Below, in pieces: positions 1 through 64,000 of a DNA stretch of 64,000 bases. The notes beneath the pieces were generated by a model that was given only the letters and a program-made list of their open reading frames with translations, did no database searches and had not been told where the DNA came from. Within the stretch, counting starts at the first letter, position 1. Each line of letters begins with the position of its first letter. The position numbers and the translations under genes are program-made. The stretch comes from Desulfonatronospira thiodismutans ASO3-1 (GTDB lineage Bacteria > Desulfobacterota > Desulfovibrionia > Desulfovibrionales > Desulfonatronovibrionaceae): contig NZ_ACJN02000001.1 in the NCBI RefSeq assembly GCF_000174435.1, forward strand, positions 62,001 through 126,000, given 5' to 3'.

Positions 1-494
1 TTCCTCCAGATCTCGAATCGCCCCAGGCGATTGCTGCCGCCGGGGTGAAATCCGTGATCCTGGGCGCTGGCCAGGATCACCTCCGGATATTCCAGTCCGG
101 CCTGGGCCAGAAAACCCTGCCAGAAGCCGGGATCAAAATCCGCAAGATAAACCGGGGCAAAACCCGGGGGGCAGTTCTTGGTTATCTCAACGCCCATGGC
201 CCGGACATTGTCCGGTGAATCAGACATGGCATAGGCGGCCTCGGGGTGTACAGCAGCCTTAAGACCTGCCTGCAGGTGCTTCCTTAGAACCCGGGCAAAC
301 CCACCGCCCATATTGTAGCCGTATAGATAGACGCTTTTATTGCGCCTGCCCAGCTCTTCCAGTCTCCTGGCCACCATCACGGCAGGTGAAGGCAGGATGA
401 ACTTGGGGCAGTTTTCCAGTTCCCGCTGCGGGATATAATAAAGCACGTCCTGGGTGCCGCTGCCTATATCCAGACATAATGCAGTCTGATCCAT
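1..494 (-). CDS. DUF1786 family protein, N-terminal part (cut by window edge)
   Basis: The minus strand stays open from ATG at 494 to the window edge, giving about 164 residues. It starts MDQTALCLDIGSGTQDVLYY, a phosphate-binding 'DIGSGTQD' loop of the sugar-kinase/actin ATPase type, and contains 'YGYNMGGGF', 'DNVRAMGVEI' and 'ASAQDHGFHPGGSNR'. These match what I know of DUF1786, often labelled 'putative pyruvate formate-lyase activating enzyme' although no radical-SAM cysteine motif is visible here. A good ribosome site (AGGGG) lies about 9 nt upstream of the ATG. The C-terminus is outside the window. The biochemical function is unknown; the family name is recognised from memory. Confidence 0.7.
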   Translation of the reverse strand, partial: MDQTALCLDIGSGTQDVLYYIPQRELENCPKFILPSPAVMVARRLEELGRRNKSVYLYGYNMGGGFARVLRKHLQAGLKAAVHPEAAYAMSDSPDNVRAMGVEITKNCPPGFAPVYLADFDPGFWQGFLAQAGLEYPEVILASAQDHGFHPGGSNRLGRFEIWR

Positions 495-561
495 AAAATA
501 AAACCCCTGTAAAAAATTGTCGTCCAAGACCTGGACTCCGGTAAAAAAAGATGAAGGGCAC

Positions 562-591
562 AAAAAAGGCAGGTCTTTACCTGCCTTTTTT
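562..591. terminator. Bidirectional hairpin terminator
   Basis: An A-run, the stem GGCAGGT with loop CTTT and arm ACCTGCC, then a T-run: a symmetric intrinsic terminator readable on either strand. Before the transposon insertion it probably separated clpB-side minus-strand transcription from the DUF1786 gene. Confidence 0.75.
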
Positions 592-607
592 GTATGCGGT
601 TTGTCCA

Positions 608-681
608 GTATTTAGTTTCCATCCGGAAAGTCTTTCTTTCCGGATGCTGAAGCTGTTGGTTTTCTTTACGGAAACGAGGAG
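608..681. repeat. Left half of a BIME-like palindromic repeat (split by the transposon)
   Basis: It contains CATCCGGAAA...TTTCCGGATG followed by GGTTTTCTTTACGGAAACGAGGA. The same arrangement is intact at 6434-6528. The missing right half (CCGTTTCCGGATGAAAACTA) is at 3779-3798, so about 3.1 kb has been inserted into the second palindrome. An inverted single palindrome of the family is at 11603-11640. Confidence 0.75.
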
Positions 682-3600
682 TTTTTTTCTTTTGGCAATG
701 AAATCAAGCAATTATGAGGAGGCGTATCTTAATACGGTGACGAATAATCAGACATTTCCAGGCAGTTTTCAGAGCCATTTTCTAAGTCAAAAACAAGGGC
801 AAAATGATTCTCTCCGCCAAGTTGAATGCGCAATGTATGCTATTTTTATCTATAAATGTCAGCATGTTATCTGTTAGCCGACATTTTCAAACGTAATCCT
901 CATGAGTACCTCAAAGCTGTAGCAAGTCTTGGTTATCCGTCCCCATGAAGTAGTACGCAATTTTTTTCAGTAATGATAATCTTTGTTACAGTATTTCTTA
1001 ACTCTCACTCAAGCTCGGATAGCGATGATGCTATTGCTTTCTTTTATGCTTAACTACTTGTAATAGAACGATAATTTCATAATTTAGCCGAGATAAAAAC
1101 CGATTACATGAGCAGGCCTGTAGAAAGTTTTACCTGTTACCCCCTGGGAAATCGCATAATTCCATCCAAAAAATGCTTGCATTGCGGGGAATTTTTGCGT
1201 ACTATATCTTATATACTGTCAAGGCGATTTTGGACCACAATTGCGTACTACTTTGGGTATATAGATATGGTACTCACAGACACTGCTCGCCAATACTTTT
1301 TGTCCATTCAGTTCAGGATACGACAGGCTGCTGTCAGGTCACCTGCATCAGTGCCTTTTACTTATGAAGACGAACCATTCTTCTCTGCCTATCAGGCCAT
1401 CACCGATGTATGGAAAAATCGAAAACCACAAAGGGTTGTGGCTGAATCTTTCAACATCAGTCGAAACACCTTGAAAGACTGGGATCACTCATTTGCTCTT
1501 TATGGGACCGTGGCTCTTTTACCGGAGATATCTCATGAGCAGGTTGACCCGGCTCTGGAGCGACTGGTTATCCTGGTCAAACTTTCAAGACCACATGAAC
1601 GTGCCAACCATGCCTTACGACTCGCCAAGGCCCTGGGGATTGAAGACGCCTCCTTGGAACATATCCGCCAGATTCAGCGTTCTTATGGCTATGGCCAGCG
1701 AATGGATGAAGCAGACATTTGTTTTTGGTCCGGCCTGCAACATATCCTGGAATCCGTAATCAAGCAAAAAGAAAAACCGCCTGCCAGGCCAGTTCATAAC
1801 CTGCACGACCGGCCTGGTACTTTTTTCAATTATCAGCGCGACCACCTTCAACATCGAGTTGAGCTATTCAAGGCCTTATCCAAGCTTGAAAAAAAACGCC
1901 AGATTCGCCCAGTGCTTCAAGAATTCGGCATGGCCCCCAATCGGTTCTATGTGTTGAAAAACCGGTATATGCTCTATGGGGTCTGGGGCCTGGCTGATCT
2001 TGTCCAAAAGGGGCAAACCGGTGAGAAGATTTCCCCCCAGCTGGAGCTTCAAATCATAGAAGAAAGACTGATGGATCCGTCCCTGTCCACAGCCAAGATG
2101 ATAAAAAAGCTCAATTTGAAATGTTCCCGGGCCAATGTCCAAAAGATCTATGCTCGATGGAAACTCTCACGATTCAAAAAACCCGTTGCCATCCGAGGTG
2201 TTATCTCCAGCCCGGTTCCGGCTCAGGTGACTGAGAAACAGTCACCGGTAGAAGCCTCGGCCAAATCCCGATTTCCTGATCTCGTTGATACCTCCGGGCT
2301 CAAAGTGAACCGTTCTTTCCTTCAATTCATCAAGCACCTGGCCTACCGCAAGGTGGTCATCAGCAACCCAGGAACTTTGATCGTGGCTCCTTTCCTGGAT
2401 CAATTAGGGGTCATTGAAGCATGGCACACCTACGGCCCAAACAGCCTGCGCACTTCTGAGATCACCAACAATATTATCGTGAATGTCATGCGCATTATCG
2501 CTGGTTTTCCCAGCATCCATGACTTTACACTCAATGCTGACCGCTCTGTAGCCGTGGCTTCAGGACTGGTTCTCAACCCAGGAAAAACCAGATTCTACGA
2601 TGCATTCGATGAGATTCGCTTCAGCCATTTGCAGTTCCTGCGAAACGATGCCTCTTGCCGGGCCAGGGAACTGGGGATCATTGAGGGCAAAGAGATTGCC
2701 ATAGATTATCACTGTGATCCCTCGGATAGCCGGTTTCCTGAAGACAAAGCATTGAGCAAGGCTCCTGATAAAAACGGTGATATGACGTACGCTCACAGGC
2801 CGCAGATCCTCTGGGACAGCATGACCAACACCATCATTAATATCGCCTACTGTGAAGGCAAGTCCAGGGCTCCGTCAGCCCTGTACCGCTTCTGTGAACG
2901 AAACCTGTTTATGATCATTGACCCTGACGTTATCAAGGAAATTTATGCAGATTCCGAGTATACCGGAGAAAAACAGCTGATATATTTGACTGTTCGTTCG
3001 GAATCGGACATTACCATGTGCCTCAAACAAAACCCCAAGATCAAGCGTTGGAAAGAGGCAACCATCCAGCAAGGGGTCTGGCAGGATTACCGGGAGCAAT
3101 ATCGCATTGCCAGTAAGGACTTCATTCTCCCAGAAACAAAAAAGCCCTTTCGTTTTGTGGTCAAGCAAAACAAAGAAACCAGTGAGATCCGCTGCTTTGG
3201 AAGTACACATACAGACTACAGCCCGACCAAGATCCTGGATGCCTACCACATCCGCTGGCCGGTGGAAACTGGCATCAAAGATCTTATCGAGAACTACTTC
3301 CTGAACAAACCCACAGGCACGTCTCCAGAAAAAGTGGAGGCTCATTACTATTGCATCATGCTTGCTCGGCTCGCTGTTGATTATTTTCGGTCCCAGCTAT
3401 GTATACCTCAGTGGCAAAGCCCTGAAGACTGGAAATGTGTCTTGTCCACCATCCGAACCAGCATATTCAGCAATCAAAACTGCGAACTGAGCCTTGATGA
3501 CTCCGGCGACCTCCTCATTACATATCTGGACGGAGATCGTCAGGGGATTAAAAAGAGACTTGCCGAACTTCTTACCAGCAGAAAAGAAACAGGCCTCAAC

Positions 3601-3770
3601 CGCGTTTCCTGGTGGGGAAATCGAGGCGTTCAGATTCAGGTCAAAGATCAGTATGCCATATGATTTTGGCTCTCAAATTGGCCTATCTTTATGGCTCTCA
3701 AAAACGGGTGGAAAAGTCTGATAATTGTACAGATTGACCACGCGAAGCGCGTGGCAAGCTCAGCCAAAAG
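682..3770 (+). mobile_element. DDE transposon of about 3.1 kb inserted in a palindromic repeat
   Basis: The boundaries are inferred from the split repeat (608-681 and about 3771-3798) compared with the intact copy at 6434-6528. The element carries one large transposase gene. Possible short ends are TTTTGGC on the left (near 691) and GCCAAAA on the right (near 3762), but no long terminal inverted repeat or target duplication could be fixed by eye. The 682-1107 leader has no convincing gene. It contains an exact 15-bp inverted repeat (948-962 against 1239-1253). Near the right end is a palindrome CCACGCGAAGCGCGTGG (3738-3754). Confidence 0.6.
1108..3663 (+). CDS. Large DDE transposase (IS4-like catalytic signature)
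   Basis: 851 residues from the first ATG. An internal ATG at 1267 (798 residues, MVLTDTARQYFLS) is an equally likely start, because residues 1-53 are low in conservation cues and include the inverted-repeat arm. The N-terminal third looks like helix-turn-helix DNA-binding repeats ('RVVAESFNISRNTLKDW', 'QEFGMAPNRFYVLKNRY'). The C-terminal half carries an RNase H-fold transposase core with 'EIAIDYHCDP' (first acidic residue), 'IYADSEYTGE' (second) and 'YHIRWPVETGIKDL', resembling the Y-R-E signature of IS4-type transposases. It has no accessory genes. It is much longer than a usual IS4 transposase (400-550 aa), so the exact IS family is uncertain. The frame is intact and may be active. Confidence 0.75.
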   Translation: MSRPVESFTCYPLGNRIIPSKKCLHCGEFLRTISYILSRRFWTTIAYYFGYIDMVLTDTARQYFLSIQFRIRQAAVRSPASVPFTYEDEPFFSAYQAITDVWKNRKPQRVVAESFNISRNTLKDWDHSFALYGTVALLPEISHEQVDPALERLVILVKLSRPHERANHALRLAKALGIEDASLEHIRQIQRSYGYGQRMDEADICFWSGLQHILESVIKQKEKPPARPVHNLHDRPGTFFNYQRDHLQHRVELFKALSKLEKKRQIRPVLQEFGMAPNRFYVLKNRYMLYGVWGLADLVQKGQTGEKISPQLELQIIEERLMDPSLSTAKMIKKLNLKCSRANVQKIYARWKLSRFKKPVAIRGVISSPVPAQVTEKQSPVEASAKSRFPDLVDTSGLKVNRSFLQFIKHLAYRKVVISNPGTLIVAPFLDQLGVIEAWHTYGPNSLRTSEITNNIIVNVMRIIAGFPSIHDFTLNADRSVAVASGLVLNPGKTRFYDAFDEIRFSHLQFLRNDASCRARELGIIEGKEIAIDYHCDPSDSRFPEDKALSKAPDKNGDMTYAHRPQILWDSMTNTIINIAYCEGKSRAPSALYRFCERNLFMIIDPDVIKEIYADSEYTGEKQLIYLTVRSESDITMCLKQNPKIKRWKEATIQQGVWQDYREQYRIASKDFILPETKKPFRFVVKQNKETSEIRCFGSTHTDYSPTKILDAYHIRWPVETGIKDLIENYFLNKPTGTSPEKVEAHYYCIMLARLAVDYFRSQLCIPQWQSPEDWKCVLSTIRTSIFSNQNCELSLDDSGDLLITYLDGDRQGIKKRLAELLTSRKETGLNRVSWWGNRGVQIQVKDQYAI

Positions 3771-3800
3771 GAAAAAGAACCGTTTCCGGATGAAAACTAG

Positions 3801-6407
3801 TTATTGTGCCTTGATGCTTAACTGATCGTTTTCCAGGTCTATGGTGACCTGCTGGCCGTCCATAAGCCTGCCGGAGATTATCTCCTTGGCCAGGGGCGTT
3901 TCCACGTGCTGCTGCAGGTATCTGCGCAGTGGCCTGGCCCCGTAGACCGGGTCGTAAGCCTCTTTGGCGATGAAGTGCCTGGCTGTGTCGCTTAGTTCAA
4001 CACTGATCTTGCGGTCCTGCAGGCGATTTCGGATCTGCTGCAGAAGAAGTTCAATGATCTGCTCGATTTCTTCCAGGAGCAAAGGCTTGAACAAGACAAT
4101 CTCATCCAGGCGGTTTAAAAACTCCGGCCTGAAATGTGACTTGACGGTGCTCATTACCTGGTCCCGGGCATCCTCGCGCAGATGGCCTTCGGGGCTTATG
4201 CCCTCCAGAAGGTACTGCGATCCCAGGTTGGAGGTCATGATGATGACCGTGTTTTTGAAGTCTACGGTGCGGCCGTGACTGTCTGTCAGCCTGCCGTCGT
4301 CCATTATCTGCAGAAGGACGTTGAACACGTCTGCATGGGCCTTTTCCACTTCGTCAAAGAGAATTACGCTGTAGGGCTTGCGCCGGATGGCTTCGGTGAG
4401 CTGACCGCCCTCGTCATATCCCACATATCCCGGGGGAGCCCCGATCATGCGGGCCACGGTGTGCTTTTCCATGTACTCGGACATGTCTAAGCGCACCATG
4501 TTCTCCACGGTGTCAAACAGATTCAGGGCCAGGGTCTTGGTCAGCTCGGTCTTACCCACTCCTGTGGGACCCAGAAACAGGAAAGAGCCTATGGGCCGGT
4601 TGGGATCCTTGAGCCCCGACCTGGCCCGCAGCACTGCATCAGCTACGGCGTCCACAGCCTCGTCCTGACCGATGACCCGCTCGTGCAGGATGTCGGCAAG
4701 CTTTAACAGCTTTTCGCGTTCTCCTTCCAGGAGTTTGGTTACCGGTATGCCGGTCCATTTGGATATTATCTCCGCCACATCGTCAGGGCCCACTTCTTCC
4801 TTTAAAAGCATCTCCTCGTCACTGTCGCCGCTTATGGCCGATTCCTTCTCTGCCAGCTCCTTTTCAAGCTGGTGCAGCTTGCCGTAGCGAAGCTCGGCTG
4901 CCTTGTTCAGGTCATAAGCCCTTTCTGCGTTTTCAATTTCCAGCTTTGTACGCTCAATATCTTCCTTGAGAGAGCGCAGGGAGTTTATGGATTCCTTTTC
5001 GCGCTCCCACCTGCTTCTAAGCCTGGCCTGCTCTTCTTTTAGATCAGCAAGTTCCTGCCCGAGTTTTTCCAGCCTTTCCCTGGAAGCCTCGTCCTTTTCG
5101 CGTTTCAGGGCTTCCTGCTCGATTTCCAGCTGCATGATCTTGCGGTTTATTTCGTCAAGCTCAGTGGGCAGGGAGTCGATTTCACTGCGGATCTTGGCCG
5201 CGGATTCGTCTATCAGGTCAATAGCCTTATCCGGTAGAAAACGGTCTGATATATAACGGTGCGACAGGGTGGCCGCGGAAACCAGGGACCCGTCGCTTAT
5301 GCGCACCCCGTGATGCACTTCAAAGCGTTCCCGCAAGCCGCGCAGAATGGATATGGTATCCTCCACGCTGGGCTCGTCCACCATAACCGGCTGAAAGCGC
5401 CGCTCCAGGGCCGGGTCCTTTTCGATATTCTTGCGGTATTCATTTATGGTTGTGGCCCCTATGCAGTGCAGTTCCCCACGGGCCAGCATGGGTTTTAGCA
5501 GGTTGCCGGCATCCATGGAACCCTCACCTTTGCCGGCCCCCACGATAGTGTGTATCTCATCGATAAAAAGCAGGATCCGACCTTCAGACTGCTGAACCTC
5601 CTTGAGCACCGCCTTGAGACGCTCTTCAAACTCGCCGCGATACTTGGCCCCGGCTATAAGAGCACCCATGTCCAGAGCGAAGATGGTTTTGTCCTTGAGC
5701 CCCTCGGGCACGTCCCGGTTAAGTATCCTCTGGGCCAGGCCCTCAGCTATGGCCGTCTTGCCCACTCCGGCTTCACCTATGAGTACCGGGTTGTTCTTGG
5801 TCCGCCTGGACAGGATCCTTATGCACCGGCGAATCTCGCTGTCCCGGCCTATAACCGGATCAAGCTTGCCTTCCTGGGCCTCTTCCACCAGGTCACGGCC
5901 GTATTTTTTCAGGGCATCGTAGGTTTCTTCCGGGGAAGACGAAGTCACCCTCTGGCTGCCCCTGACGCTGGTTAGAGCCGACAACACCTTGTTCTTATCG
6001 ATTTTGTACTCGGCTATGACCTTGCCCGCCCCGGTGGAAGGAGATTCATCCAGGATGGACAGAAGTATATGCTCCACGCTTACGTATTCGTCCTGCATGT
6101 TCTTGGCCAGGTCCTGGGCCTTGAGCAGAAGCGAATTCAGCCTCTGGGTCACGTATATCTGCCCCGGCTGGCTTCCTGGTCCGCTCACCCGGGGCAGTTT
6201 CTCAAGTTGCTTGTCCAGGGAAGTGCTGATGGATGAGGGATTATACCCGGCCTGCTGCAGAATCCTGGGAACAAGTCCCTGTTCCTGCTCCAGCAGGGAT
6301 TTAAACAGGTGCTCCACCTCAACCTGCTGGTGCCCCAGGCGCATGGCCACTTCCTGGGCAGCTGATATAGCTTCCTGCGATTTCTGTGTGAATTTATTTA
6401 TATCCAT
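3801..6407 (-). CDS. clpB: ATP-dependent disaggregase ClpB
   Basis: 868 residues, full length. Clp N-domain repeats (about 1-150), NBD1 with Walker A GEAGVGKT (211-218) and Walker B LLFIDEIH, a long charged coiled-coil middle domain (about 410-530) that distinguishes ClpB from ClpA/ClpC, and NBD2 with GPTGVGKT and '[10 protein letters not shown]'. The start has a strong ribosome site (GGAGG, 7 nt). ClpB is a cytoplasmic hexamer that works with DnaK to extract proteins from aggregates. Downstream of cbpM and the dnaJ-type gene on the same strand it forms a small stress-protein group, separated from cbpM by a palindromic repeat. Heat-shock control is expected, but I could not fix a promoter. 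Confidence 0.97.
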
Positions 6408-6433
6408 AATTGTTCCTCCGAATTATATTATAT

Positions 6434-6528
6434 TAGTTACCATCCGGCAATTCCTTATTGCCGGATGCTGAAACTGATGGTTTTCTTTCCGGAAACGAGG
6501 AAAAGAAACGTTTCCGGATGAAAACTAT
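6434..6528. repeat. Intact BIME-like repeat between cbpM and clpB
   Basis: Two adjacent palindromes: CATCCGGCAA...TTGCCGGATG, then TTTCCGGAAACG...CGTTTCCGGA. They fill the cbpM-clpB spacer. The same composite flanks the transposon at 608/3798. It could protect or attenuate the transcript between the two genes. Confidence 0.7.
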
Positions 6529-6842
6529 ATTAATCTTCTCAGTTGCCTGATTTCCTTGTCCTGCTGCTCGATTCTGTCCAGCAGGTCAATAATGAGCACG
6601 CCGCCGATGGTCGGCAGCTCAAAGTCCCGGCACAGGCGGACCAGTTTCTGTACCCGGAAAACTTCCTTTTCCGGGAAATGATAGCTTTCAGGCGAAGTAC
6701 AGATGGACTCAACCCAGCCCATCTCAACGAGTTCGCCCAGCATACTGGGGCACACCCCGGTACGCTGCACAAACTGGGACCAGTGTATCAGATTGGCCCT
6801 GATCAAATTTCCCTGTCTTCGGGTTTGTATATAGTTGGACAT
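6525..6842 (-). CDS. cbpM: CbpM-type chaperone modulator (MerR-like)
   Basis: 105 residues. The winged-helix start ('IHWSQFVQRTGVCPSMLGELVEMGWVES') and the C-terminal helical tail ('VLIIDLLDRIEQQDKEIRQLRRLI') fit the CbpM/YccV-like family, which binds the J-domain of CbpA and inhibits it. The gene lies 23 nt downstream of the dnaJ/cbpA-type gene on the same strand, the usual CbpA-CbpM pairing. The regulator role is inferred from this context and the family; partner specificity is not visible in the sequence. Confidence 0.8.
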   Translation of the reverse strand: MSNYIQTRRQGNLIRANLIHWSQFVQRTGVCPSMLGELVEMGWVESICTSPESYHFPEKEVFRVQKLVRLCRDFELPTIGGVLIIDLLDRIEQQDKEIRQLRRLI

Positions 6843-6865
6843 GTTTCCTCCGTAAAAACCCTGTT

Positions 6866-7855
6866 CTAATTCCTGGGGTTAAACCCGGATTTTTCCGAGA
6901 GTTGTTGCCACAGGTCTTTTTCTTCTTCAGTAATGTTTTTGGGGACTTTTATCATGATCCTGACCATCTGGTCGCCCTTGGCAGCCCCACGGCCCATGCC
7001 GCGTCCCTTGAGGCGCATCTTCTGGCCGCTGCTCATGCCGGACGGGATATTCATCTCCACATCCCCATCCAGCGTGGGAACCCGGACTTTTGCGCCCAGG
7101 ACGGCTTCCCAGGGTGCCAGGGGCAGATCATAGATTATATTGTTGCCGTCCACCTTGAAATAAGGATGCGGGGCTATTCTGACTTTCAGATACAGATCCC
7201 CGGCAGCCCCCTGCCCGCGCCCGGGCGAACCCTGTCCTGAAAGGCGGATCTTGCTGCCGTCCTTGATGCCCTTGGGAACATTGACGCTCAGGGTCTTATT
7301 CTGCACATGGGGCATGCCATCGGCACCCATTACCTGCTCCTGCAGGGTAATACTCTTTTTGCCGCCTTTGTAGGCCTCTTCCAGGGTCAGCTCCAGGGTG
7401 GCCTCAGCGTCCTGTCCCTTGGAGGAAAATCCCCCTCCGGAAAAAGGATCACCCCTGAATCCCCTGGTGCCGCCGCCCCGGAAATCCTGGCCTGCACCGC
7501 CGAAGCCCCTGAAAATAGACTCAAAGAAATCACTGAATCCGCCCATGTCGAATCCCTGACCTGCACCGGGATCACCGCGGAATTCAAAGTGTACATTCTC
7601 ATAACCCGGCGGCGGCTGAAAATTCTGTCCGTGCTGCCAGTCGGCACCCAGTGCATCATAATGCTTTCTCTTTTCCGGGTCCTTGAGCACTTCGTAAGCT
7701 TCGTTAACGTCTTTAAACCTGTCTTCAGCCGTAGAATCATCCGGGTTCAAATCGGGATGATATTTTCTGGCCAGCTTCTTATAGGCCTTGGTGATCTCTT
7801 CCTGGGAAGCATTCTTATCCACCCCCAGGATCTTGTAATAGTCCTTGTATTCCAT
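6866..7855 (-). CDS. cbpA: DnaJ/CbpA-type co-chaperone (J-domain, no zinc finger)
   Basis: 329 residues from ATG 7855, chosen over an upstream in-frame start because of the ribosome site GGGAG 8-9 nt before it and because [12 protein letters not shown] is the standard J-domain start. The HPD motif is at 33-35. A glycine/phenylalanine-rich linker follows (about 75-150), then two DnaJ C-terminal beta domains ('[21 protein letters not shown]', '[27 protein letters not shown]'). The CXXCXGXG zinc repeats of true DnaJ are absent, so it is CbpA-like. It stimulates DnaK ATPase. The pairing with cbpM and clpB supports this. Confidence 0.92.
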
Positions 7856-8469
7856 GATCGCTTTCTCCCTTCCAAACCAGAATTTGAACCGCAACTCTGT
7901 AAGTTCCTGAAAGAATTCTTTAAGTCGGCAAAAATATTAGTCAAGTTTTTGAACATCTGGAAGGTATCAACTGCACATGACCCAAAAATCCTTTTTTCCT
8001 GAAGGATAAAAAGTAAGTCACAGCCGTTTTTCCAGGCACAACACCCGGCATGCGGTAAAATTCGCGGTAAAATATGCTTATCAGAGTATACGGGATCAGG
8101 GCCGAGCAAAAGCATGCTTCAAAAGGCTTGAAAAAGGATAACTGTTCACCTTAATGATATGACCTCCAGTGGTCCGGAAATTCGGCAAACATGACGTAAA
8201 AACTCGCTCCAAGGAAGCGTAAATCAAAACCTCTTCAAGTTTTTTCAACCAGAAAAGCTTCAATTATATTATGCTTTGAATCAAGTTGAGTGTTTATCAC
8301 GCCATAGGCGTGATTGATTAATCACGCCAAAGGCGTGACTACGCGTCATTATTTACAGTTTACGCCCAGTTTGCCGAACCCCCAGCCCCTGGCTTTTCGT
8401 CCGCAGGTGCTGAATAGTTTCGAAAAAGGTACAGACAGGCAGTGCTGTAGAAAATAAGGCTGGCCGGAA
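7856..8469. other. Gene-free region upstream of the cbpA group
   Basis: 614 bases with no supportable gene. It holds a double palindrome (8297-8340: ATCACGCC-ATA-GGCGTGAT, then ATCACGCC-AAA-GGCGTGA), a family also seen near 13340, 22935 and 23020. The minus-strand promoter of cbpA should lie near 7915-7945, where TTGACT and a weak AT-rich -10 can be read. This is a guess, not a confirmed sigma-32 site. Confidence 0.5.
8297..8340. repeat. Tandem pair of CACGCC/GGCGTG palindromes
   Basis: Two short hairpins separated by TGATTA-type spacers. Related single hairpins occur at about 22936-22953 and 23018-23033 and a degenerate one at about 13340-13358. REP-like, non-coding. Confidence 0.6.
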
Positions 8470-9426
8470 TCAGCGAAGCAGGCGGGTAAGGGTTTCAATC
8501 ATCGGGTTATCAGGGGATTTGGCTCTCAACTCAGCGAGTATTTTTCTGGCCTGGTCAGTACGATCAAGCTTCAACATGGCCAGGGCCAGATTGGCCCGGG
8601 CGGAAGAGTCCTCCGGGTTCTGACTCAATACAGCCTGGAATTTTCTGCGTGCTTTTTCATAGTCGTTATCCTGCATGGCCAGAATGCCCTCCCACTTGAG
8701 AACCAGCGGGCTTGCACCGGGTAAAATATCTCTCAGCCTGACCATGTATTCGTGCACATCATCATAATCTCCAGCGGCAAAGGCAGCATTCATATCTCTG
8801 TTGAGGCTCATAGCCGTGCGGTTTCGCTGGGCCTGACGCGTAAAATGCTCCTGAAGGTCCCTGTCCAGGCGGACCTGGCTGTATCCTTGAGGAAGATCGG
8901 CTGGTTCAGGCGGTCCGGGATCAAGCCCCTGTTTTACGTAGGAGGATTCCTGCTGGACGCTGGCATGCCCGGCCAGCTTGTCCCGGACAATATCTTCAGC
9001 AACCCCGGTTTCAGATGCTTCAGATGTTTCCTGCCGCTTCACCTCATCTGCACCGGCAGTATCCACAGACATTGCTGAGCCATCTTCACCGGCAACAAGA
9101 ATTTCTTCCTCAGACACCGTTGCCTCGGAACCGGCTGAATCATCTACTGTCTGTTCCTGCCTGGTTGTTTGCGGGTTAGTCATTTCATAACCGGCGACAC
9201 TGTACTGCTCAGATGATTCCGGGCTTTGCAGGTAAACATCTAACCTTGACTGAAAAATAAGCACCGGTATGGTCACAACCGCCAGCATGACCAGCGAAAT
9301 CAGACCGGCCCTCATGTATCTTTTCCGGGAAGAGCCTGCGCTGTACTTAAAAACAAACGAGGGTACAGGGATGTCATGCTCATCCTGACGGCGAAGCTTC
9401 TGTATGCTTCTGTAAAGCATGCTCAT
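8470..9426 (-). CDS. mshN: MSHA biogenesis protein MshN-like, TPR protein
   Basis: 318 residues from ATG 9426, which overlaps the mshL stop (ATGA), implying translational coupling; the longer frame reads back into mshL. One transmembrane segment near residues 40-58 ('LISLVMLAVVTIPVLIF') follows a short cytoplasmic head ('RRQDEHDIPVPSFVFKY'). Then a low-complexity acidic linker and C-terminal TPR repeats ('EKARRKFQAVLSQNPEDSSARANLALAMLKLDRTDQARKIL'). Domain order and position (last gene after the MshL secretin) match MshN. It is probably an inner-membrane-anchored periplasmic scaffold for pilus assembly. The exact role is inferred. Confidence 0.75.
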   Translation of the reverse strand: MSMLYRSIQKLRRQDEHDIPVPSFVFKYSAGSSRKRYMRAGLISLVMLAVVTIPVLIFQSRLDVYLQSPESSEQYSVAGYEMTNPQTTRQEQTVDDSAGSEATVSEEEILVAGEDGSAMSVDTAGADEVKRQETSEASETGVAEDIVRDKLAGHASVQQESSYVKQGLDPGPPEPADLPQGYSQVRLDRDLQEHFTRQAQRNRTAMSLNRDMNAAFAAGDYDDVHEYMVRLRDILPGASPLVLKWEGILAMQDNDYEKARRKFQAVLSQNPEDSSARANLALAMLKLDRTDQARKILAELRAKSPDNPMIETLTRLLR

Positions 9427-11084
9427 TGAGAAACAACCCTCACGTGCATGATTACCACAAGTTCGGAAAGATCCTGGCTGTCTTCCCTCTGTTTGAACAG
9501 CCATCCAAGACCCGGAATCCTTGAAGCCCCGGGCGTGGCCCTTTCACGTTCCCTTGACCCTTTCTGGATAAGTCCCCCGAGTATAACTGTATCCCCATCG
9601 TTAACCCTGACTTTGGTGTTGACATTTCTGACATTGACCTTTGGCAGAGTGATCTGATCTCCCCCGATTTTCGCTGTCTCAGAAAGATCCACCTGACTGG
9701 TGATGGGAAAAATATCCAGATCAACATCGCCGTTATCAGTAATAAAGGGCACTACACCCAGCATAACCCCTTCAAAAGCAGTTCCGGTGTTCACGGAATA
9801 GTCAACCCAGTCTTCATCAGTGGCTCTCCTGGACCTGGTTATTTCCTGGATAAAGTTCCGGGTGGTTCCGGAGGTCACCAGGGCAGGCTGCAGATGCCTG
9901 GAACGTACATGGGGGTTGGAGACCACACTGACCTGCCCGAAGGTCTCCAGGGCCTGGATCGTGGCGCTGAACTGCCGGTAGACTTCATCTACATCCCCGG
10001 TCCTGCTGTCAATTACAATGGGAACAGGATCCTCGCTTTCCAGGCCGTACGTTCCAAAACCCTGGGCGGACTGCCATCCCAGGTTGACGCTGTAGGCAAA
10101 ATTGCTGGCCAGTTCCTGGGAGATATAACTCCAGTCCACCCCGAGCTGGAATGAGTCGCTGAGCGATACTTCCAGGATCTGGGCATCGATAACCACCTGC
10201 TGGGAAAGCTTGCTCTTGAGCTGCTTTATAAAATTATTTGCCACCCTCATTTTAGAGGGAGAAGCGCGTACATAAAGCGAGCCTGCTGTAGGATCCAGGA
10301 CAAAATGCCCCTGCCTTTCACCTGTTGCATCCATGAGTATATCATTCAGGTTTTTCTGCAGAAAACCATAAATGGAGTTCCCGTCATCTTCCCCCCCAAA
10401 GGTGGATTGCATGGCGAAATTGCCTTTAAGGTTGTGACTGCCGACATAAAGATCATCTGTTCCTGTTCTTCTGTCACCGCTTCTTTCCCCAAAAATATTT
10501 CCGCCGCTGTCAATGGCCACCCGGGTATTGGAATCCAGAAAATCCAGCTTGAAAACTTTTTCTTCAAAAGGCCTTACAGCCAGAACATTGTCTTCCACGC
10601 TCCAGTAAAGATCATAAGAATCCAGAAGCCTGTCCACCACTATACTGGCAGGAGTCTTGTCAAAGCTGATGGTTATCCTCTTGTCCAGGCTTACTTCAGG
10701 GGAGACTACAAGATTCAGGCCGGCATTTCTGGCCACTACAAAAAGTATGTCATGCAGCGGTTTGTTGTTGACCGAGATGGAAACAATGCTCTCCTGGAGG
10801 GGATCAAACTCGGGTATAAGCGGGCCTACTTCTTCATGCCTGTCCCGGGGTGAGGGTGAATGCTCAAGTTGTTGTTCCTGTTGTATCCTGGCTTCCTGCA
10901 GATGTCTCTGTTCTTCCGCCATCTGCCTGTTCAGGGCCGCGTATCCTGATTCTTCCGGAGGCTCTCGCCCGCTGCTGCAGGCGCTTATTATCAACATGGT
11001 AAAAATCAGTAAAAAAGTGCCGGCCCCAGAAAAGCCTGAAAAAAATCCCCTGCTGACTGGTGCAAAAATTCGCAATAACCGCAT
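9423..11084 (-). CDS. mshL: MSHA-type pilus secretin MshL
   Basis: 553 residues from ATG 11084 (AGG ribosome site; 7 nt after mshK). Lipoprotein signal with a lipobox cysteine at about residue 36 ('LIISACSSG'). An N-terminal secretin/TonB short domain ('ISVNNKPLHDILFVVARNAGLNLVVSPEV') precedes N-domains and a secretin core ('QVVIDAQILEVSLSD', 'GQVSVVSNPHVRSRHLQPALVTSGTTRNF', 'VRVNDGDTVILGGLIQKGS'). It is the outer-membrane channel for pilus exit. The C-terminus 'SELVVIMHVRVVSQ' is standard for the family. It overlaps mshN by 4 nt. Confidence 0.92.
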   Translation of the reverse strand: MRLLRIFAPVSRGFFSGFSGAGTFLLIFTMLIISACSSGREPPEESGYAALNRQMAEEQRHLQEARIQQEQQLEHSPSPRDRHEEVGPLIPEFDPLQESIVSISVNNKPLHDILFVVARNAGLNLVVSPEVSLDKRITISFDKTPASIVVDRLLDSYDLYWSVEDNVLAVRPFEEKVFKLDFLDSNTRVAIDSGGNIFGERSGDRRTGTDDLYVGSHNLKGNFAMQSTFGGEDDGNSIYGFLQKNLNDILMDATGERQGHFVLDPTAGSLYVRASPSKMRVANNFIKQLKSKLSQQVVIDAQILEVSLSDSFQLGVDWSYISQELASNFAYSVNLGWQSAQGFGTYGLESEDPVPIVIDSRTGDVDEVYRQFSATIQALETFGQVSVVSNPHVRSRHLQPALVTSGTTRNFIQEITRSRRATDEDWVDYSVNTGTAFEGVMLGVVPFITDNGDVDLDIFPITSQVDLSETAKIGGDQITLPKVNVRNVNTKVRVNDGDTVILGGLIQKGSRERERATPGASRIPGLGWLFKQREDSQDLSELVVIMHVRVVSQ

Positions 11085-11091
11085 AACAAAC

Positions 11092-11580
11092 CTATTTCTG
11101 CAGGCCGACTGCCCGTGTCTGGTGCCAGGGCAACAGCCGCCGCTCTGTCGATGGCGAACGTACAAGCACACCATCTGGATTTATGGACAGGATTTTTTTG
11201 CCACCGCGAATGACCTCGCCCTCTTCGTAAATTTGACCGTTGATAGCTGCAAATTTTTTTTCTTTGCCGATAAAAATAAGCTCCACAATAAGGGGAATAT
11301 GCTTTTCCGGTACAGGATCAGGCCTGGGCAGAAAAGAAAAATCAACCGTCTCGGCATGCCGGCGTTCCGGCGGATCTTCAACCAGCTTTATCCCTCTGGT
11401 CAGGGTCTCTATCGCTTTTTCTCCGGGTATATCAATCTCACCGGGGTCCATATCATGATCCACTGCAAGACGGGCATCATGCTCCGGAAAAAAAGACCTT
11501 ACAGCCCACAGGCTGAAAGCCGCAAGCACAACGGTCATTAAAAGACATCTCCAGACTATATTTTTTCTTGCAGGATGCAT
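11092..11580 (-). CDS. mshK: MshK/PilP-like pilus assembly protein
   Basis: 162 residues. One N-terminal membrane anchor ('LLMTVVLAAFSLWAV'). The C-terminal half ('VELIFIGKEKKFAAINGQIYEEGEVIRGGKKILSINPDGVLVRS') is the short beta domain seen in MshK/GspC HR/PilP proteins that contact the secretin N-domains. It lies directly upstream of mshL. The ribosome site is weak, and the internal start at residue 15 is possible. Assigned by position and fold-like sequence rather than strong similarity. Confidence 0.7.
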   Translation of the reverse strand: MHPARKNIVWRCLLMTVVLAAFSLWAVRSFFPEHDARLAVDHDMDPGEIDIPGEKAIETLTRGIKLVEDPPERRHAETVDFSFLPRPDPVPEKHIPLIVELIFIGKEKKFAAINGQIYEEGEVIRGGKKILSINPDGVLVRSPSTERRLLPWHQTRAVGLQK

Positions 11581-11602
11581 ATCTGTACAGACTTGTTAAT
11601 CA

Positions 11603-11640
11603 GTTTCAGCATCCGGAAATAAGGAATTTCCGGATGGTAA
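11603..11640. repeat. Palindrome CATCCGGAAA/TTTCCGGATG (inverted BIME copy)
   Basis: Opposite orientation to the copies at 608 and 6434 (GTTTCAGCATCCGGAAA...TTTCCGGATGGTAACTAA). It is followed by CGGGCCATGCCCGCAACCCA (11646-11665), which recurs at 19797-19817 after a prepilin gene. Confidence 0.65.
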
Positions 11641-11714
11641 CTAACTCGGGCCATGCCCGCAACCCAAGTGAAAAAGTTGCCCCCTGGCCACTTAACTGTT
11701 TGTGCTTAAGCTTA

Positions 11715-11892
11715 TCATCGGGGTCGGGATCGGTATCGGTATCGGGGTCGAAGTCAGAATCAAATCCGGTATGCACAGTCATGTGGAACGTTGCCCGGTA
11801 TTTTTGATCCCTATACCGCTTCCGATACCGACCCCGACACAAGGCCCTGGCGACTGTCCCCGGGCCGGTTGGGGCATCCCCCTGAATGGTTA
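11715..11892. repeat. Repeat mosaic between mshI and mshK, including a MITE fragment
   Basis: The mshI-mshK spacer holds a GGTATCGG-rich stretch (11715-11750) with a complementary stretch (11812-11842: GATACCGACCCC), so a long imperfect hairpin is possible. After it comes the right end of the 175-bp MITE-like family (about 11842-11892: CTGTCCCC, GGCATCCCCCTGAATGGTTA). The fragment stops 4 nt before the mshI stop codon. Confidence 0.6.
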
Positions 11893-11896
11893 TGAC

Positions 11897-13237
11897 CTAT
11901 GACCAGGGATAGCTGGCCGTTATGACAAACCGGGCTTCTTTAGACTTCAAGTCCATGTCCACCTGTTCTATTTCAAATCCATATCCAGTCAGTTGCTGCC
12001 TGAACCGGCTGGACTGCCTTGCTGACTGTCCAGGGTTGCTGCTTACAAGGCCTTCAGCCTGAATTCTGATGGCTCCGTCGTCATAAGAAAACAAGATGTC
12101 GATCAATTGCCAGTCGTCCGGCCATGAGCCGAAAAAACTGTTCCAGATCTGCACTGGCGAAGGTGCCGCTAAAGCCCTTGAAAGATCACCTGCCAGTTCA
12201 AATGCACCGTCAACTTCATCGGTGCCCTTTACATGGTAAACATAGCTTTGAACCTTGTTTTCCAGAATGTCAACGTCTTTCTCCAGGGTTGCAGTCCGGT
12301 CATTGAGCCTGTCTGCAACAGAATGATTCATCCAGCCGATGTACCCCAGGGCAGCCGCCCCGGCTATCAGTATTAACCAGGCCCACTTTTCAACCACCTG
12401 CAGTGGCCGCACGTAGCGCTCTTTCTCCCCGTACAGAGCCAGGGACGGTTCAACCGCATCCAGAAGAAAAGGCAGTGCGCTCCACAAGGATGTCTTGCCG
12501 TGTGTATAGCGGGCCAGCGGCCAGGGCCTTACCGGCAGCCCCAGGCGCGGCAACTCCTCCTGCCGGGAAGCCCTGCAGATTTCAATCCACTGCACTTCTG
12601 AAAAATCGGCCCCTTTTTCCCTGCGGCACAGTTCCAGGTCATGCTCTATCATACCCGGAACATTTCCCAGACCGCCCTTTTTCCCAGAAAAAAGCGGGTA
12701 GCGCCTGACAAGCTTTACCCTGGAAGAATTGCCTGCAACAACGAGTATGGACGATTCAGCGTGCAGGGCTATTGCCTGGTCTTTCCTTCCTCCTTTCTTC
12801 AAAAGGCTCAGCAATAGACCGGTCCAGTCCATGAGAACACAGCCTGCCGGTATATAGCATTCAGATTTTGCTTTTTCCAGCAGGGTTCTTGGTATTATGT
12901 GATAAACAATCTCGGATTCGTTCTTGCCGGTTTTTTCTACCTTGTAGACATGATAAACCGAATCAGAACCAAGCTCTCCTTTTTGTTCAGCCTGCCTGCG
13001 GGCAAGGATAGGTGCGAACTTTGCATCACCCTGGACATATACCTGTTCAGGACCCTCATCCTGGGGAAAATCAACAAAGACAAAGCAAAAGGAACTGCTC
13101 TGTGAAATTTCAGAACTGGTAACGGCCATTGAGTCTTTATTGAAACAAAGAGTCCGGCCCTGCCACTGCAGATAAAAATCATGCCTCACCGCCGGATTTG
13201 CCTCTGCCCGGTGTTTACCGGTTATAACTTTGTGCAT
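11897..13237 (-). CDS. mshI: MSHA biogenesis MshI-like (PilM/PilN-type) inner-membrane protein
   Basis: 446 residues from ATG 13237; a TTG at 13246 is the alternative. The N-terminal 280 residues resemble the actin-like cytoplasmic domain of PilM/GspL ('MDWTGLLLSLLKKGGRKDQAIALHAESSILVVAGN'). One transmembrane helix follows ('AWLILIAGAAALGYIGWM'), then a coiled coil and a PilN-like ferredoxin-fold end ('DDGAIRIQAEGLVSS... RFRQQLTGYGFEIEQVDMDL'). Such proteins form the alignment complex linking motor and secretin. The fusion of PilM-like and PilN-like parts is typical of GspL/MshI. No direct catalytic motif is seen. Confidence 0.7.
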   Translation of the reverse strand: MHKVITGKHRAEANPAVRHDFYLQWQGRTLCFNKDSMAVTSSEISQSSSFCFVFVDFPQDEGPEQVYVQGDAKFAPILARRQAEQKGELGSDSVYHVYKVEKTGKNESEIVYHIIPRTLLEKAKSECYIPAGCVLMDWTGLLLSLLKKGGRKDQAIALHAESSILVVAGNSSRVKLVRRYPLFSGKKGGLGNVPGMIEHDLELCRREKGADFSEVQWIEICRASRQEELPRLGLPVRPWPLARYTHGKTSLWSALPFLLDAVEPSLALYGEKERYVRPLQVVEKWAWLILIAGAAALGYIGWMNHSVADRLNDRTATLEKDVDILENKVQSYVYHVKGTDEVDGAFELAGDLSRALAAPSPVQIWNSFFGSWPDDWQLIDILFSYDDGAIRIQAEGLVSSNPGQSARQSSRFRQQLTGYGFEIEQVDMDLKSKEARFVITASYPWS

Positions 13238-13410
13238 CTTTGCCAAAGGTCAATTTTCCCTGATGGTATCTGTAATAGTTCATTGCAGCAGATTTTAAGT
13301 TTCGCCCAATGCGCTGGCAGGCATATTATCTTACACCGGTGACGCATAGAGGCGTGACAAAAGGATCGCGGGGACTGTCCCCAGTCACGCCCTTGAATAC
13401 TTACGATCTG

Positions 13411-13881
13411 TTACTCCCTGGCAGACTCAGGTATCATGGTCATTATTTTGCCCTGGATATGCATTTCTACCAGTACTTCCATGTCTTCCCGGTTTTCACC
13501 GGAGTCAATCTCCGGAATCACCCTGACAGAGCCTGGACTGAACCAGAAAGAATCACTTTCATTCATTTTACTGGATAAGATTGTCAGGATATTTTCCGCC
13601 TCGTTCAGGGTTAAAGTATCCTCGATATTTACGGGATAAGCCTGCCATTTATCCGGATGCAGTCCGGCTTCAACCGCCTGTTCCCAGAAAATGTTCCACT
13701 GCTCGGCCCTCTTCTGTTTCTCCTGGTGCTTTTCATCCAGCCGCAAAAGCTCACCCTTTGCTGTTTGCAGTGACTCTATCCTGTCCCTGGCGCTTTGAAC
13801 CTGGCGGTGACTGTCCCCGGCCAGCACCAGCATGGTGCAGAACAACCCGAGGCATGAAAGACTGATGATCCATTTAAACAT
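13411..13881 (-). CDS. mshJ: MshJ/PilO-like inner-membrane pilus assembly protein
   Basis: 156 residues, ATG with the ribosome site CAGGAG 10 nt upstream. One N-terminal membrane helix (WIISLSCLGLFCTMLVLAG), a coiled coil (residues 25-65: 'ARDRIESLQTAKGELLRLDEKHQEK'), then a small alpha/beta domain ending in 'DMEVLVEMHIQGKIMTMI'. Size, topology and position between mshG and mshI fit a PilO/MshJ (or MshF) alignment subunit. The sequence is too divergent for a firm name. Downstream, 13340-13395 holds a palindrome and a GGGGAC-TGTCCCC remnant. Confidence 0.6.
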   Translation of the reverse strand: MFKWIISLSCLGLFCTMLVLAGDSHRQVQSARDRIESLQTAKGELLRLDEKHQEKQKRAEQWNIFWEQAVEAGLHPDKWQAYPVNIEDTLTLNEAENILTILSSKMNESDSFWFSPGSVRVIPEIDSGENREDMEVLVEMHIQGKIMTMIPESARE

Positions 13882-13921
13882 CAGTGGTAAACTCCTGAAA
13901 CACGGTCAAAAGCAGCCCGCA

Positions 13922-15151
13922 TCATATCATTCCTGTATCCCCGATCATTTCGTACAGCGGAAACAGCAGTCCGGCCACTATCAGGGCGAAAAACAGTCCC
14001 ATGACAATCAACAGGGCCGGTTCCAGGACCTTGCTCATGTTCTGCACCAGATAGTCCAGGCGCTGCCTGTACTGCCGGGCCACGTAGAAGGCCTGCTGCT
14101 CCAGGCTTGATGTCGCCTCACCGGCGGCAATCATTCTGACCACCATCGCCTCCACCGCGGATGCCCTCTTCAATGCCCCTGAAAGGTTGTTGCCCAGAAT
14201 AATTTCATGCTCCACATGCTCAAAGCGTTTTTTGATTACTTCGTTCTCAATGGAATCCCTGATGATTTCCAGGGACCGAAGCACAGTTACTCCGCTGGCT
14301 GTCAGCACCCCCAGGTTTTCAGTGATTCTGGCCACACTGGACGCATGGATAATGCCCGAAATAACCGGCATCTTCAAAATCAGCCAGTCCATGGCATACC
14401 TTGGCCTGTATAAACGTCTGAGCCCCATAAGCAGGGCAGCAGAAAATAAAGCAAAGACAACAGCTGGGCCCATCCAGTTCTGAACCAGCGAGGACATGAA
14501 AATCAAAAACCTGGTAATGTCTGGCACTTCAACCCCGAACTCGTGGAAAAGCTCCACGATCTGGGGCACCACGTACCAGAGCCAGAATATTACAGCCCCG
14601 GAAATGACCAGCAGGACCAGGGCCGGATAAATCAGGGCCCTTTTAGTCTCCCCCACTACATGATCCACCTGCCTTAGATAATCGGCGACCTTTCTCAGCA
14701 TCTGGTCCAGGGTGCCAGTTTCTTCACCGATTCTGGCCATTTGACATATGATGGGCGAAAAGGTTCTGCCATGCCTGGCAATAGCCTTTGAAAAAGTCTG
14801 CCCGTTGGAAATATCCACTATAATAAAATTTACTATGCTCAACAGGCGGGGATTTTTTATGCCCTGACTTACTTCATTAAGAGCAGTCAAAACATTGACC
14901 CGGGCTCCCAGCAGCACAGCAAGGCTGTTGAACATTTCAGCCAGTTCAGCCCTTTTTATCCTGGAAAAACCATGCATGTATGCCTGGACCACCGGGTTCA
15001 GCCAGTAAGGCAGCCTGCGGATAGTCAGAACTGTTGCCCCCTGGCGTTCAAGATACCTTACAGCCTCTTCCAGGGCTTCCAGGGGAAGGTTTTCAGTCTT
15101 TCTTTCCAGAAGACCTTCAGTGTTGAGCATTTTGTATTGAAATACGGCCAT
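13922..15151 (-). CDS. mshG: MSHA pilus inner-membrane platform protein MshG (GspF/PilC family)
   Basis: 409 residues. Two T2SSF domains, each an all-helical cytoplasmic bundle followed by membrane helices: 'FNSLAVLLGARVNVLTALNEVSQGIKN... IGEETGTLDQMLRKVADYL', membrane helix 'LVLLVISGAVIFWLWYVVP', and the second copy 'TENLGVLTASGVTVLRSLEII... GEATSSLEQQAFYVA' ending in 'ALLIVMGLFFALIVAGLLFPLYEMIG'. It recruits the MshE ATPase and transmits torque to the assembling pilus. Preceding spacer 15152-15372 contains repeats (three ATCTGAC units and a GTGAAAC...GTTTCAC palindrome). Confidence 0.9.
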   Translation of the reverse strand: MAVFQYKMLNTEGLLERKTENLPLEALEEAVRYLERQGATVLTIRRLPYWLNPVVQAYMHGFSRIKRAELAEMFNSLAVLLGARVNVLTALNEVSQGIKNPRLLSIVNFIIVDISNGQTFSKAIARHGRTFSPIICQMARIGEETGTLDQMLRKVADYLRQVDHVVGETKRALIYPALVLLVISGAVIFWLWYVVPQIVELFHEFGVEVPDITRFLIFMSSLVQNWMGPAVVFALFSAALLMGLRRLYRPRYAMDWLILKMPVISGIIHASSVARITENLGVLTASGVTVLRSLEIIRDSIENEVIKKRFEHVEHEIILGNNLSGALKRASAVEAMVVRMIAAGEATSSLEQQAFYVARQYRQRLDYLVQNMSKVLEPALLIVMGLFFALIVAGLLFPLYEMIGDTGMI

Positions 15152-15217
15152 ATCTAATGTTCAGGTCAAAATATTACAGCACTGCAGAAAAGCCTGCGCA
15201 TGAGCATCTTTTATGAT

Positions 15218-15365
15218 GCACCTGCAAAAAGTCGAAAAAATGAATTATTCAGAAAAAACAATACACATAACACTCTGTTTTTACTGCTTGCCCCGTGAAA
15301 CAGCCGGAAGATCTCCCTATCGAAGATAGGGGTTTCACTGGGGACATCTGACATCTGACATCTGA
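15218..15365. repeat. Repeat fragments in the mshE-mshG spacer
   Basis: Holds CACCTGCAAAAAGTCGAAAA (15218-15237), which recurs inverted at about 21427-21446. It also has CCCCGTGAAACAG...GGTTTCACTGGGG (15293-15341), related to 22965-22998 and 61730-61780, and a tandem GACATCT/ATCTGAC microsatellite (15344-15366). Confidence 0.55.
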
Positions 15366-15372
15366 CTCCCTG

Positions 15373-17019
15373 TCACCGCATAAACCGCCCCAGGACCCTT
15401 TTTACCTCTGCCACGTCGGTGAATCCGGCTTCCACCTTGTCCACCGCCACATCAAAAATACTTCTGAAGCCGTGGCTTCGAACCGAGCCTGCCAGCTCCT
15501 GCTTTGATGCCCCCCTTTCAATCAACTCCCGCAACTCGCCGAAGACAGGAAGGATTTCGTAGATCACAGTTCGCCCCTTATAGCCGGAATGATCACACTG
15601 ATCGCACCCCTGCCCCCTGCTGCCGTATTCAGTGTCCCTTTCCAGGTACTCTTTTTCTTCACGGCTCAGAGGGTACTGCTGGTTACAGTGAGAACATACC
15701 GTGCGGATAAGGCGCTGGGAAACAACTGCGATGAGGGTCTCGGACATGGTCAGGTGGTCGATCCCCAGTCCCAGCATCCTGGGAATGGATCCCAGGGCTG
15801 TATTACTGTGCAGTGTGGACAGAACCAGATGTCCGGTTACTGAGGCGGTCATGGCTGTCCTGGCGGTGATTTCATCGCGCATTTCTCCTATCAGGATGAT
15901 GTCCGGGTCATGACGCAAAAAATTGCGGATGGCGGTTGAGAAATCATAGCCTGCAGCCTCATTGACCTGGGTCTGCCTGGCCAGGGGGATTACATGCTCC
16001 ACCGGGTTCTCGATGGTGATGGCGTTTTTTTCCAGAAGATCAATGGAACTCAGTCCGGAAACCAGGGTGGTCGACTTGCCGGATCCAGTAGGTCCGGTTA
16101 GCAGAATCATACCGTAAGGCTCCTGGAAGGCCTGTCGGAGCAGGGGCAGATCTTTGTCCAGAAATCCAAGTCCGGCCAGGGAGAACTGCATCCGCCCCAG
16201 GGCCAGCAGACGCATGACAATGTTTTCCCCGTAAGGAGTGACCAGGGTGGACACGCGTATATCGTAGGAACGTTCCAGCAGTCTGGCGGTCCAGCGCCCG
16301 TCCTGGGGAAGGCGCTGCTCTGAAATATCCATTCCGGCCTGCAGCTTTATGGCGGTGATTATTCTCTGCAGTTCCCTGGGGATAAACACCCTGTCATGAA
16401 GAACTCCGTCTATCCGAAAGGCCAGGCTTATTCCCTGCTCCATGGACCTTATGTGCACATCTGTTGCCTGGCTTTTAATGGCCCACAACAGCAGATAGTG
16501 CAGAAAATTGTCAGGACTCAGAGTGTTGCCGGTATCTGCGTACAGTGACTGTATTTCCATGTGCAGCAGTTCTTCAACCGGCCGGTCCATGAAAAAAAAG
16601 TGGTCGTATACGAAATTTACCAGCTGATGTTCTTCAGTTAATGCAAACTTCGGGGCTTTGCCGCTTAAGCGATGGATTTTCTGCTGCACCTGGACTTTCG
16701 GCACCTCAGATGTTGCCACAACCAGTTGATCTTTGTGCACTCCCAGGGGCAGCACCCGGTTCTGCAGGCAGAAATTGCGGTTGAACCGCCTGAGCCACTG
16801 CATCTCCGGTTTCCACCTGGTCAGGTCCACGCAGGGAACCTGCAGCTGATGCGCTACAGCCCTGACCATATCGTACTCTGAAACCATGCCCAGCCTGGTC
16901 AGAATCCGGCCCAGCTTCTCCCGGGTAACCTTTTGCACCTGCAGGGCATATTCCATGTGCTTGTTCTGGATAAGTCCCCTGCTGAGAAGAAGATCGCCCA
17001 CCTTCACGTCTTCAGGCAT
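15373..17019 (-). CDS. mshE: MSHA pilus assembly ATPase MshE (GspE/PilB family)
   Basis: 548 residues from ATG 17019, chosen for the ribosome site AAGGA 7 nt upstream. The open frame runs on to 17139, but that extra N-terminus is translated from a MITE-like repeat (17062-17235) and is not credible. N-terminal MshEN domain ('VKVGDLLLSRGLIQNKHMEYALQVQK'), Walker A GPTGSGKST, Asp box and Walker B ('DPDIILIGEMRDEITA'), His box ('GHLVLSTLHSN') and a tetracysteine zinc motif (CSHC...CDQC). MshEN domains of this kind bind cyclic-di-GMP in Vibrio MshE. It is a cytoplasmic hexamer driving pilus extension. Confidence 0.93.
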   Translation of the reverse strand: MPEDVKVGDLLLSRGLIQNKHMEYALQVQKVTREKLGRILTRLGMVSEYDMVRAVAHQLQVPCVDLTRWKPEMQWLRRFNRNFCLQNRVLPLGVHKDQLVVATSEVPKVQVQQKIHRLSGKAPKFALTEEHQLVNFVYDHFFFMDRPVEELLHMEIQSLYADTGNTLSPDNFLHYLLLWAIKSQATDVHIRSMEQGISLAFRIDGVLHDRVFIPRELQRIITAIKLQAGMDISEQRLPQDGRWTARLLERSYDIRVSTLVTPYGENIVMRLLALGRMQFSLAGLGFLDKDLPLLRQAFQEPYGMILLTGPTGSGKSTTLVSGLSSIDLLEKNAITIENPVEHVIPLARQTQVNEAAGYDFSTAIRNFLRHDPDIILIGEMRDEITARTAMTASVTGHLVLSTLHSNTALGSIPRMLGLGIDHLTMSETLIAVVSQRLIRTVCSHCNQQYPLSREEKEYLERDTEYGSRGQGCDQCDHSGYKGRTVIYEILPVFGELRELIERGASKQELAGSVRSHGFRSIFDVAVDKVEAGFTDVAEVKRVLGRFMR

Positions 17020-17061
17020 GTCTGCTTCCTTTGCTTTCATAACCGGGAGTCTCGCGTGCTC

Positions 17062-17235
17062 GTAACCATTCAGGAGGTGCCGGAACCGGCCCGGGGACAG
17101 TCCCCGCGAAATCTTTCCTGCACAGATTAAATTTGACAAACGCTAAGTTGTGTGAACCTGCATATAAGTACTTAGCGGGGACAGTCCCCAGGCCTGGTGC
17201 CAGCAATCAATACCGAGGAACCCCTGAATGGTTAC
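17062..17235. repeat. MITE-like element copy A (174 bp)
   Basis: Ends GTAACCATTCAGG...CCTGAATGGTTAC as terminal inverted repeats. Inside are two copies of the palindrome GGGGACAGTCCCC. It lies between mshM and mshE, 42 nt upstream of the mshE start. No transposase is encoded. Same family: 33081-33256, 44087-44231 and 52654-52830. Confidence 0.85.
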
Positions 17236-17313
17236 CCGTGCTCAATCCCGCAAAATGCCCAGGCTTAAAGTCAGGGGACTGCCCGGGCAGATCAGCAGGG
17301 ACAGCCCAGCAGG

Positions 17314-18837
17314 TCATGGATCTGCCCCTGAAAACAGCCAGAAAATTGTTTCCGGGGTTGGTGTCCCCGAAGTCTCCAGATCATATGCCGCCTGAAAATC
17401 CATAAGTGCATGCCACGTGGCTGAGCCAAGGTAACCGTCGGTGATATTTCTGTAATAACCCAGATCACTGAGTCTTTCCTGGATCTTTTGAATCTCCTGG
17501 CTGCGCAGGTCCGGGTAAAATTCCTGCACTATGACCTCTGGCCGCCAGAGAACAATCCACTTGGGGGACTGGCCTGTATACTCCTTCCACGGGAAAGCGG
17601 AAAATTTAAGCCCGTTATTATCAGGCAGGTCATGCACCCCGGCCAGGAGCAGATCATCAGGAAGCTTGTCATGGAGAACCTCGGGGGAATTCACCCACAG
17701 GGCCTGGAGCATGACCTCGGCCAGGTTCTCCTGGTCAAAAGGCTCCAGAAAAGAGTGCAGCTTTTCTCTGGTTACCGAGGCATCAGGCACTATCTGCAGC
17801 ACAGTGTCATGTTCAACAGTTCTCATGCCCTCGCCGGCTTGAGTACCGGCATTGCCGCTGCCGGTCTGCTGCTGCGGGGCTGAATCCTGTCCTTGAATTA
17901 TGGGCGACCCCGCCTGCTGCTTCACCAGGTAGGCCGCCGGAAGCACCAGGGCCAGGATCAAAGCAGCACAAAGGATCTTTTTCTTGAAACTGTAATTCTG
18001 CCTTATATCCTGCTGAAATGTCCCCACCTCTTGTATGGCTGCGTGCACAATGCCCGGATTTATTGTTGTCTGGTCCAGTGCGTACATAGCATGCAGGGAT
18101 CGTTCCATGATAAGATTTATAAGCCGGACATTGCCCCTTGTGGACCTGTGCAGGAGCCTGCACGAAGAACTGGGCAGATAAAGCTGGGAACTGGTGCTGC
18201 TCAGCTTGAAGTCCACATAGCGCTTTACCTCGTCCCTGCTCAGGGCGGGCAGGGTATTGCTGATCGCTATGCGGCTACGCAGCTGTCTTAGTTCATTGCA
18301 GTTCAGGCGGACCTGGAGTTCCGGCTGACCTGAAAGCAGGATCTGCACCAGCTTTTTTTCATCGCTTTCCAGGTTGGATAGAAGGCGCAGGGATTCCAGG
18401 GTATGGATGTCGAAGTTGTGGGCCTCGTCAATAATTATTGCGCAATTTCCTCCGTTTGAGTTGACCTCCAGGAAGAATTGGTGCAGTTGTGACAGCAGTT
18501 CTGAAAAGGTGGCATTTTTTGCAGGGGTTAGACCATAATCCCTGATAATGGTCTTCATAAGCTCCATGCGGTCCATCATGGAATTGAACACCCAGGCCGA
18601 TCGCAGCTTGTCTTCGGGGCTGGAATGTATCCGCTCCAGGAGCTGCAGCAGAAGAGATGTCTTGCCCACTCCTACTTCGCCGATGAGCAGCAGGAATCCA
18701 CGGCGCTGGGAAACACCGAAGTGTATTTCCTCCAGTATCCTCTGGGTGGCCTGGGTATGAAAATACCCTTTGGTCGAGGTGGCCGGGGAAAACGGGTTAC
18801 CCTTTAATCCAATGGCCTGGAATATGTCGCTGGGCAC
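17314..18837 (-). CDS. mshM: MshM/ExeA-like AAA ATPase with peptidoglycan-binding domain
   Basis: 507 residues, GTG start with AGGAG 10 nt upstream. N-terminal ExeA-type AAA ATPase: Walker A GEVGVGKT at about 53-60, Walker B 'CAIIIDEAHNF', sensor 'ILLSGQPEL'. One membrane helix near residue 290 ('ILCAALILALVLPAAYLV'). The periplasmic part ends in a peptidoglycan-binding motif ('RSQEIQKIQERLSDLGYY...LGSATWHALMDFQAAYDL'). ATPase plus wall-binding domain is the GspA/ExeA layout; in an msh operon it corresponds to MshM. It probably opens or anchors the machine in the cell wall. First gene of the minus-strand msh operon. Confidence 0.85.
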   Translation of the reverse strand: MPSDIFQAIGLKGNPFSPATSTKGYFHTQATQRILEEIHFGVSQRRGFLLLIGEVGVGKTSLLLQLLERIHSSPEDKLRSAWVFNSMMDRMELMKTIIRDYGLTPAKNATFSELLSQLHQFFLEVNSNGGNCAIIIDEAHNFDIHTLESLRLLSNLESDEKKLVQILLSGQPELQVRLNCNELRQLRSRIAISNTLPALSRDEVKRYVDFKLSSTSSQLYLPSSSCRLLHRSTRGNVRLINLIMERSLHAMYALDQTTINPGIVHAAIQEVGTFQQDIRQNYSFKKKILCAALILALVLPAAYLVKQQAGSPIIQGQDSAPQQQTGSGNAGTQAGEGMRTVEHDTVLQIVPDASVTREKLHSFLEPFDQENLAEVMLQALWVNSPEVLHDKLPDDLLLAGVHDLPDNNGLKFSAFPWKEYTGQSPKWIVLWRPEVIVQEFYPDLRSQEIQKIQERLSDLGYYRNITDGYLGSATWHALMDFQAAYDLETSGTPTPETIFWLFSGADP

Positions 18838-19110
18838 GTACTAAGACTCCTGAGGGGCTTTTTCCATAGATTTTCCCAAGATACACTAAAACCACACTAT
18901 ATTATCGCAGCCTGGTTGTAAACAGTTACCGTTGGCTTACTTACCTGTAAATTTTTAAAAACAATAAATATAATCAGCATGTTGCACTCAAAGGCCTGCC
19001 GCACCTGGAGCTGTTGCCTTATGCAGTTTTCCAAAGCAAACCAGCGGGGGGCATTTTTTGCCATTCAGGGGCTGCCAGGTCACAACGGCACTCAGACGGA
19101 TAATGCCTGC

Positions 19111-19788
19111 ATGAAGACTTCCAGCATAAAAAAATATGAGTCCGACAGCCAGACAGCAGGAGTGACCATGATTGAGCTGGGCATGGTTCTGGCCGTAATT
19201 GGCCTGATTCTCTTCGCTGCTATAGGGGCTTGGAGAAGTGTAGTGGAGTCCAGGCAAATCGCCAGAACCACATCGGTTATGCAGCAGGCAAAAAACTGCC
19301 TGGTGGAACGTATGGTTCACTCCCTGCAGTACCCGACGTACAGCGACCTGCAGACTGACCAGCAGGAACCAGCGCAGTGTATAAGCCATGACCCTCAAAA
19401 AGATGTGGACGATTGCCTCTGCAGGCCAGGAATAAGGGATGCCTGGGGCAACAGGCTTCGCTTCGTGGAAGGCATCACCGAAGACGGCAATTCGCTGCAG
19501 GGAGAATATGCTGTGGACATTCCCTACAGGGAGACGGAAGCAGTCGAGCCTGCTTCTGACTCTTCAGCCATTACTGAGGCCGGCGACAAGACCGGCATAG
19601 CCTTTATCCTGATCAGCCCCGGCCCGGATGGTCTTCTGGATGAGCAGGTGTGGCCTGATAATTGCTTCGACGACCAGGACAGCATCACAGGTTCCCTTGC
19701 AGACTGCACCCCGGACTTTACAAAACGAAACGACGATCAGTTTTTAATCATAACAGGCCATGAACTGCGGGCCATTCTGTCTGAGTGA
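19111..19788 (+). CDS. Type IV prepilin-like protein (minor pilin candidate)
   Basis: 225 residues from ATG 19111. The frame is open back to 18979, but the upstream part has no signal character. A 17-residue leader ends in QTAG and is followed by VTMIELGMVLAVIGLIL, the class III signal peptide (G cleavage, Glu at +5, hydrophobic helix). The globular part has paired cysteines ('CISHDPQKDVDDCLC', 'CFDDQDS...DCTPD'), so a disulfide-rich head is likely. It is divergent from mshM, with an AT-rich shared promoter region (18838-19110). It is probably a minor pilin of the MSHA-like pilus. Confidence 0.75.
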   Translation: MKTSSIKKYESDSQTAGVTMIELGMVLAVIGLILFAAIGAWRSVVESRQIARTTSVMQQAKNCLVERMVHSLQYPTYSDLQTDQQEPAQCISHDPQKDVDDCLCRPGIRDAWGNRLRFVEGITEDGNSLQGEYAVDIPYRETEAVEPASDSSAITEAGDKTGIAFILISPGPDGLLDEQVWPDNCFDDQDSITGSLADCTPDFTKRNDDQFLIITGHELRAILSE

Positions 19789-20220
19789 TATTTAAAGCGG
19801 GCCATGCCCGCAACCCAGTTATCTGTTATTTGTTAATTGTTAATAGGGTAAGGTAAGGCAGTTAATTTAGGCGCTTAGCACAAATTTCAAACAAACATGT
19901 TGGTAACTTTTTCTGACATCCTGCATAGCAGGGTTTAACTGGGCCTGCTTCCTTGTATGGGATCACGGGCACGGTGTAAACTCCCCTCCTTAGCCAAGGA
20001 GGGGCCGGGGGTGGTTATAATCAGACCCTTTCATTAACTCTCCCCGCCTTAGCAAAGGAGGGGCCGGGGGTGGTTGTATAAGATCCCTTCCTTTTTGTGT
20101 CCTTTAAGCTTGATCTACTACTTGAATTAGCGTTTCTCCAACCTCTTGTTTTTTTATAACAGGATTGAGAATTAAGGCACTAATAACAATTTACTGACAA
20201 CTATTATTTTTTAAATCTCC
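19789..20220. other. Gene-free spacer with palindromic repeats
   Basis: No supportable gene. Two direct copies of CTCC(T/G)CCTTAGC-AAGGAGGGGCCGGGGGTGGTT lie at 19981-20016 and 20040-20075, each able to form a CCTCCTTAG/CTAAGGAGG-type hairpin. A CGGGCCATGCCCGCAACCCA copy is at 19797-19817. The rest is AT-rich. Confidence 0.6.
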
Positions 20221-20898
20221 ATGATTAAACATAAATTGCCAGGCCGCAGAAACGCGCACATGAAAGTACCGGGCAGATCAAACAGATCCGGCGGCTCACT
20301 CGGCTTCACCCTGATAGAAATGTCCGTGGTGCTGGTGGTGCTGGGGCTTTTAGTAGGTGCCTTTGCCCCGCTGATTGTATCCCAGCTCAGGCAGGAAAAG
20401 GTTAGCGAAGCCAGAGAGGTTGTCCGCACGGCCAGGGACGAAGTGGTGGGCTTTGCCAGAATGAACCAGAGGCTGCCCACCCGAAGCGAGTTTTCCACCA
20501 GAATCGGCCACACCATTGACCCCTGGAATAATGAGCTTTTTTACCTGCCTGCCGCAGAAACAACAACAGAAGATGAAAACAATGAATCCAGCGCGTTATG
20601 CCAGGAGAACTCCATCCAGGGGCTAAGCCTCGCACTGCCCGGCCGGCATGACGTTGAAGGCGTCGCCTTTATAATTGGAAGCAAGGGCGCAAATCAGCAG
20701 TCCAACACCTATTTTACCAGTGACGACACAAATTTTACGCTAATCACAAGCAGAACCGACGATGGGCTGGATGACGAAGGGGTCGAGGGCAAAGTTGTTA
20801 TCAAGAGACATGGCGAGGAAGACCAGACAGGCGATAAATATGACGACCTTGTCGAGTTTGTGACCCTGTACTATTTAAACAACCGAGCATGTCCATGA
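20221..20898 (+). CDS. Type IV prepilin-like protein
   Basis: 225 residues from ATG 20221; ATG 20260 gives a shorter leader ending RSGGSLG and may be the real start, as neither has a clear ribosome site. The cleavage motif is G-FTLIEMSVVLVVLGLLVG. The globular domain is acidic and contains 'DPWNNELFYLPA' and a late 'VEFVTLYYLNNRACP'. No close family was recognised. It lies with two other prepilins downstream of the msh operon and is probably a minor subunit. Confidence 0.75.
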   Translation: MIKHKLPGRRNAHMKVPGRSNRSGGSLGFTLIEMSVVLVVLGLLVGAFAPLIVSQLRQEKVSEAREVVRTARDEVVGFARMNQRLPTRSEFSTRIGHTIDPWNNELFYLPAAETTTEDENNESSALCQENSIQGLSLALPGRHDVEGVAFIIGSKGANQQSNTYFTSDDTNFTLITSRTDDGLDDEGVEGKVVIKRHGEEDQTGDKYDDLVEFVTLYYLNNRACP

Positions 20899-21517
20899 TA
20901 CAGTTGCCGGTTGAATGAAAACCATATTTGCCCAATGCACTCTGCATTCACTACAACTACAAAGCTAAGTCTTTTGCTATGCCGGGGAGAGTAGTAAAAG
21001 CTATGCTGTATTATTTGAAAAAAAAAGAATCTTTTTTCGTACAAGGGCACGGTGCTGAATCCGTGACCAAAGTTTAAGAAAGGAGCTTCTTATGAAAAAA
21101 AGTCTAGGGCATAGCGTGTGGGAATGCAAATACCACATAGTTTTTGTTCCCATAAGGCGGCGCAAGGTAATATATGGCCATCTAAAAACAGATATCGGAC
21201 AGATAATCCGAAGGCTGTGTGAGTATAAAGATATTGAAATTATTAAGGGTACGGCCTGTGCGTAACCTTTCAGGTGGTGCCGCAATCGGCTTGGGGACTG
21301 TCCCCAAGCCCTATTAGATGCGTCTGCAAAAAGTCTCTTTTGCAGACGCAGTTGACAGTTGACAGATGATAGTTGACAAAAAAAAATCAAAGAGTTATAA
21401 AAATACGTTTTAGGACCAAAATCAACTTTTCGACTTTTTGCAGGTGTGTCCTATTATACTTTAAATAAAATAATGTAGAGCAAAGATATGGCTATTTACG
21501 CATATCTTGACTAGCCA
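20899..21517. other. Spacer with IS200 remnant and repeats
   Basis: Contains the IS200/IS605 tnpA fragment (listed separately), a partial MITE end (21261-21307), a strong hairpin (21309-21341: GCGTCTGCAAAAAG / CTTTTGCAGACGC), GTTGACAG repeats, and the inverted copy of the 15218 repeat at about 21427-21446. No intact gene. Confidence 0.55.
21092..21265 (+). pseudogene. tnpA: IS200/IS605 tyrosine transposase (TnpA), N-terminal fragment
   Basis: 57 residues: 'SVWECKYHIVFVPIRRRKVIYGHLK' is the conserved N-terminus of IS200 TnpA (Y1 transposase). The HUH motif and catalytic tyrosine are missing. The frame stops where a partial MITE-like repeat begins (21261, GTAACCTTTCAGGTGGTGCCG). A ribosome site (AAAGGAG) and an upstream hairpin (GGCACGG/CCGTGACC, about 21050-21072) remain, as in IS200 left ends. 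It is a truncated remnant. Confidence 0.8.
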
Positions 21518-22096
21518 TTAATCTAATCTTACCCACACATCAACCAAATCTCCTGCAGCGCTGTTATAATCATCAATAGCATTGGCTTGACCAGGATCTG
21601 TAGTTTGAACCCTACCTGAATTTGATTCTCCGTCGTCAATGGCATTATCTAAAGTTTCTGCCCACTCAACAGGAATATTTTCGTATGTGAAGACATTTAT
21701 ATCTAGATCAAACGGATTGGTGGATGCTGTGGTAGCTCCGTCAGAAAATGCTAAAACCACATCACCACCAAATGGATGTCTGTTTGCTTGTTGTTCCGAA
21801 GTCACCAGATCTTCTTCATTTAAAACTTCATACCAAAAATTTGTACCATTATCAATTTCACCATCTGGATCGCCAGGTGTATTTGGATCTCCGTCTCCAG
21901 GCAAAGAACCTATTTTATTTTCATAAAGGGCAACTGCTACTCTCATTTCCTGTACATGACGTTCAAGCCTAAAAGACTTTGCAGTATCCCATACACCTTG
22001 TGCAGATAAAGTAGCAATGACAATCAAACTTGCAACTATTAACACCATAGCCACTTCCAGCAACGTAAAACCTTGTTCGTTCTTCTTTTTCAACAT
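21518..22096 (-). CDS. Type IV prepilin-like protein (putative pilin)
   Basis: 192 residues, ATG with GGAGG 6-7 nt upstream. Short leader MLKKKNEQG, then FTLLEVAMVLIVASLIVIATL, a canonical prepilin with Glu at +5. The body has 'YENKIGSLPGDGDPNTPGDPDGEIDNG', a loop common in pilins of deltaproteobacteria. It is transcribed opposite to the other two prepilins and could be the major subunit, since it has the best ribosome site. This role is inferred. Confidence 0.8.
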   Translation of the reverse strand: MLKKKNEQGFTLLEVAMVLIVASLIVIATLSAQGVWDTAKSFRLERHVQEMRVAVALYENKIGSLPGDGDPNTPGDPDGEIDNGTNFWYEVLNEEDLVTSEQQANRHPFGGDVVLAFSDGATTASTNPFDLDINVFTYENIPVEWAETLDNAIDDGESNSGRVQTTDPGQANAIDDYNSAAGDLVDVWVRLD

Positions 22097-23059
22097 ACCT
22101 GCCTCCTTTTATCGCATCCTCACATTAAAAAAGTTGTGTGTCGCCCTGGGAGATAGCGAATAATCTGAGCAATTTTTAAAAATTGCTGGCAGATCCTCAA
22201 TTAAAGCGACAAGCCTGGTTACCAAAGATACTTGCAAAGTGCCGGTTTCAAAATCTATAAGTAATAAAACAATAAGAAATGCTTTTTTGTCGCTTGTTCC
22301 CCAATTTTCTTCAGATAGAGGAGGCAATCAATGGGGGGGGGGTATATCTCACTGCCTATTATTCAGGCTTAATGATAACGCATGAAGTAGGCTGAAAAAC
22401 AGTGGGGATTCGAGGCAGGAAAACTAAAGAGGATGAATTCACCTCAATGTCCGGAAACCCCGCTGCCATACTCCCAAAAAAAAATCCAGGCCGGTGGCTT
22501 TGCGTCACACCTTTTCAGGCTGTGTTGCCTTTGTCAGACATTCAATTCTTTATTAACTTCACCTTACTCCCCATAAAATTGCCCGTCAAGCATTAATGCT
22601 TGGAAATTACAAAAAAAATTCGCTAAAAAATCATGATAAAAATACAAAAGTTGTTGTTTACTAAATTTGTTGCAACAAGCAACCAATGATGTTGCCAAAA
22701 CACATAGAGTAAAGGGTCGAGCAAATACTGCATTCCTTTTGGGTAGTTAAAAAACATATCGACCAATGGCAAAACAACTTTAGTGGACTGAGCTTCTTTC
22801 CTGCTTTTTTTGCAATTTGGCCCTGAAGCATGTGATCGCAAAAGTTATTCCTATACATTCAGGAGATGCTGGTAATCACCACCGAGAGTAAACTTCAGGC
22901 TTGCTCCTCAACCGTGAGCGGCAGAGCCGCCCGCCTGTCACGCCCCTGGCGTGATGAAACAGACTTTTGTCTCCGCGTAGCGGGTTTCACCGGGGTGTGC
23001 AAAGAAGTTGCCAGCCTGTCACGCCTATGGCGTGATTGAATAGCTCAACGAGCTAGCCC

Positions 23060-23285
23060 GCAGGGCATTCAACTGGGGTGCAAAAAAAATCTTCTCCGGC
23101 ACGGGGAATCCTGCAGGCATACCCGACTAAAATGCGCTTTGCTGTCCTGCGGAATTTCATCGTGCAGGCAGGCACTCCGCATACACGGTTTTGAAGAATA
23201 AGGACATTCAGCAAGGCATTACCCCCTGGCAGACAGGAAACTTTGCATAGTTCCTGCTTTCCCTGAAGGGTTACCCTCAACATCA
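23060..23285. repeat. Long dispersed repeat, copy 1 (inverted relative to 25640-25830)
   Basis: Reverse complement shares with 25640-25830: GTAACCCTTCAGGG, CCTGTCTGCCAGG-GGGTAATGCC, ATTCTTCAAAACCGTGTRTGCGGAG, CCCGTGCC and AAGATTTTTTT. The two copies bracket the 578-aa gene at 23540-25276. Confidence 0.65.
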
Positions 23286-23302
23286 CGATTGCCCAGCACA
23301 TG

Positions 23303-23500
23303 CCTGGCCTGAAATGGGGAAAAACAAGGCTGAATTTCCCATAACAAGCCAGGCATGAAATGGGGAAAAACAAGGCTGAATTTCCCATAACAAGCCAGGC
23401 ATGAAATGGGGAAAAGTCGTCTTTATTGCCCAACTTATACCAGACTTGAAATGGGCAATTGGAGGGCGTAATTGCTCAATTCAGGCCAGGCATGAAATGG
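23303..23500. repeat. 46-bp tandem repeats with hairpin potential
   Basis: Unit starts at 23303, 23349, 23395, 23440 and 23486 (partial). Units 1 and 2 are nearly identical; 3 and 4 keep the leading CCAGGCATGAAATGGG-like half but differ in the rest. Each can still pair an ATGGG/TGGGCAATT arm with a later CCCAT/AATTGCTCA arm. Not CRISPR: the 'spacer' halves are repeat-derived and there are no cas genes. Confidence 0.75.
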
Positions 23501-23539
23501 AAGGTTTTTATGCAGTTTCGTCCTTGAACCCGGGCCGGG

Positions 23540-25276
23540 TCATAGCTTTATCTTCTGGTTATTCAAAATTTCAGATTCCATCAGCATCCCTTTGACTTCA
23601 GCCCGAAAAGCCGAAAACCGGCTGAACAGCTCATGATAATACTTTTTCAGTATGGATGAAGCTTTCTTTTTATCACCACGGGCTGCATAGGTTTCAGCCA
23701 GGGCAACAAGTACACTGGCTGCCCTGTTATAGGCCTTGCGGTGTTTATTGCTGACTATGTGATCGATTCTTTTTTCTCCAATCTCAGTGGCCCAGTTGAA
23801 ATACTTTTCCAGTTCGCTGCCTGATATTCGGGGCATAGCTATTGCCAGACCTTTTTTGATTTGACTGGAACACTCCTGTTCGACTTCTTCCATAGCAACC
23901 GTAAAATGATGGTAAGACGATTGCAGTGAAATCTCACCTGCATAAGAGTCCAGAATAGAAATTGTTACCGAACAGTCCTCATTCAGCCCCCCGGCCATAT
24001 TTAAAATACTGCTGAACAGCAGTCCGCCCGGACTCGCATACGACCAGCCAACAGGTGTCACATCCCCGGAATATGCAAAGGCGTCCTCAATCCTTCCCGC
24101 CATAAGCAGGACCGCTACCAGCATATCTTGTTCAAACAGCTTAAACTCTTCAGTATTCAGGTATTCTACAGCCCCGTCCAACTCCTTTTCCCGGAGGTTA
24201 TTTTTCTCTGCTTCTTCAATCAACAGCATCAGGGACGTGATGTCCGCGCTGGAAAAAAAGGCTTCTCTTTTTCCCTCCAGGACCAGCTCGTCATTTTCAA
24301 GCTGTTTTCCGGCCAGAACAAGGTACTCGGAGGCTTCATCCCGTTGCCTGCCTGGGCTGAGCCTACTCAGTGCCTCCCTGGACACATCTGCTGTCTCCTT
24401 CCACGATCCTTTCTCTGCAAGCTGCTCAAGCCAGAATATATAACCCTGAGGCTGCTTGTCGCCCCAGTTTCTGGCCAGTTCACTGATCTTATTTAAATCA
24501 TTTCTAAGGCCCACAGCCTCAAGCAAAAGGCCGGCACTTCGCTTTCCTGGAACTTCTTCCTGAGAAAGGGCACTTTCCCATTGCAAAAGAAAACCCTCAA
24601 AATCCGGCAAGGGATCCACCATGGACTCCACAACATCCTGAAGCATAGGATAAGCATCAGGTGGCGAAAACCCTCCGGAATCGGCAATATCTGGAACCAT
24701 AACCTCCCAGAAGGCCTCGATCCTCTGCTGGCCAGAAGTAAGCTCATAAACACAGCGACTATGGCGCGCCCTGGCCTCAACCATATCTATCTCCTGGATA
24801 TAGTGCTCAATGTCAGCCTCATGGATGAGGTCAAAGACGGCTTTGTAAACTTGCCGGGCAGGCTCCAGTTCGCCATTTAAAAAATACCGCCCCGCTTCAT
24901 CTACAAAGGAGCCAAGCTCCTCCAACTGCTCCTCACTGACGTATTCGGGTTCGTAATCATAGATATCATGCCCTTCAAAATCCTCCAGTTCCTCATATTC
25001 TCCGTTCTCTATCGTCTCGATCCTTTCCAGGATGCTTTCTTTCAAAGCCTCGATACCGTCCAGGATATCCTCTGCTGATGCACCCTCCACGGGCTCCGGA
25101 GCATCCAGCCCCCGGGGCAGATAACTGGACAGTCTTGAAATAAAGGAGGCACGCTCATGAACACGAGCCTCCCTGGCTATGGACAATATAACCCCCTGCA
25201 ACTCCTCCTTGCTCAGAGGCTCACAAATGTCTTCAATTTTCTTCAGGTAAGGGCCAAGAGCCATTTTTTCAGACAT
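23540..25276 (-). CDS. Large protein of unknown function with TPR-like C-terminus
   Basis: 578 residues from ATG 25276 (weak AGAAG ribosome site; the TTG at 25303 is less likely). I do not recognise a named family. The sequence is acidic and helical throughout, with 'YVSEEQLEELGSFVDEAGRYFLNGELEPARQVYKAVFDLI' (about 120-160) like a TPR pair and a C-terminal stretch 'RKAYNRAASVLVALAETYAARGDKKKASSILKKYYHELF' resembling the tail of SWIM-zinc-finger-associated repeat proteins. No signal peptide or membrane helix is seen, so it is probably cytoplasmic. It stands alone between inverted copies of a dispersed repeat, which hints at mobility. Confidence 0.7.
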   Translation of the reverse strand: MSEKMALGPYLKKIEDICEPLSKEELQGVILSIAREARVHERASFISRLSSYLPRGLDAPEPVEGASAEDILDGIEALKESILERIETIENGEYEELEDFEGHDIYDYEPEYVSEEQLEELGSFVDEAGRYFLNGELEPARQVYKAVFDLIHEADIEHYIQEIDMVEARARHSRCVYELTSGQQRIEAFWEVMVPDIADSGGFSPPDAYPMLQDVVESMVDPLPDFEGFLLQWESALSQEEVPGKRSAGLLLEAVGLRNDLNKISELARNWGDKQPQGYIFWLEQLAEKGSWKETADVSREALSRLSPGRQRDEASEYLVLAGKQLENDELVLEGKREAFFSSADITSLMLLIEEAEKNNLREKELDGAVEYLNTEEFKLFEQDMLVAVLLMAGRIEDAFAYSGDVTPVGWSYASPGGLLFSSILNMAGGLNEDCSVTISILDSYAGEISLQSSYHHFTVAMEEVEQECSSQIKKGLAIAMPRISGSELEKYFNWATEIGEKRIDHIVSNKHRKAYNRAASVLVALAETYAARGDKKKASSILKKYYHELFSRFSAFRAEVKGMLMESEILNNQKIKL

Positions 25277-25917
25277 AATTTTACTTCTTTTGGTTGTTTT
25301 CAACCCGATGGGTATAAGCAGGCTGTTCTTCTCTTACGGACTGATCTGAAAACACTTGATCATCCTTTTCCTCGACACATCGTTTTTTTGCGGAGCTCAA
25401 TTTTACCTGAGCACACAAGAAATTACTTGCTTCTGGATACACTCTCATTTCTGCTCATTTTTGTCTATCAGAATCACTAGCTCTAAGGGCATGGCAACTG
25501 CAGCTTCCTGGGTATGCATATAAATATCTCTTATGGTGTGACACAAATGCTTATCAGGCAGGAGGGTGCAGGCAGGTCAGAAAAAGACGCTGGTTATCCG
25601 GCCCGGAGCAATGTACCCCGAGCCGGGCGCTTTGGTGGAGGGCTTAGCCCGAAAAATCGTAACCCTTCAGGGGGGAAATATGCCAATTTGCCTGTCTGCC
25701 AGGCGGGTAATGCCCTGTGGGGATCTATATTCTTCAAAACCGTGTGTGCGGAGCACCCGTGTGAAGCCTGAAGGCTTCCCGTGCCTAAAAAGATTTTTTT
25801 GGCACGGGCAACTTCGTTGCACACGGGCGGCTCTGCCGCTCACGGCTGGGGAGTACGCCTCAAGTCTATTCCCGGTGGCGATTGCTGGCACCCCCTGAAT
25901 GCTTGCGAAACATCAGT
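25277..25917. other. Gene-free region with inverted copy of the long repeat
   Basis: No gene can be supported. 25640-25830 is the second copy of the repeat at 23060-23285. 25822-25848 (GGGCGGCTCTGCCGCTCACGG) is complementary to 22908-22930. The promoter of the 578-aa gene should lie at 25280-25400. Confidence 0.55.
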
Positions 25918-26694
25918 CTATTTTGCCTTGTTGATAATCTCCTGGGCCACTTTTTTGCCGGATCTGAGCATGCCTCCAAATACTGGCCCCATCCTGAAGG
26001 AGCCGAAAGTGGCATTGGCGGACATGCCGCATACATAGACCCCGGGAAAGGCCTCTGTGGTGTTTTCTATTGTATGCTCCTCTGCCTTTTCCGCCCACAT
26101 GGACTTCTCACCTTCCAGCCTGCCTGAAGGCGTATTGAGCCGGGTGTCCATCTTGCTCTCAATGACCTGCATTATCTCCACCGGGTGCCCTGTAGCCTCC
26201 ACCACGTAATCTGCACGCACGGTCAAAGGATCCACATGCAGCCCGGCGCTCTCCACTGCGGACCAGTTGATGACCAGCCCGGTGATACGGTTTTCCCGGA
26301 TCATGACGTCTTCTATGCATACCAGGTTGAAAAACCTTGCCCCGGCCTTGGCTGCCTTGGAACCCAGGGTACACACTGCTTCCACCGAGTCCGCAGTATA
26401 ATAACCCGGAGTGTACTCCACTGACTTGATGTCCAGCTCATCCAGGATCTCCCTGGCCTCTTCCTGGACCACCACCTCGTTGAACATCATGCCCCCGCCC
26501 CACATGCCGCCGCCGGGGGCCAGGTTGCGCTCGAACACGGCCGTCTTTTTCCCGGCGCTGGCCAGGTAGTAGGCGGCCACCATCCCGGAAGGACCTGCCC
26601 CGCATATGGCCACGTCTAATTCCAGGGAATCCATCAGCTTCTTGGTATAGGTTTCGATAATCGCCCGCGAAATAATGATCTCATCCAGTGCCAT
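25918..26694 (-). CDS. thi4: Thiamine thiazole synthase, Thi4 family
   Basis: 258 residues from ATG 26694 with AGGAGG upstream; the longer frame only reads through the riboswitch leader. NAD/FAD-binding motif GAGPSG (32-37) in '[19 protein letters not shown]', '[17 protein letters not shown]', '[11 protein letters not shown]', and the C-terminal '[34 protein letters not shown]'. Thi4 makes the thiazole half of thiamine from NAD, glycine and sulfur. The segment that carries the sacrificial cysteine in yeast Thi4 has none here, so it is probably the sulfide-using catalytic form, fitting a sulfide-producing organism. It is controlled by a TPP riboswitch (26881-26960) and a terminator. Confidence 0.93.
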
Positions 26695-26798
26695 TTTCAA
26701 GCCTCCTGTTAGATTGTGCTGTATCTGTCCAGGCCCTGCATTCCGGCAGTGCAGTACTCTTCCTGGCCGGGACTTAACAGATACATTCTGTTGAGCAA

Positions 26799-26830
26799 AA
26801 AAAAGGGCTGTTTCCAGAAGAAACAGCCCT
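26799..26830 (-). terminator. Terminator of the thi4 TPP riboswitch
   Basis: On the minus strand AGGGCTGTTTC-TTCT-GGAAACAGCCCT is followed by eight T. It lies between the TPP aptamer and the thi4 ribosome site, so it is the likely transcriptional expression platform (premature termination when TPP is bound). Confidence 0.85.
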
Positions 26831-26880
26831 GATAAACTTGTCCTTTGCCCTTGAGTGCATGTCAAGTTATGCCAAAGCCG

Positions 26881-26960
26881 CTTCCCTACGCCGGTATTAT
26901 CCGGATCAGGTGCGAGGGGTCTTTCGGGAAAATCCGAAATCTCAGGCACAGGCCTCCCCC
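26881..26960 (-). promoter_or_regulatory. TPP riboswitch upstream of thi4
   Basis: Reverse complement shows the THI-box core: GCCTGTGCCTGAGA (about 26939-26952), then ACCTGATCCGGATAATACCGG and CGTAGGGAAG. The two conserved TPP-binding halves are spaced normally. Confidence 0.95.
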
Positions 26961-27097
26961 AGCGACACACAGCTCCCTGATTGCGGAGCATGCATTTAAA
27001 GAACGTTAAATCTCGTATCTTAAAGGATTAGAAAACACAAGCAAAAACTTTTATCATCAAGCAGCCGCCTTGACAGAATCAAAGCCGCGGCTTTTAT

Positions 27098-27715
27098 CTA
27101 CTCCATGTTGGATGCAGCAAAATCCCAGTTTGCCAGCTTGTCCAGCACCGCCTGGACGTAATCCGGACGACGGTTCTGGTAATCCAGGTAATAGGCGTGC
27201 TCCCAGACATCAATGGTCAGCAGGGGCTTCATATTGTGCACAAGAGGCATATCCGCGTTCAGGGTCTTGGTCACCTTGAGCCTGCCGCCTTCCAGCACCA
27301 GCCAGGCCCATCCGCTGCCGAACTGGGTCACCGCGGCGCTGTGCAGCTCCTTCTTGCAGTCATCCACAGAACCGAAAGCCTCCTCCATCTTCTGCTTGAG
27401 AGCTGCCGGAGGCTCTTTGCCACCCTGCGGACTCAGGCTGTTCCAGTAGAAAGTATGGTTCCACACCTGGGCCGCATTATTGAATATGCCCACCTTGTCC
27501 GCTTTGTTGTGCGTCGCCTGAACTATCTCCTCCAGAGATTTTCCCTCCAGGTCGGTTCCGGATATAAACTTGTTCAGGTTGGTTACATAGGTTTGATGGT
27601 GCTTGCCGTAATGAAATTCCAGTGTTCTGGCTGAAATCACCGGTTCCAGGGCATCCTGGGCAAAAGGCAGCGGCGGCAGTACATGCTCTGCCTTGCCTGC
27701 ATTATCCTGACTCAT
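27098..27715 (-). CDS. sodB: Iron superoxide dismutase
   Basis: 205 residues from ATG 27715 (GGGAGG, 6-nt gap). Conserved metal ligands lie in '[11 protein letters not shown]' (His), '[11 protein letters not shown]' (His) and '[12 protein letters not shown]' (Asp and His). 'NNAAQVWNH' and '[13 protein letters not shown]' match the Fe-type rather than the Mn-type. It converts superoxide to oxygen and peroxide in the cytoplasm, an expected oxygen-defence enzyme of a sulfate reducer that meets air. It stands alone between thi4 and a chemoreceptor. Confidence 0.93.
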
Positions 27716-28053
27716 AAAAAACCTCCCTCTTTGCTTTGCTGTAAAAAACCATGCATCATGCATGGAGTATCCAGTATGTTGACGTGCTGATATTTATATC
27801 TCCAGGCCTGTCTGTCAAGGAGGAAGAGTTTCAAAGATGAAACGCAGCTTTTTCTCACCTTATGCTCCCAAAAGTTGGCACCTGCCTATTCAGGTAAGCG
27901 GAAAAGCCTCAGGCATTGGCAAGGCATAAAAATTAAATGTAATAATTTCAAGCAGTTAAATTAAATAAAAATCGTCCTGCAAAAAATACAGGTGGTCCAT
28001 ATATTGCATGCGCAACAGACTTGAAGTTTTTTACTCAGGAGGAGCTTACAACC
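27716..28053. other. Divergent spacer sodB / chemoreceptor
   Basis: No gene. AT-rich around 27925-27975; should hold the promoters of both flanking genes. No clear operator is seen. Confidence 0.5.
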
Positions 28054-29892
28054 ATGAAACTGGGCAGGATATTTATTATCATAACCGCGGGCATATGCCT
28101 GCTGGCCATAGCTGCTTTAACCTATACCACCAACAGAACAATGGAGCGGGAACTGACTTCTGAATACGAAGAAAAAGCAGAGACACTCCTGTTCAGTATG
28201 AAGGCTGTACGCAGCCATATTGGATCAGTTGTACGACCAGAAGCTACTGATCTGCTTGGCGAAGACGAATTCATGGTGGAACTGCAATCCACTTCTTATG
28301 CCGCCAACCAGGTTTTTCAGCAGATCCCGGAAGAGCACAGACACGAAATTACTTTCCGCACCCCCTCCACCAAACCCATGAACCCGGACAACGACGCCAC
28401 CCCGGTGGAAGCAGAACTTATCCGCACCCTGGACCGCATGCACCGCGACGGCAAGGATGAGCTGGAGTGGCGGGGCATTCGCAATGTTGACGGAGAGGAT
28501 TATTACATTATCGCTCAGGGAGAAGAGAACAGGGCGGACTGTCTTCCCTGTCACCGTCAGCCTGAAGATGCACCGGAGTCCATGCGGGAAAGATACCCCT
28601 TTGACTCCCCGCCCCGCCTCGAAGACAGGGTTGAAACCGCAGAGGTGGTCTACATCCCCATGAGTTCCATGTACGAGACAATACGCCAGTCGAATCAGTT
28701 CCTGTTTATAATGGGCGGACTGGGAGTACTGGCCATCATCCTGGGAGTATACCTCTTGTTTTCCAGGCTCATCAGCAGGCCGTTAAACAGCCTGCAGTCC
28801 TATGCCCTGGCCGTTGAGCAGGGAAACCTGGACAGTTCGATACAGGGCAACTTCAAGGGAGAACTGGCCTCTCTGAAAAACTCTGTACAGAGCATGGTAG
28901 TAAAATTAAAGGACAAGATAGATGAGTCTCAAGAAAAATCTCAAGAGGCCGAGACCCAGTCGCAAAAAGCCATGCAGGCTGTAAAAGAAGCTGAAGAGGC
29001 CAAAAAACAGGCTGAAAAAGCCAAAGTGCAGGGCATGCAGCATGCTGCAGACAGCGTGGATGAAATTGTGGAAAAGCTCAATTCCAACCTTCAGGAGTTG
29101 TCCAGACAGGTAAACCACTCTTCACAAAGCGCCAAATCCCAGAACGAAAGGGTTGGGGAAAGCTCCACAGCAATGGAAGAGATGAACGCAACTGTATTGG
29201 AGGTCTCCAGAAACTCCTCGAATGTAGCCCAGAAGGCCGAAGACTCCAAGGAACGAGCCGTTGAGGGCTCCGAGATCGTTCAAAAGGCCGTGGAGGCCAT
29301 TTTGAAGGTCCAGGACCATGCAGGCTCCCTGCGGACCAACCTGGGCAAGCTGGGTGAAGAAGCCGAGGACATCAGCAAGATAATGAACGTCATCGACGAT
29401 ATAGCCGATCAGACCAATCTGCTGGCCCTCAATGCTGCAATCGAGGCCGCCCGGGCCGGAGAGGCCGGACGTGGCTTTGCCGTTGTGGCCGACGAGGTCC
29501 GCAAACTGGCCGAGAAGACCATGAACGCCACCAAGGAGGTAAGCCAGGCCATCTCGTCAATCCAGGACGGAACCAGGACCAACATTGAAGCCATGGAAAG
29601 TGCTGTAGAGGCCGTCCAGGAAGCAACAGAAATGGCCAAGCAGTCAGGCAGGGCACTGGAAGAGATCGTACAGCTCATAAGTGCTGCTGCCGATGAGGTG
29701 CGCTCCATTGCCACGGCTACAGAGCAGCAGTCCACTTCCAGCGAAGAAATAAATGCCAGCCTGGAGGAGATCAGCAGACTCTCCTCAAGCACAGCCGAGG
29801 CCATGGAACATTCGGATCAGGCCATCTCCGAACTGGTCAAGCAGGTGAACATGCTCCAGGACTTAGTGAGAGAACTCAAGGAAGAAAAATAG
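28054..29892 (+). CDS. Methyl-accepting chemotaxis protein with c-type haem sensor domain
   Basis: 612 residues from ATG 28054 (GGAGGAG, 10 nt). N-terminal membrane helix (4-25), periplasmic domain of about 190 residues with CLPCH at 163-167, a CXXCH haem attachment motif within a DUF3365/Tll0287-like domain, a second helix ('[21 protein letters not shown]'), HAMP, then a cytoplasmic signalling coiled coil with the conserved tip '[39 protein letters not shown]'. It should sense redox state, oxygen or a small gas through haem and feed CheA. No che genes are nearby. It ends in its own terminator. Confidence 0.93.
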
Positions 29893-29925
29893 ACCCTGGA
29901 AATAACCGATAAAACAAAGAAACAA

Positions 29926-29960
29926 AAAAGCCGGGCAGGTTAACCTGTCCGGCTTTTTTT
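29926..29960 (+). terminator. Terminator after the chemoreceptor gene
   Basis: AAAAAAGCCGG-GCAGGTTAACCTG-CCGGCTTTTTTT: strong stem and T-run 35-65 nt after the stop. Confidence 0.85.
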
Positions 29961-30056
29961 GCGGCATACCTGCAGTCATGCGCACTTTACCACCTGGTTC
30001 AAAAGCAAATACCGGAAAAATATCTTGCCAGTCCGGGGTAAAACTGGCAATTTATA

Positions 30057-30100
30057 TTACCAGATTCTCAATAAACATTACCAGATTCTCAATAAACATT
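30057..30100. repeat. Tandem duplication of a 21-bp unit
   Basis: TACCAGATTCTCAATAAACAT occurs twice head to tail just before the ATPase gene's ribosome site (CGGAG). Confidence 0.7.
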
Positions 30101-30115
30101 CTCGGAGCCTAACAA

Positions 30116-31423
30116 ATGAAGCAAGTCCTTCAAGAGATAATACTTGATTTTCAGGAACTCCAGCTGGAGACCGGGACGCCCAGACGACTGAAGCTGACAA
30201 CCCTTCCAGGCAAGGCCAGTGTATGTATTGGGGTTCGCCGCTGCGGAAAATCTACGTATCTGTTCCAGATCATGGAACAATTGAAAAGAGACGGGGTGCA
30301 GGCGGAAAACATTCTTTATCTGAACTTTTTCGATGACAGGCTGCATGCCCTGCAGCACATGGGCCTCGAGGTGATTCTGGAAGCCTATTTCGGGTTATAC
30401 CCTGAGAAAAAGAACTCCCGGACGGTCTATTGTTTTTTTGATGAAGTTCAGGCGCTACCAGGCTGGGAGCCCTTTGTTGACAGGCTCATGCGTACCGAGA
30501 AATGCCAGGTCTATTTGACGGGATCTTCCGCCAGGATGCTCTCAAAGGAGATAGCCACGCAGATGCGCGGCCGGGCCATATCCTGGGAGCTTTTCCCTTT
30601 TTCTTTCCGGGAATTTCTTGATGCCAAAGGGATAAAAAGCAGCGGACCACACTCGGCCAAGAAGCGCCTGACCATCCGCAAAGCTTTCGAGGACTACTGG
30701 GAAACCGGTGGCTTCCCCGAGGTCACTGGACTTGAAAAATACTTGCGCCTCAAAATCCACCAGGAGTACTTCCAGGCCGTTCTCTTCAGGGATGTGGTAG
30801 AACGTCACAACATTTCACACCCCAGAGCAGTGACAGATCTGGCCCACCGTCTGATGGATAACATCGCATCCCTTCACACGGTGAACAGACTGACTGGATA
30901 TCTCAAGTCCCTTGGGCACAAGTCCCCGAAAGCAGCTGTATCAGACTACCTGGAGTGGTTCGAAGATGCATTTTTTTTCTTTTCTGTAAGGATCTTCGAC
31001 CCTTCTTTAAGTCGAAGCAAAACAAACCCTAGAAAAATATACTGTATCGATCATTCACTTGTCACCTCAGTAGCTTCAGGTATTCTCATCAACTCCGGTC
31101 ACCTGCTGGAAAACATGATATTTACAGCTCTTCGTCGTCTGACGTCGGATATCTGGTATTATAAAACAGCCAAAGGACTGGAAGTGGATTTTATCATACA
31201 CCTGCAGGATAGATCCCGCCGTTTGATCCAGGTGTGCGAAACATTGTCCCATAAAGACACGAGGACACGGGAACTCCGCGCCCTTGACCAGGCCATGGAG
31301 GAACTGGGCCTTGATTCTGGAACACTGGTTACACGGGACCATGATGAGGACATGGAACTTAATGGAAGGCGAATCGAAATCATTTCCGCCTGGCGCTTTC
31401 TGCTGAGCCTTCCTGATGAGTAA
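30116..31423 (+). CDS. AAA ATPase with DUF4143 domain
   Basis: 435 residues. Walker A GVRRCGKST (about 38-46), Walker B 'YCFFDEVQAL', sensor 'VYLTGSSARML' and 'GRAISWELFPFSFREFL' are typical of the AAA_14/DUF4143 group. The C-terminal DUF4143 region has 'YKTAKGLEVDFII', an endonuclease-like E-V-D motif ('EVDFI'). These stand-alone ATPases are common in archaea and bacteria and are often mobile; the role is unclear (proposed DNA-linked or toxin-like). It has its own terminator (31476-31515). No partner gene. Confidence 0.88.
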   Translation: MKQVLQEIILDFQELQLETGTPRRLKLTTLPGKASVCIGVRRCGKSTYLFQIMEQLKRDGVQAENILYLNFFDDRLHALQHMGLEVILEAYFGLYPEKKNSRTVYCFFDEVQALPGWEPFVDRLMRTEKCQVYLTGSSARMLSKEIATQMRGRAISWELFPFSFREFLDAKGIKSSGPHSAKKRLTIRKAFEDYWETGGFPEVTGLEKYLRLKIHQEYFQAVLFRDVVERHNISHPRAVTDLAHRLMDNIASLHTVNRLTGYLKSLGHKSPKAAVSDYLEWFEDAFFFFSVRIFDPSLSRSKTNPRKIYCIDHSLVTSVASGILINSGHLLENMIFTALRRLTSDIWYYKTAKGLEVDFIIHLQDRSRRLIQVCETLSHKDTRTRELRALDQAMEELGLDSGTLVTRDHDEDMELNGRRIEIISAWRFLLSLPDE

Positions 31424-31475
31424 GAGGAGTCCTGTGTGCCATATCCTATTTTTTTGCAGCAACGATAACCCCGCA

Positions 31476-31515
31476 GAAAAAAAGCCGGGCTGGTTAACCT
31501 GTCCGGCTTTTTTTT
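31476..31515. terminator. Bidirectional terminator between the ATPase gene and thiC
   Basis: AAAAAAAGCCGG...GGTTAACC...CCGGCTTTTTTTT, nearly the same hairpin as at 29926-29960. It serves both convergent genes. Confidence 0.85.
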
Positions 31516-31537
31516 GTCACATGCTTTCAACTGCACA

Positions 31538-32830
31538 TCAGGATTCTGCCTGAAGTGCCTGTGTCTCCTCGGAAGTCTTCACTGCGCAGAGCTTGCCGCA
31601 CATGGAACAGGTCCTCCCGTCTTCTGCTATCTGCATCCTGCTGCGCACCAGGTCCGGATCCAGGGCACTTTTTATCATGCCCTCCCAGTCCAGGGTCTGG
31701 CGGCAGTGTGCCATCTTCCGGTCCTTATCAGCAGAACCGGGAAGCCCCTTGCTCAAGTCGGCTATATGCCCTGCAATCCTGGCGGCCATCACTCCCTGGT
31801 AGACATCATCCTCTGCCGGCAGAGCCAGGTGCTCGGCCGGGGTGACGTAGCACAGAAAGTCAGCCCCGGCTGCTCCGGCTACGGCTCCGCCGATTGCCGA
31901 GGTAATATGGTCGTAGCCTGCAGCAATATCCGTGGGCAGGGGCCCCAGGATATAAAAAGGAGCATTGCGGCAGAGCTTTTTCTGCAGCTGGATCTGGGTT
32001 TTTATTTCATTCAGGGGCACATGGCCCGGACCCTCGATCATGACCTGCACCCCGCGTTCAAAGGCCCTGCCGGCCAGCTCGGCCAGGATCATGAGCTCTT
32101 CCACCTGGGCCCCGTCCAGTGAATCTTCGATGCAGCCGGGACGAAACCCGTCCCCCAGGCTCAAGGTCACGTCATACTTTTCAGCAATATCCAAAAGGGC
32201 ATCAAAGTCCTGGTACAAAGGATTTTCCTGCCCGTTGGCCCTTATCCACTGCATGTGCATGGAGCCGCCGCGGCTGACGCAGGGCATAATGCGTTTGAAA
32301 TGCTCCAGCCTCTGAACCGATTGCGTGGTTATCCCGCAATGCACCGTTATATAATCCACTCCCTGGCTGCACTGCAGTTCTATTTCCCGGAACAGCTCCT
32401 CAGGAGTTATGTCGTGCATGGGCCGGCCATGCCTGAGCATTTTGGCGGCCAGTCCGTAAATGGGCACGGTACCCAGCATGACAGGGCTTTTTTTCAGAAA
32501 CATCCAGCGAAGCTGGTCCAGGTCTCCGCCGGTGGATAGATCCATTATGGAATCCGCCCCGGCCCTTAATGCAGCCGCGAGCTTCTTCTCCTCTGCAGCC
32601 ATGTCGGCGCATTCTCCGCTGGTGCCCAGATTGGCGTTGACCTTGGTCTTGAGTCCTTCGCCAATGGCTTTTATTGAGGCGAAGTCGTGCACTGCGTTTT
32701 TGGGCAGCACCGCCCTGCCCCGGGCGATGAGGCTGCAAAGATCCTCGGCGCTTATGGGCTCGCCTTCTGCCGCAGTGTGCATCTCCGGGGTGACAACCCC
32801 GGCCCTGGCCTTTTGAAGCTGTGTTTTCAT
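31538..32830 (-). CDS. thiC: Phosphomethylpyrimidine synthase ThiC
   Basis: 430 residues, ATG with AGGAGG 6 nt upstream. A radical-SAM enzyme converting aminoimidazole ribotide to HMP-phosphate, the pyrimidine half of thiamine. Visible: 'NANLGTSGECAD', 'DSIMDLSTGGDL', 'DYITVHCGITTQ', 'SRGGSMHMQWI', 'GDGFRPGCIEDSLD', 'IEGPGHVPL' and the C-terminal cluster motif 'CSMCGKLC'. It is the short, anaerobe-type ThiC (about 430 aa) without the N-terminal extension of the E. coli enzyme. Preceded by a TPP riboswitch. Confidence 0.96.
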   Translation of the reverse strand: MKTQLQKARAGVVTPEMHTAAEGEPISAEDLCSLIARGRAVLPKNAVHDFASIKAIGEGLKTKVNANLGTSGECADMAAEEKKLAAALRAGADSIMDLSTGGDLDQLRWMFLKKSPVMLGTVPIYGLAAKMLRHGRPMHDITPEELFREIELQCSQGVDYITVHCGITTQSVQRLEHFKRIMPCVSRGGSMHMQWIRANGQENPLYQDFDALLDIAEKYDVTLSLGDGFRPGCIEDSLDGAQVEELMILAELAGRAFERGVQVMIEGPGHVPLNEIKTQIQLQKKLCRNAPFYILGPLPTDIAAGYDHITSAIGGAVAGAAGADFLCYVTPAEHLALPAEDDVYQGVMAARIAGHIADLSKGLPGSADKDRKMAHCRQTLDWEGMIKSALDPDLVRSRMQIAEDGRTCSMCGKLCAVKTSEETQALQAES

Positions 32831-32835
32831 GAGAG

Positions 32836-32859
32836 TCCTCCTGTGATGGATTTCAGGAG
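32836..32859 (-). promoter_or_regulatory. Hairpin masking the thiC ribosome site
   Basis: On the minus strand CCTCCTG...CAGGAGG forms a perfect 7-bp stem with a 10-nt loop, and the 3' arm is the Shine-Dalgarno sequence of thiC. No T-run follows the aptamer, so control is probably at translation. Confidence 0.7.
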
Positions 32860-32937
32860 GGAAGAGGTAAGCTGACCTGGGGGAACACCGGCCCTGAGCA
32901 GGGTCCGGAAGTGAAAAGTCCTTGGTCGATTGCTCGC

Positions 32938-33014
32938 CAATCCCTCCGCCGGTATTATCCGGATCAGGTTCTTGGGGTGCTTCTCAGCCCTTATCCCGAT
33001 AAGGGCGCCCCCTG
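32938..33014 (-). promoter_or_regulatory. TPP riboswitch upstream of thiC
   Basis: Reverse complement: GGGCTGAGAAGCACCCC, AAGAACCTGATCCGGATAATACCGGCGGAGGGA, the THI-box consensus, closed by CAGGGGGCGCCC at the 5' side. Confidence 0.95.
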
Positions 33015-33080
33015 GCGTTTAGATCAAGAGTAAAACATATAATCGCATACAGGGCAAGTAAAATAATTTATCATCTGAAG

Positions 33081-33256
33081 GTAACCATTCAGGGGGTCCT
33101 CGGTGGTGATTACTGGCACAAGGCCTGGGGACTGTCCCTCGCTGTGTAGGTCTGTGCAGGATCACGGAATTTTGCGCTTGTAATATTGGTGATTGTGAAG
33201 GCAATGTGTCGCGGGGACTGTCCCCAGGCCGATTTCGGCACCCCCTGAATGGTTAC
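33081..33256. repeat. MITE-like element copy B (176 bp, inverted relative to A and D)
   Basis: GTAACCATTCAGGGGGT...CACCCCCTGAATGGTTAC with internal GGGGACTGTCCC palindromes. Its reverse complement aligns along its length with 52654-52830. It lies just beyond the thiC riboswitch. Confidence 0.85.
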
Positions 33257-33467
33257 AGTCAAAGTGATGCCAGTTGGCGGCATGGTAAGTAATCTGAACT
33301 GGTCCAGAATTCGCTTAAGACCGGGAAAGAGATGGCCTCTTCCCTTCATGGCCCTTCACCTGTCCAATGAAATAATGCAGCAGTCCAGATTTGCTGAATT
33401 TCACCGGGATGCTCTTCATGGTGGATATTTCTTATTCTTCAGACAGAGAATCAGCTAACAGAAATAT

Positions 33468-33752
33468 CTACTCTCTCTTCCTTGTTCCGGCCATCCTGTA
33501 TATCTCTTTATCCCTTCTTGGACCTACAGCCAGAACATAAACCTGTTCCTGGAAAACCCTGGACACAACCCTGCAGTCCCCAACACTGAGTTTTCTGAAA
33601 TCAGTCAGATTTCCGGACAGAGGGAGGCCAAAATCCAGAGGAGCACGGGTCAGCTTGGAATCTATGGCTCTGACGACCCGACCGGCCATAGCTGGACCAA
33701 GACTTAACAGGTCCTCTTCAACATCCTGGTGGTAAATTACAGTCCAGGTCAC
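33468..33752 (-). CDS. RelE/ParE-superfamily toxin
   Basis: 94 residues, start overlapping the antitoxin stop by 4 nt. 'WTVIYHQDVEEDLLSLGPAMAGRVVRAID', 'GLPLSGNLTDFRKLSVGDCRVVSRV' and 'VYVLAVGPRRDKEIYRMAG' are the RelE fold core, with late Arg/Lys residues typical of ribosome-dependent mRNA interferases. It forms a toxin-antitoxin pair with the upstream gene. Confidence 0.88.
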   Translation of the reverse strand: MTWTVIYHQDVEEDLLSLGPAMAGRVVRAIDSKLTRAPLDFGLPLSGNLTDFRKLSVGDCRVVSRVFQEQVYVLAVGPRRDKEIYRMAGTRKRE

Positions 33753-34018
33753 CTGGAAAATCTCTCCATGATCTGTTCATGGGACAGAGCTTTTTTCGGG
33801 TCAAAAGTTTCCTGCCGGACCAGGGCAAGAGAGGCCATCCGCAAATCTTCAAGCTCCTCCTGCATGGCCTGGAAAGCTTCCATGGACAAAAGCACCGCCT
33901 TGGGAGAGTTGTTTTTCAGGACTATCATCTTTTCCATCTCACCTCTGTCAAAAGCGTCCAGGGTTGCGGATGTTTTCTTGGACAGGTTGGTAGCAGAGAT
34001 GTATTCATCTTGTCTCAT
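33749..34018 (-). CDS. Antitoxin of the RelE-type module (RelB/Phd-like)
   Basis: 89 residues. N-terminal DNA-binding half 'YISATNLSKKTSATLDAFDRGEMEKMIVLKNNSPKAVLLSMEAFQAM' is a Phd/YefM-like fold ('KNNSPKAVLLS'), followed by a helical toxin-neutralising tail. Gene order antitoxin then toxin with ATGA overlap is standard. It probably autorepresses. No clear operator palindrome was seen at 34019-34060. Confidence 0.85.
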   Translation of the reverse strand: MRQDEYISATNLSKKTSATLDAFDRGEMEKMIVLKNNSPKAVLLSMEAFQAMQEELEDLRMASLALVRQETFDPKKALSHEQIMERFSR

Positions 34019-34260
34019 AATTATACCCTCTTTTACAGAACAATAATTCTGAAAATAATCCGATTTTATGCAATCGTCAAGACATGCACCCTGAAGTACC
34101 TGAAGAGCATCCCGGTTAAATCGCTTCGGGGGATATGAATATTAAGGCCCTTTCAAAAACAATATGCAAGACACAAGGTCGAAATCACCAAAGAATACAA
34201 CTTGACCTTGCTCCAGACAGAGTTTACATAAAAAAGTATAAACTATGTCCCGGAGGCACC

Positions 34261-34497
34261 ATGAAAACAACGGCCAAGGACTTAAGGTTTTTCTCCAGGG
34301 AAATCCTGGACACAGTCAGCAGAGGGGAAGAAGTGATTATCACCTACCGCGGCAAACCCTGCGCCAGACTTGTCCCTTACCAGGCAGCCAAGGACGATGA
34401 GTACAAGGAAAAATTGTTCGGAATGTGGCAGGATAACGAATCTGTTGCAGATGTGGATGGCTACATTCGAAGATTACGCCAGGGAAGATTCGCATGA
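34261..34497 (+). CDS. Phd/YefM-family antitoxin (VapB role)
   Basis: 78 residues from ATG 34261, which has CGGAGG 5 nt upstream; the longer frame to 34135 lacks one. 'KDLRFFSREILDTVSRGEEVIITYRGKPCARLVPY' is the Phd/YefM DNA-binding fold. The last 35 residues would wrap the toxin. An imperfect inverted repeat (AGTTTA...TAAACT, about 34222-34246) before the ribosome site could be the operator. Overlaps the toxin gene by 4 nt. Confidence 0.88.
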   Translation: MKTTAKDLRFFSREILDTVSRGEEVIITYRGKPCARLVPYQAAKDDEYKEKLFGMWQDNESVADVDGYIRRLRQGRFA

Positions 34498-34871
34498 TCT
34501 TGGATACAGACGTCCTGATCTGGTATCTTAAGGGTAACCAGAATGCATTTCGAATCATCGAGGAGTCGGAATACTTCTACATCTCTGTGGTGACCTACAT
34601 GGAGCTGGTCCAGGGCATGAGAAACAAGCAAGAACTGGCCACTCTGCGCAAAGCCCTGCATGCATGGAAAACTCAGATTCTGTATATTTCCGAGGAAATC
34701 TCCATAAAAGCCATGTTCTATGTTGAGGAGCACTTTCTCAGCCACTCCGTCCAGCTGGCAGATGCCCTGATTGCAGCTACTGCACAGGTGCATGCACAGC
34801 CTGTCCTCACTGGTAACGATAAACATTACAGGGCCCTGAAAGGCCTTGAAATCAAGAAATTTCAGCCGTAG
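34494..34871 (+). CDS. vapC: PIN-domain toxin, VapC family
   Basis: 125 residues. PIN ribonuclease acidic residues in 'MILDTDVLIWYLKG' (Asp), 'SVVTYMELVQGM' (Glu), 'HSVQLADALIAATA' (Asp) and 'LTGNDKHY' (Asp). It cleaves RNA when unopposed. Coupled to the Phd-like antitoxin by an ATGA overlap. Confidence 0.92.
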   Translation: MILDTDVLIWYLKGNQNAFRIIEESEYFYISVVTYMELVQGMRNKQELATLRKALHAWKTQILYISEEISIKAMFYVEEHFLSHSVQLADALIAATAQVHAQPVLTGNDKHYRALKGLEIKKFQP

Positions 34872-34891
34872 CCCTGAATAATCATCAGCAG

Positions 34892-35565
34892 CTAATTCTT
34901 GAACGGCCGGTACAACGGATCTCCCACCAGGACCATCTTCCAGGACCAGGATGGTATGGAATTAAAATAGACTTCTGCCAGACTAAGACGCCCGTCCGTA
35001 AGCAGGGCAAAAAGATCTCCGGAGGGGGAAAGGCCTGCACGTACGGCTCGCCCACCGGCCCCAGAGTGGCAGCTACACCTTCTTCCAGCATCCTCTTGCA
35101 CCAGTACTCTCCCCTTCTCAGGCTCTGGCACTCCTGGCTGGCAATATGATACCCCACAGAACCAGGCTGCCATTCAAAGGCCGGCACATACCTGGCCAGA
35201 CTGTACCAGCCCGCATACAGGGCTGCTTCAGGGCAGTCCCCGGGCTGAAAAAGCGCGCTGGTCTCCTCAACTGTTACCGGCATAATGTCATTGGACTGCA
35301 GATGCAGCGCAGCCTGGTGCAGGGAGTAATCATACAGGCCGTAGCCCCCCTGGGGACGCTCATCAGGCATGGGCCATCTGGCGTCAAAGTATGCCCTGCC
35401 CTGCAGGCCTGCTTCCTCTGTCTGGATCTTGTTGGCCACTACCAGGATCTCCTCGGGCTTGAGAGAAGCCCCGGCCTCTTTCTGCTGCAGAAAGCTTACT
35501 GCCATCACCACAACAATCATCAAAAAAACAAAACCGTATCTGTTGATAAACATAAGCCTTGCCAT
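34892..35565 (-). pseudogene. Broken TIGR03790-like (exosortase-associated) gene
   Basis: The 226-residue frame starts with a signal peptide ('YGFVFLMIVVVMAVSFL...GASLKPEEILVVANK'), then jumps straight to 'GLQGRAYFDARWP', 'GYGLYDYSL', 'FQPGDCPEAALYAGWYSLARYV', 'EWQPGSVGYHIAS' and 'GVAATLGPVGEPYVQAFPPPE'. In family members I recall, a stretch of about 200 residues separates the first two motifs, so an internal deletion is likely. Near 35020-35035 the frame also shifts: the expected ending 'LAEVYFNSIPSW...LVGDPLYRPFKN' is in the next frame and stops at 34892. TIGR03790 proteins occur in genomes with exosortase, consistent with XrtD at 49-50.7 kb. Confidence 0.7.
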
Positions 35566-35812
35566 TGATTACAAATTGCTGACTGTATATTCCCTCAAAG
35601 CCCTGAACATCGTCGTAGCCTGTTTGCACATATAGCGCTTGACGCGAAATATGCAAAAAATGTCCATTAAAATACCTGTATGCTTTTCCCAGTTCAAAAA
35701 CAAGATATCGGTGTTTACCAAACGGATTCCCGAGGATGAAACCGATACTTTCAATTGCAGGCTTTATCTCACGACATGCGTTTTTTAAAACTTCTTTCTA
35801 TGCCCTTTTTTC
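35566..35812. other. Spacer with a REP copy and the left 65-bp flank of IS66
   Basis: No gene. A degenerate RAYT-type REP (TTGCACATATAGCGC...GCGAAATATGCAA) is at 35624-35656. The 65-bp flank repeat is at 35748-35812 and abuts the IS66 end. Confidence 0.7.
35748..35812. repeat. 65-bp exact direct repeat, left flank of IS66
   Basis: Begins CTTTCAATTGCAGG and ends GCCCTTTTTTC, directly touching the IS66 left end (GTAAGCGTCC at 35813). The identical second copy (38296-38360) starts directly after the right end. Confidence 0.9.
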
Positions 35813-35890
35813 GTAAGCGTCCATTTAACCCCATCTTTTTTTCTCCGCCTGATGTGCTAATGGTCTCCCAAATACCAAGGAGGAGCCGTT

Positions 35891-36232
35891 ATGCAAACCA
35901 AGTCACAGAAGTACACGCCTGAGGAGCGGGCCGGATTCTGGTCCGCGCATATCAACAAGTGGAGGCAGGGCAGCCTGACCAAAGCCGAATACTGCCGCAG
36001 GGCAGAACTGTCCAAGCATGCCTTCTATTACTGGTGCAAAAAGCTTGGGCACACCAATTCCAGGAAAACCCAGGAGGAAAATGCCATCGTGCCGGTGCCC
36101 CTGAAGGTTGTCCAGGAGAAAACCCATACGCCTCTGCGCCTGATGGTCAATAGTTACCAAGTGGATATCCCGGGTGATTTCCAGCAGGAAGTACTGGCCA
36201 AGCTTGTCCGTACTCTGGAGGAGATCACGTGA
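35891..36232 (+). CDS. tnpA: IS66 TnpA (accessory, helix-turn-helix)
   Basis: 113 residues with GGAGG ribosome site. 'WRQGSLTKAEYCRRAELSKHAFYYWCKKLG' is the IS66 OrfA helix-turn-helix. It is required for transposition together with TnpB. Ends in ATGA-type overlap with tnpB (GTGATCGCG). Confidence 0.92.
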   Translation: MQTKSQKYTPEERAGFWSAHINKWRQGSLTKAEYCRRAELSKHAFYYWCKKLGHTNSRKTQEENAIVPVPLKVVQEKTHTPLRLMVNSYQVDIPGDFQQEVLAKLVRTLEEIT

Positions 36233-36580
36233 TCGCGGTAAGTCAGGCCAAGGTGTATCTGGTCACCGGACATACCGACATGCGCAAGGCCATAGACGGG
36301 TTGTCCATCATGGTCCAGGCTCAGCTGGAGCATGACCCCTTTTCCGGTCATCTGTTTGTCTTCTGCAACAGGCAGCGAACCATCATCAAGATCCTGTACT
36401 GGGACACAAACGGTTTTTGCCTGTGGCAAAAGCGCCTGGAGAAGCAAAGCTTCAAGTGGCCTGCATCAAAGCAGGAAGTTATGGAGCTTGATGCGAGGCA
36501 GCTTGTCTGGCTTTTAGACGGTCTGGACCCTGTGCAGGTCAGGGGGGCACAAAGAGTTAAAATTTTCCACATTATTTTAG
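36229..36580 (+). pseudogene. tnpB: IS66 TnpB with a frameshift in a G6 tract
   Basis: The frame starts 'AVSQAKVYLVTGHTDMRKAIDGL' and is normal to 'LLDGLDPVQVRG', including 'ILYWDTNGFCLWQKRLEKQSF'. At 36542-36547 six G occur. With five, the protein would end 'RGHKELKFSTLF' and stop at 36580 (116 aa, usual length). As read, it continues in the wrong frame to 36732, into tnpC. It may be a real mutation, a programmed slip, or a base-calling error. Confidence 0.8.
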
Positions 36581-36638
36581 ATTTTTTGAAAAAAAAGCTT
36601 GCAATTCCAAATGTTTGTGTGTATAGGAATACTCAGTT

Positions 36639-38195
36639 ATGGACATCAACAACTTGCCAGATGATAAGGATGCGCTCAAAGATATCGTTGCTGACTACCA
36701 CCAGCAACTTATCTACCTGCAGGAGAAACTGAACTTCCTGCAAAAAGCCATCTATGGGTCCAAATCCGATAAAAAACCCAAATGCGGCTCCAAAGAGACC
36801 TGGCCCATGATGCCTGGTCTTGTTGAGATGGAAACCGAGGTGGAAACGCCCCAGGAAAAAACCATCACCATACCTGAACATTCCCGTAAGAAACGTGGCC
36901 GCAAGCCCATCCCCAAGGATCTTCCCAGAAAGGATATAATCCATGACCTCTCTGGGGAGGAAAAGATATGCCCCTGCGGAGTCGAGCTAAGCCCGATAGG
37001 TCAGGAAGTAAGCGAAAAACTGGATTATATCCCTGCCAGGCTGATTGTTAATCGCTACATCCGTCTCAAATACGCCTGCAAAAACTGCGAGGGAGCCGAA
37101 GATGATCAGGGTGCAGTCAAAATAGCTCCCATGCCGGAACAGCTGATCCCCCAGGGCATAGTGACTCCAGGTCTTATGGCTCATATCATCACGGCCAAGT
37201 TTGTGGACGGCCTACCCTTTTATCGCCAGTGCAAGCAGCTTTTAAGGCTGGGCATTGATATCTCCCGTTCCACCATGGTCTCCTGGGCCATGCATGCGGC
37301 CAGGGTCTGCGAGCCTTTCCTGGATCTGTTCAAAAAGGAGATCATGCTCGGATTCCAGGTGGGCATAGACGAGACCCCGGTACAGGTACTTGATGAACCG
37401 GGCCGGTCCAACACTTCCAAGTCATATATGTGGGTTTTCCTTGGCGGCCATCCTGAAAATCCCACTGTCCTTTATGATTATCATCCCACGCGAAGCGGTC
37501 TGGCCCTGGATTTCCTCCAGGACTATCAAGGTTATATTCAAAGTGACGGCTATGCAGTCTACAACGACCTGGGCGACAAGCCGGGCATATTCCATGTAGG
37601 ATGCCTGGCCCATGTCCGGCGCAAGTTTATGGATGTGGTCAAACTCTCCAAGAAACAAAAGCACAAGGGCGGAACCGCCCAGGAAATCCTGAACCTTATC
37701 GCCAAGCTATATATCCTGGAACAGTCCTTTGAAACCAGAAAGCTAAAGCCCGACCGGATACAGGAAGAACGTCAGGAAAAAAGTATACCCATACTAAACC
37801 AGATAAAAACTCTGCTGGACGAAAGAAGTAAAACCACCCCGGACAAAAGCAAACTGGGCACGGCCATAAATTATGCCCTGAACCAGTGGGACAGAGTGGT
37901 GCGCTATACACTGGATGGCCGGCTGCGGCCTGACAATAATCTGGTGGAAAACGCCATCAGACCCTTCGCCCTGGGACGCAAGAACTGGCTTTTTGCCGGA
38001 CATCCCAATGGAGCCAAGGCAGGCGCTATGTACTTCTCCCTGGTGGAGACAGCCAAAAAGAACGGCCTGGAGCCTTACGCATACTTACGCCACCTGTTTG
38101 AAAACTTGCCCCTGGCCAAGACCGAGCAGGATCTGAAGGCCCTTATGCCTCAGTACATAGATCCGGAAGTCCTGCCTTCCCCCACTGCCTGCTGA
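36639..38195 (+). CDS. tnpC: IS66 transposase TnpC
   Basis: 518 residues. N-terminal leucine-zipper-like helix ('YHQQLIYLQEKLNFLQKAIYG'), zinc-binding 'CPCGVEL...CKNC', then the DDE core: 'GIDETPVQV' (Asp), 'SDGYAVYND' (Asp) and 'LRPDNNLVENAIRPFALGRKNWLF' (Glu), and the IS66 C-terminal tail 'LPYLF'-like 'HLFENLPLAKT'. Full length and intact. Confidence 0.96.
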   Translation: MDINNLPDDKDALKDIVADYHQQLIYLQEKLNFLQKAIYGSKSDKKPKCGSKETWPMMPGLVEMETEVETPQEKTITIPEHSRKKRGRKPIPKDLPRKDIIHDLSGEEKICPCGVELSPIGQEVSEKLDYIPARLIVNRYIRLKYACKNCEGAEDDQGAVKIAPMPEQLIPQGIVTPGLMAHIITAKFVDGLPFYRQCKQLLRLGIDISRSTMVSWAMHAARVCEPFLDLFKKEIMLGFQVGIDETPVQVLDEPGRSNTSKSYMWVFLGGHPENPTVLYDYHPTRSGLALDFLQDYQGYIQSDGYAVYNDLGDKPGIFHVGCLAHVRRKFMDVVKLSKKQKHKGGTAQEILNLIAKLYILEQSFETRKLKPDRIQEERQEKSIPILNQIKTLLDERSKTTPDKSKLGTAINYALNQWDRVVRYTLDGRLRPDNNLVENAIRPFALGRKNWLFAGHPNGAKAGAMYFSLVETAKKNGLEPYAYLRHLFENLPLAKTEQDLKALMPQYIDPEVLPSPTAC

Positions 38196-38295
38196 TCCCA
38201 ACCATCATACCCCTGGCCTGCTGCATATCCAGTGGGCCAGGGAATACTACCAACGATACCCGCCCATGGATAGGTGTACCCGTTTGGACGCTTAC

Positions 38296-38360
38296 CTTTC
38301 AATTGCAGGCTTTATCTCACGACATGCGTTTTTTAAAACTTCTTTCTATGCCCTTTTTTC
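38296..38360. repeat. 65-bp exact direct repeat, right flank of IS66
   Basis: Identical to 35748-35812 and starts at the base after the IS66 right end. 14 nt later a RAYT-type REP half-site begins. Confidence 0.9.
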
Positions 38361-38374
38361 TTCAGTGCAGAGAC

Positions 38375-38474
38375 TTGCACATTTCGCGTCAAGCTCGATA
38401 AGTGCAATAAAGTTATTGCATAAGGCAGCCATTTGTTCTAAGTTCACAAAACGGGCTTGACGCAAAATGTGCAA
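38375..38474. repeat. Inverted REP pair upstream of the REP transposase
   Basis: TTGCACATTTCGCGTCAAGC (38375-38394) pairs with GCTTGACGCAAAATGTGCAA (38455-38474) across a 60-nt loop, ending 12 nt before the transposase ATG. Same REP motif as those after the gene. Confidence 0.8.
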
Positions 38475-38486
38475 AAGGGGCAAGGC

Positions 38487-39410
38487 ATGGATCATTTCGA
38501 GCCGGGCATAACAGGAAATGTACAGCGGATATTCAGAGCAAGATACAAGCTTGATGAACCTGGGTTGACATCACATATAACCCAGCGTGCGGCCGGCAAA
38601 GACCCTCTGTTTCTGGATGATAGAGATTACCTGACCATGCTTGGCCTGCTCAAGGAAAGCTCTGAAAAATTCAATATCAGCTATTATGCCCTGTGTTTAA
38701 TGCAAAACCACCTGCACATCCTGATCAAGCCCTATGAAAAGAATCTGGTCCAGGCCATGCGCTCAATTTTTTCAAGATATGCCGCTAAATTCAATCACCG
38801 GTATGAACGCCGCGGCCATCTTTTTGGAGGACCCTACCGCCAGTCTGTTTGTCTGGACAACTCCTACCTGCTTTCAGCCTCCTTATATATCCACCTGAAC
38901 CCTGTGCGCGCCGGCCTTACAGACAACCCAAACCAGTACAGGTGGTCCTCAGGTTCTCTTTACTGCCTGGAAACCCCCAGAGAATCATTTGTGGATCCAA
39001 AGCCGGTACTGCAGCTTGTACATGATGATCAAAACGCAGCCCGCAGGGAATACTATAAGATACTGCACAAAGCCCAGGGAGCAGAACCGGATAACGCCCT
39101 TGAACATAAAGGGGCTATTGAAAAATTCTGTGTGCGCCTGGCTGAAATCTTCCCCGCCCTGTTCAAAAGGCTGAACAAAAAAAGCAGCGCCTATGAGAAC
39201 ATTCCCCCTTCCATGCTTGAACTGACCGAACTCGAGAGCAGACTGCAAAATATGACTGACTCAAGATCCCGGTCAACTGAAAACAGGATGGCCCGGAAAT
39301 ACATAATTGAGCAACTGCTGGCCAGAGGATTCAAAAAAACTGAAATCGCAGAGCGTATGGGCATCTCGAGAAGGTCCGTATATTATTTACTTAACTCTTC
39401 GACAAAATAA
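38487..39410 (+). CDS. REP-associated tyrosine transposase (RAYT, TnpA-REP)
   Basis: 307 residues from ATG 38487 (AGGGGC ribosome site; the earlier start lies inside the REP). Y1/HUH motif 'LMQNHLHILIKP' with the two histidines, followed by 'SIFSRYAAKFNHRYERRGHLFGGPYRQ', which carries the catalytic tyrosine region, then 'SYLLSASLYIHLNPVRAGL'. The C-terminus has an extra helix-turn-helix ('GFKKTEIAERMGISRRSVYYLL'). RAYTs are single-copy domesticated HUH endonucleases thought to bind, cut and spread REP sequences. It is flanked on both sides by matching REPs. Confidence 0.93.
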   Translation: MDHFEPGITGNVQRIFRARYKLDEPGLTSHITQRAAGKDPLFLDDRDYLTMLGLLKESSEKFNISYYALCLMQNHLHILIKPYEKNLVQAMRSIFSRYAAKFNHRYERRGHLFGGPYRQSVCLDNSYLLSASLYIHLNPVRAGLTDNPNQYRWSSGSLYCLETPRESFVDPKPVLQLVHDDQNAARREYYKILHKAQGAEPDNALEHKGAIEKFCVRLAEIFPALFKRLNKKSSAYENIPPSMLELTELESRLQNMTDSRSRSTENRMARKYIIEQLLARGFKKTEIAERMGISRRSVYYLLNSSTK

Positions 39411-39425
39411 TAGCCGGTCGCATTC

Positions 39426-39456
39426 TGCACATTTCGCGTCAAACGCGAAATGTGCA
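39426..39456. repeat. Perfect REP hairpin
   Basis: TGCACATTTCGCG-TCAAA-CGCGAAATGTGCA, 15 nt after the RAYT stop codon. Confidence 0.85.
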
Positions 39457-39469
39457 AAATATGGCGTAA

Positions 39470-39502
39470 TTGCACACTATGCGTTTGACGCGAAATGTGC
39501 AA
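39470..39502. repeat. REP hairpin, second copy
   Basis: TTGCACACTATGCG-TTTGA-CGCGAAATGTGCAA, opposite loop orientation to the previous one. Further copies: 39721-39752, 44542-44571 and 44718-44750. Confidence 0.8.
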
Positions 39503-39720
39503 TTAGCTGAGGCGGGAGCAGGTTGTGGGCGGCTTGCTCGAATGGCGGCACGACAGCTAAGGCAGGAAGGATGGACCTTCTTTTTAAAGGGGAAAAGACA
39601 TCTTCAAGGCTGAAAAAAGCGGCTATACTGAATGATTTCCGAACAAAATCAACACAATGATTCAGGCCGACTCCACTTCGTATACAATACTCCATTATGA
39701 AGGATCATTGCTGGACTTAA

Positions 39721-39752
39721 TTGCACACTTTGCGTTTGACGCGAAGTGTGCA
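39721..39752. repeat. REP hairpin, third copy
   Basis: TTGCACACTTTGCG-TTTGA-CGCGAAGTGTGCA. Confidence 0.8.
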
Positions 39753-39815
39753 GACAATATTTTTGCAAATATGTAAATGCCAAAAGCAAAACCATGTCAA
39801 CAACATTTTGTTGAA

Positions 39816-40187
39816 CTAAATATTGCAAAATTTATTTTTAAGACGTTTAAAGAGCCACACGCCGAGAACCGCTCCGATTGCATCAAATACAATATCTGAA
39901 ATTGAAGCATAGCGGCCAGGGACCGTGATCTGATACCATTCCTGAAAAATTCCGAAACCGATGGTCAAAAACAGGGCCAGTACCACAGCGGTTCTGGCCT
40001 GTACGTAAGCATCCAGACACCAGCGCCACAAAAAGGCCAGCAGGCCGTAGGCAGGTATATGTATAAGATTCTGCAGAAGGGATGGAAGCAGAAGGAAATG
40101 CAGGCGGTGACTCCCAGCCTCCCCGTTATCCGCGGGAATAGAAGCTCCAACCAGGATAAGACCCATATACAGCACCGGCACAACCAT
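39816..40187 (-). CDS. VanZ-like membrane protein
   Basis: 123 residues with four membrane segments. 'NLIHIPAYGLLAFLWRW', 'VVLALFLTIGFGIFQEWYQITVPGRYASISDIVFDAIGAVLGVWL' is the VanZ signature (E-x-Q near P-G-R and D-x-x-x-N/D-A-x-G). Small VanZ-like genes are frequent in exosortase and exopolysaccharide loci; the function is unknown. It lies next to a wecB fragment. The start codon has a poor ribosome site. Confidence 0.8.
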   Translation of the reverse strand: MVVPVLYMGLILVGASIPADNGEAGSHRLHFLLLPSLLQNLIHIPAYGLLAFLWRWCLDAYVQARTAVVLALFLTIGFGIFQEWYQITVPGRYASISDIVFDAIGAVLGVWLFKRLKNKFCNI

Positions 40188-40241
40188 GCTCAGGCGTCTG
40201 GAAAAACCCTTGCAACCAGTAGCACAATAGTACCTGCCCCC

Positions 40242-40514
40242 TCACTCCCTGGAGCTGAGTTCCTTTTGAGCAATGCATGATGTGGTTAAATGGGCTTTGG
40301 GTGTGGCGAGTACCCGGGCGATTCTCTGGCTGGCGCGGCCATCCCAGAGCTCGGGTACTGTGGAGGGCCTTAGATCACCTGCCAGGTTGCGGTCTACAGA
40401 TCTGCGCAAAAGATCCATGTCCCGGCCTATGAGCATATTGCTGCCGGACTCCAGGGTCACCGGCCTCTCGGTATTCTCCCGCAGGGTCAGGCAGGGAATC
40501 TGCAGGCCCGGCAC
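40242..40514 (-). pseudogene. wecB: UDP-N-acetylglucosamine 2-epimerase, C-terminal remnant
   Basis: About 90 residues: 'GLQIPCLTLRENTERPVTLESGSNMLIGRDMDLL' and 'RPSTVPELWDGRASQRIARVL' are the conserved C-terminus of non-hydrolysing UDP-GlcNAc 2-epimerases. The N-terminal 270 or so residues are missing upstream. A relic of surface-polysaccharide genes, as at 43.5-45 kb. Confidence 0.85.
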
Positions 40515-40799
40515 CTTCGACCAACAGGAAGGTTCAATTTACCATAGATGTAGCTGTAAAAATTCATAAGCAGGCTGCCAGTCCTTTGAGATGTCCATAA
40601 AAAGTAAACATCCACCATGGATTTCAGCCCTTTTTCTGTCCATTTGTCCGAACTAAAGAGATAATTGCACACCTCTTTCCTGCTGATGCTGCAGCTTTTC
40701 ATTCCAACCTGCTGAAAAGAATATCGAAATCGTGTCCGGCATGCATCTTTCAATGTATGTGGATTATTGGAGCCAACATTCTTAAAAAGGAGGACCGGA
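40515..40799. other. Spacer upstream of the first VPLPA-CTERM gene
   Basis: Minus-strand open frame here ('SISRKEVCNYLFSSDKWTEKG') is unrecognised. It should hold the promoter for 40800-41330. Confidence 0.4.
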
Positions 40800-41330
40800 A
40801 TGTTTTTATTGAAAAAATGCTTTGTATTGGCTGCTCTTTGCATGCTCATAACCCTGGGCACGGCCCTGCCGCTCAAGGCGGCCACTGTCTACAGCGGGGC
40901 CTGGACGCCAACGAGCAATTCCACGGAATTTTTCAACGTTACCTTCAACACCACAGGTGATTCTAACTTCAACTTCTTTCTCTACAATAATAACGACGCC
41001 CAACTGATGATTTTTGAAAGATCACAGTTGTGGGATGCGGCCCAGGTAGGCATTTCTCGTTCAGACGGGACTTATTCCGCCTCCCTCAACGGAACCAGCC
41101 TGGTTCTGGGCGCTAATCCCCATTTCTGGCTGGGGTACTCCTTGGGGAACGATACATTCCATCAGTACACCTACTCTCTTCTGACGGGCAATGATCAGTT
41201 CCTGCTGAAACTGGGCGACAAAGACATTATGATCTCAGATGCATCCCCTGTACCCCTGCCCGCATCCATCTGGCTGCTGGGTGCGGCTCTGGTGGGTCTG
41301 GCCGGTTTCAGCAGAAGATATTTGAGGTAA
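40800..41330 (+). CDS. VPLPA-CTERM sorting-domain protein
   Basis: 176 residues from ATG 40800 (AAGGAGG, 9 nt). N-terminal signal peptide ('LLKKCFVLAALCMLITLGTALPLKA'), a mature domain of about 120 residues rich in Asn, Thr and Tyr with no known fold, and a C-terminal tripartite sorting signal: VPLPASIWLLG, hydrophobic helix, then Arg-rich tail (SRRYLR). VPLPA is the exact recognition motif reported for exosortase XrtD. It would be secreted, cleaved and possibly attached to the cell surface or polysaccharide. Confidence 0.92.
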   Translation: MFLLKKCFVLAALCMLITLGTALPLKAATVYSGAWTPTSNSTEFFNVTFNTTGDSNFNFFLYNNNDAQLMIFERSQLWDAAQVGISRSDGTYSASLNGTSLVLGANPHFWLGYSLGNDTFHQYTYSLLTGNDQFLLKLGDKDIMISDASPVPLPASIWLLGAALVGLAGFSRRYLR

Positions 41331-41432
41331 ACGCTTCAAAGCCCGTTCCCACCAGGTTGCTGTTCATTCTGGTGCGGGTCGGATTTTTTCTATAGATTGC
41401 CTGAAACATATAACCCAAGGAGGATAGATGCC

Positions 41433-42059
41433 ATGAAGCTCATACGTCTCAAGTGGCTGCTTTTGATGGCAGCCGTACTGCTGTTTTTCACTGCCGGCAC
41501 TGTGCATGCGGCGTCATACTACAATATGACGCCGCCGAAAGATGACGGCAGGTATTTGGGATGGGATAAAAATGTGTCAGGAGAATTCGACTTCCTAAAG
41601 CCTTTTACTCCCAACCTGGTGGAGTTTGATTACCATGTCTACTTTCTGGGGGCACTGGCTGGCCACACCAACCAGCTGAGGACCGGAGACACGGTCCATT
41701 TCGACTCCACGGTAGCATCTGTGGGGGAACGAAGAATCGTAAACTTCAATGACGATACCATGCTCTACGATGCCACAGGGGGAAAAGGAAGCCATCTTTT
41801 GGAGGGCAACACCTCCGGCGCTCCTGGAATCCATTTTTTCCAGGCTGATAAGCCGGTGAAGTTTACCTACGATGGTTTCACCAAGGAATTCGATACCTCC
41901 TGGATTTTCGTGGGCTTCAATGATGCCTGGACAGGCGACAACGATTATAATGACATGGTGCTGGCGGTAAAGGCTGTGCCCATACCCGGGGCTGTATGGC
42001 TGCTGGGCTCCGGCATCCTGGGCCTCGTGGCCCTGCGCCGCAGGATCTTCAGTTCATAG
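41433..42059 (+). CDS. VPLPA-CTERM-type surface protein with DUF4114-like segment
   Basis: 208 residues from ATG 41433 (AAGGAGG). Signal peptide (about 1-30, ending 'GTVHAA'). Near the C-terminus 'TSWIFVGFNDAWTGDNDYNDMVLAVKA' resembles the calcium-binding DUF4114 motif. The sorting signal is a variant, VPIPGAVWLLGSGILGLV, followed by an Arg tail (LRRRIFSS). Probably cotranscribed with, or parallel to, 40800-41330. Ends before a terminator. Confidence 0.9.
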   Translation: MKLIRLKWLLLMAAVLLFFTAGTVHAASYYNMTPPKDDGRYLGWDKNVSGEFDFLKPFTPNLVEFDYHVYFLGALAGHTNQLRTGDTVHFDSTVASVGERRIVNFNDDTMLYDATGGKGSHLLEGNTSGAPGIHFFQADKPVKFTYDGFTKEFDTSWIFVGFNDAWTGDNDYNDMVLAVKAVPIPGAVWLLGSGILGLVALRRRIFSS

Positions 42060-42097
42060 GATTTACTTCACCTCTTGAAGTGAGCATCAATTAATAA

Positions 42098-42127
42098 AGG
42101 CGGGGCCGTTTCCGGCTCCGCTTTTTT
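42098..42127 (+). terminator. Terminator after the VPLPA-CTERM genes
   Basis: GCGG-GGCC-GTTT-CCGGCTCCGC followed by seven T, 40 nt after the stop. Confidence 0.8.
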
Positions 42128-42218
42128 TGTCTTGTTCTTTAGGTGAAACTATCCAGTGCATTTTAAAAAAGCACTTTCTGCTGGACACTTTTGTAATATA
42201 AAAAATAACAATGGCACC

Positions 42219-42602
42219 TCAATGCTTCCGGATACTCCTGGCCATCTGTCCGGTCCAGCAGACAGCGTGGAACACTCCGAAACCCAGCAGAGATCCAAGA
42301 AAATTAATGGCCACGTCATCTAAGCTTCCGTGCCTGTGCGGCAGGAGATACTGGAAATATTCCATAAGAGCGCTGTACCCGAAAACCAGCAGCCCCACGA
42401 CCAGTCTGACCCGGAAGGTTCTAAAGCTCATGCATGCCACAAAAATTATGCCGGCCATTATGTAAAAATGCATTTGAGATGCTGCATCAGAGGGAGGGCT
42501 GGTGCCGGGCGCGAGTGTAGCGTACGGCATGAATACCAGTACGACAACCAGCAGGACCCTGCTGACTGTCGTTACCGTTGGCGAACCTGTCATTTTTTCC
42601 AT
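42219..42602 (-). CDS. VanZ-like membrane protein (second copy)
   Basis: 127 residues, four hydrophobic segments: 'VVVLVFMPYATLAPG', 'FYIMAGIIFVACMSF', 'LVVGLLVFGYSALMEYFQYLLPHRHGSLDDVAINFLGSLLGFGVF' with the E-x-Q...D-x-x-x-N-x-x-G VanZ pattern. Same family as 39816-40187 but distant in sequence. It lies near the exosortase substrates. No strong ribosome site. Confidence 0.78.
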   Translation of the reverse strand: MEKMTGSPTVTTVSRVLLVVVLVFMPYATLAPGTSPPSDAASQMHFYIMAGIIFVACMSFRTFRVRLVVGLLVFGYSALMEYFQYLLPHRHGSLDDVAINFLGSLLGFGVFHAVCWTGQMARSIRKH

Positions 42603-42628
42603 AATTATTTTTCAATGGTCAATAAAAT

Positions 42629-42738
42629 TGATGTCAGCATCTCCGACTTTCCGAACTCAGTCAATCAGTATCAGAATCAGCTCACTGTGTCTGTGTGAGT
42701 GTCTGTGTCTGTGGGAGTGACAGTGTCTGTGTCAGCTT
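42629..42738. repeat. Direct repeat, left copy (flanks the PIN module)
   Basis: ATGTCAGCATCTCCGACTTTCCGAACTCAGTCAA...CAGTATCAG then GTGTCTGTGTG-type microsatellite. The right copy is at 43440-43518, in the same orientation. Together they bracket the PIN/AbrB toxin-antitoxin genes. Confidence 0.75.
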
Positions 42739-42750
42739 TGAAAAGCTTTT

Positions 42751-43167
42751 TTATTCTGATAGAAATGAAAGAAAGAAGTCGGATACTGTTTGGATTACAA
42801 TATACTGAGTTTCTGAAGCCTTATTCATGAAAGGACCAAAGTGGGCCAAATCTCCGGTCAGCAGGTGAGATGCACGCCCCTGGACAGCAGCCATAAATAT
42901 CGGTTTATCCTTGTCAGGAAGTTCAAGGGGACAATCCATCTCATGAACATGGGAAACAATGTGAATACTCCTGCACAATTCTTCAATTCTTGGCAGACAG
43001 TCCGGAAATTTGATGCAGATGTTACGGCGCGCTTCTTCACAGGCAAGTTCGCTGGTCATAAGGTGCCAATATACTCTTTCCGCCAACTCCATGAGCAAGG
43101 CTGCCTTACCCGAAGGATTATGAGCAGCTGTGAAAAGGACATTGGCGTCAAGAAAAACTCTCTTCAC
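42751..43167 (-). CDS. PIN-domain toxin
   Basis: 138 residues. 'KRVFLDANVLFTAAHNPSGKA' (first Asp), 'MTSELACEEARRNI' (Glu), 'DKDKPIFMAAVQGRASHLLTGDLAHFG' (Asp pair). A PIN ribonuclease, of the branch with an 'FLDANVLFTAA' start. Start overlaps the antitoxin stop (ATGA). Confidence 0.87.
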   Translation of the reverse strand: MKRVFLDANVLFTAAHNPSGKAALLMELAERVYWHLMTSELACEEARRNICIKFPDCLPRIEELCRSIHIVSHVHEMDCPLELPDKDKPIFMAAVQGRASHLLTGDLAHFGPFMNKASETQYIVIQTVSDFFLSFLSE

Positions 43168-43415
43168 TCCTGGATGCCAGCCTTTTCTTTTATCAACCTG
43201 CGGGTTTGCTCATCCAGGCGATCTTCTGCATCCCAGAGAGCTATGTCCTCATCTTTATAGATTTCGATTTCCAGAACTGCTGCCGGACGAAGAACCAGTT
43301 CTCCGTTTCTGTCTTCGGCAATAACAGTGCCGCCTGCTTCGAGTCCGTATTTTCTTCTGAGCTCAGCAGGCAGAGTGACTTGACCCTTCCTGGATATTGT
43401 CAGATTCTGTCTCAT
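43164..43415 (-). CDS. AbrB/MazE-type antitoxin
   Basis: 83 residues. 'TISRKGQVTLPAELRRKYGLEAGGTVIAEDRNGELVLRP' is the SpoVT-AbrB swapped-hairpin fold, then a helical tail 'DAEDRLDEQTRRLIKEKAG' that would bind the toxin. Upstream partner of the PIN toxin, probable autorepressor. Confidence 0.9.
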   Translation of the reverse strand: MRQNLTISRKGQVTLPAELRRKYGLEAGGTVIAEDRNGELVLRPAAVLEIEIYKDEDIALWDAEDRLDEQTRRLIKEKAGIQE

Positions 43416-43439
43416 TTTATTTTACCCTTGGGAGATTTA

Positions 43440-43518
43440 AATGTCAGAATATCCGACTTTCCGAATTCAGTCAAACAGTATCAGGATCAATTCACTGTGT
43501 CAGTGTGAGCGTCTGTGT
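43440..43518. repeat. Direct repeat, right copy (flanks the PIN module)
   Basis: ATGTCAGAATATCCGACTTTCCGAATTCAGTCAA...CAGTATCAGG, then TGTGTCAGTGTGAGCGTCTG. About 85% identical to 42629-42705 by eye. Confidence 0.75.
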
Positions 43519-43559
43519 GGGTACGCTTATCGCCCAAGGTAAAGGTGATTACGGCTCTC

Positions 43560-44087
43560 GCCGGGAAAAAACCTGGGTGCGGCCATGGAATTAATGGCAT
43601 GGAGCACAAAAACAGTCAGGGTGGCCAGCTTGACTGCCACGGCATAATAGCCCACCTCGGCCTCAGGCCGGAACATGCCCAGGATGATCACCCCGGTCTG
43701 ACCGATGATAAAGGTCATAGTAGCGGTCATGAGCATGGGCAGGGAGATGGCCAGGATCTCCTTCATGGGCATGGGGTGCAGGGCATCATCCGGTGCTGAT
43801 TTCTTTTTGAACACCCTGTCCATGTTCCAGGCCCCGACCAGGGCGGTCATGGCGAAAGAGGCGAACATGGCTAAAATCGGGTTGGACTGGTGAAAAAAGA
43901 AGATAGTTATGGGGATAAGGATGATGAGCTTGGAAAGACGGGGCAAAAGCTGCATGAACGCATAGACCCGGATCAAGCGCACCCCGCGCACAGCCTGAGT
44001 ATTGAGAATCATAAGAGATTTGAAAACAATAAATACCGCTGCCAGGGCAAAGTAATACTGCAGATGGGGTTTGGAAAAAACTGTTTG
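43560..44087 (-). pseudogene. Polysaccharide flippase (Wzx/MATE-type), internal fragment
   Basis: The coding character runs from about 44087 to 43570: 'LQYYFALAAVFIVFKSLMILNTQAVRGVRLIRVYAFMQLLPRLSKLIILIP', 'PMPMKEILAISLPMLMTATMTFIIGQTGVIILGMFRPEAEVGYYAVAVKLATLTVFVLHAINSMAAPRF', with several membrane helices. The upstream end is cut by MITE-like copy C (44087); the downstream end stops at 'AAPRF'. The piece encoding the flippase C-terminus lies at 44808-44960, upstream on the same strand, so the order is permuted. Confidence 0.8.
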
Positions 44088-44231
44088 TAACCATTCAGGG
44101 GGGCAGATACCGGCCTGGGGACAATCCCCGCGACACCTTTTATGCACAAATAAAAAATGACAAACGCGAAGTTGTTTGAACCTTCACAGATAGTACTCAG
44201 CGAAGGACAGTCCCCAGGCCTTGTGCATAAC
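44087..44231. repeat. MITE-like element copy C (right end missing)
   Basis: GTAACCATTCAGGGGGGCAG, GGGGACAATCCCC, then AAGGACAGTCCCCAGGCCTTGTGCATAA; the terminal CCCCTGAATGGTTAC is absent. It truncates the flippase fragment. Confidence 0.8.
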
Positions 44232-44541
44232 TAAACTGGCAACATAATGTCCCCTTGCGCCCTGACTCCTGGGAACTGCCTCAAGGGCGGGGTATGCGGG
44301 GTACGTTAAAAAAATACTAAATGCAGGCGGGGTAAGGCGGGATATCGCGGGATACTGGCAACATAACTTCACCCAGTTGAACAGACCGAAGGTCTACGGC
44401 ACAGCCGTGTTCAACCGGGTAAACTGGCAACATAATGTCCCCTGGCTCTACTGCGGCTTCCTTCAATGCTCGGAATGAGTAACGAAGGGAGTGGCCGGCA
44501 AAACCTCTCCCGCAAAAAGTGTGTAAAATACGCCGTAAGTT
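44232..44541. other. Rearranged filler DNA
   Basis: Two copies of AACTGGCAACATAATGTCCCC (44233-44253 and 44423-44443) and a third partial one (44354-44367) are spaced through this stretch; GGCGGGGTA repeats occur too. No gene. Confidence 0.5.
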
Positions 44542-44571
44542 ACACACTTTGCGTCAAACGCGAAATGTGCA
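44542..44571. repeat. REP hairpin, copy left of the glycosyltransferase remnant
   Basis: ACACACTTTGCG-TCAAA-CGCGAAATGTGCA, the RAYT-associated motif. Confidence 0.8.
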
Positions 44572-44572
44572 G

Positions 44573-44697
44573 ATCCTCAATCTTTTGGGCAAAGTCGGCA
44601 ATGTCATTGGGCCTGGCATACAGGGACGCCTGCCGGGCAGAAAACCTGCCCTCAGCCAGATCATACTGGATAACGTAATGCCCATTTAGCTCTTCCG
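44573..44697 (-). pseudogene. Glycosyltransferase (GT4-like), C-terminal fragment
   Basis: About 41 residues: 'GHYVIQYDLAEGRFSARQAS' and 'LYARPNDIADFAQKIEDL' match the end of the nucleotide-sugar binding domain of GT4-type transferases ('EGRYSARE-ASLYARPND..DFA'). Flanked on both sides by REPs. Confidence 0.65.
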
Positions 44698-44717
44698 GGC
44701 ATGTGCAGATCCATAAC

Positions 44718-44750
44718 TTGCACACTTTGCGTCAAACGCGAAATGTGCAA
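44718..44750. repeat. REP hairpin, copy right of the glycosyltransferase remnant
   Basis: TTGCACACTTTGCG-TCAAA-CGCGAAATGTGCAA. Confidence 0.85.
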
Positions 44751-44807
44751 AAGCGGGTTTTGTTATTCGCTTTGGGTTTGACCGGAAATGGGTAAGTCAG
44801 GGGTGGG

Positions 44808-44960
44808 TTAGCGGACCAGGAGGGGCAGGTAGCCGATGGCTTGGCCGTGTTTCTTTTTGATGCAGGCCAGGGTGTAGAGGTTCCAGAAGATAATGCTGGT
44901 CATGCCGGATATGGCTGCGCCGTAGATGCCGGGATTTGGGGTGAGGATGAGAACTGTTAA
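44808..44960 (-). pseudogene. Polysaccharide flippase, C-terminal fragment
   Basis: About 50 residues ending in a stop: 'LTVLILTPNPGIYGAAISGM' and 'TSIIFWNLYTLACIKKKHGQ', then 'AIGYLPLLVR'. This is the last helix and tail of a Wzx/MATE flippase. It has no start codon and lies 5' of the internal fragment (43560-44087). Confidence 0.75.
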
Positions 44961-45075
44961 TCTGTCCACCCCTGCACTGTCCTTTGCTCACTTTAAATTG
45001 ACCCCCCTCTGAACGGCTGCGTTTGTTCTCCAGGTAAGAATCCAGCGAGGCGACTCGCGTTGCAGCAGACGCACC

Positions 45076-47460
45076 CTACATGTCCAGTTCCTGGCGCAGC
45101 TCCAGCATCCTGGCTGAAACACCATCAGCACCGGGTGAACTCATGGCCTGTTCCAGGACGCCCAGGGCCCCGACTCTATCCCCTATTTCTGCCAGGACCA
45201 CGGCCAGATGATAGGCAATGTCCAGGTTCTGCGGATCTCCCTGCCTGGCCAGGTCCAGCTTTTCCAGCGCCATATCCAGGTTGCCCAGCCGGTAGTGGGT
45301 CCAGCCCAGGGTGTCCAGCGCCTGAGGGTGATTGCTTTTTGCAGCTTTTGAGGCCAGCTCCAGGGCTTTTTGAAGCTTTTGTTCTTCGCTGGATGACGCG
45401 TACATGAAGGCCAGGTTGTTGGCCGCGGGCCAGAAGCCGGGATCCCTTTCCAGAATAGCTGCATATTGCTTTTCAGCCATATCCTTCTGGCCGGCCTGCT
45501 CATAAAAGGTGCCCAGCATAAATCCGACCTGAATGGATTCGGGCTCCAGAAGCAAAGCCTTTTCCAGAGCTGCAATGCCCGGTTTCCAGTTTTTGGCCTC
45601 TGCATCCAGGGTTGCCTTGCGCGTCCAGGGAACCATCCATTCAGGCTCCATGGACGCGGCCAGGGCAAACATCTCCCTGGCCATGACCGGGTCCTGCCCG
45701 GCCAGGTAAACGTCTCCATGAAGCAGGGCAAGAAAGGCCTCCCCGGGATGCTCGGCTCTCAGTTCCTGCACATAAGTTCCGGCCTCCTCCACCCTGTTCT
45801 GGGACAGGTCAACCATGACCCTGGCCTGCAGCACCTGCTGATTCAGGGGCGAACGGGCAAGAGCCTTCTCCAGATGACTGTGCGCCAGGGCAAAATTCCC
45901 CCTTGAGGCTTCAAGGACTCCCAGCTTGTAATGCCCGGTTCCTGCCCATTCTTCATCCTGAAGCAGCAAGGAGTACTCTTCCGCTGCCAGGGAAGCATCC
46001 CCCTTCATGGCCAGCACATCGCCACGCTGTATGCGCGCCGGCATGTTCCCGGGATCAGCGGACAAGACACGGTCAATTTCCTGCAGAGCCCGTAAATGAT
46101 CTCCCTGGCCCAGGTGATGTTCTGCAAGCTCTTGCCTGGCCCGGGCATATCCCGGGCTGCTTCTGGATACGCCACGCAGGTACTCCACAGCCATTAAAGG
46201 TTCGTTGTTTTGAAAATGCGCCCTGGCCAGCAGCAGGGGAATCTCCGGGTCATCTCTTTCCTCTCTGTAGGCCCGCCTTAGAGTCTGCACGGCCATGGCC
46301 GGCTCGCCCCGGGCAAGAAAGATCCTGCCCTGCATGGTACGAGCATGGACGTCATCGGGATTGCGCCTGAGCACCATATCCAGTTGATGTGCTGCCTTGT
46401 CCAGGTCCCCCTGGTCATAATATATGCCGGCCAGGTACTTGCCGGCATCCAGGGCCCGCAGGTGCTCCGGATCCCTCTTAATCTCCTCATGCAGCATGGC
46501 CCTGGCTGCCGGTACATCACCCATGTCCAGGTAGGTTTCCGCCAGTGCAAAGCTCAGGTCATAATCACCGCCCAGGTAAGCCCTGCCCTGCTCCAGCACC
46601 TGGACTGCATCCTGAAACCGGGACTCTTCCATGTACATGGCTCCTAGACCCAGGTACGACCTGTTATCATCAGGACGGGCAAGCATAAGACTTTGGAATT
46701 CCTTCATTGCTTCATCAACCTGCCCTGTTCTCTGAAAAAAATGCACCAGCATCAAGTGCATGTCTCCATTACCCGGATCATGGGCGACTATTCTTCTGTA
46801 TTCTTCTTCAGCCCCGCAGTAATCCTGAACGCTTTCAAATACTCCGGCCATGGCCAGCATCAATGTCCGGTTGTCAGGCAAGACCTCCAGCCCGGCTGAC
46901 AGAACATCCACAGCGTTACCAGCAAGATTCTGCCCGGCCAGAACTCTGGACAGGAGTATGTACGGCTCTTCCCGATCGGGATGTGCTGCAATGATCTCCT
47001 CCAGGCTCATCCTGCCGGCCTCGAGCTCACCCTGCCTGATCATTACCGTGGCCATGATTATCCCGGCATCGGCATTTCCCGGGTCACGTTCCAGCACCAG
47101 GCGGGCCTTTTCTTCCGCCTGCTCAGACTCACCAGCCATGTGGTAGATACGTCCCAGGTACAGGTGGGCCTCCAGCAAATCCGGATCCAGGTCTACCGCA
47201 CTGTTCAGGGCTGCATAAGAACTTCTCCAGTTCTTCTGGACAAAGTAAACCCTGCCCAGAAGAAGTTGCGCTTTTGCAAAATCAGGATCGATGCGCAGTG
47301 CATTCCTGATTTCAACTTCGGCCAGGCTGTACCTTTCGCCCTCAAAATGTGTTACTGCCTTCTGGTAATAGGCATCCCTGCGCTCCTCTGGATTGCTGCA
47401 ACCCGTAAGCAGAAAGAAGGCTAAGACCCACACAGACAAACAAAAAATATTCCTGGACAT
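45076..47460 (-). CDS. prsT: PrsT-like TPR lipoprotein of the PEP-CTERM system
   Basis: 794 residues from ATG 47460 (GGAGACAAT; the longer start is unsupported). Lipobox LTGC with Cys21, then at least 17 TPR-like repeats ('PDFAKAQLLLGRVYFVQKNWRSSYAALNSAVDLDPD', 'AEKQYAAILERDPGFWPAANNLAFMYA'). Length, lipidation and position next to the glycosylphosphotransferase and exosortase match PrsT (TIGR02917), which is restricted to exosortase-bearing genomes. It is probably a periplasmic scaffold for polysaccharide or surface-protein export. Confidence 0.88.
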   Translation of the reverse strand: MSRNIFCLSVWVLAFFLLTGCSNPEERRDAYYQKAVTHFEGERYSLAEVEIRNALRIDPDFAKAQLLLGRVYFVQKNWRSSYAALNSAVDLDPDLLEAHLYLGRIYHMAGESEQAEEKARLVLERDPGNADAGIIMATVMIRQGELEAGRMSLEEIIAAHPDREEPYILLSRVLAGQNLAGNAVDVLSAGLEVLPDNRTLMLAMAGVFESVQDYCGAEEEYRRIVAHDPGNGDMHLMLVHFFQRTGQVDEAMKEFQSLMLARPDDNRSYLGLGAMYMEESRFQDAVQVLEQGRAYLGGDYDLSFALAETYLDMGDVPAARAMLHEEIKRDPEHLRALDAGKYLAGIYYDQGDLDKAAHQLDMVLRRNPDDVHARTMQGRIFLARGEPAMAVQTLRRAYREERDDPEIPLLLARAHFQNNEPLMAVEYLRGVSRSSPGYARARQELAEHHLGQGDHLRALQEIDRVLSADPGNMPARIQRGDVLAMKGDASLAAEEYSLLLQDEEWAGTGHYKLGVLEASRGNFALAHSHLEKALARSPLNQQVLQARVMVDLSQNRVEEAGTYVQELRAEHPGEAFLALLHGDVYLAGQDPVMAREMFALAASMEPEWMVPWTRKATLDAEAKNWKPGIAALEKALLLEPESIQVGFMLGTFYEQAGQKDMAEKQYAAILERDPGFWPAANNLAFMYASSSEEQKLQKALELASKAAKSNHPQALDTLGWTHYRLGNLDMALEKLDLARQGDPQNLDIAYHLAVVLAEIGDRVGALGVLEQAMSSPGADGVSARMLELRQELDM

Positions 47461-47522
47461 ATTGTCTCCAATGGAGCTGCAATCAATTACCATGCAGCAT
47501 GTTTATGGTGATTTCCCAGGGA

Positions 47523-48938
47523 TTATATCGCTCCCTTACGCTTCATGACCACCCACAGGGTAAGCACTATTATCTTCAGATCATTCAGGAACCGCCACTG
47601 ATCAATATACTGCAGGTCAAGCTTGACTACCTGGTTGAAGTCGTTGATACTGTTTCGTCCGGACACCTGCCAGAGTCCGGTGATGCCGGGCTTCATGGAA
47701 ATCCTGCGCCTGTGCCATGGTTCGTACTGTCTGACCTCGTCCAGGGTGGGCGGCCTTGTACCCACCAGGCTCATCTCTCCCTTGATGACATTGATGAACT
47801 GGGGGAACTCGTCCAGGGAAGTCCTGCGCAGAAATCTTCCCACCCTGGTTATACGGGGATCGTTCTGCATCTTGAACATGAACCCGTTCATCTCGTTCCC
47901 TGCTTCCAGTTCCCTTTTGCGCTCCTCTGCATCCACATGCATGGTCCGGAATTTATATATATTGAAGATGCGACCGTTTCTGCCCACTCTTTTCTGCTTG
48001 AAAAAAACAGGTCCAGGCGAGTCCAGTTTTATGGCCGTGGCAACAAAAGGATACATCAGGCAAAGCATACAAAACCCGGCTATGCCGAAAACATAGTCCA
48101 CTATACGCTTATAGAGCAGCCCGGTGGCGTTGATGCCGTTTAGTTCCCTGGTCAGGGTGGGAATGCCCTGTATATGCTCCACGCTCAGGCGGTATGTAGA
48201 AGACGGATTATACATGGCCGGGATAATCTTGTATGAAACGCCCATTTTCTCGCAAACATCCAGATATGCCTTGATGTCCTGGCCGAACTCGGGATTAAGT
48301 GCAAAAACCACCTCGTCAACGCCCTGCTCCGTGATCACCTGGAAAAAATCAGACATGGAACCCAGCAGAGGTACCGCAGGCAAACCTTGCACGCCTCCGT
48401 TGTCCGGATTTATCAGCCCTATCACCTTGTGTCCCCAGCTCTTTTGTTCCATCAGGGCCTCATGGGCTTTTTCAGCCCGCTCACCGCTGCCCACGATGAG
48501 AATACGTCTGGCGCTGAAGCCGTTGCAATGAATTCTGTCCAGGATTATGTCCAGAACCACCCTGTTCATCACGGTGCCGGCCAGGACCAGTAAGGCAAAT
48601 CCCGCCAGAAACCCCCTGGGAATGTCGAAGAGCTTCAGGGTATAAAGAGCCACCCCCAGACAGGCGAAGACAACGATCACCGAACCCGTTAGGCGCTTGA
48701 TTACAGGCAGGATGGAATGATGGCGCTTGTCCGAGTAAAGCCCCATAACACCCATGACAAAGTTATTGGCGAACATGACGAAAAGAATGATTCCAACCAG
48801 GAGGTAATCCTCCATAAACCAGACCCCGCCGCCGGCAATACGGCGCAGATGCATGGCCCCGTAGCCGGAGACGATCACCGCCAGTCCGTCCAGGACCATG
48901 AGCACGGTTATGATGAAAGCCACCTGTTGCCTGTACAT
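47523..48938 (-). CDS. Polyprenyl glycosylphosphotransferase (exosortase-system)
   Basis: 471 residues. Four to five N-terminal membrane helices, a NAD-fold-like middle ('SARRILIVGSGERAEKAHEAL'), then the bacterial sugar-transferase domain with 'KRIVDYVFGIAGF', 'VFFKQKRVGRNGRIFNIYKFRTM' and 'FLRRTSLDEFPQFINVIKGEMSLVGTRPP', 'KPGITGLWQVSGRN'. It transfers a sugar phosphate to undecaprenyl phosphate, the first step of exopolysaccharide repeat-unit synthesis. It lies between prsT and xrtD on the same strand. Other polysaccharide genes nearby are broken. Confidence 0.93.
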   Translation of the reverse strand: MYRQQVAFIITVLMVLDGLAVIVSGYGAMHLRRIAGGGVWFMEDYLLVGIILFVMFANNFVMGVMGLYSDKRHHSILPVIKRLTGSVIVVFACLGVALYTLKLFDIPRGFLAGFALLVLAGTVMNRVVLDIILDRIHCNGFSARRILIVGSGERAEKAHEALMEQKSWGHKVIGLINPDNGGVQGLPAVPLLGSMSDFFQVITEQGVDEVVFALNPEFGQDIKAYLDVCEKMGVSYKIIPAMYNPSSTYRLSVEHIQGIPTLTRELNGINATGLLYKRIVDYVFGIAGFCMLCLMYPFVATAIKLDSPGPVFFKQKRVGRNGRIFNIYKFRTMHVDAEERKRELEAGNEMNGFMFKMQNDPRITRVGRFLRRTSLDEFPQFINVIKGEMSLVGTRPPTLDEVRQYEPWHRRRISMKPGITGLWQVSGRNSINDFNQVVKLDLQYIDQWRFLNDLKIIVLTLWVVMKRKGAI

Positions 48939-48997
48939 TCCTTAACCTGAAAAATCCTGCTATATTACTTTGTCGCCTGCCCACACCAGCTGATCCT

Positions 48998-49158
<161 letters not shown>

Positions 49159-49166
49159 CCCATGCC

Positions 49167-50711
49167 CTATGCCCCAGGCACATAAGCCCCCAGCAACTCC
49201 TTGAGTTCCGCCACAAAGCCGTCAAGCACGACCTGGGCTTCTTCGCGGCTCTGCCCGGGAAGCATGAACATCTCCACCCGCACCAGGGCGCCGTCGGTGC
49301 GGCGCATCAAAACAGCATCCAGAAATAGATAGGCCTTGTTCCAGTACTCGCTGGTAATGTGCCTGCCCCTCTGGTCAAACCAGAAATTGGCCAGAATGCG
49401 CCGGCCTCCCTGTTCCATGACCATGCTCTGCACGGGAAAGTCGCGACCGTTTACCGGACTGGGAGGAGCAAGCTCTCTGGACTGCATCAGCCAACCGCTT
49501 CCAAGGAGGCATGAGGTGGGGGCATGAGCCGTCTTCCTGGTGGTCTGGGCCTCATAATAAGATACAAGCAGGTGAAGACTGTTGCCGGTTTCCGGATGAA
49601 AAAAACTGCCGGAAACATAATCGTCCGCCCACAGTGAATCCAGAATGCCCTGGGACAGGTACAGCCTTTCCCCTTCCCAGCCAGCTATTCTGTCCGGGAA
49701 GCAATCAAAATCCTTTCTTTCCGGACTGATCTGGGCATGCAGCATATGCGACTGCAGCAACAGCGAAGAGATGAACACCAGAAGAATAGCCGCTGTCTTA
49801 ATCATGGGCCTCTTGATACCGTATCCTGAATAAACGGCCGTATCTCTTCCGGCAGAGTCATCCTGAACCATCGTCCTGCTTGTCTCAAGCTTGCGCAGAA
49901 ACAAAGTCACCCCCCCCAGAAAAACAAGGGTGAACATGTATACCAGCCAGCCGGAAAAATCGTGAAAAAAACCTTCGGCCAGTCTGGGGTCTATATACCT
50001 GGCCAGCACCCCGGTCACGGCCACGCGCATGGAATTGGAAAGCAGGCTGAGCAAAGGACTCAGGGCAAAGAGAATTATCCTGGAAGTGCTGCTGCGCAGA
50101 AAGAAGCGCCCGATGAGCATGGCCATGAGCATGGTGGGAAACAGGTACCTGAGCCCGCTGCAGGCATCCACCACCTGCAGCTGGGTCACGCCCAGGTCTA
50201 TAATGTTGCCTTCCCTGAAAACCGGCACGGATAAAAGCTTGAGAATCTGTTCGGCCAGCGCTGAAGACCACAGCTTGAGCTTGAAGCTGACCATATTATT
50301 TAGAAACGCCGGCAGGGGAATGGCGAAAAGAAGCACTGCAAAAGGAAAGGTAATGTGCCTGAGAACAGCAGTGCCGAATATAAAAAGAAAAATCCCCAGC
50401 AGGGACATCCACATGGAAAAATAGATCAGTGTCTCCAGAGATCCCAGACGACCCATGCTCATGACCAGCATGGAGCAGATTATGATCAAAAATCCCCAAA
50501 GCCCTGCATCTCTGGTGCTCCAGACAAACCTGTCCTTGGACAGCCATAGAAGATATAAGAATACCGGCGGAACCAGGTAAGCATGACTGTAGTCCTCATG
50601 CCCCCACTGGCCTGCCATATTTCCAAAGTAGGGCAGATAAAGAACAACCCAGACCGATAAAACAGCTCCCGCCAGAATCCAATGCTTATTTATGTACTCA
50701 CTGCTGATCAT
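49167..50711 (-). CDS. xrtD: Exosortase XrtD, EpsI-fused
   Basis: 514 residues. Residues 1-300: eight or more membrane helices with the exosortase catalytic triad, Cys184 in 'VVDACSGLRYL', Arg229 in 'LSNSMRVAV' and His250 in 'FFHDFSGW'. The C-terminal 200 residues are a periplasmic EpsI domain ('FPDRIAGWEGERLYLSQ', 'LHLLVSYYEAQTTRKTAHAPTSCLLGSGW'). This fusion is the layout of the VPLPA-CTERM-specific exosortase XrtD. It should cleave the VPLPA signals of 40800-41330 and 41433-42059. Upstream of it 50712-50936 has no gene. Confidence 0.93.
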   Translation of the reverse strand: MISSEYINKHWILAGAVLSVWVVLYLPYFGNMAGQWGHEDYSHAYLVPPVFLYLLWLSKDRFVWSTRDAGLWGFLIIICSMLVMSMGRLGSLETLIYFSMWMSLLGIFLFIFGTAVLRHITFPFAVLLFAIPLPAFLNNMVSFKLKLWSSALAEQILKLLSVPVFREGNIIDLGVTQLQVVDACSGLRYLFPTMLMAMLIGRFFLRSSTSRIILFALSPLLSLLSNSMRVAVTGVLARYIDPRLAEGFFHDFSGWLVYMFTLVFLGGVTLFLRKLETSRTMVQDDSAGRDTAVYSGYGIKRPMIKTAAILLVFISSLLLQSHMLHAQISPERKDFDCFPDRIAGWEGERLYLSQGILDSLWADDYVSGSFFHPETGNSLHLLVSYYEAQTTRKTAHAPTSCLLGSGWLMQSRELAPPSPVNGRDFPVQSMVMEQGGRRILANFWFDQRGRHITSEYWNKAYLFLDAVLMRRTDGALVRVEMFMLPGQSREEAQVVLDGFVAELKELLGAYVPGA

Positions 50712-50936
50712 TGCCTGCTCATTTGTATTTTAAATGAGCACATTGCAAAATCGGTGCCCTTTAAAATAAGGGCTTGCTGCAGAACAAGAATGTAAACAGT
50801 AACTGCAAGTCTTATTTTTAAAGAAAAAATACCGACAAAAACAGACGCAACAGCAATGGTCCTTTTTTTCACAAAGATTCCCGTCACAGGAGTCAGGTGA
50901 AAGGTAACAGGAGCCGGTAAAAAGCCGGTCCGAATC

Positions 50937-52628
50937 CTACTGCCCGGTAACCCGCAGCACTTCCTCAATGGAAGTAACCCCCTGTTTAACCTTGTTCCAG
51001 CCGTCCCGGCGCAGCAGGGTCATGCCCTGCTTTACTCCGGCGTTGCGGATCTGGGCTGCACTCTTGTTGCCTATTATCAACTCCCGGATTTCTTCTGTAA
51101 TGCCCAGAAGCTCAAAAATGGCAGTTCGACCGCTGTAGCCTGTATGAGAACATGCAGGGCAACCCGCAGGCTGATACAGCTCTTGAGGCAGATCGTTATC
51201 CGCAGCCAGATCATACTTCTTGAGGATCCGAGCTTCCGGAGAAAAGGGTTGTCTGCACTCCGGGCACAATATGCGCACCAGCCTCTGGGCCATGATCCCG
51301 ATAATGGACGAGGCCAGCAGGTAGTCCTCCACCCCGATCTCCATGAGCCTGGCCACGGCCCCGGCTGCGTCATTGGTATGCAGGGTGGAAAAAACCAGAT
51401 GTCCGGTAAGGGCGGACTGAATGGCAATATCAGCAGTTTCCCGGTCCCGGATCTCCCCGATGAGAATCACGTCCGGGTCCTGGCGGACAATGGATCTAAG
51501 CCCATCGGCAAAACTCAGTCCATACCGGGGATTGACGTGCACTTGGTTGATCCCTTCCAGTTCGTACTCCACTGGATCCTCCACGGTAATGATCTTTTTC
51601 TGGATGGAATTAATGGCGTTGAGGGCCGCATAAAGGGTGGTGGTTTTGCCGCTGCCCGTGGGGCCGGTGACCAGGATGATCCCGTGGGGGGAGTGGATGA
51701 GTTCCTGAAAGAGTTGGTATTCCCGGCCGGGAAAACCCAGCTGCTCCAGGGTAAAGCTTGCGCTGCTGCGGTCCAGGATGCGCATGACCACGCTTTCACC
51801 GTACACTGTGGGCAGACATGAGACCCGGATATCAATATCCTTGCCGGCTATTCTGGATCTGATACGCCCGTCCTGGGGCACGCGCCTCTCGGCAATATCC
51901 AGCCCGGCCATAATCTTTATGCGCGTAGCCAGGGCCTGGTGCATGTGCCCGGGCATTTCCATGAACTTCTGCAGGATGCCGTCTATCCTGTAGCGCACCT
52001 GGATACGGCCTTCAAAGGGCTCCAGGTGAATGTCGCTGGCCTTTTTCTCCACGGCCCCAGTCATGATCCTGTTAACCCTTTTGATGACCGGGGCTTCAGA
52101 GGCCAGATCCCTTAACTGTTCCAGATCCTCGGACAGATAAGATACATCTGTTGAAGCATCCGTCTGGGCTTCTTCATTGTCACCTTCTTCAGTAAACCCC
52201 GGAGTCTTTCCCTGAAAATGCTCCTGCAGCCAGCCCTGGATATTTTCCCGTCTGGCCAGACAGACAACCATCCTTCTGTCCGGGTTCATCTTTTTCAGGG
52301 AATCCAGAAGCAGAAAATCTAAGGGATCGCTTACAACCACCCGGAACTCGTCTTTTGTCAGCTCCAGGGGCACAAAAAGGTGCTCCTGCATGAACTGTAC
52401 AGAAACATGTCCGAACTGTTCCGGGTTGAATCCTTCAGGCAGGGAATGCACTACCTGGTAACCGTAAGCCTCCTCCAAGAGATCCAGATAATCATCCTCG
52501 GCAATGAGACCGGTGCGCAGGGCCAGGCGGTGGAAAGGCTCGTCCTGCATGCCTGCGCTGGACAACTTTTCATAATCCTTCCTGGATATAAGTCCCTTGT
52601 CCATCATCAGTTCAACCAGCGAAAGCAT
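50937..52628 (-). CDS. gspE: Type II secretion ATPase GspE
   Basis: 563 residues. N-terminal T2SSE_N/MshEN-like domain ('LVELMMDKGLISRKDYEKL'), Walker A GPTGSGKT, Asp box 'TVEDPVEYELEGINQVHVN', Walker B 'DPDVILIGEIRD', His box 'GHLVFSTLHTND', and a zinc tetracysteine (CPEC...CPAC). It is the cytoplasmic motor that extends the pseudopilus. It is the last gene of the gsp locus, separated from gspD by MITE-like copy D and with a weak ribosome site. Confidence 0.95.
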   Translation of the reverse strand: MLSLVELMMDKGLISRKDYEKLSSAGMQDEPFHRLALRTGLIAEDDYLDLLEEAYGYQVVHSLPEGFNPEQFGHVSVQFMQEHLFVPLELTKDEFRVVVSDPLDFLLLDSLKKMNPDRRMVVCLARRENIQGWLQEHFQGKTPGFTEEGDNEEAQTDASTDVSYLSEDLEQLRDLASEAPVIKRVNRIMTGAVEKKASDIHLEPFEGRIQVRYRIDGILQKFMEMPGHMHQALATRIKIMAGLDIAERRVPQDGRIRSRIAGKDIDIRVSCLPTVYGESVVMRILDRSSASFTLEQLGFPGREYQLFQELIHSPHGIILVTGPTGSGKTTTLYAALNAINSIQKKIITVEDPVEYELEGINQVHVNPRYGLSFADGLRSIVRQDPDVILIGEIRDRETADIAIQSALTGHLVFSTLHTNDAAGAVARLMEIGVEDYLLASSIIGIMAQRLVRILCPECRQPFSPEARILKKYDLAADNDLPQELYQPAGCPACSHTGYSGRTAIFELLGITEEIRELIIGNKSAAQIRNAGVKQGMTLLRRDGWNKVKQGVTSIEEVLRVTGQ

Positions 52629-52653
52629 TCTTTACTCTCTTGCCTTTTCCATC

Positions 52654-52830
52654 GTAACCATTCAGGGGATGCCTGAACCGGCCAGGGGACAGTCCCCGCG
52701 ACACCTTTTACGCACAATTACAAAAATTACAGACGCGAAGTTTTGTGTACAAACACAGCCGGTACTTAGCGGGGGACAGTCCCCAGGCCTCGTGCCAGTA
52801 ATCACCACCGAGGACCCCCTGAATGGTTAC
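52654..52830. repeat. MITE-like element copy D (177 bp) between gspD and gspE
   Basis: GTAACCATTCAGGGGATGCC...GGACCCCCTGAATGGTTAC, with GGGGACAGTCCCC twice. Same orientation as copy A, 25 nt upstream of the gspE start. Confidence 0.88.
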
Positions 52831-52864
52831 CTTCCATCAATCCCCCAATCCCTTGGTCTCAAAA

Positions 52865-54976
52865 TCACTTCATCCTTTCCTTGAGCTCTTCCAGCCGGGT
52901 CAGAAAATTCCTGGTCAAAAAACCGGAATCCTCCCGGCTCATGATTACATGGGGAGTGATGAACACCAGAAGCTCTGTATTTTCAAACCTGGTTTCAGAA
53001 GTTCCAAAAAGATGTTTGACCACCGGAATCCGCCTGAAACCAGGAACCCCGGAATAGCCCCTGGACCTCTCCTGCTCCATGAGTCCGGCTATGACTATGG
53101 TTTCCTGGTCATCCACGGCCAGGGTGGTTTCTGCATGCCTGGTGTTTATAACCGGTGCGGTTATGCCCTCCACACGCCTGGCTGTCAGGCTGCTCACCTC
53201 CTGGACAATCTCCATCCGGACCATGCCGTGCCGGTTGATCTTGGGTGTAACCCTGAGAATAATACCCGTGTCCCTGTACTGGATGGTGGTATCGATGACT
53301 TCGGAAGTGTCTGTGTCATCCAGACGCTGCCTGGTGGAAGTGGGAAAAGGCACCTGATCCCCGATATTGATGGTGGCCGGCCTGTTATCCGAGGCCAGCA
53401 GGGTCGGGGTGGACAGGATCTGCAGCTTGGCATCATCCACGGCTGCGTACAGGGCGGCCTTAAGCCGCCTGGAGCTCTCCACCCGGAAGACACCTCCTGC
53501 ACCGGGCAGGGCATCTGCGGCCGGGTCAAAGCGCAGCTCACCTGACAGCCTGTCGCCGAAACTGAGAATGTACTGCCAGTCCACTCCCATCTTGGTGGCA
53601 TCGCTCAGCCGTACCTCGGCTATGATCACCTCGATGAGCACCTGCTTGGGGTATAGATCCAGCTTTTCCATCACCGAAAGAACCCTGGCGTAGTCAGGGG
53701 CCCTGCACCGGGTGATGATGGAATTTGTGGCCCGGTCCACGGTGAACCTCACCGGCCCGGCCAGCTCGCCGCTGACCATTCCGGGCGCAAACACGTCCTG
53801 ATCATCCTCAGAGGCCACCTCACTCACTGCCTCCCTTCCGACCTCCGAGTCCGCTTCCACCCCCTGGTCAAAAACCCCGCGCAGGGATTCCACTATTTCT
53901 TCAGCATCGCCGTACTGGACATAATAGACATAAATATTCTCCCCGGCAGAACCCAGGATATGCTCGGGAACAGGACGGTCCAGGCCTTCCACCCAGGCCT
54001 GCACAAAGCTTAAAACCGTCTCGCTCCTGGTAACCGCCAGGACCATGTTCAGTCTTTCCAGGGGCAGAAAGGACACCCTGGCCTGTCTCCCCACGCGGTC
54101 CCGGTCCATTCCGAATCTCTCCAGGATGTTTTCAAGTTTCTGTGCGGCCTCGCCTGCTTCGATATAGCGCAAAGGATACACCCGGGCCAGCACGTCAGCA
54201 AAAATGCTTTCGTCAAACAATGAAATGAGGCGGGAGACTTTTTCCAGAGAATGGGGATAATCCGAAACCAGCAGCACCCCCTTTTCCTCGTGGGCATAAA
54301 CCCGGGCATCGCCTGAAAGGTGCGGTTCAATAATGTTAACCATTTCTTGTGCAGCGATGAAATCCAGCCCGAACCCCTGAATGATCTGCCCCCGCCTGGG
54401 GAGCTCCTCTCTGTCCGGCAAAATGATGAGTTCCCCGGGGATATGCCCGGGAACCCGGGACAGGGGCAGAAATTCCAGGATCTGGTCGGACCTGATCATG
54501 GCCGCGTTGTTCACCCTGAGCACGCCTTCCAGGACACCCAGCATCTGCCGGGCATTGAACCTGTCCTTGACAAACAGACTTACCCGGCCGCTGACTCCCG
54601 GGTGTATCAGGTAATCCTCTTCCAAAAGCTGCATGAACACCCGGATCACTTCCACCAGGTCAGCATCGTAAAAGCTGAAGGAGACATCCCTGGCCTCTGC
54701 AGGGTCAAACTCCTCTGCCGGGGCGAAGATATCCATTGTGGTGCCAAGCGGGGAAGCGGCAATGATCTCCTGCAGCCTCTGGTTGAGAAGCTCTGCCTCT
54801 GTAACATCTGGCTTCAGCACAGGCTCCGGCTGCACAGCAGGCATCTCAAAATGCTCAGGCACTTCTTCCTTCTGGGGATAGGCCACCGGCTCCCGGGCCA
54901 GGCTTTTTATCTCCGGGTCCATTGCGGCGCAGGAGGAACAAAGAAAAAGTATTACCAGGAGGAAGATAAATTTCAT
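52865..54976 (-). CDS. gspD: Type II secretion secretin GspD
   Basis: 703 residues. Lipoprotein-like signal ('FIFLLVILFLCSSCA', Cys16). N0 domain ('DVSFSFYDADLVEVIRVFMQLLEEDYLIHPGVSGRVSL'), N1-N3 domains, secretin core ('QVLIEVIIAEVRLSDATKMGVDWQYIL', 'LQILSTPTLLASDNRPATINIGDQVPF', 'TTLAVDDQETIVIAGLMEQE'), and end 'ELLVFITPHVIMSRED'. It forms the outer-membrane gate. Stop to copy D spacing is 35 nt. Confidence 0.95.
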   Translation of the reverse strand: MKFIFLLVILFLCSSCAAMDPEIKSLAREPVAYPQKEEVPEHFEMPAVQPEPVLKPDVTEAELLNQRLQEIIAASPLGTTMDIFAPAEEFDPAEARDVSFSFYDADLVEVIRVFMQLLEEDYLIHPGVSGRVSLFVKDRFNARQMLGVLEGVLRVNNAAMIRSDQILEFLPLSRVPGHIPGELIILPDREELPRRGQIIQGFGLDFIAAQEMVNIIEPHLSGDARVYAHEEKGVLLVSDYPHSLEKVSRLISLFDESIFADVLARVYPLRYIEAGEAAQKLENILERFGMDRDRVGRQARVSFLPLERLNMVLAVTRSETVLSFVQAWVEGLDRPVPEHILGSAGENIYVYYVQYGDAEEIVESLRGVFDQGVEADSEVGREAVSEVASEDDQDVFAPGMVSGELAGPVRFTVDRATNSIITRCRAPDYARVLSVMEKLDLYPKQVLIEVIIAEVRLSDATKMGVDWQYILSFGDRLSGELRFDPAADALPGAGGVFRVESSRRLKAALYAAVDDAKLQILSTPTLLASDNRPATINIGDQVPFPTSTRQRLDDTDTSEVIDTTIQYRDTGIILRVTPKINRHGMVRMEIVQEVSSLTARRVEGITAPVINTRHAETTLAVDDQETIVIAGLMEQERSRGYSGVPGFRRIPVVKHLFGTSETRFENTELLVFITPHVIMSREDSGFLTRNFLTRLEELKERMK

Positions 54977-54995
54977 GGTGATTCCATTTTCATCC

Positions 54996-55781
54996 TCACC
55001 TCACCGGGCGGTAAACCGGCCCAAGCGGTGTGTCTATCCTGTGCATTCTGCCTTCCTCCACCAGCCTCTCCATGTCCTCGGGGGAAGGAGCAGGATCGGG
55101 ACTGACTTCATCATCCTCCAGCCTCTGCATGAGATGCTCAAGGCCCGTGCCCGGAGCCAGAGGTTCCAAAGCATCAGGCGGGCCTTCCGGTTCCTCCCGG
55201 GGGTCGTCCTCCCGTGTTGGCCGGTCAGCAAATAAATGCACATGAAAAATCCGGCCTCCGGACTGAATGGTTACATAATCATCATGGATGTCTGTAAGAG
55301 TATATGCAGTTTGCAGGCCGTTATCCTCCATGGTGATGCTCTGGCCAGCTCTTACCAGGCTGTAGGTATCCGGAGAGGGAAGGTCATGGTTGTATATCAG
55401 GGCCATTCTTTCATCATCCCGGGAAATAATTCCATGCAGCCTGAAAGCGCCTGGATCCGCCTGAACGCGACGCGCATCGTCTGGATCTTCGGATACCGGC
55501 CTGGCCCAGGGCCTGCGCTCAGGAGAAAACAGGTTGTTCGATATAATTATTTGATGATCTTGCGGATCACCGACCTGACCAGGCACAAACTGATCCTGCA
55601 GTTCCTGCATATTTATATCCGGAGCCTCTTCATCAGGAAAAAAATCAATCTGTACTTCCTGGTGCTTGTTTTCCCTGTAGTCCAGAAAACCCAGACCAAG
55701 AAAGACTGCTGCCAGCCCGGCAAAAATCAGAAAGATGGCCAATTTTGGCCCTTTGAAGCCGGAATAGGATTTTTGCTTCAC
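54996..55781 (-). CDS. gspC: GspC-like inner-membrane protein
   Basis: 261 residues. One N-terminal membrane helix ('KLAIFLIFAGLAAVFLGLGFL'), then an HR domain ('IIISNNLFSPERRPW...GAFRLHGIISRDDERMALIYNHD...YSLVRAGQSIT...YTLTDIHDDYVTIQ'), which in GspC binds the secretin N0. No PDZ domain follows. Overlaps the gspM-like gene by 4 nt. Confidence 0.8.
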   Translation of the reverse strand: MKQKSYSGFKGPKLAIFLIFAGLAAVFLGLGFLDYRENKHQEVQIDFFPDEEAPDINMQELQDQFVPGQVGDPQDHQIIISNNLFSPERRPWARPVSEDPDDARRVQADPGAFRLHGIISRDDERMALIYNHDLPSPDTYSLVRAGQSITMEDNGLQTAYTLTDIHDDYVTIQSGGRIFHVHLFADRPTREDDPREEPEGPPDALEPLAPGTGLEHLMQRLEDDEVSPDPAPSPEDMERLVEEGRMHRIDTPLGPVYRPVR

Positions 55782-56377
55782 GGTCTGCTCCAGGCCGCAA
55801 GCTGGCAGTCAAGGTTAAAATGCCTTCTCTCCCTTGGATTGATGATGCTTATCTCCACCCGGCGGGCGAAAACAAACTGCTCATGGGAGGAGATACGCCA
55901 CAAAAAATCTTTGATGGAGTCTATTTCTCCCCTGGCGCTTATGCCCAGAGCCATTTCACTGACCACCCCGTCATCCGTCCTGGGCAGCATTCTGATACTC
56001 ATGATTTCCAGACCGCTTGCACCGGCCATATCGCTCACCAGGTCCTGCAGCCTGGCCTCGGCCAGGGCCGCAGTAGGGGCCTGAATAAACCTCGGGTCCA
56101 GCTCTTCATTGAAAAATACCTGCAACATCTCAAACTCCCGTCTGTTGTGTTCACCTCCGGCAACAAGCCGGGTCAGGTTGAAATAATGCATCTCCCGGCT
56201 CTGGATCCTGTCCTGCAGGGAGGTGGCCCGATCCTGGTAAACCTGCACAAGATATCTGCCCCCGGCCAGAAACATCAGTACCAGCATTATGATCACCAGT
56301 ACTGCCCTGGAACCTGGCTGCCCGCGCACGGAAATATCCCTCAAAAAATTGATCAGCTCTTTGCTCCAGGACTTCAT
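55778..56377 (-). CDS. gspM: GspM-like assembly protein
   Basis: 199 residues. Short cytoplasmic head, one membrane helix ('AVLVIIMLVLMFLAGGRYL'), coiled coil, then an alpha/beta domain ('VVSEMALGISARGEIDSIKDFLWRISSHEQFVFARRVEIS') of the PilO/GspM fold. ATGA overlap with the gene before and after it. It links GspL to the platform. Confidence 0.75.
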   Translation of the reverse strand: MKSWSKELINFLRDISVRGQPGSRAVLVIIMLVLMFLAGGRYLVQVYQDRATSLQDRIQSREMHYFNLTRLVAGGEHNRREFEMLQVFFNEELDPRFIQAPTAALAEARLQDLVSDMAGASGLEIMSIRMLPRTDDGVVSEMALGISARGEIDSIKDFLWRISSHEQFVFARRVEISIINPRERRHFNLDCQLAAWSRP

Positions 56378-57672
56378 GGAGATACCACGGCCTCCAGGGA
56401 AAACCTGTCTCTTTCCCCTGTCCTAGTTACCGGAGCACTGAACCTGACCCTGCTGAAAAGAAAAGAGTCTTCCATGGCCTCCAGGACTGCCGTGGCCGAA
56501 TCAGCTTCTCCCTGAATGTCCACCTGGGTTTCAAAACAGGCAAATGATGACAGCCAGGCCGTATCCGGAACTACCCGGGTAACTTCCGCCAGTATCTCCA
56601 ACGCCTGGGGATAGGCTTTTTGCCTGTTGACCAGGGCTGTGATTTTTTCCTTAAGCTCCAGATTTTTCTCTGCCAGTTCTCTTTGTTCCTGCGCCATGTG
56701 GGCTGTTTCCGCGATTTTCTGTTCCAGTCCGGCCAGATATCTCTTATGGCCCAAATACCCGCCCAGAGGCCAGAAAGCCACGGCAAGCAGGAAAAATGCA
56801 AGCCCGATAACTGCCAGGTATGTTGCCATTTTTTGCTGCCTGCGTATCTTTAGAGGCAACACGTCAATACTTATGCCCTGCAGAAATTTATCCCCATGAT
56901 CATCCCGGACATGGGCCAGATTCAGGGCAACAGCCTTCCCGGGTTTCAGGCCCATGCGGTCAAGGATTGCCCCTGCATCATCGCGTGCCCCCCACAAGTA
57001 AAGATCGGCGGGTAGATGGGGCATGCTGCTTAAAAGTTTTTCGGCCTCCTGAACAAACAAATCTTCATCCTCTGCCCAGGTATGCAGAAAGCCCCTTGCC
57101 CCGGAGTGCACCAGGATTTCACTGTAGCCGGCGCTCAGACTGACGTAGATGCCCTCGCCTTTTTTCCGGGCCCAGTAAAGAAGAGAAGGGAAAACCTCCT
57201 GAACTGTCATCCCGGCTGAAGCAGCAGCCTTCAAAAAGGCAGACAGGGCCTTATCAGGTATGGCCAGGGTGAAAATATCCAGGCGCTCCCCGTCTTCCCT
57301 GCTTTGATAAGTGATTCGGGCAGCTTCTGGATCATAGGGCAGATGACGCATCAGGGCGTATCTGACCGCTTCGTCCAGATTCCGGGCAGCCGCTGCGGGC
57401 AGGGTAAAAGAGGCCAGGGAGAAATGCCTGAGGGGCAGTCCCAGCATGCATAAACCTGCGGAACCGGAGGGCATGGAAGTTCGGGCCAGGCTTAAAACAG
57501 TGGACAGGTCGCCTTCAGGACCCAGATCATATTCCTGTTCAAATACCCCGGCAATACGCCCGGGCAGCCCCCTGCCCGCCCTGCGCACCAGGACCCTGTC
57601 CGGAAGTACGAAAATAATGCTCTCCCAGGTGCAAAAAGGAGCAAGCAACTTTTCCAGCAAAATTTGCCTCAC
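56374..57672 (-). CDS. gspL: GspL-like (PilM/PilN-type) inner-membrane protein
   Basis: About 432 residues from GTG 57672; the frame is open to 57768 within gspK, so the start is uncertain. The cytoplasmic actin-like part includes 'IIFVLPDRVLVRRAGRGLPGRIAGVFEQEYDL' and 'PDKALSAFLKAAASAGMTVQEVFPSLLYWA'. A membrane helix near residue 300 ('YLAVIGLAFFLLAVAFWPLGGYL') is followed by a coiled coil and a PilN-like end ('DTAWLSSFACFETQVDIQGEADSATAVLEAME'). It anchors GspE. Confidence 0.75.
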   Translation of the reverse strand: MRQILLEKLLAPFCTWESIIFVLPDRVLVRRAGRGLPGRIAGVFEQEYDLGPEGDLSTVLSLARTSMPSGSAGLCMLGLPLRHFSLASFTLPAAAARNLDEAVRYALMRHLPYDPEAARITYQSREDGERLDIFTLAIPDKALSAFLKAAASAGMTVQEVFPSLLYWARKKGEGIYVSLSAGYSEILVHSGARGFLHTWAEDEDLFVQEAEKLLSSMPHLPADLYLWGARDDAGAILDRMGLKPGKAVALNLAHVRDDHGDKFLQGISIDVLPLKIRRQQKMATYLAVIGLAFFLLAVAFWPLGGYLGHKRYLAGLEQKIAETAHMAQEQRELAEKNLELKEKITALVNRQKAYPQALEILAEVTRVVPDTAWLSSFACFETQVDIQGEADSATAVLEAMEDSFLFSRVRFSAPVTRTGERDRFSLEAVVSP

Positions 57673-57676
57673 AATT

Positions 57677-58675
57677 TCAATCCATGTGCCAGGCTGACTG
57701 CTCACTGTGCACAGGCAGACCGGATATTTTTGCTCCCTGTCTGCCGTCCTCAAGCAGAATAAAGGCACTCACCAGGGCCTGCCCTGATCCCTGAACAGTA
57801 TAATACCTGCCCACTTCATCCAGGACGCCGGGGGGCAGTACCTCTCCAAGCTGGGCCAGCCTGCTTATGGGTTCCAGGTTTCTTTTGTCCACAATTTCCT
57901 GTACGGAGTCCGCGTCCAGACCGGCCAGGACGAATGTCTCCGGGGATGCGCTGTTTATATCCAAACTCTTTGCTTCTCCATAAACATGAAAAAAATGAAT
58001 GAGTCCGGGATGATCATCTGTTCCGTACAGGAGATGCCTGTTCACTCCTTTGACCAGCAAAAGTTCTCGCATATCCTGAATCTGTGCGTTTTTGGGCAGA
58101 TAGGGAGAGGGCAGGGACAGGTAATAATCCTTTTCCGCCCCGCCCGGTCTTTGCAGATCATCCTCATCAATCCAGTCCAGGATGGAATTGGCTGTAGCAG
58201 AAATCTCGGCGCTTCCCTGTACCCCGCAATGGCCAAGGATTTCCTCCAGCAAATAAAGCTGGACATTATTTATATTCAGCCGGCCGTGCACATCCCGGAT
58301 CTGCACGGCCAGAGGCACATCTTCCACCCGGATCTCGTAAGGCTCAAAACGGGGATGCCACAGATCAAGACCTTCACCGGCAATGACTTCCCAGATTTCC
58401 CTGTTCTCCGCCAAAGCCCTGTTGGCCTCATACTTGAGGTATTCGTGCTTTCCCCGGGCCAGTCCGGAATACAACAGATGCTCCTGCTCCATTATCTCCA
58501 GGATATTTTGCACCTGAATCCCCTGCAGCCTGGAACTGGTGGCCGCATTCATGGCTACCACGGACAAGACCAGGGATACCCACAACACGGCAATAAGGAT
58601 GAAGCCCTTGTCTTCTCTTGTTTGCGCAGATACTTTAAGTGCAAACCTAAAATGAAACCCGGGATACAGGCACAT
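57677..58675 (-). CDS. gspK: GspK-like minor pseudopilin
   Basis: 332 residues from ATG 58675, which has GGAG 10 nt upstream and overlaps gspJ by 29 nt. Signal 'REDKG-FILIAVLWVSLVLSVVAM' lacks Glu at +5, as is normal for GspK, the tip subunit. A long globular part with a helix-hairpin-helix-like region ('SLDINSASPETFVLAGLDADSVQEIVDKR') and 'DVHGRLNINNV' (calcium-site region) is typical. It initiates the pseudopilus. Confidence 0.9.
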   Translation of the reverse strand: MCLYPGFHFRFALKVSAQTREDKGFILIAVLWVSLVLSVVAMNAATSSRLQGIQVQNILEIMEQEHLLYSGLARGKHEYLKYEANRALAENREIWEVIAGEGLDLWHPRFEPYEIRVEDVPLAVQIRDVHGRLNINNVQLYLLEEILGHCGVQGSAEISATANSILDWIDEDDLQRPGGAEKDYYLSLPSPYLPKNAQIQDMRELLLVKGVNRHLLYGTDDHPGLIHFFHVYGEAKSLDINSASPETFVLAGLDADSVQEIVDKRNLEPISRLAQLGEVLPPGVLDEVGRYYTVQGSGQALVSAFILLEDGRQGAKISGLPVHSEQSAWHMD

Positions 58676-59414
58676 GAATAATATACTCCTGCCCTTCAAG
58701 CAGCAATGAAATCCGCACCTGACCTGGGAGTACATTCTCCACCCAGTGCCTATCAAAACTTATCTCATTTTCCTGCACGGAGCGTTCCAGGCCATGATCA
58801 GGCACCCCGGCAAAGGGAAAATACTGTTCACCGGTATAAAAGAACCCGGCCTCTATGATCCCTTCCAGCATAAGGATGCTTTTGCGCTCCATATGGCTGT
58901 CCGGACTGAAGCTCTCCCTGCTGAAGTCAGTTGCAGATCTGAAGGCAGTGGCTTCCTGAACAAAATCCGGAGACGGGCGGGAGGACTTGGACAGATACAG
59001 GCATTTCTCCTGTTTTTCCGGACAGACATCAACATACAGACAGGCAAAATAAAGACCTTCCCCTGCCCCGGATATACTGCCTGTCCCGTTGCTGGTGACG
59101 TAAAACATTGCGCCCGGTCCTCCGGCAAAAAGCAGAGCCTCCCCTTCCTCCCAGAAAATATTGTAGGGTACGGCCCGGGTCAGGTCGGCTCTCAAAAGAC
59201 TTGTAGCCGCTTCCAGACGCAGGGTCTCGTCTTGCCGTCCGTGTCTGTCCTCCCAGATTCTCACGCCCATGGAGAATGCCTGGTACAGAACCAGGACCAG
59301 CATGGAGATAATGGTCATGGAGATGACCACCTCCAGCAGGGTAAATCCGGAGCTTTTGCCGCGTGACCGGGCAGAAAGGCAGTTATCTGAAGTGGGTCCT
59401 TTTAAACTCTTCAT
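58647..59414 (-). CDS. gspJ: GspJ-like minor pseudopilin
   Basis: 255 residues from ATG 59414 (start overlaps gspI by 32 nt). Leader ends 'GKSSG', then FTLLEVVISMTIISMLVLVLYQAFSMG (Glu at +5). Large beta-rich domain with 'FDRHWVENVLPGQVRISLLLEG'. Its position between gspI and gspK and its length fit GspJ. Confidence 0.88.
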   Translation of the reverse strand: MKSLKGPTSDNCLSARSRGKSSGFTLLEVVISMTIISMLVLVLYQAFSMGVRIWEDRHGRQDETLRLEAATSLLRADLTRAVPYNIFWEEGEALLFAGGPGAMFYVTSNGTGSISGAGEGLYFACLYVDVCPEKQEKCLYLSKSSRPSPDFVQEATAFRSATDFSRESFSPDSHMERKSILMLEGIIEAGFFYTGEQYFPFAGVPDHGLERSVQENEISFDRHWVENVLPGQVRISLLLEGQEYIIHVPVSRVSF

Positions 59415-59817
59415 GAAAAAATCCCGGCTCATACCAGACATAGCGAACAATTCTGCCCTGACGTCCTCTGTCCATGGAGTATGCCAGAACATAGCGGTAC
59501 AGTTCTCCGGGCAACCTTACTTCCTCGGGCAAGTCACCTCTTTTATGCACTGTTTCCACCGGCTCTATGCCAAGAGACCAGCTTAAACCAAAGTCTTCAC
59601 CACTCCACGCAAATTCGCTGTCCTGTACATCCATGGCCATCAGCGCATCCATGATCCGCCTGATCTCTGTCACTTCCCGGACAACCTCAGCTGACCTGAA
59701 TTCAAGTCGAAGACCAGCGGCAAGGACCTGAAAAAAAACACCCACCACCAGCCCGGCAATGACCAGAGCCACCAGCACCTCCATCAGGGTGAAGCCCGTT
59801 GGGGCACAGCGAGCCAT
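59383..59817 (-). CDS. gspI: GspI-like minor pseudopilin
   Basis: 144 residues from ATG 59817; TTG 59838 is possible. Leader 'MARCAPTG' followed by FTLMEVLVALVIAGLVVGVFFQVL (Glu at +5), small domain ending 'RYVWYEPGFF'. First gene of the downstream half of the T2SS locus, divergent from galE. Confidence 0.85.
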   Translation of the reverse strand: MARCAPTGFTLMEVLVALVIAGLVVGVFFQVLAAGLRLEFRSAEVVREVTEIRRIMDALMAMDVQDSEFAWSGEDFGLSWSLGIEPVETVHKRGDLPEEVRLPGELYRYVLAYSMDRGRQGRIVRYVWYEPGFFHEEFKRTHFR

Positions 59818-60140
59818 AATTAACGTGCTCTTGCTCAATCTATAATATCTCGTAATTGTTCATCATCATAATTGGTTTTGCCAAAACAAGAGCCAACTCA
59901 AGGCGTGCTTAACAATAACAATACCTCTACACCAAGATTAAAAGATGCGGTTTGAATATTGCATTTTTAAGGACATAAGCCTTGAGTACGAAAAAAACGG
60001 ACTTGGATAAATTGAATGCAAAAGCTGCAAACAGTTATGCAAAATCTACTCCCGGGCTACTGGATCAGAATGGGCATCAGTGTGTCGCATAAGCATCATA
60101 ATTATCCAGCCACAGGGCCTAACTCACAGCAAGACAGAAT
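59818..60140. other. Divergent promoter region gspI / galE
   Basis: 323 bases without a gene, AT-rich. It should carry separate promoters for gspI-E (minus) and galE (plus). Visible short palindrome GGTTTTGCCAAAAC at 59874-59887. No confident sigma site. Confidence 0.5.
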
Positions 60141-61220
60141 ATGCAGCGCATCCTTATAACCGGAGGAGCCGGATACATTGGCAGCCATGCAGCGGTGGTA
60201 ATGCTGGAAGCGGGCCACGAAATCATTGTACTGGACAACCTGTGCAACAGTTCTCAGGAGTCCCTGCGCCGGGTGGAGCTCATCACCGGACATCGGCCGC
60301 AATTTGTTTACGGTGACATACGCGATGCGGAGATGTTGAAACGCATTTTTGCTGCACAAAAAATTGATTCGGTCATGCACTTTGCCGGGCTCAAGGCGGT
60401 AAGTGAAAGTCTGTCATGCCCACTGGAATACTACGACAACAATGTCGGGGGCACGGTTACTCTCTGCAGGGTCATGGCCGAATCAGGGGTGCACTGCCTG
60501 GTATTCAGCTCTTCGGCCACAGTCTATGGTGTCCCACCGTCCGTACCAATCAAGGAGGATTTTCCCGCGGGTGAACCAGCCAACCCTTACGGCCGCTCCA
60601 AACTGATGGTGGAAAAAGTGCTCACAGACCTTGCTGAATCAGACCCGCGCTGGTCGGTGGCCCTGTTGCGATATTTCAATCCTGTGGGTGCTCATCCTTC
60701 AGCACTGCTTGGGGAAGACCCAGACGGCATTCCCAACAACCTTGTGCCTTTCATCTCCCAGGTTGCTGTAGGCCGCCTGCCCAAACTGTCCATTTTCGGC
60801 AATGATTACCCCACCCGGGACGGTACCGGGGTTCGCGACTACATCCATGTCCTTGACCTGGCAAAGGGCCACTTGGCCGCGCTCATGGCCATGTCCGGAA
60901 AAAGCGGTGTCTTTACCTGGAACCTGGGAACCGGCAGAGGTTACACCGTCCTGGAGACCCTGCGGGCTTTTGAAAAGGCTGCAGGCAAGGCGGTTCCTTA
61001 TGAAATTGTCCATCGCCGCCCAGGGGACATTGCCGAATGCTGGGCAGACCCGGAAAAGGCTCAACGGGATCTGGACTGGAAAGCAGATTATGGGCTTGAG
61101 GAAATGATGCAGGACGTATGGCGCTGGCAATCCATGAATCCTTATGGCTACCACGCGAAGCGCGTGGCAAGCCAGGCGAAGCGCGTGAACCGCTCACTCA
61201 CTGTTCCTGAATCAGCCTGA
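60141..61220 (+). CDS. galE: UDP-glucose 4-epimerase GalE
   Basis: 359 residues. Rossmann motif GGAGYIGSH (8-16), catalytic Ser-Ser-Ser/Tyr: 'VFSSSATVYG' and 'YGRSK', 'LLRYFNPVGAHPSALLGEDP' and 'GTGVRDYIHVLDLA' are GalE signatures. The usual end is about 'WRWQSMNPYGY'. Here 22 more residues (HAKRVASQ...) are coded by a palindromic repeat (CCACGCGAAGCGCGTGGCAAGC at 61151-61172, also at 3738-3759). It supplies UDP-galactose for polysaccharide. It is on the opposite strand inside the T2SS locus. Confidence 0.95.
   Translation: MQRILITGGAGYIGSHAAVVMLEAGHEIIVLDNLCNSSQESLRRVELITGHRPQFVYGDIRDAEMLKRIFAAQKIDSVMHFAGLKAVSESLSCPLEYYDNNVGGTVTLCRVMAESGVHCLVFSSSATVYGVPPSVPIKEDFPAGEPANPYGRSKLMVEKVLTDLAESDPRWSVALLRYFNPVGAHPSALLGEDPDGIPNNLVPFISQVAVGRLPKLSIFGNDYPTRDGTGVRDYIHVLDLAKGHLAALMAMSGKSGVFTWNLGTGRGYTVLETLRAFEKAAGKAVPYEIVHRRPGDIAECWADPEKAQRDLDWKADYGLEEMMQDVWRWQSMNPYGYHAKRVASQAKRVNRSLTVPESA
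61151..61187. repeat. Palindromic repeat inside the 3' end of galE
   Basis: CCACGCGAAGCGCGTGG plus a second GGCGAAGCGCGTG, read as codons 'HAKRVASQAKRV'. The first 22 bases are identical to 3738-3759 near the transposon end. Confidence 0.75.
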
Positions 61221-61261
61221 TCCGACCCAAAAGGGGATCACTGCGGGGTACGAATATCATC

Positions 61262-61660
61262 TCATCTGATTCCAAAAAAAAAATCAGCTACGCCCATGGA
61301 GCCGTCGGCATAAAAAAATGCCAGAACAAATTCTTCTGCCCCGGGATCTTCTGGCAGAACTATCCTTGCTCCATCCGGGACAGTGATGGACCTACCCTTG
61401 AGATTTTCTACAACCTCCCTGTCAGCCTTCACATACACACAGGCATTGTCTGTAGCGTTCACCACTGCACTGCTCCCCGCCGCACCCATAAACCTCCCCA
61501 ATTCAGAGGCAAAAGCTCTGACTTCAAGGCTTTCCTGCTGACGGTAATTTATCCCCAGGTAAAGTCCCATACCCAGCGACATGATTATCAGCACCACCAT
61601 GACTTCCAACAGGGAAAGCCCGGCTTTCCCGGAAAAACCCCCTTCTCTATAATTTGCCAA
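61262..61660 (-). CDS. gspH: GspH-like pseudopilin
   Basis: About 132 residues from TTG 61660, chosen because GAGGAG lies 9-10 nt upstream and the leader becomes MANYREGGFSGKAG before LSLLEVMVVLIIMSLGMGLYLGI; ATG 61714 is an alternative. Body 'FASELGRFMGAAGSSAVVNATDN' is GspH/FimT-like. Convergent with galE, 41 nt apart. Confidence 0.82.
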   Translation of the reverse strand: MANYREGGFSGKAGLSLLEVMVVLIIMSLGMGLYLGINYRQQESLEVRAFASELGRFMGAAGSSAVVNATDNACVYVKADREVVENLKGRSITVPDGARIVLPEDPGAEEFVLAFFYADGSMGVADFFFGIR

Positions 61661-61729
61661 TGCCCACTTCTCCTCGCCAGATCGCCCACTCTTTTTTATC
61701 CCACCCCCATACATCCTTCCCAATGGCTG

Positions 61730-61812
61730 CCCCGTGAAACAGCCCCAAAGCTCCCTGCCGCAAACAGAGTTTTCACCAGGGCCTTCCGCCCCATGCCCTA
61801 TGCTCCATGCCC
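61730..61812. repeat. Repeat filler between gspG and gspH
   Basis: CCCCGTGAAACAG...GAGTTTTCACCAGGG (third copy of the 15293/22965 type), then CCCCATGCCCTATGCTCCATGCCCTAT, a filler also seen at 49154-49172. Confidence 0.55.
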
Positions 61813-61814
61813 TA

Positions 61815-62252
61815 TCAATTCTCCCAGCTCCTGATCTCGGCATCTTCGCCTTCACCTCCGGGCTGTCCGTCGGCTCCATAGGACAAAAGGTCGTAGTCTC
61901 CATGATCTCCCGGTGACTTGTAAACATATTCATTGCCCCAGGGATCAGACGGGATGTCCCTTGGCAGGTAAGGACCACTCCAGTTGTCAACTCCTGAAGG
62001 AGCGCGTCTCAAGGCCTCCAGACCCTGCTCAGTAGTGGGATATCTCCCTATGTCCAAACGGTAGGAATCCAGGGCAGTACCCAGAAGTTCGATCTGGGAA
62101 CGGGCTGTACTCACCCTGGCCTCGTCCACATGCCTGAACAGCCTGGGTCCCACCAGGGAAGCCAGAAGACCCAGAATGATCATGACGATGATCAGCTCGA
62201 TCAGTGAAAAGCCTGCCCTGTTTTTGCTCTTTATATTTGCTGTTTGGTTCAT
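61815..62252 (-). CDS. gspG: Major pseudopilin GspG
   Basis: 145 residues from ATG 62252 (GAGGA, 8 nt). Leader ends 'KNRAG', then FSLIELIIVMIILGLLASLVGPRLF. 'RSQIELLGTALDSYRLDIGRYPTTEQGLEAL', 'GPYLPRDIPSDPWGNEYVYKSPGDHGDYDLLSYGADGQPGGEGEDAEI' is the GspG calcium-binding core, textbook match. It is the shaft of the type II pseudopilus. Confidence 0.97.
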   Translation of the reverse strand: MNQTANIKSKNRAGFSLIELIIVMIILGLLASLVGPRLFRHVDEARVSTARSQIELLGTALDSYRLDIGRYPTTEQGLEALRRAPSGVDNWSGPYLPRDIPSDPWGNEYVYKSPGDHGDYDLLSYGADGQPGGEGEDAEIRSWEN

Positions 62253-62361
62253 CAATTTATCCTCGCCTTCCTTAATACGATCATTTCTTCCCAATACCCT
62301 CTCCAAATTGCCCCATCACCCCCTCGCCCCGTCTTTTCCTTCAGCTCCATGCCCGATCCCC

Positions 62362-63621
62362 TCAGATCCCCATTTCATTCAGACTGAATACCGCCATAAG
62401 CATGGACACCACCATCACCCCTATGACCAGCCCCATGACCAGGATCACCGCCGGTTCAAAAATAGAGGTAAAGGATTTAACGGCCCTTCTCAGATCACGA
62501 TCATACATATCTCCGACCTTTTCCAGCATAACGGCCATCTCTCCTGATTCCTCCCCCACGCGAAGCATATTAACAGCTAAGGGTGGAAAAATCCCATGCT
62601 GTTCCAGGGAGCCGGAAAGCATACGCCCCTGCTTGAGATCATCGTAAACAACTGCCAGCCTGTTTTTCAGTACAGTATTGCCCACCACGCCGCTGACTAT
62701 GTTCATGGCCTCCAGTATGCTCACCCCGCTATTTAGAAGGGTGCCCAGGGTCCTGGAAAACCTGGCCAGTTCGAGTTTCAGAAAAATTGTACCCAGTAAG
62801 GGCAGCCGCATTCTCAAGCGGTCCCAAAAAAGCCTGCCCCCGGAAGTAGACCTTAGATATTTCAGCATAAGCAGGCATAAGACCGCACCAAGCCCTAGTG
62901 CCCACCAGTAATGAACAATAAAGTTGCCGCACCAGAGCATGACTCTGGTGGCCTGGGGCATCTCAATACCCATATCCACAAATATATCGGCGAACCTGGG
63001 AATAACAACCACAAGCATGACAAGCATTGAGGCTGCAGCGGTCAACCCAAGGATAGCCGGATATATCATGGATGAGACCAGATGTTCTCTCAGCCTGGCC
63101 ATCTCGTTCATAAATTCTGACAAGCGCTCCAGTATAACATCCAGAATACCTCCGGACTCTCCTGCCCGGACCATATTGATAAATACTTCCGGAAAAACCT
63201 CTGGATGCTCTTCAAGGGCCTGGTACAGATGACTTCCCTCCCTGATGCGGCTGTGAACGTCTTTTATCACCCTGGCCAGCGACCTGTTTTCCGTCAGGTC
63301 ACCCAAAAGGGCCAGAGATTTGTTCATAGTGATACCTGCCTTGAGCATGGCCCCAAGATGTTCGGTAAAGGCTGTCAGATCTTTAGTGCCTATCTTTCCA
63401 CGCGCAAATGCATCCAGGCTGTGCAAATACAGCCAGGCATACTTTATTCTGTTCTGCGACCGGAATTCACTGTTTATGGCTTGCCTATCAAGAGGTTCAA
63501 TAGACAAAGGGATCAGGTTTCGGGCATGCAGGCTGGCCGCCGCCTGTTTTTTGTCACTGGCATCAATCCTGCCCTGATGGACCCTGCCTTCTAAAGTTGA
63601 TGCCCTGTATGTAAATTCCAT
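62362..63621 (-). CDS. gspF: Type II secretion platform protein GspF
   Basis: 419 residues from ATG 63621 (AGGGA upstream; the longer frame is not needed). Start 'MEFTYRASTLEGRVHQGRIDASDKKQAAASLHARNLIPLSIE' is the GspF N-terminus. Two T2SSF domains ('TEHLGAMLKAGITMNKSLALLGDL...GESGGILDVILERLSEFM' and 'SRTLGTLLNSGVSILEAMNIVSG...GEESGEMAVMLEKVGDMYD'), three membrane segments. First gene of the minus-strand T2SS operon. Confidence 0.95.
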   Translation of the reverse strand: MEFTYRASTLEGRVHQGRIDASDKKQAAASLHARNLIPLSIEPLDRQAINSEFRSQNRIKYAWLYLHSLDAFARGKIGTKDLTAFTEHLGAMLKAGITMNKSLALLGDLTENRSLARVIKDVHSRIREGSHLYQALEEHPEVFPEVFINMVRAGESGGILDVILERLSEFMNEMARLREHLVSSMIYPAILGLTAAASMLVMLVVVIPRFADIFVDMGIEMPQATRVMLWCGNFIVHYWWALGLGAVLCLLMLKYLRSTSGGRLFWDRLRMRLPLLGTIFLKLELARFSRTLGTLLNSGVSILEAMNIVSGVVGNTVLKNRLAVVYDDLKQGRMLSGSLEQHGIFPPLAVNMLRVGEESGEMAVMLEKVGDMYDRDLRRAVKSFTSIFEPAVILVMGLVIGVMVVSMLMAVFSLNEMGI

Positions 63622-64000
63622 CCAGCCGATTCCCTGTTTTGATAAAAAAGGGCTGACATAATTTCTGGAAAAGTACTGCCCCGAATACATTTGTTCAAAA
63701 CCCCGGCAAACAGAGACAATTGAGCAAAATATATTCCAATCCAATCTATCCTGCTTTTAAGCAAAAGAGCAAGCATAAAGTTAAATCTACAATATGCAGA
63801 CAAAAAGTACGGGAAAAACAGACACAGTATAAAGAATGAGTTCGCTATTCTAGAATATAATAAAAAAGTGTGTATAAATGAGGAGTTAATAACCATATCA
63901 TTCTTATTCTTTTGAAGTTCATCTTTATGCTATCGAGATATCTTAAAACAACATGCATGAGAGGCATAACGAGATGTAAGAAAATGACAACAATTTGATT
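63622..64000. other. Region upstream of gspF
   Basis: 379 AT-rich bases to the window edge. No gene. It should contain the operon promoter; none is convincing by eye. Confidence 0.45.

Follow-up and report, generated by a model that had tools for sequence, protein, structure and literature searches.

A tyrosine transposase gene amid 33-nt palindromes

The window analysed here, a stretch of 64,000 nt from Desulfonatronospira thiodismutans ASO3-1 (NZ_ACJN02000001.1, positions 62,001 to 126,000), includes a forward-strand gene (38487..39410, ATG start) encoding a RAYT/TnpAREP-like Y1 HUH protein of 307 aa. As originally predicted, this is an HUH transposase with a C-terminal helix-turn-helix (HTH): a PF01797 domain (IS200-like Y1) occupies residues 32-136 and an HTH_23 domain residues 271-301. 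The HUH motif is H75-L76-H77, Y134 is the likely catalytic tyrosine and an NPVRAG motif is found at positions 138-143. H75, H77 and Y134 are conserved in 28/28 rows of an alignment (A3) composed of the window protein, its paralog C (see below) and 26 family-like loci. PF01797 and, at E <= 0.001, NCBIfam REP_Tyr_transpos are also found in 28/28 members and HTH_23 in 26/28; the NCBIfam REP-associated tyrosine transposase model matches the window protein with E 1.1e-16 and a score of 61.1, below the cutoff of 80. Compared with its homologue in a Desulfonatronovibrio MAG (L105, 88% protein identity), the gene shows dN 0.043 and dS 0.313 over 232 codons (dN/dS about 0.14) and is under purifying selection.

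In an AlphaFold2 model (pLDDT 81.6) the HTH tail extends approximately over residues 264-303, with helices at 264-279, 284-291 and 295-303. The closest PDB structure to this model (VIA structure list, a second look at the Foldseek matches) is 4er8, E. coli TnpAREP with a REP hairpin (Z 15.7, 160 residues, 3.2 Å), followed by IS608 (Z 9.3); identity to TnpAREP in the structure alignments is 11-12%. Residues 245-305 resemble the HTH of ParB (6t1f; Z 7.8, 57 residues, 2.0 Å), a likeness of the modelled tail that may merely reflect a common fold or arrangement. A PDB sequence search with the window protein alone gave no significant match, and one with the family profile matched ISDra2-type transposases weakly (E about 0.006).

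The gene is surrounded by imperfect palindromes of 33 nt, with arms of 14 and a loop of 5, of the typical form TTGCACATTTCGCG-TCAAA-CGCGAAATGTGCAA; eight occur in the window. Two lie upstream, at 38375..38407 (+), 79 nt 5' of the start codon, and in inverted orientation at 38442..38474 (-), a half decayed copy 12 nt 5' of the start codon. Downstream, a nearly perfect copy at 39425..39457 (+), 14 nt 3' of the stop codon, forms a second inverted pair, across a 12-nt spacer, with one whose middle is mismatched (39470..39502, -), and a further copy lies at 39721..39753 (-). Two outlying elements are found at 44540..44572 (+) and 44718..44750 (+), and the eighth, at 35624..35656 (-), is separated from the remaining group by an IS66-type element. 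That palindromes flank the transposase, and that the same motif recurs at 35624 and at 44542/44718, was thus correctly anticipated; the half-sites then noted belong to these eight elements. The pairing of 38375-38394 with 38455-38474 as two arms of one palindrome was wrong: the former is the left part of 38375-38407 and the latter the intact right half of the decayed 38442-38474. With up to 3 mismatches, the 14-mer TTGCACATTTCGCG has 17 occurrences in the window where 5.46 would be expected, and 0/100 shuffles reached that number; 15 of the 17 matches fall on the eight palindromes and the remaining two lie at 23445 and 24065. When folded as ssDNA and compared with shuffled sequences, the elements at 39425, 39470 and 39721 are strong (z -6.9, -4.5 and -7.0) and that at 44718 is moderate (z -3.0), while those at 44540 (z -1.7), 35624 (z -1.3), 38375 (z -0.4) and 38442 (z +0.2) are weak or no better than shuffles.

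The IS66-type element (35813..38295, +) interrupts the palindrome group without being part of it, and a second copy, 99.5% identical, is located elsewhere on the same contig. It is bordered by 70-bp direct repeats (35748-35817 and 38296-38365, 97% identical) with no short target duplication; that usual for IS66 is about 8 bp. Without this element and one of the 70-bp repeats, the 35624 palindrome would lie about 170 nt from that at 38375. Beside the outlying palindromes are interspersed repeats of roughly 140-390 bp (44087-44443 in the window; 757022-757367 and 759680-760070 on contig C1), which have many copies in this and related genomes. A viral source for the palindrome was also considered and rejected, an 18-nt stretch (one pattern) giving 0 exact matches in viral contigs.

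Paralogs and palindromes in the Desulfonatronospira genome

The 4.1-Mb genome contains 34 Y1-like matches, among which the window protein (A) has just two close paralogs, B (71%) and C (68%); the others are partial alignments with at most 37% identity. No recent gene copies were found in this genome. A premature stop suspected in B was rejected: its single TAG is the normal last codon, so that B is intact. B is flanked by elements of the type TTGCACGAAACGCG-TCCGG-CGCGAAACGTGCAA and C by elements of the type CTTTACACTTCGCG-CTTGA-CGCGATGTGTAAAG. With those around A, these represent three paralogs with three subtypes, in which both stem and loop letters have changed.

The genome-wide enrichment expected of REP sequences was found. 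With up to 1 mismatch the 14-mer occurs 18 times, against 1 for its reversed control, and the core GCGTCAARCGC 50 times against 5 for the control. A covariance model (R1) gave at least 117 matches with both strands counted, which collapse to at least 62 places in 24 clusters and include all subtypes (150 of 985 candidates scored); since R1 was built from 34 elements of this same genome, the figure is a count and not a test. Against 0.13 expected, 14 of these places are no more than 1 kb away from the three genes; 31 lie within 15 kb (1.4 expected) and 31 farther away; 12 form one array near C, and many of the C-type elements belong to a local array. In the window and the other stretches fetched, 49 elements have an exact core; ORFs of at least 150 aa contain none of them, compared with 34% of random positions.

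Several arrangements of these elements may be recorded. At L084:1087-3355 (C1:1190586-1192854) there are six direct pairs of C-type elements whose members are 38 nt apart; the pairs sit within longer tandem repeats and several are framed by AAAGAGAC...GTCTCTTT. At C2:833326 and C3:170462 (L088, L089) the palindromes are chimeric, combining an A-type arm with a C-type arm as though recombination had taken place at the loop. At C4:331558-338939 (L091) two identical palindromes lie 281 nt apart and the pair is repeated about 7 kb further on, which points to segmental duplication.

As a control, 27 other Y1 loci of the genome were examined under a looser rule, several of their genes being broken: none has matching palindromes on both sides, and one (L036) has two weak, unrelated palindromes. 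The genome has 20 copies (L022-L034, L037-L039 and L041-L044) of a Y1 family of 304-311 aa with a different C-terminus, some of them near identical. A few near-identical copies of this family, which is without such an HTH, carry 33-nt TTACCC/TTCCCC palindromes 56 and 102 nt downstream, and there are R2 matches (see below) there too.

Flanking palindromes in relatives

A scan of one genome per species, covering 84,980 species, revealed 72 loci, half of which (36; L105-L138, L163 and L164) are family-like, with 43-88% identity. Going by record titles, their hosts are mostly Desulfo-, deltaproteobacterial and related MAGs, together with Bacterium BMS3Bbin05, NPL-UPA2, Omnitrophota, one Thermoplasmata and one Syntrophomonadaceae. 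Flanks were scanned at 34 loci, namely 31 of the 36 together with the window gene, B and C, and both flanks were present in 29; L125, L137, L138, L163 and L164, which are truncated or broken, were excluded from the counts. Under a strict palindrome rule, the 200 nt upstream contain 29 elements in 6,292 bases (4.61/kb) and the downstream flanks 15 in 6,420 (2.34/kb), against 28 in 110,428 (0.25/kb) in far flanks and 67 in 634,350 (0.106/kb) in shuffled flanks. By locus, 24/31 have an element upstream, 14/32 downstream and 11/29 on both sides. A relaxed rule, written after the strict scans had been examined and whose counts therefore lean upward, gave 66 elements (4.16/kb versus 0.30/kb far away), with at least one palindrome in 28/29 loci and palindromes on both sides in 21/29; a few of these matches have unrelated sequence, for example upstream of L106 and at -194 of L120. 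Palindromes thus flank the window gene and nearly all of the close relatives scanned. L128 has no palindrome in any scan, L137, whose gene is broken, has no matching one, and those of L134 are alike one another but unlike the family letters.

The commonest form in the relatives resembles TTACCCATTTC.GC-TCAAG-GC...TTTGGGTAA, and the length of the element is fixed. In the 31 loci other than the window, B and C, and with no length imposed, TTAC...GTAA (a motif picked after seeing the elements) is spaced by exactly 33 nt 48 times in 23/31 loci, and each alternative spacing in the 15-70 nt range has 3 occurrences or fewer; in sequence far from the gene, 33 nt is again the most frequent spacing, with 25 occurrences against no more than 5 for others.

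This constancy bears on the possibility that the palindromes are not nuclease substrates but double-stranded operators of the HTH, acting in autoregulation, or gene terminators. The fixed length, the conserved outer letters and the ParB-like tail (Z 7.8, 57 residues) would suit such a role, as would the placement of one palindrome 12 nt upstream of the start codon and of others just past the stop. We nevertheless hold it unlikely: 31 of the at least 62 palindromes are over 15 kb distant from all three genes, operators would not be expected in tandem arrays or in multiple downstream copies, and the HUH and tyrosine residues are retained in 28/28 members.

A conserved GTAG/GGAG-like tetranucleotide next to the palindromes, which the original prediction proposed to look for, did not appear: GT[AG]G is present within 7 nt in 1 of the 66 elements, and C[TC]AC and CnGA feet in 2 and 1. 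Since the GT[AG]G foot was looked for and is lacking, these elements are not canonical REPs. In E. coli, GTAG is contacted by W94, Q95, E100, H101 and R104, according to the text of PMC6006769. E. coli RayT could be aligned by profile over the HUH part, and only unreliably over the GTAG-contact stretch; in a hand alignment anchored on NPV, the facing positions of the window protein are F, G, Q, S and L. These contact residues thus appear to be replaced, which fits the missing foot.

Elements upstream and downstream of the same gene differ by a mean of 4.6 nt, as opposed to 13.3 between loci (21 loci; 0/10,000 shuffles). Protein distance is correlated with palindrome distance (r = 0.70; 26 loci, i.e. 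26 of the 28 A3 rows, two having no palindrome under the relaxed rule; 0/5,000 shuffles, kinship ignored), and r is 0.62 among protein pairs more than 40% apart. Close homologues of A, B and C retain the respective subtypes: L105 carries A-type elements 80 and about 13 nt before the start, the latter imperfect, against 79 and 12 in the window; the TCCGG loop of the B type is found in L107, which is 91% identical to B in DNA, and L094 (95% to C) has C-type elements. Each paralog therefore has its own palindrome subtype, and palindrome and protein change together; judged from these sequence distances, the palindromes appear to have evolved together with the enzyme across many bacteria.

The surroundings of A are partly retained as well. 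The gene upstream of the window copy (34893-35410) is also upstream in L105, and the stretch 40275-40506, downstream in the window, matches further upstream there, so that gene order is only partly kept. This has some bearing on whether the gene and one palindrome per side form a mobile unit of the IS200/IS605 type, with the palindromes as its ends. IS608 cleaves at TTAC and TCAA. These letters occur at the element end and in many loops, the HUH/Y1 fold is common to both, palindromes are found on both sides of the gene in 21/29 loci (relaxed rule) and gene order near the L105 copy is partly unlike that in the window. Such an insertion sequence is nonetheless improbable, for copy A adjoins the same upstream gene in L105, the genome has no near-identical copies (the nearest being the 71% and 68% paralogs), a side often carries more than one palindrome and many palindromes have no gene, and the structural match to TnpAREP exceeds that to IS608 (Z 15.7 versus 9.3). 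No signs of recent movement of the palindromes were seen in the relatives compared: they are kept in place in G002 and G004, of the same genus, and an empty-site search at two outlying regions gave a retained palindrome, a contig end or no alignment, with no clean absence.

The joint occurrence of gene and palindromes was followed across genomes with R1 and with a second model, R2, derived from the palindromes of relatives; both were partly built from loci which they then find. R2 was matched in 20/20 genomes of family-like loci, a result due in part to how it was built. Across a sample of 99 genomes of the phylum, and among the matches listed, it was found in 6/6 with the gene, four of which had contributed palindromes to R2, and in 4/93 without it at a threshold of E 1e-40. 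All four exceptions (G026, G064, G067 and G103) hold more distant relatives of the gene, a search for these having covered the four exceptions. Two genomes are of particular use. G037, outside the R2 build, has at least 72 R2 matches with both strands counted; TTACCCATTTCAGCTCAAAGCACTTTTGGGTAA lies upstream of its gene and a nearly identical element downstream, and there are many further matches elsewhere in the genome. G432, of the same order and used in neither build, has at least 23 R1 matches and the gene (E 5.5e-139). Palindromes flank this gene on both sides, their arms falling between the TTACCC and TTGCAC types, and others occur elsewhere in that genome. G001 and G003, of the same genus as Desulfonatronospira (drafts 94% and 82% complete), show at least 4 and at least 6 R1 matches and no detected gene, and G006 shows at least 5 with only a 52-residue fragment of the gene; among the 11 relatives without R1 matches, the gene test covered all but G433-G437.

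The palindromes of G001 and G003, together with similar ones downstream of some non-HTH Y1 genes, are what might be expected if the palindromes were independent repeats, spread by other means and close to the gene by chance or preference. We give this very little weight, as palindromes and proteins diverge together (r 0.70, and 0.62 among proteins more than 40% apart) and, in the Desulfonatronospira genome, the subtype tracks the gene lineage.

Beyond the family, 35 distant relatives (about 28-38%) have a 33-nt palindrome of other sequence upstream in 11, downstream in 6 and on both sides in 4. As several distant relatives have HTH-like tails by eye, these sequences suggest that palindromes may be wider among HTH-tailed RAYTs. 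Clostridial RAYTs with tails of this kind, likewise judged by eye (L140, L141, L145, L149, L154 and L155), have other palindromes upstream, of the form AGTATAGCA...TGCTATACT or AATATAGCA...TGCTATATT, and another (L168) has CAGGCCCAAATTGCA...TGGGCCTG on both sides.

Relation to known systems and proposed mode of action

The window family shares many features with TnpAREP and REPtrons: the HUH-Y1 fold, with 4er8 as top match; the TnpAREP motif NP(L/V)(R/K)xG (given in the text of PMC2817692), here NPVRAG; extragenic flanking palindromes, partly in inverted pairs and recurring elsewhere in the genome; imperfect stems whose middle is mismatched in many copies; and the lack of near-identical gene copies. 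It differs in having a C-terminal HTH and no GT[AG]G foot, and in palindromes of one fixed 33-nt length across distant hosts. Copy number also differs: at least 62 places, half of them local, compared with the hundreds of copies of well-known REPs, which the text of PMC2817692 puts at usually more than 100 per genome. The original prediction of a RAYT with its own REP hairpins therefore stands as regards a RAYT with its own palindromes, also seen in relatives elsewhere, but not as regards the GTAG/GGAG-like foot, and copy number is low for REPs.

The E. coli and Stenotrophomonas TnpAREP belong to subclasses 2.2 and 2.5 and to groups 2 and 3. Of the published classes, the window protein most resembles subclass 2.1, to which it is likened by description: both are long Y1 proteins with a C-terminal HTH_23/HTH_28-like domain. 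The proteins with such tails form subclass 2.1 in PMC6006769, where the passages on this subclass describe automatic and manual searches without REP-like sequences nearby; in contrast, the window family has palindromes. The account of subclass 2.1 in PMC6006769 also places there 20 of the 26 TIRYT examples of PMC3733652, many of which have GGGGWSAS terminal inverted repeats according to the TIRYT section of the latter. At the window family this motif was found in 4/68 flanks (34 loci), against about 3.9 by chance, and was rejected as a terminal repeat. Some TIRs are described there as self-complementary, so that a partial overlap with the palindromes of the window family is possible.

Atypical palindromes without a GT[AG]G foot, like those of the window family, are described for subclass 2.6 and class 3 TnpAY1 in parts of PMC6006769, subclass 2.6 being compared here through its published description; class 3 differs in its CnGA foot, present in 1/66 elements of the window family. 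IS200/IS605 members (IS608, ISDra2) share the HUH-Y1 fold and hairpins on both sides of the gene, but the window family has no near-identical copies in its own genome, many solo palindromes, an extra helical region and the HTH. CGTC, the tag of repeats described in sections of PMC3733652, occurs in the element GCGTCAARCGC of the Desulfonatronospira genome. The tag of those repeats is an unpaired end, their stems are of 8-9 bp and they have no linked transposase, whereas the CGTC in GCGTCAARCGC spans the stem top and loop. A literature search gave no paper on RAYTs of Desulfobacterota among the matches listed, and the word start 'Desulf' is absent from the main texts of PMC6006769, PMC3733652 and PMC2817692.

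Taken together, these comparisons lead us to favour, with a probability of about 0.75, a REPtron-like unit, that is, a stably inherited RAYT, present as one copy of each of three diverged paralogs, amid co-evolved 33-nt palindromes. The window RAYT is very probably maintained and apparently non-mobile, with cognate palindromes. Points against this reading are the missing GT[AG]G foot, the 11-12% identity to TnpAREP, the low copy number, the lack of signs of recent movement, the palindromes of G001 and G003 and those beside some non-HTH Y1 genes, L128 and L137 without matching ones, the weak folding of several window elements and the partly altered gene order in L105. By analogy with E. coli TnpAREP (PMC8266576) and IS608, the window protein would bind the palindrome in the form of a folded ssDNA hairpin, such as might arise on the lagging-strand template, and cleave beside it using Y134 with the H75/H77 metal site; joining of the ends would copy or move palindromes at a low rate and mostly nearby. 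The HTH tail would bind double-stranded DNA, plausibly the fixed-length palindromes, and the position of one element only 12 nt upstream of the start codon would be compatible with autoregulation.

Additional recognition of the duplex form, perhaps by the HTH, is hypothesized from the constant length of the element and its conserved outer letters. More specifically, and as a tentative idea which we consider possible but doubtful, one palindrome would be read twice: the ParB-like HTH tail would grip the duplex half-sites TTACCC/GGGTAA at exactly 33 bp, while the HUH core would cut the extruded ssDNA hairpin. If so, duplex binding would account for the invariant length and outer letters in distant bacteria alongside a variable middle, it would take the place of the GT[AG]G guide that other REPs have, and the protein could silence its own gene and act mainly nearby.

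The REPtron-like unit proposed here would bring into the RAYT-palindrome partnership the HTH-tailed proteins, whose nearest published class has been reported to lack REP-like sequences. The family is well suited to studying how palindromes are recognised by RAYTs when there is no GTAG guide; its fixed 33-nt length is a sharp constraint which calls for explanation, and the three paralogs with three subtypes in a single genome make direct swap tests possible. The family also bears on why domesticated transposases are kept by bacteria.
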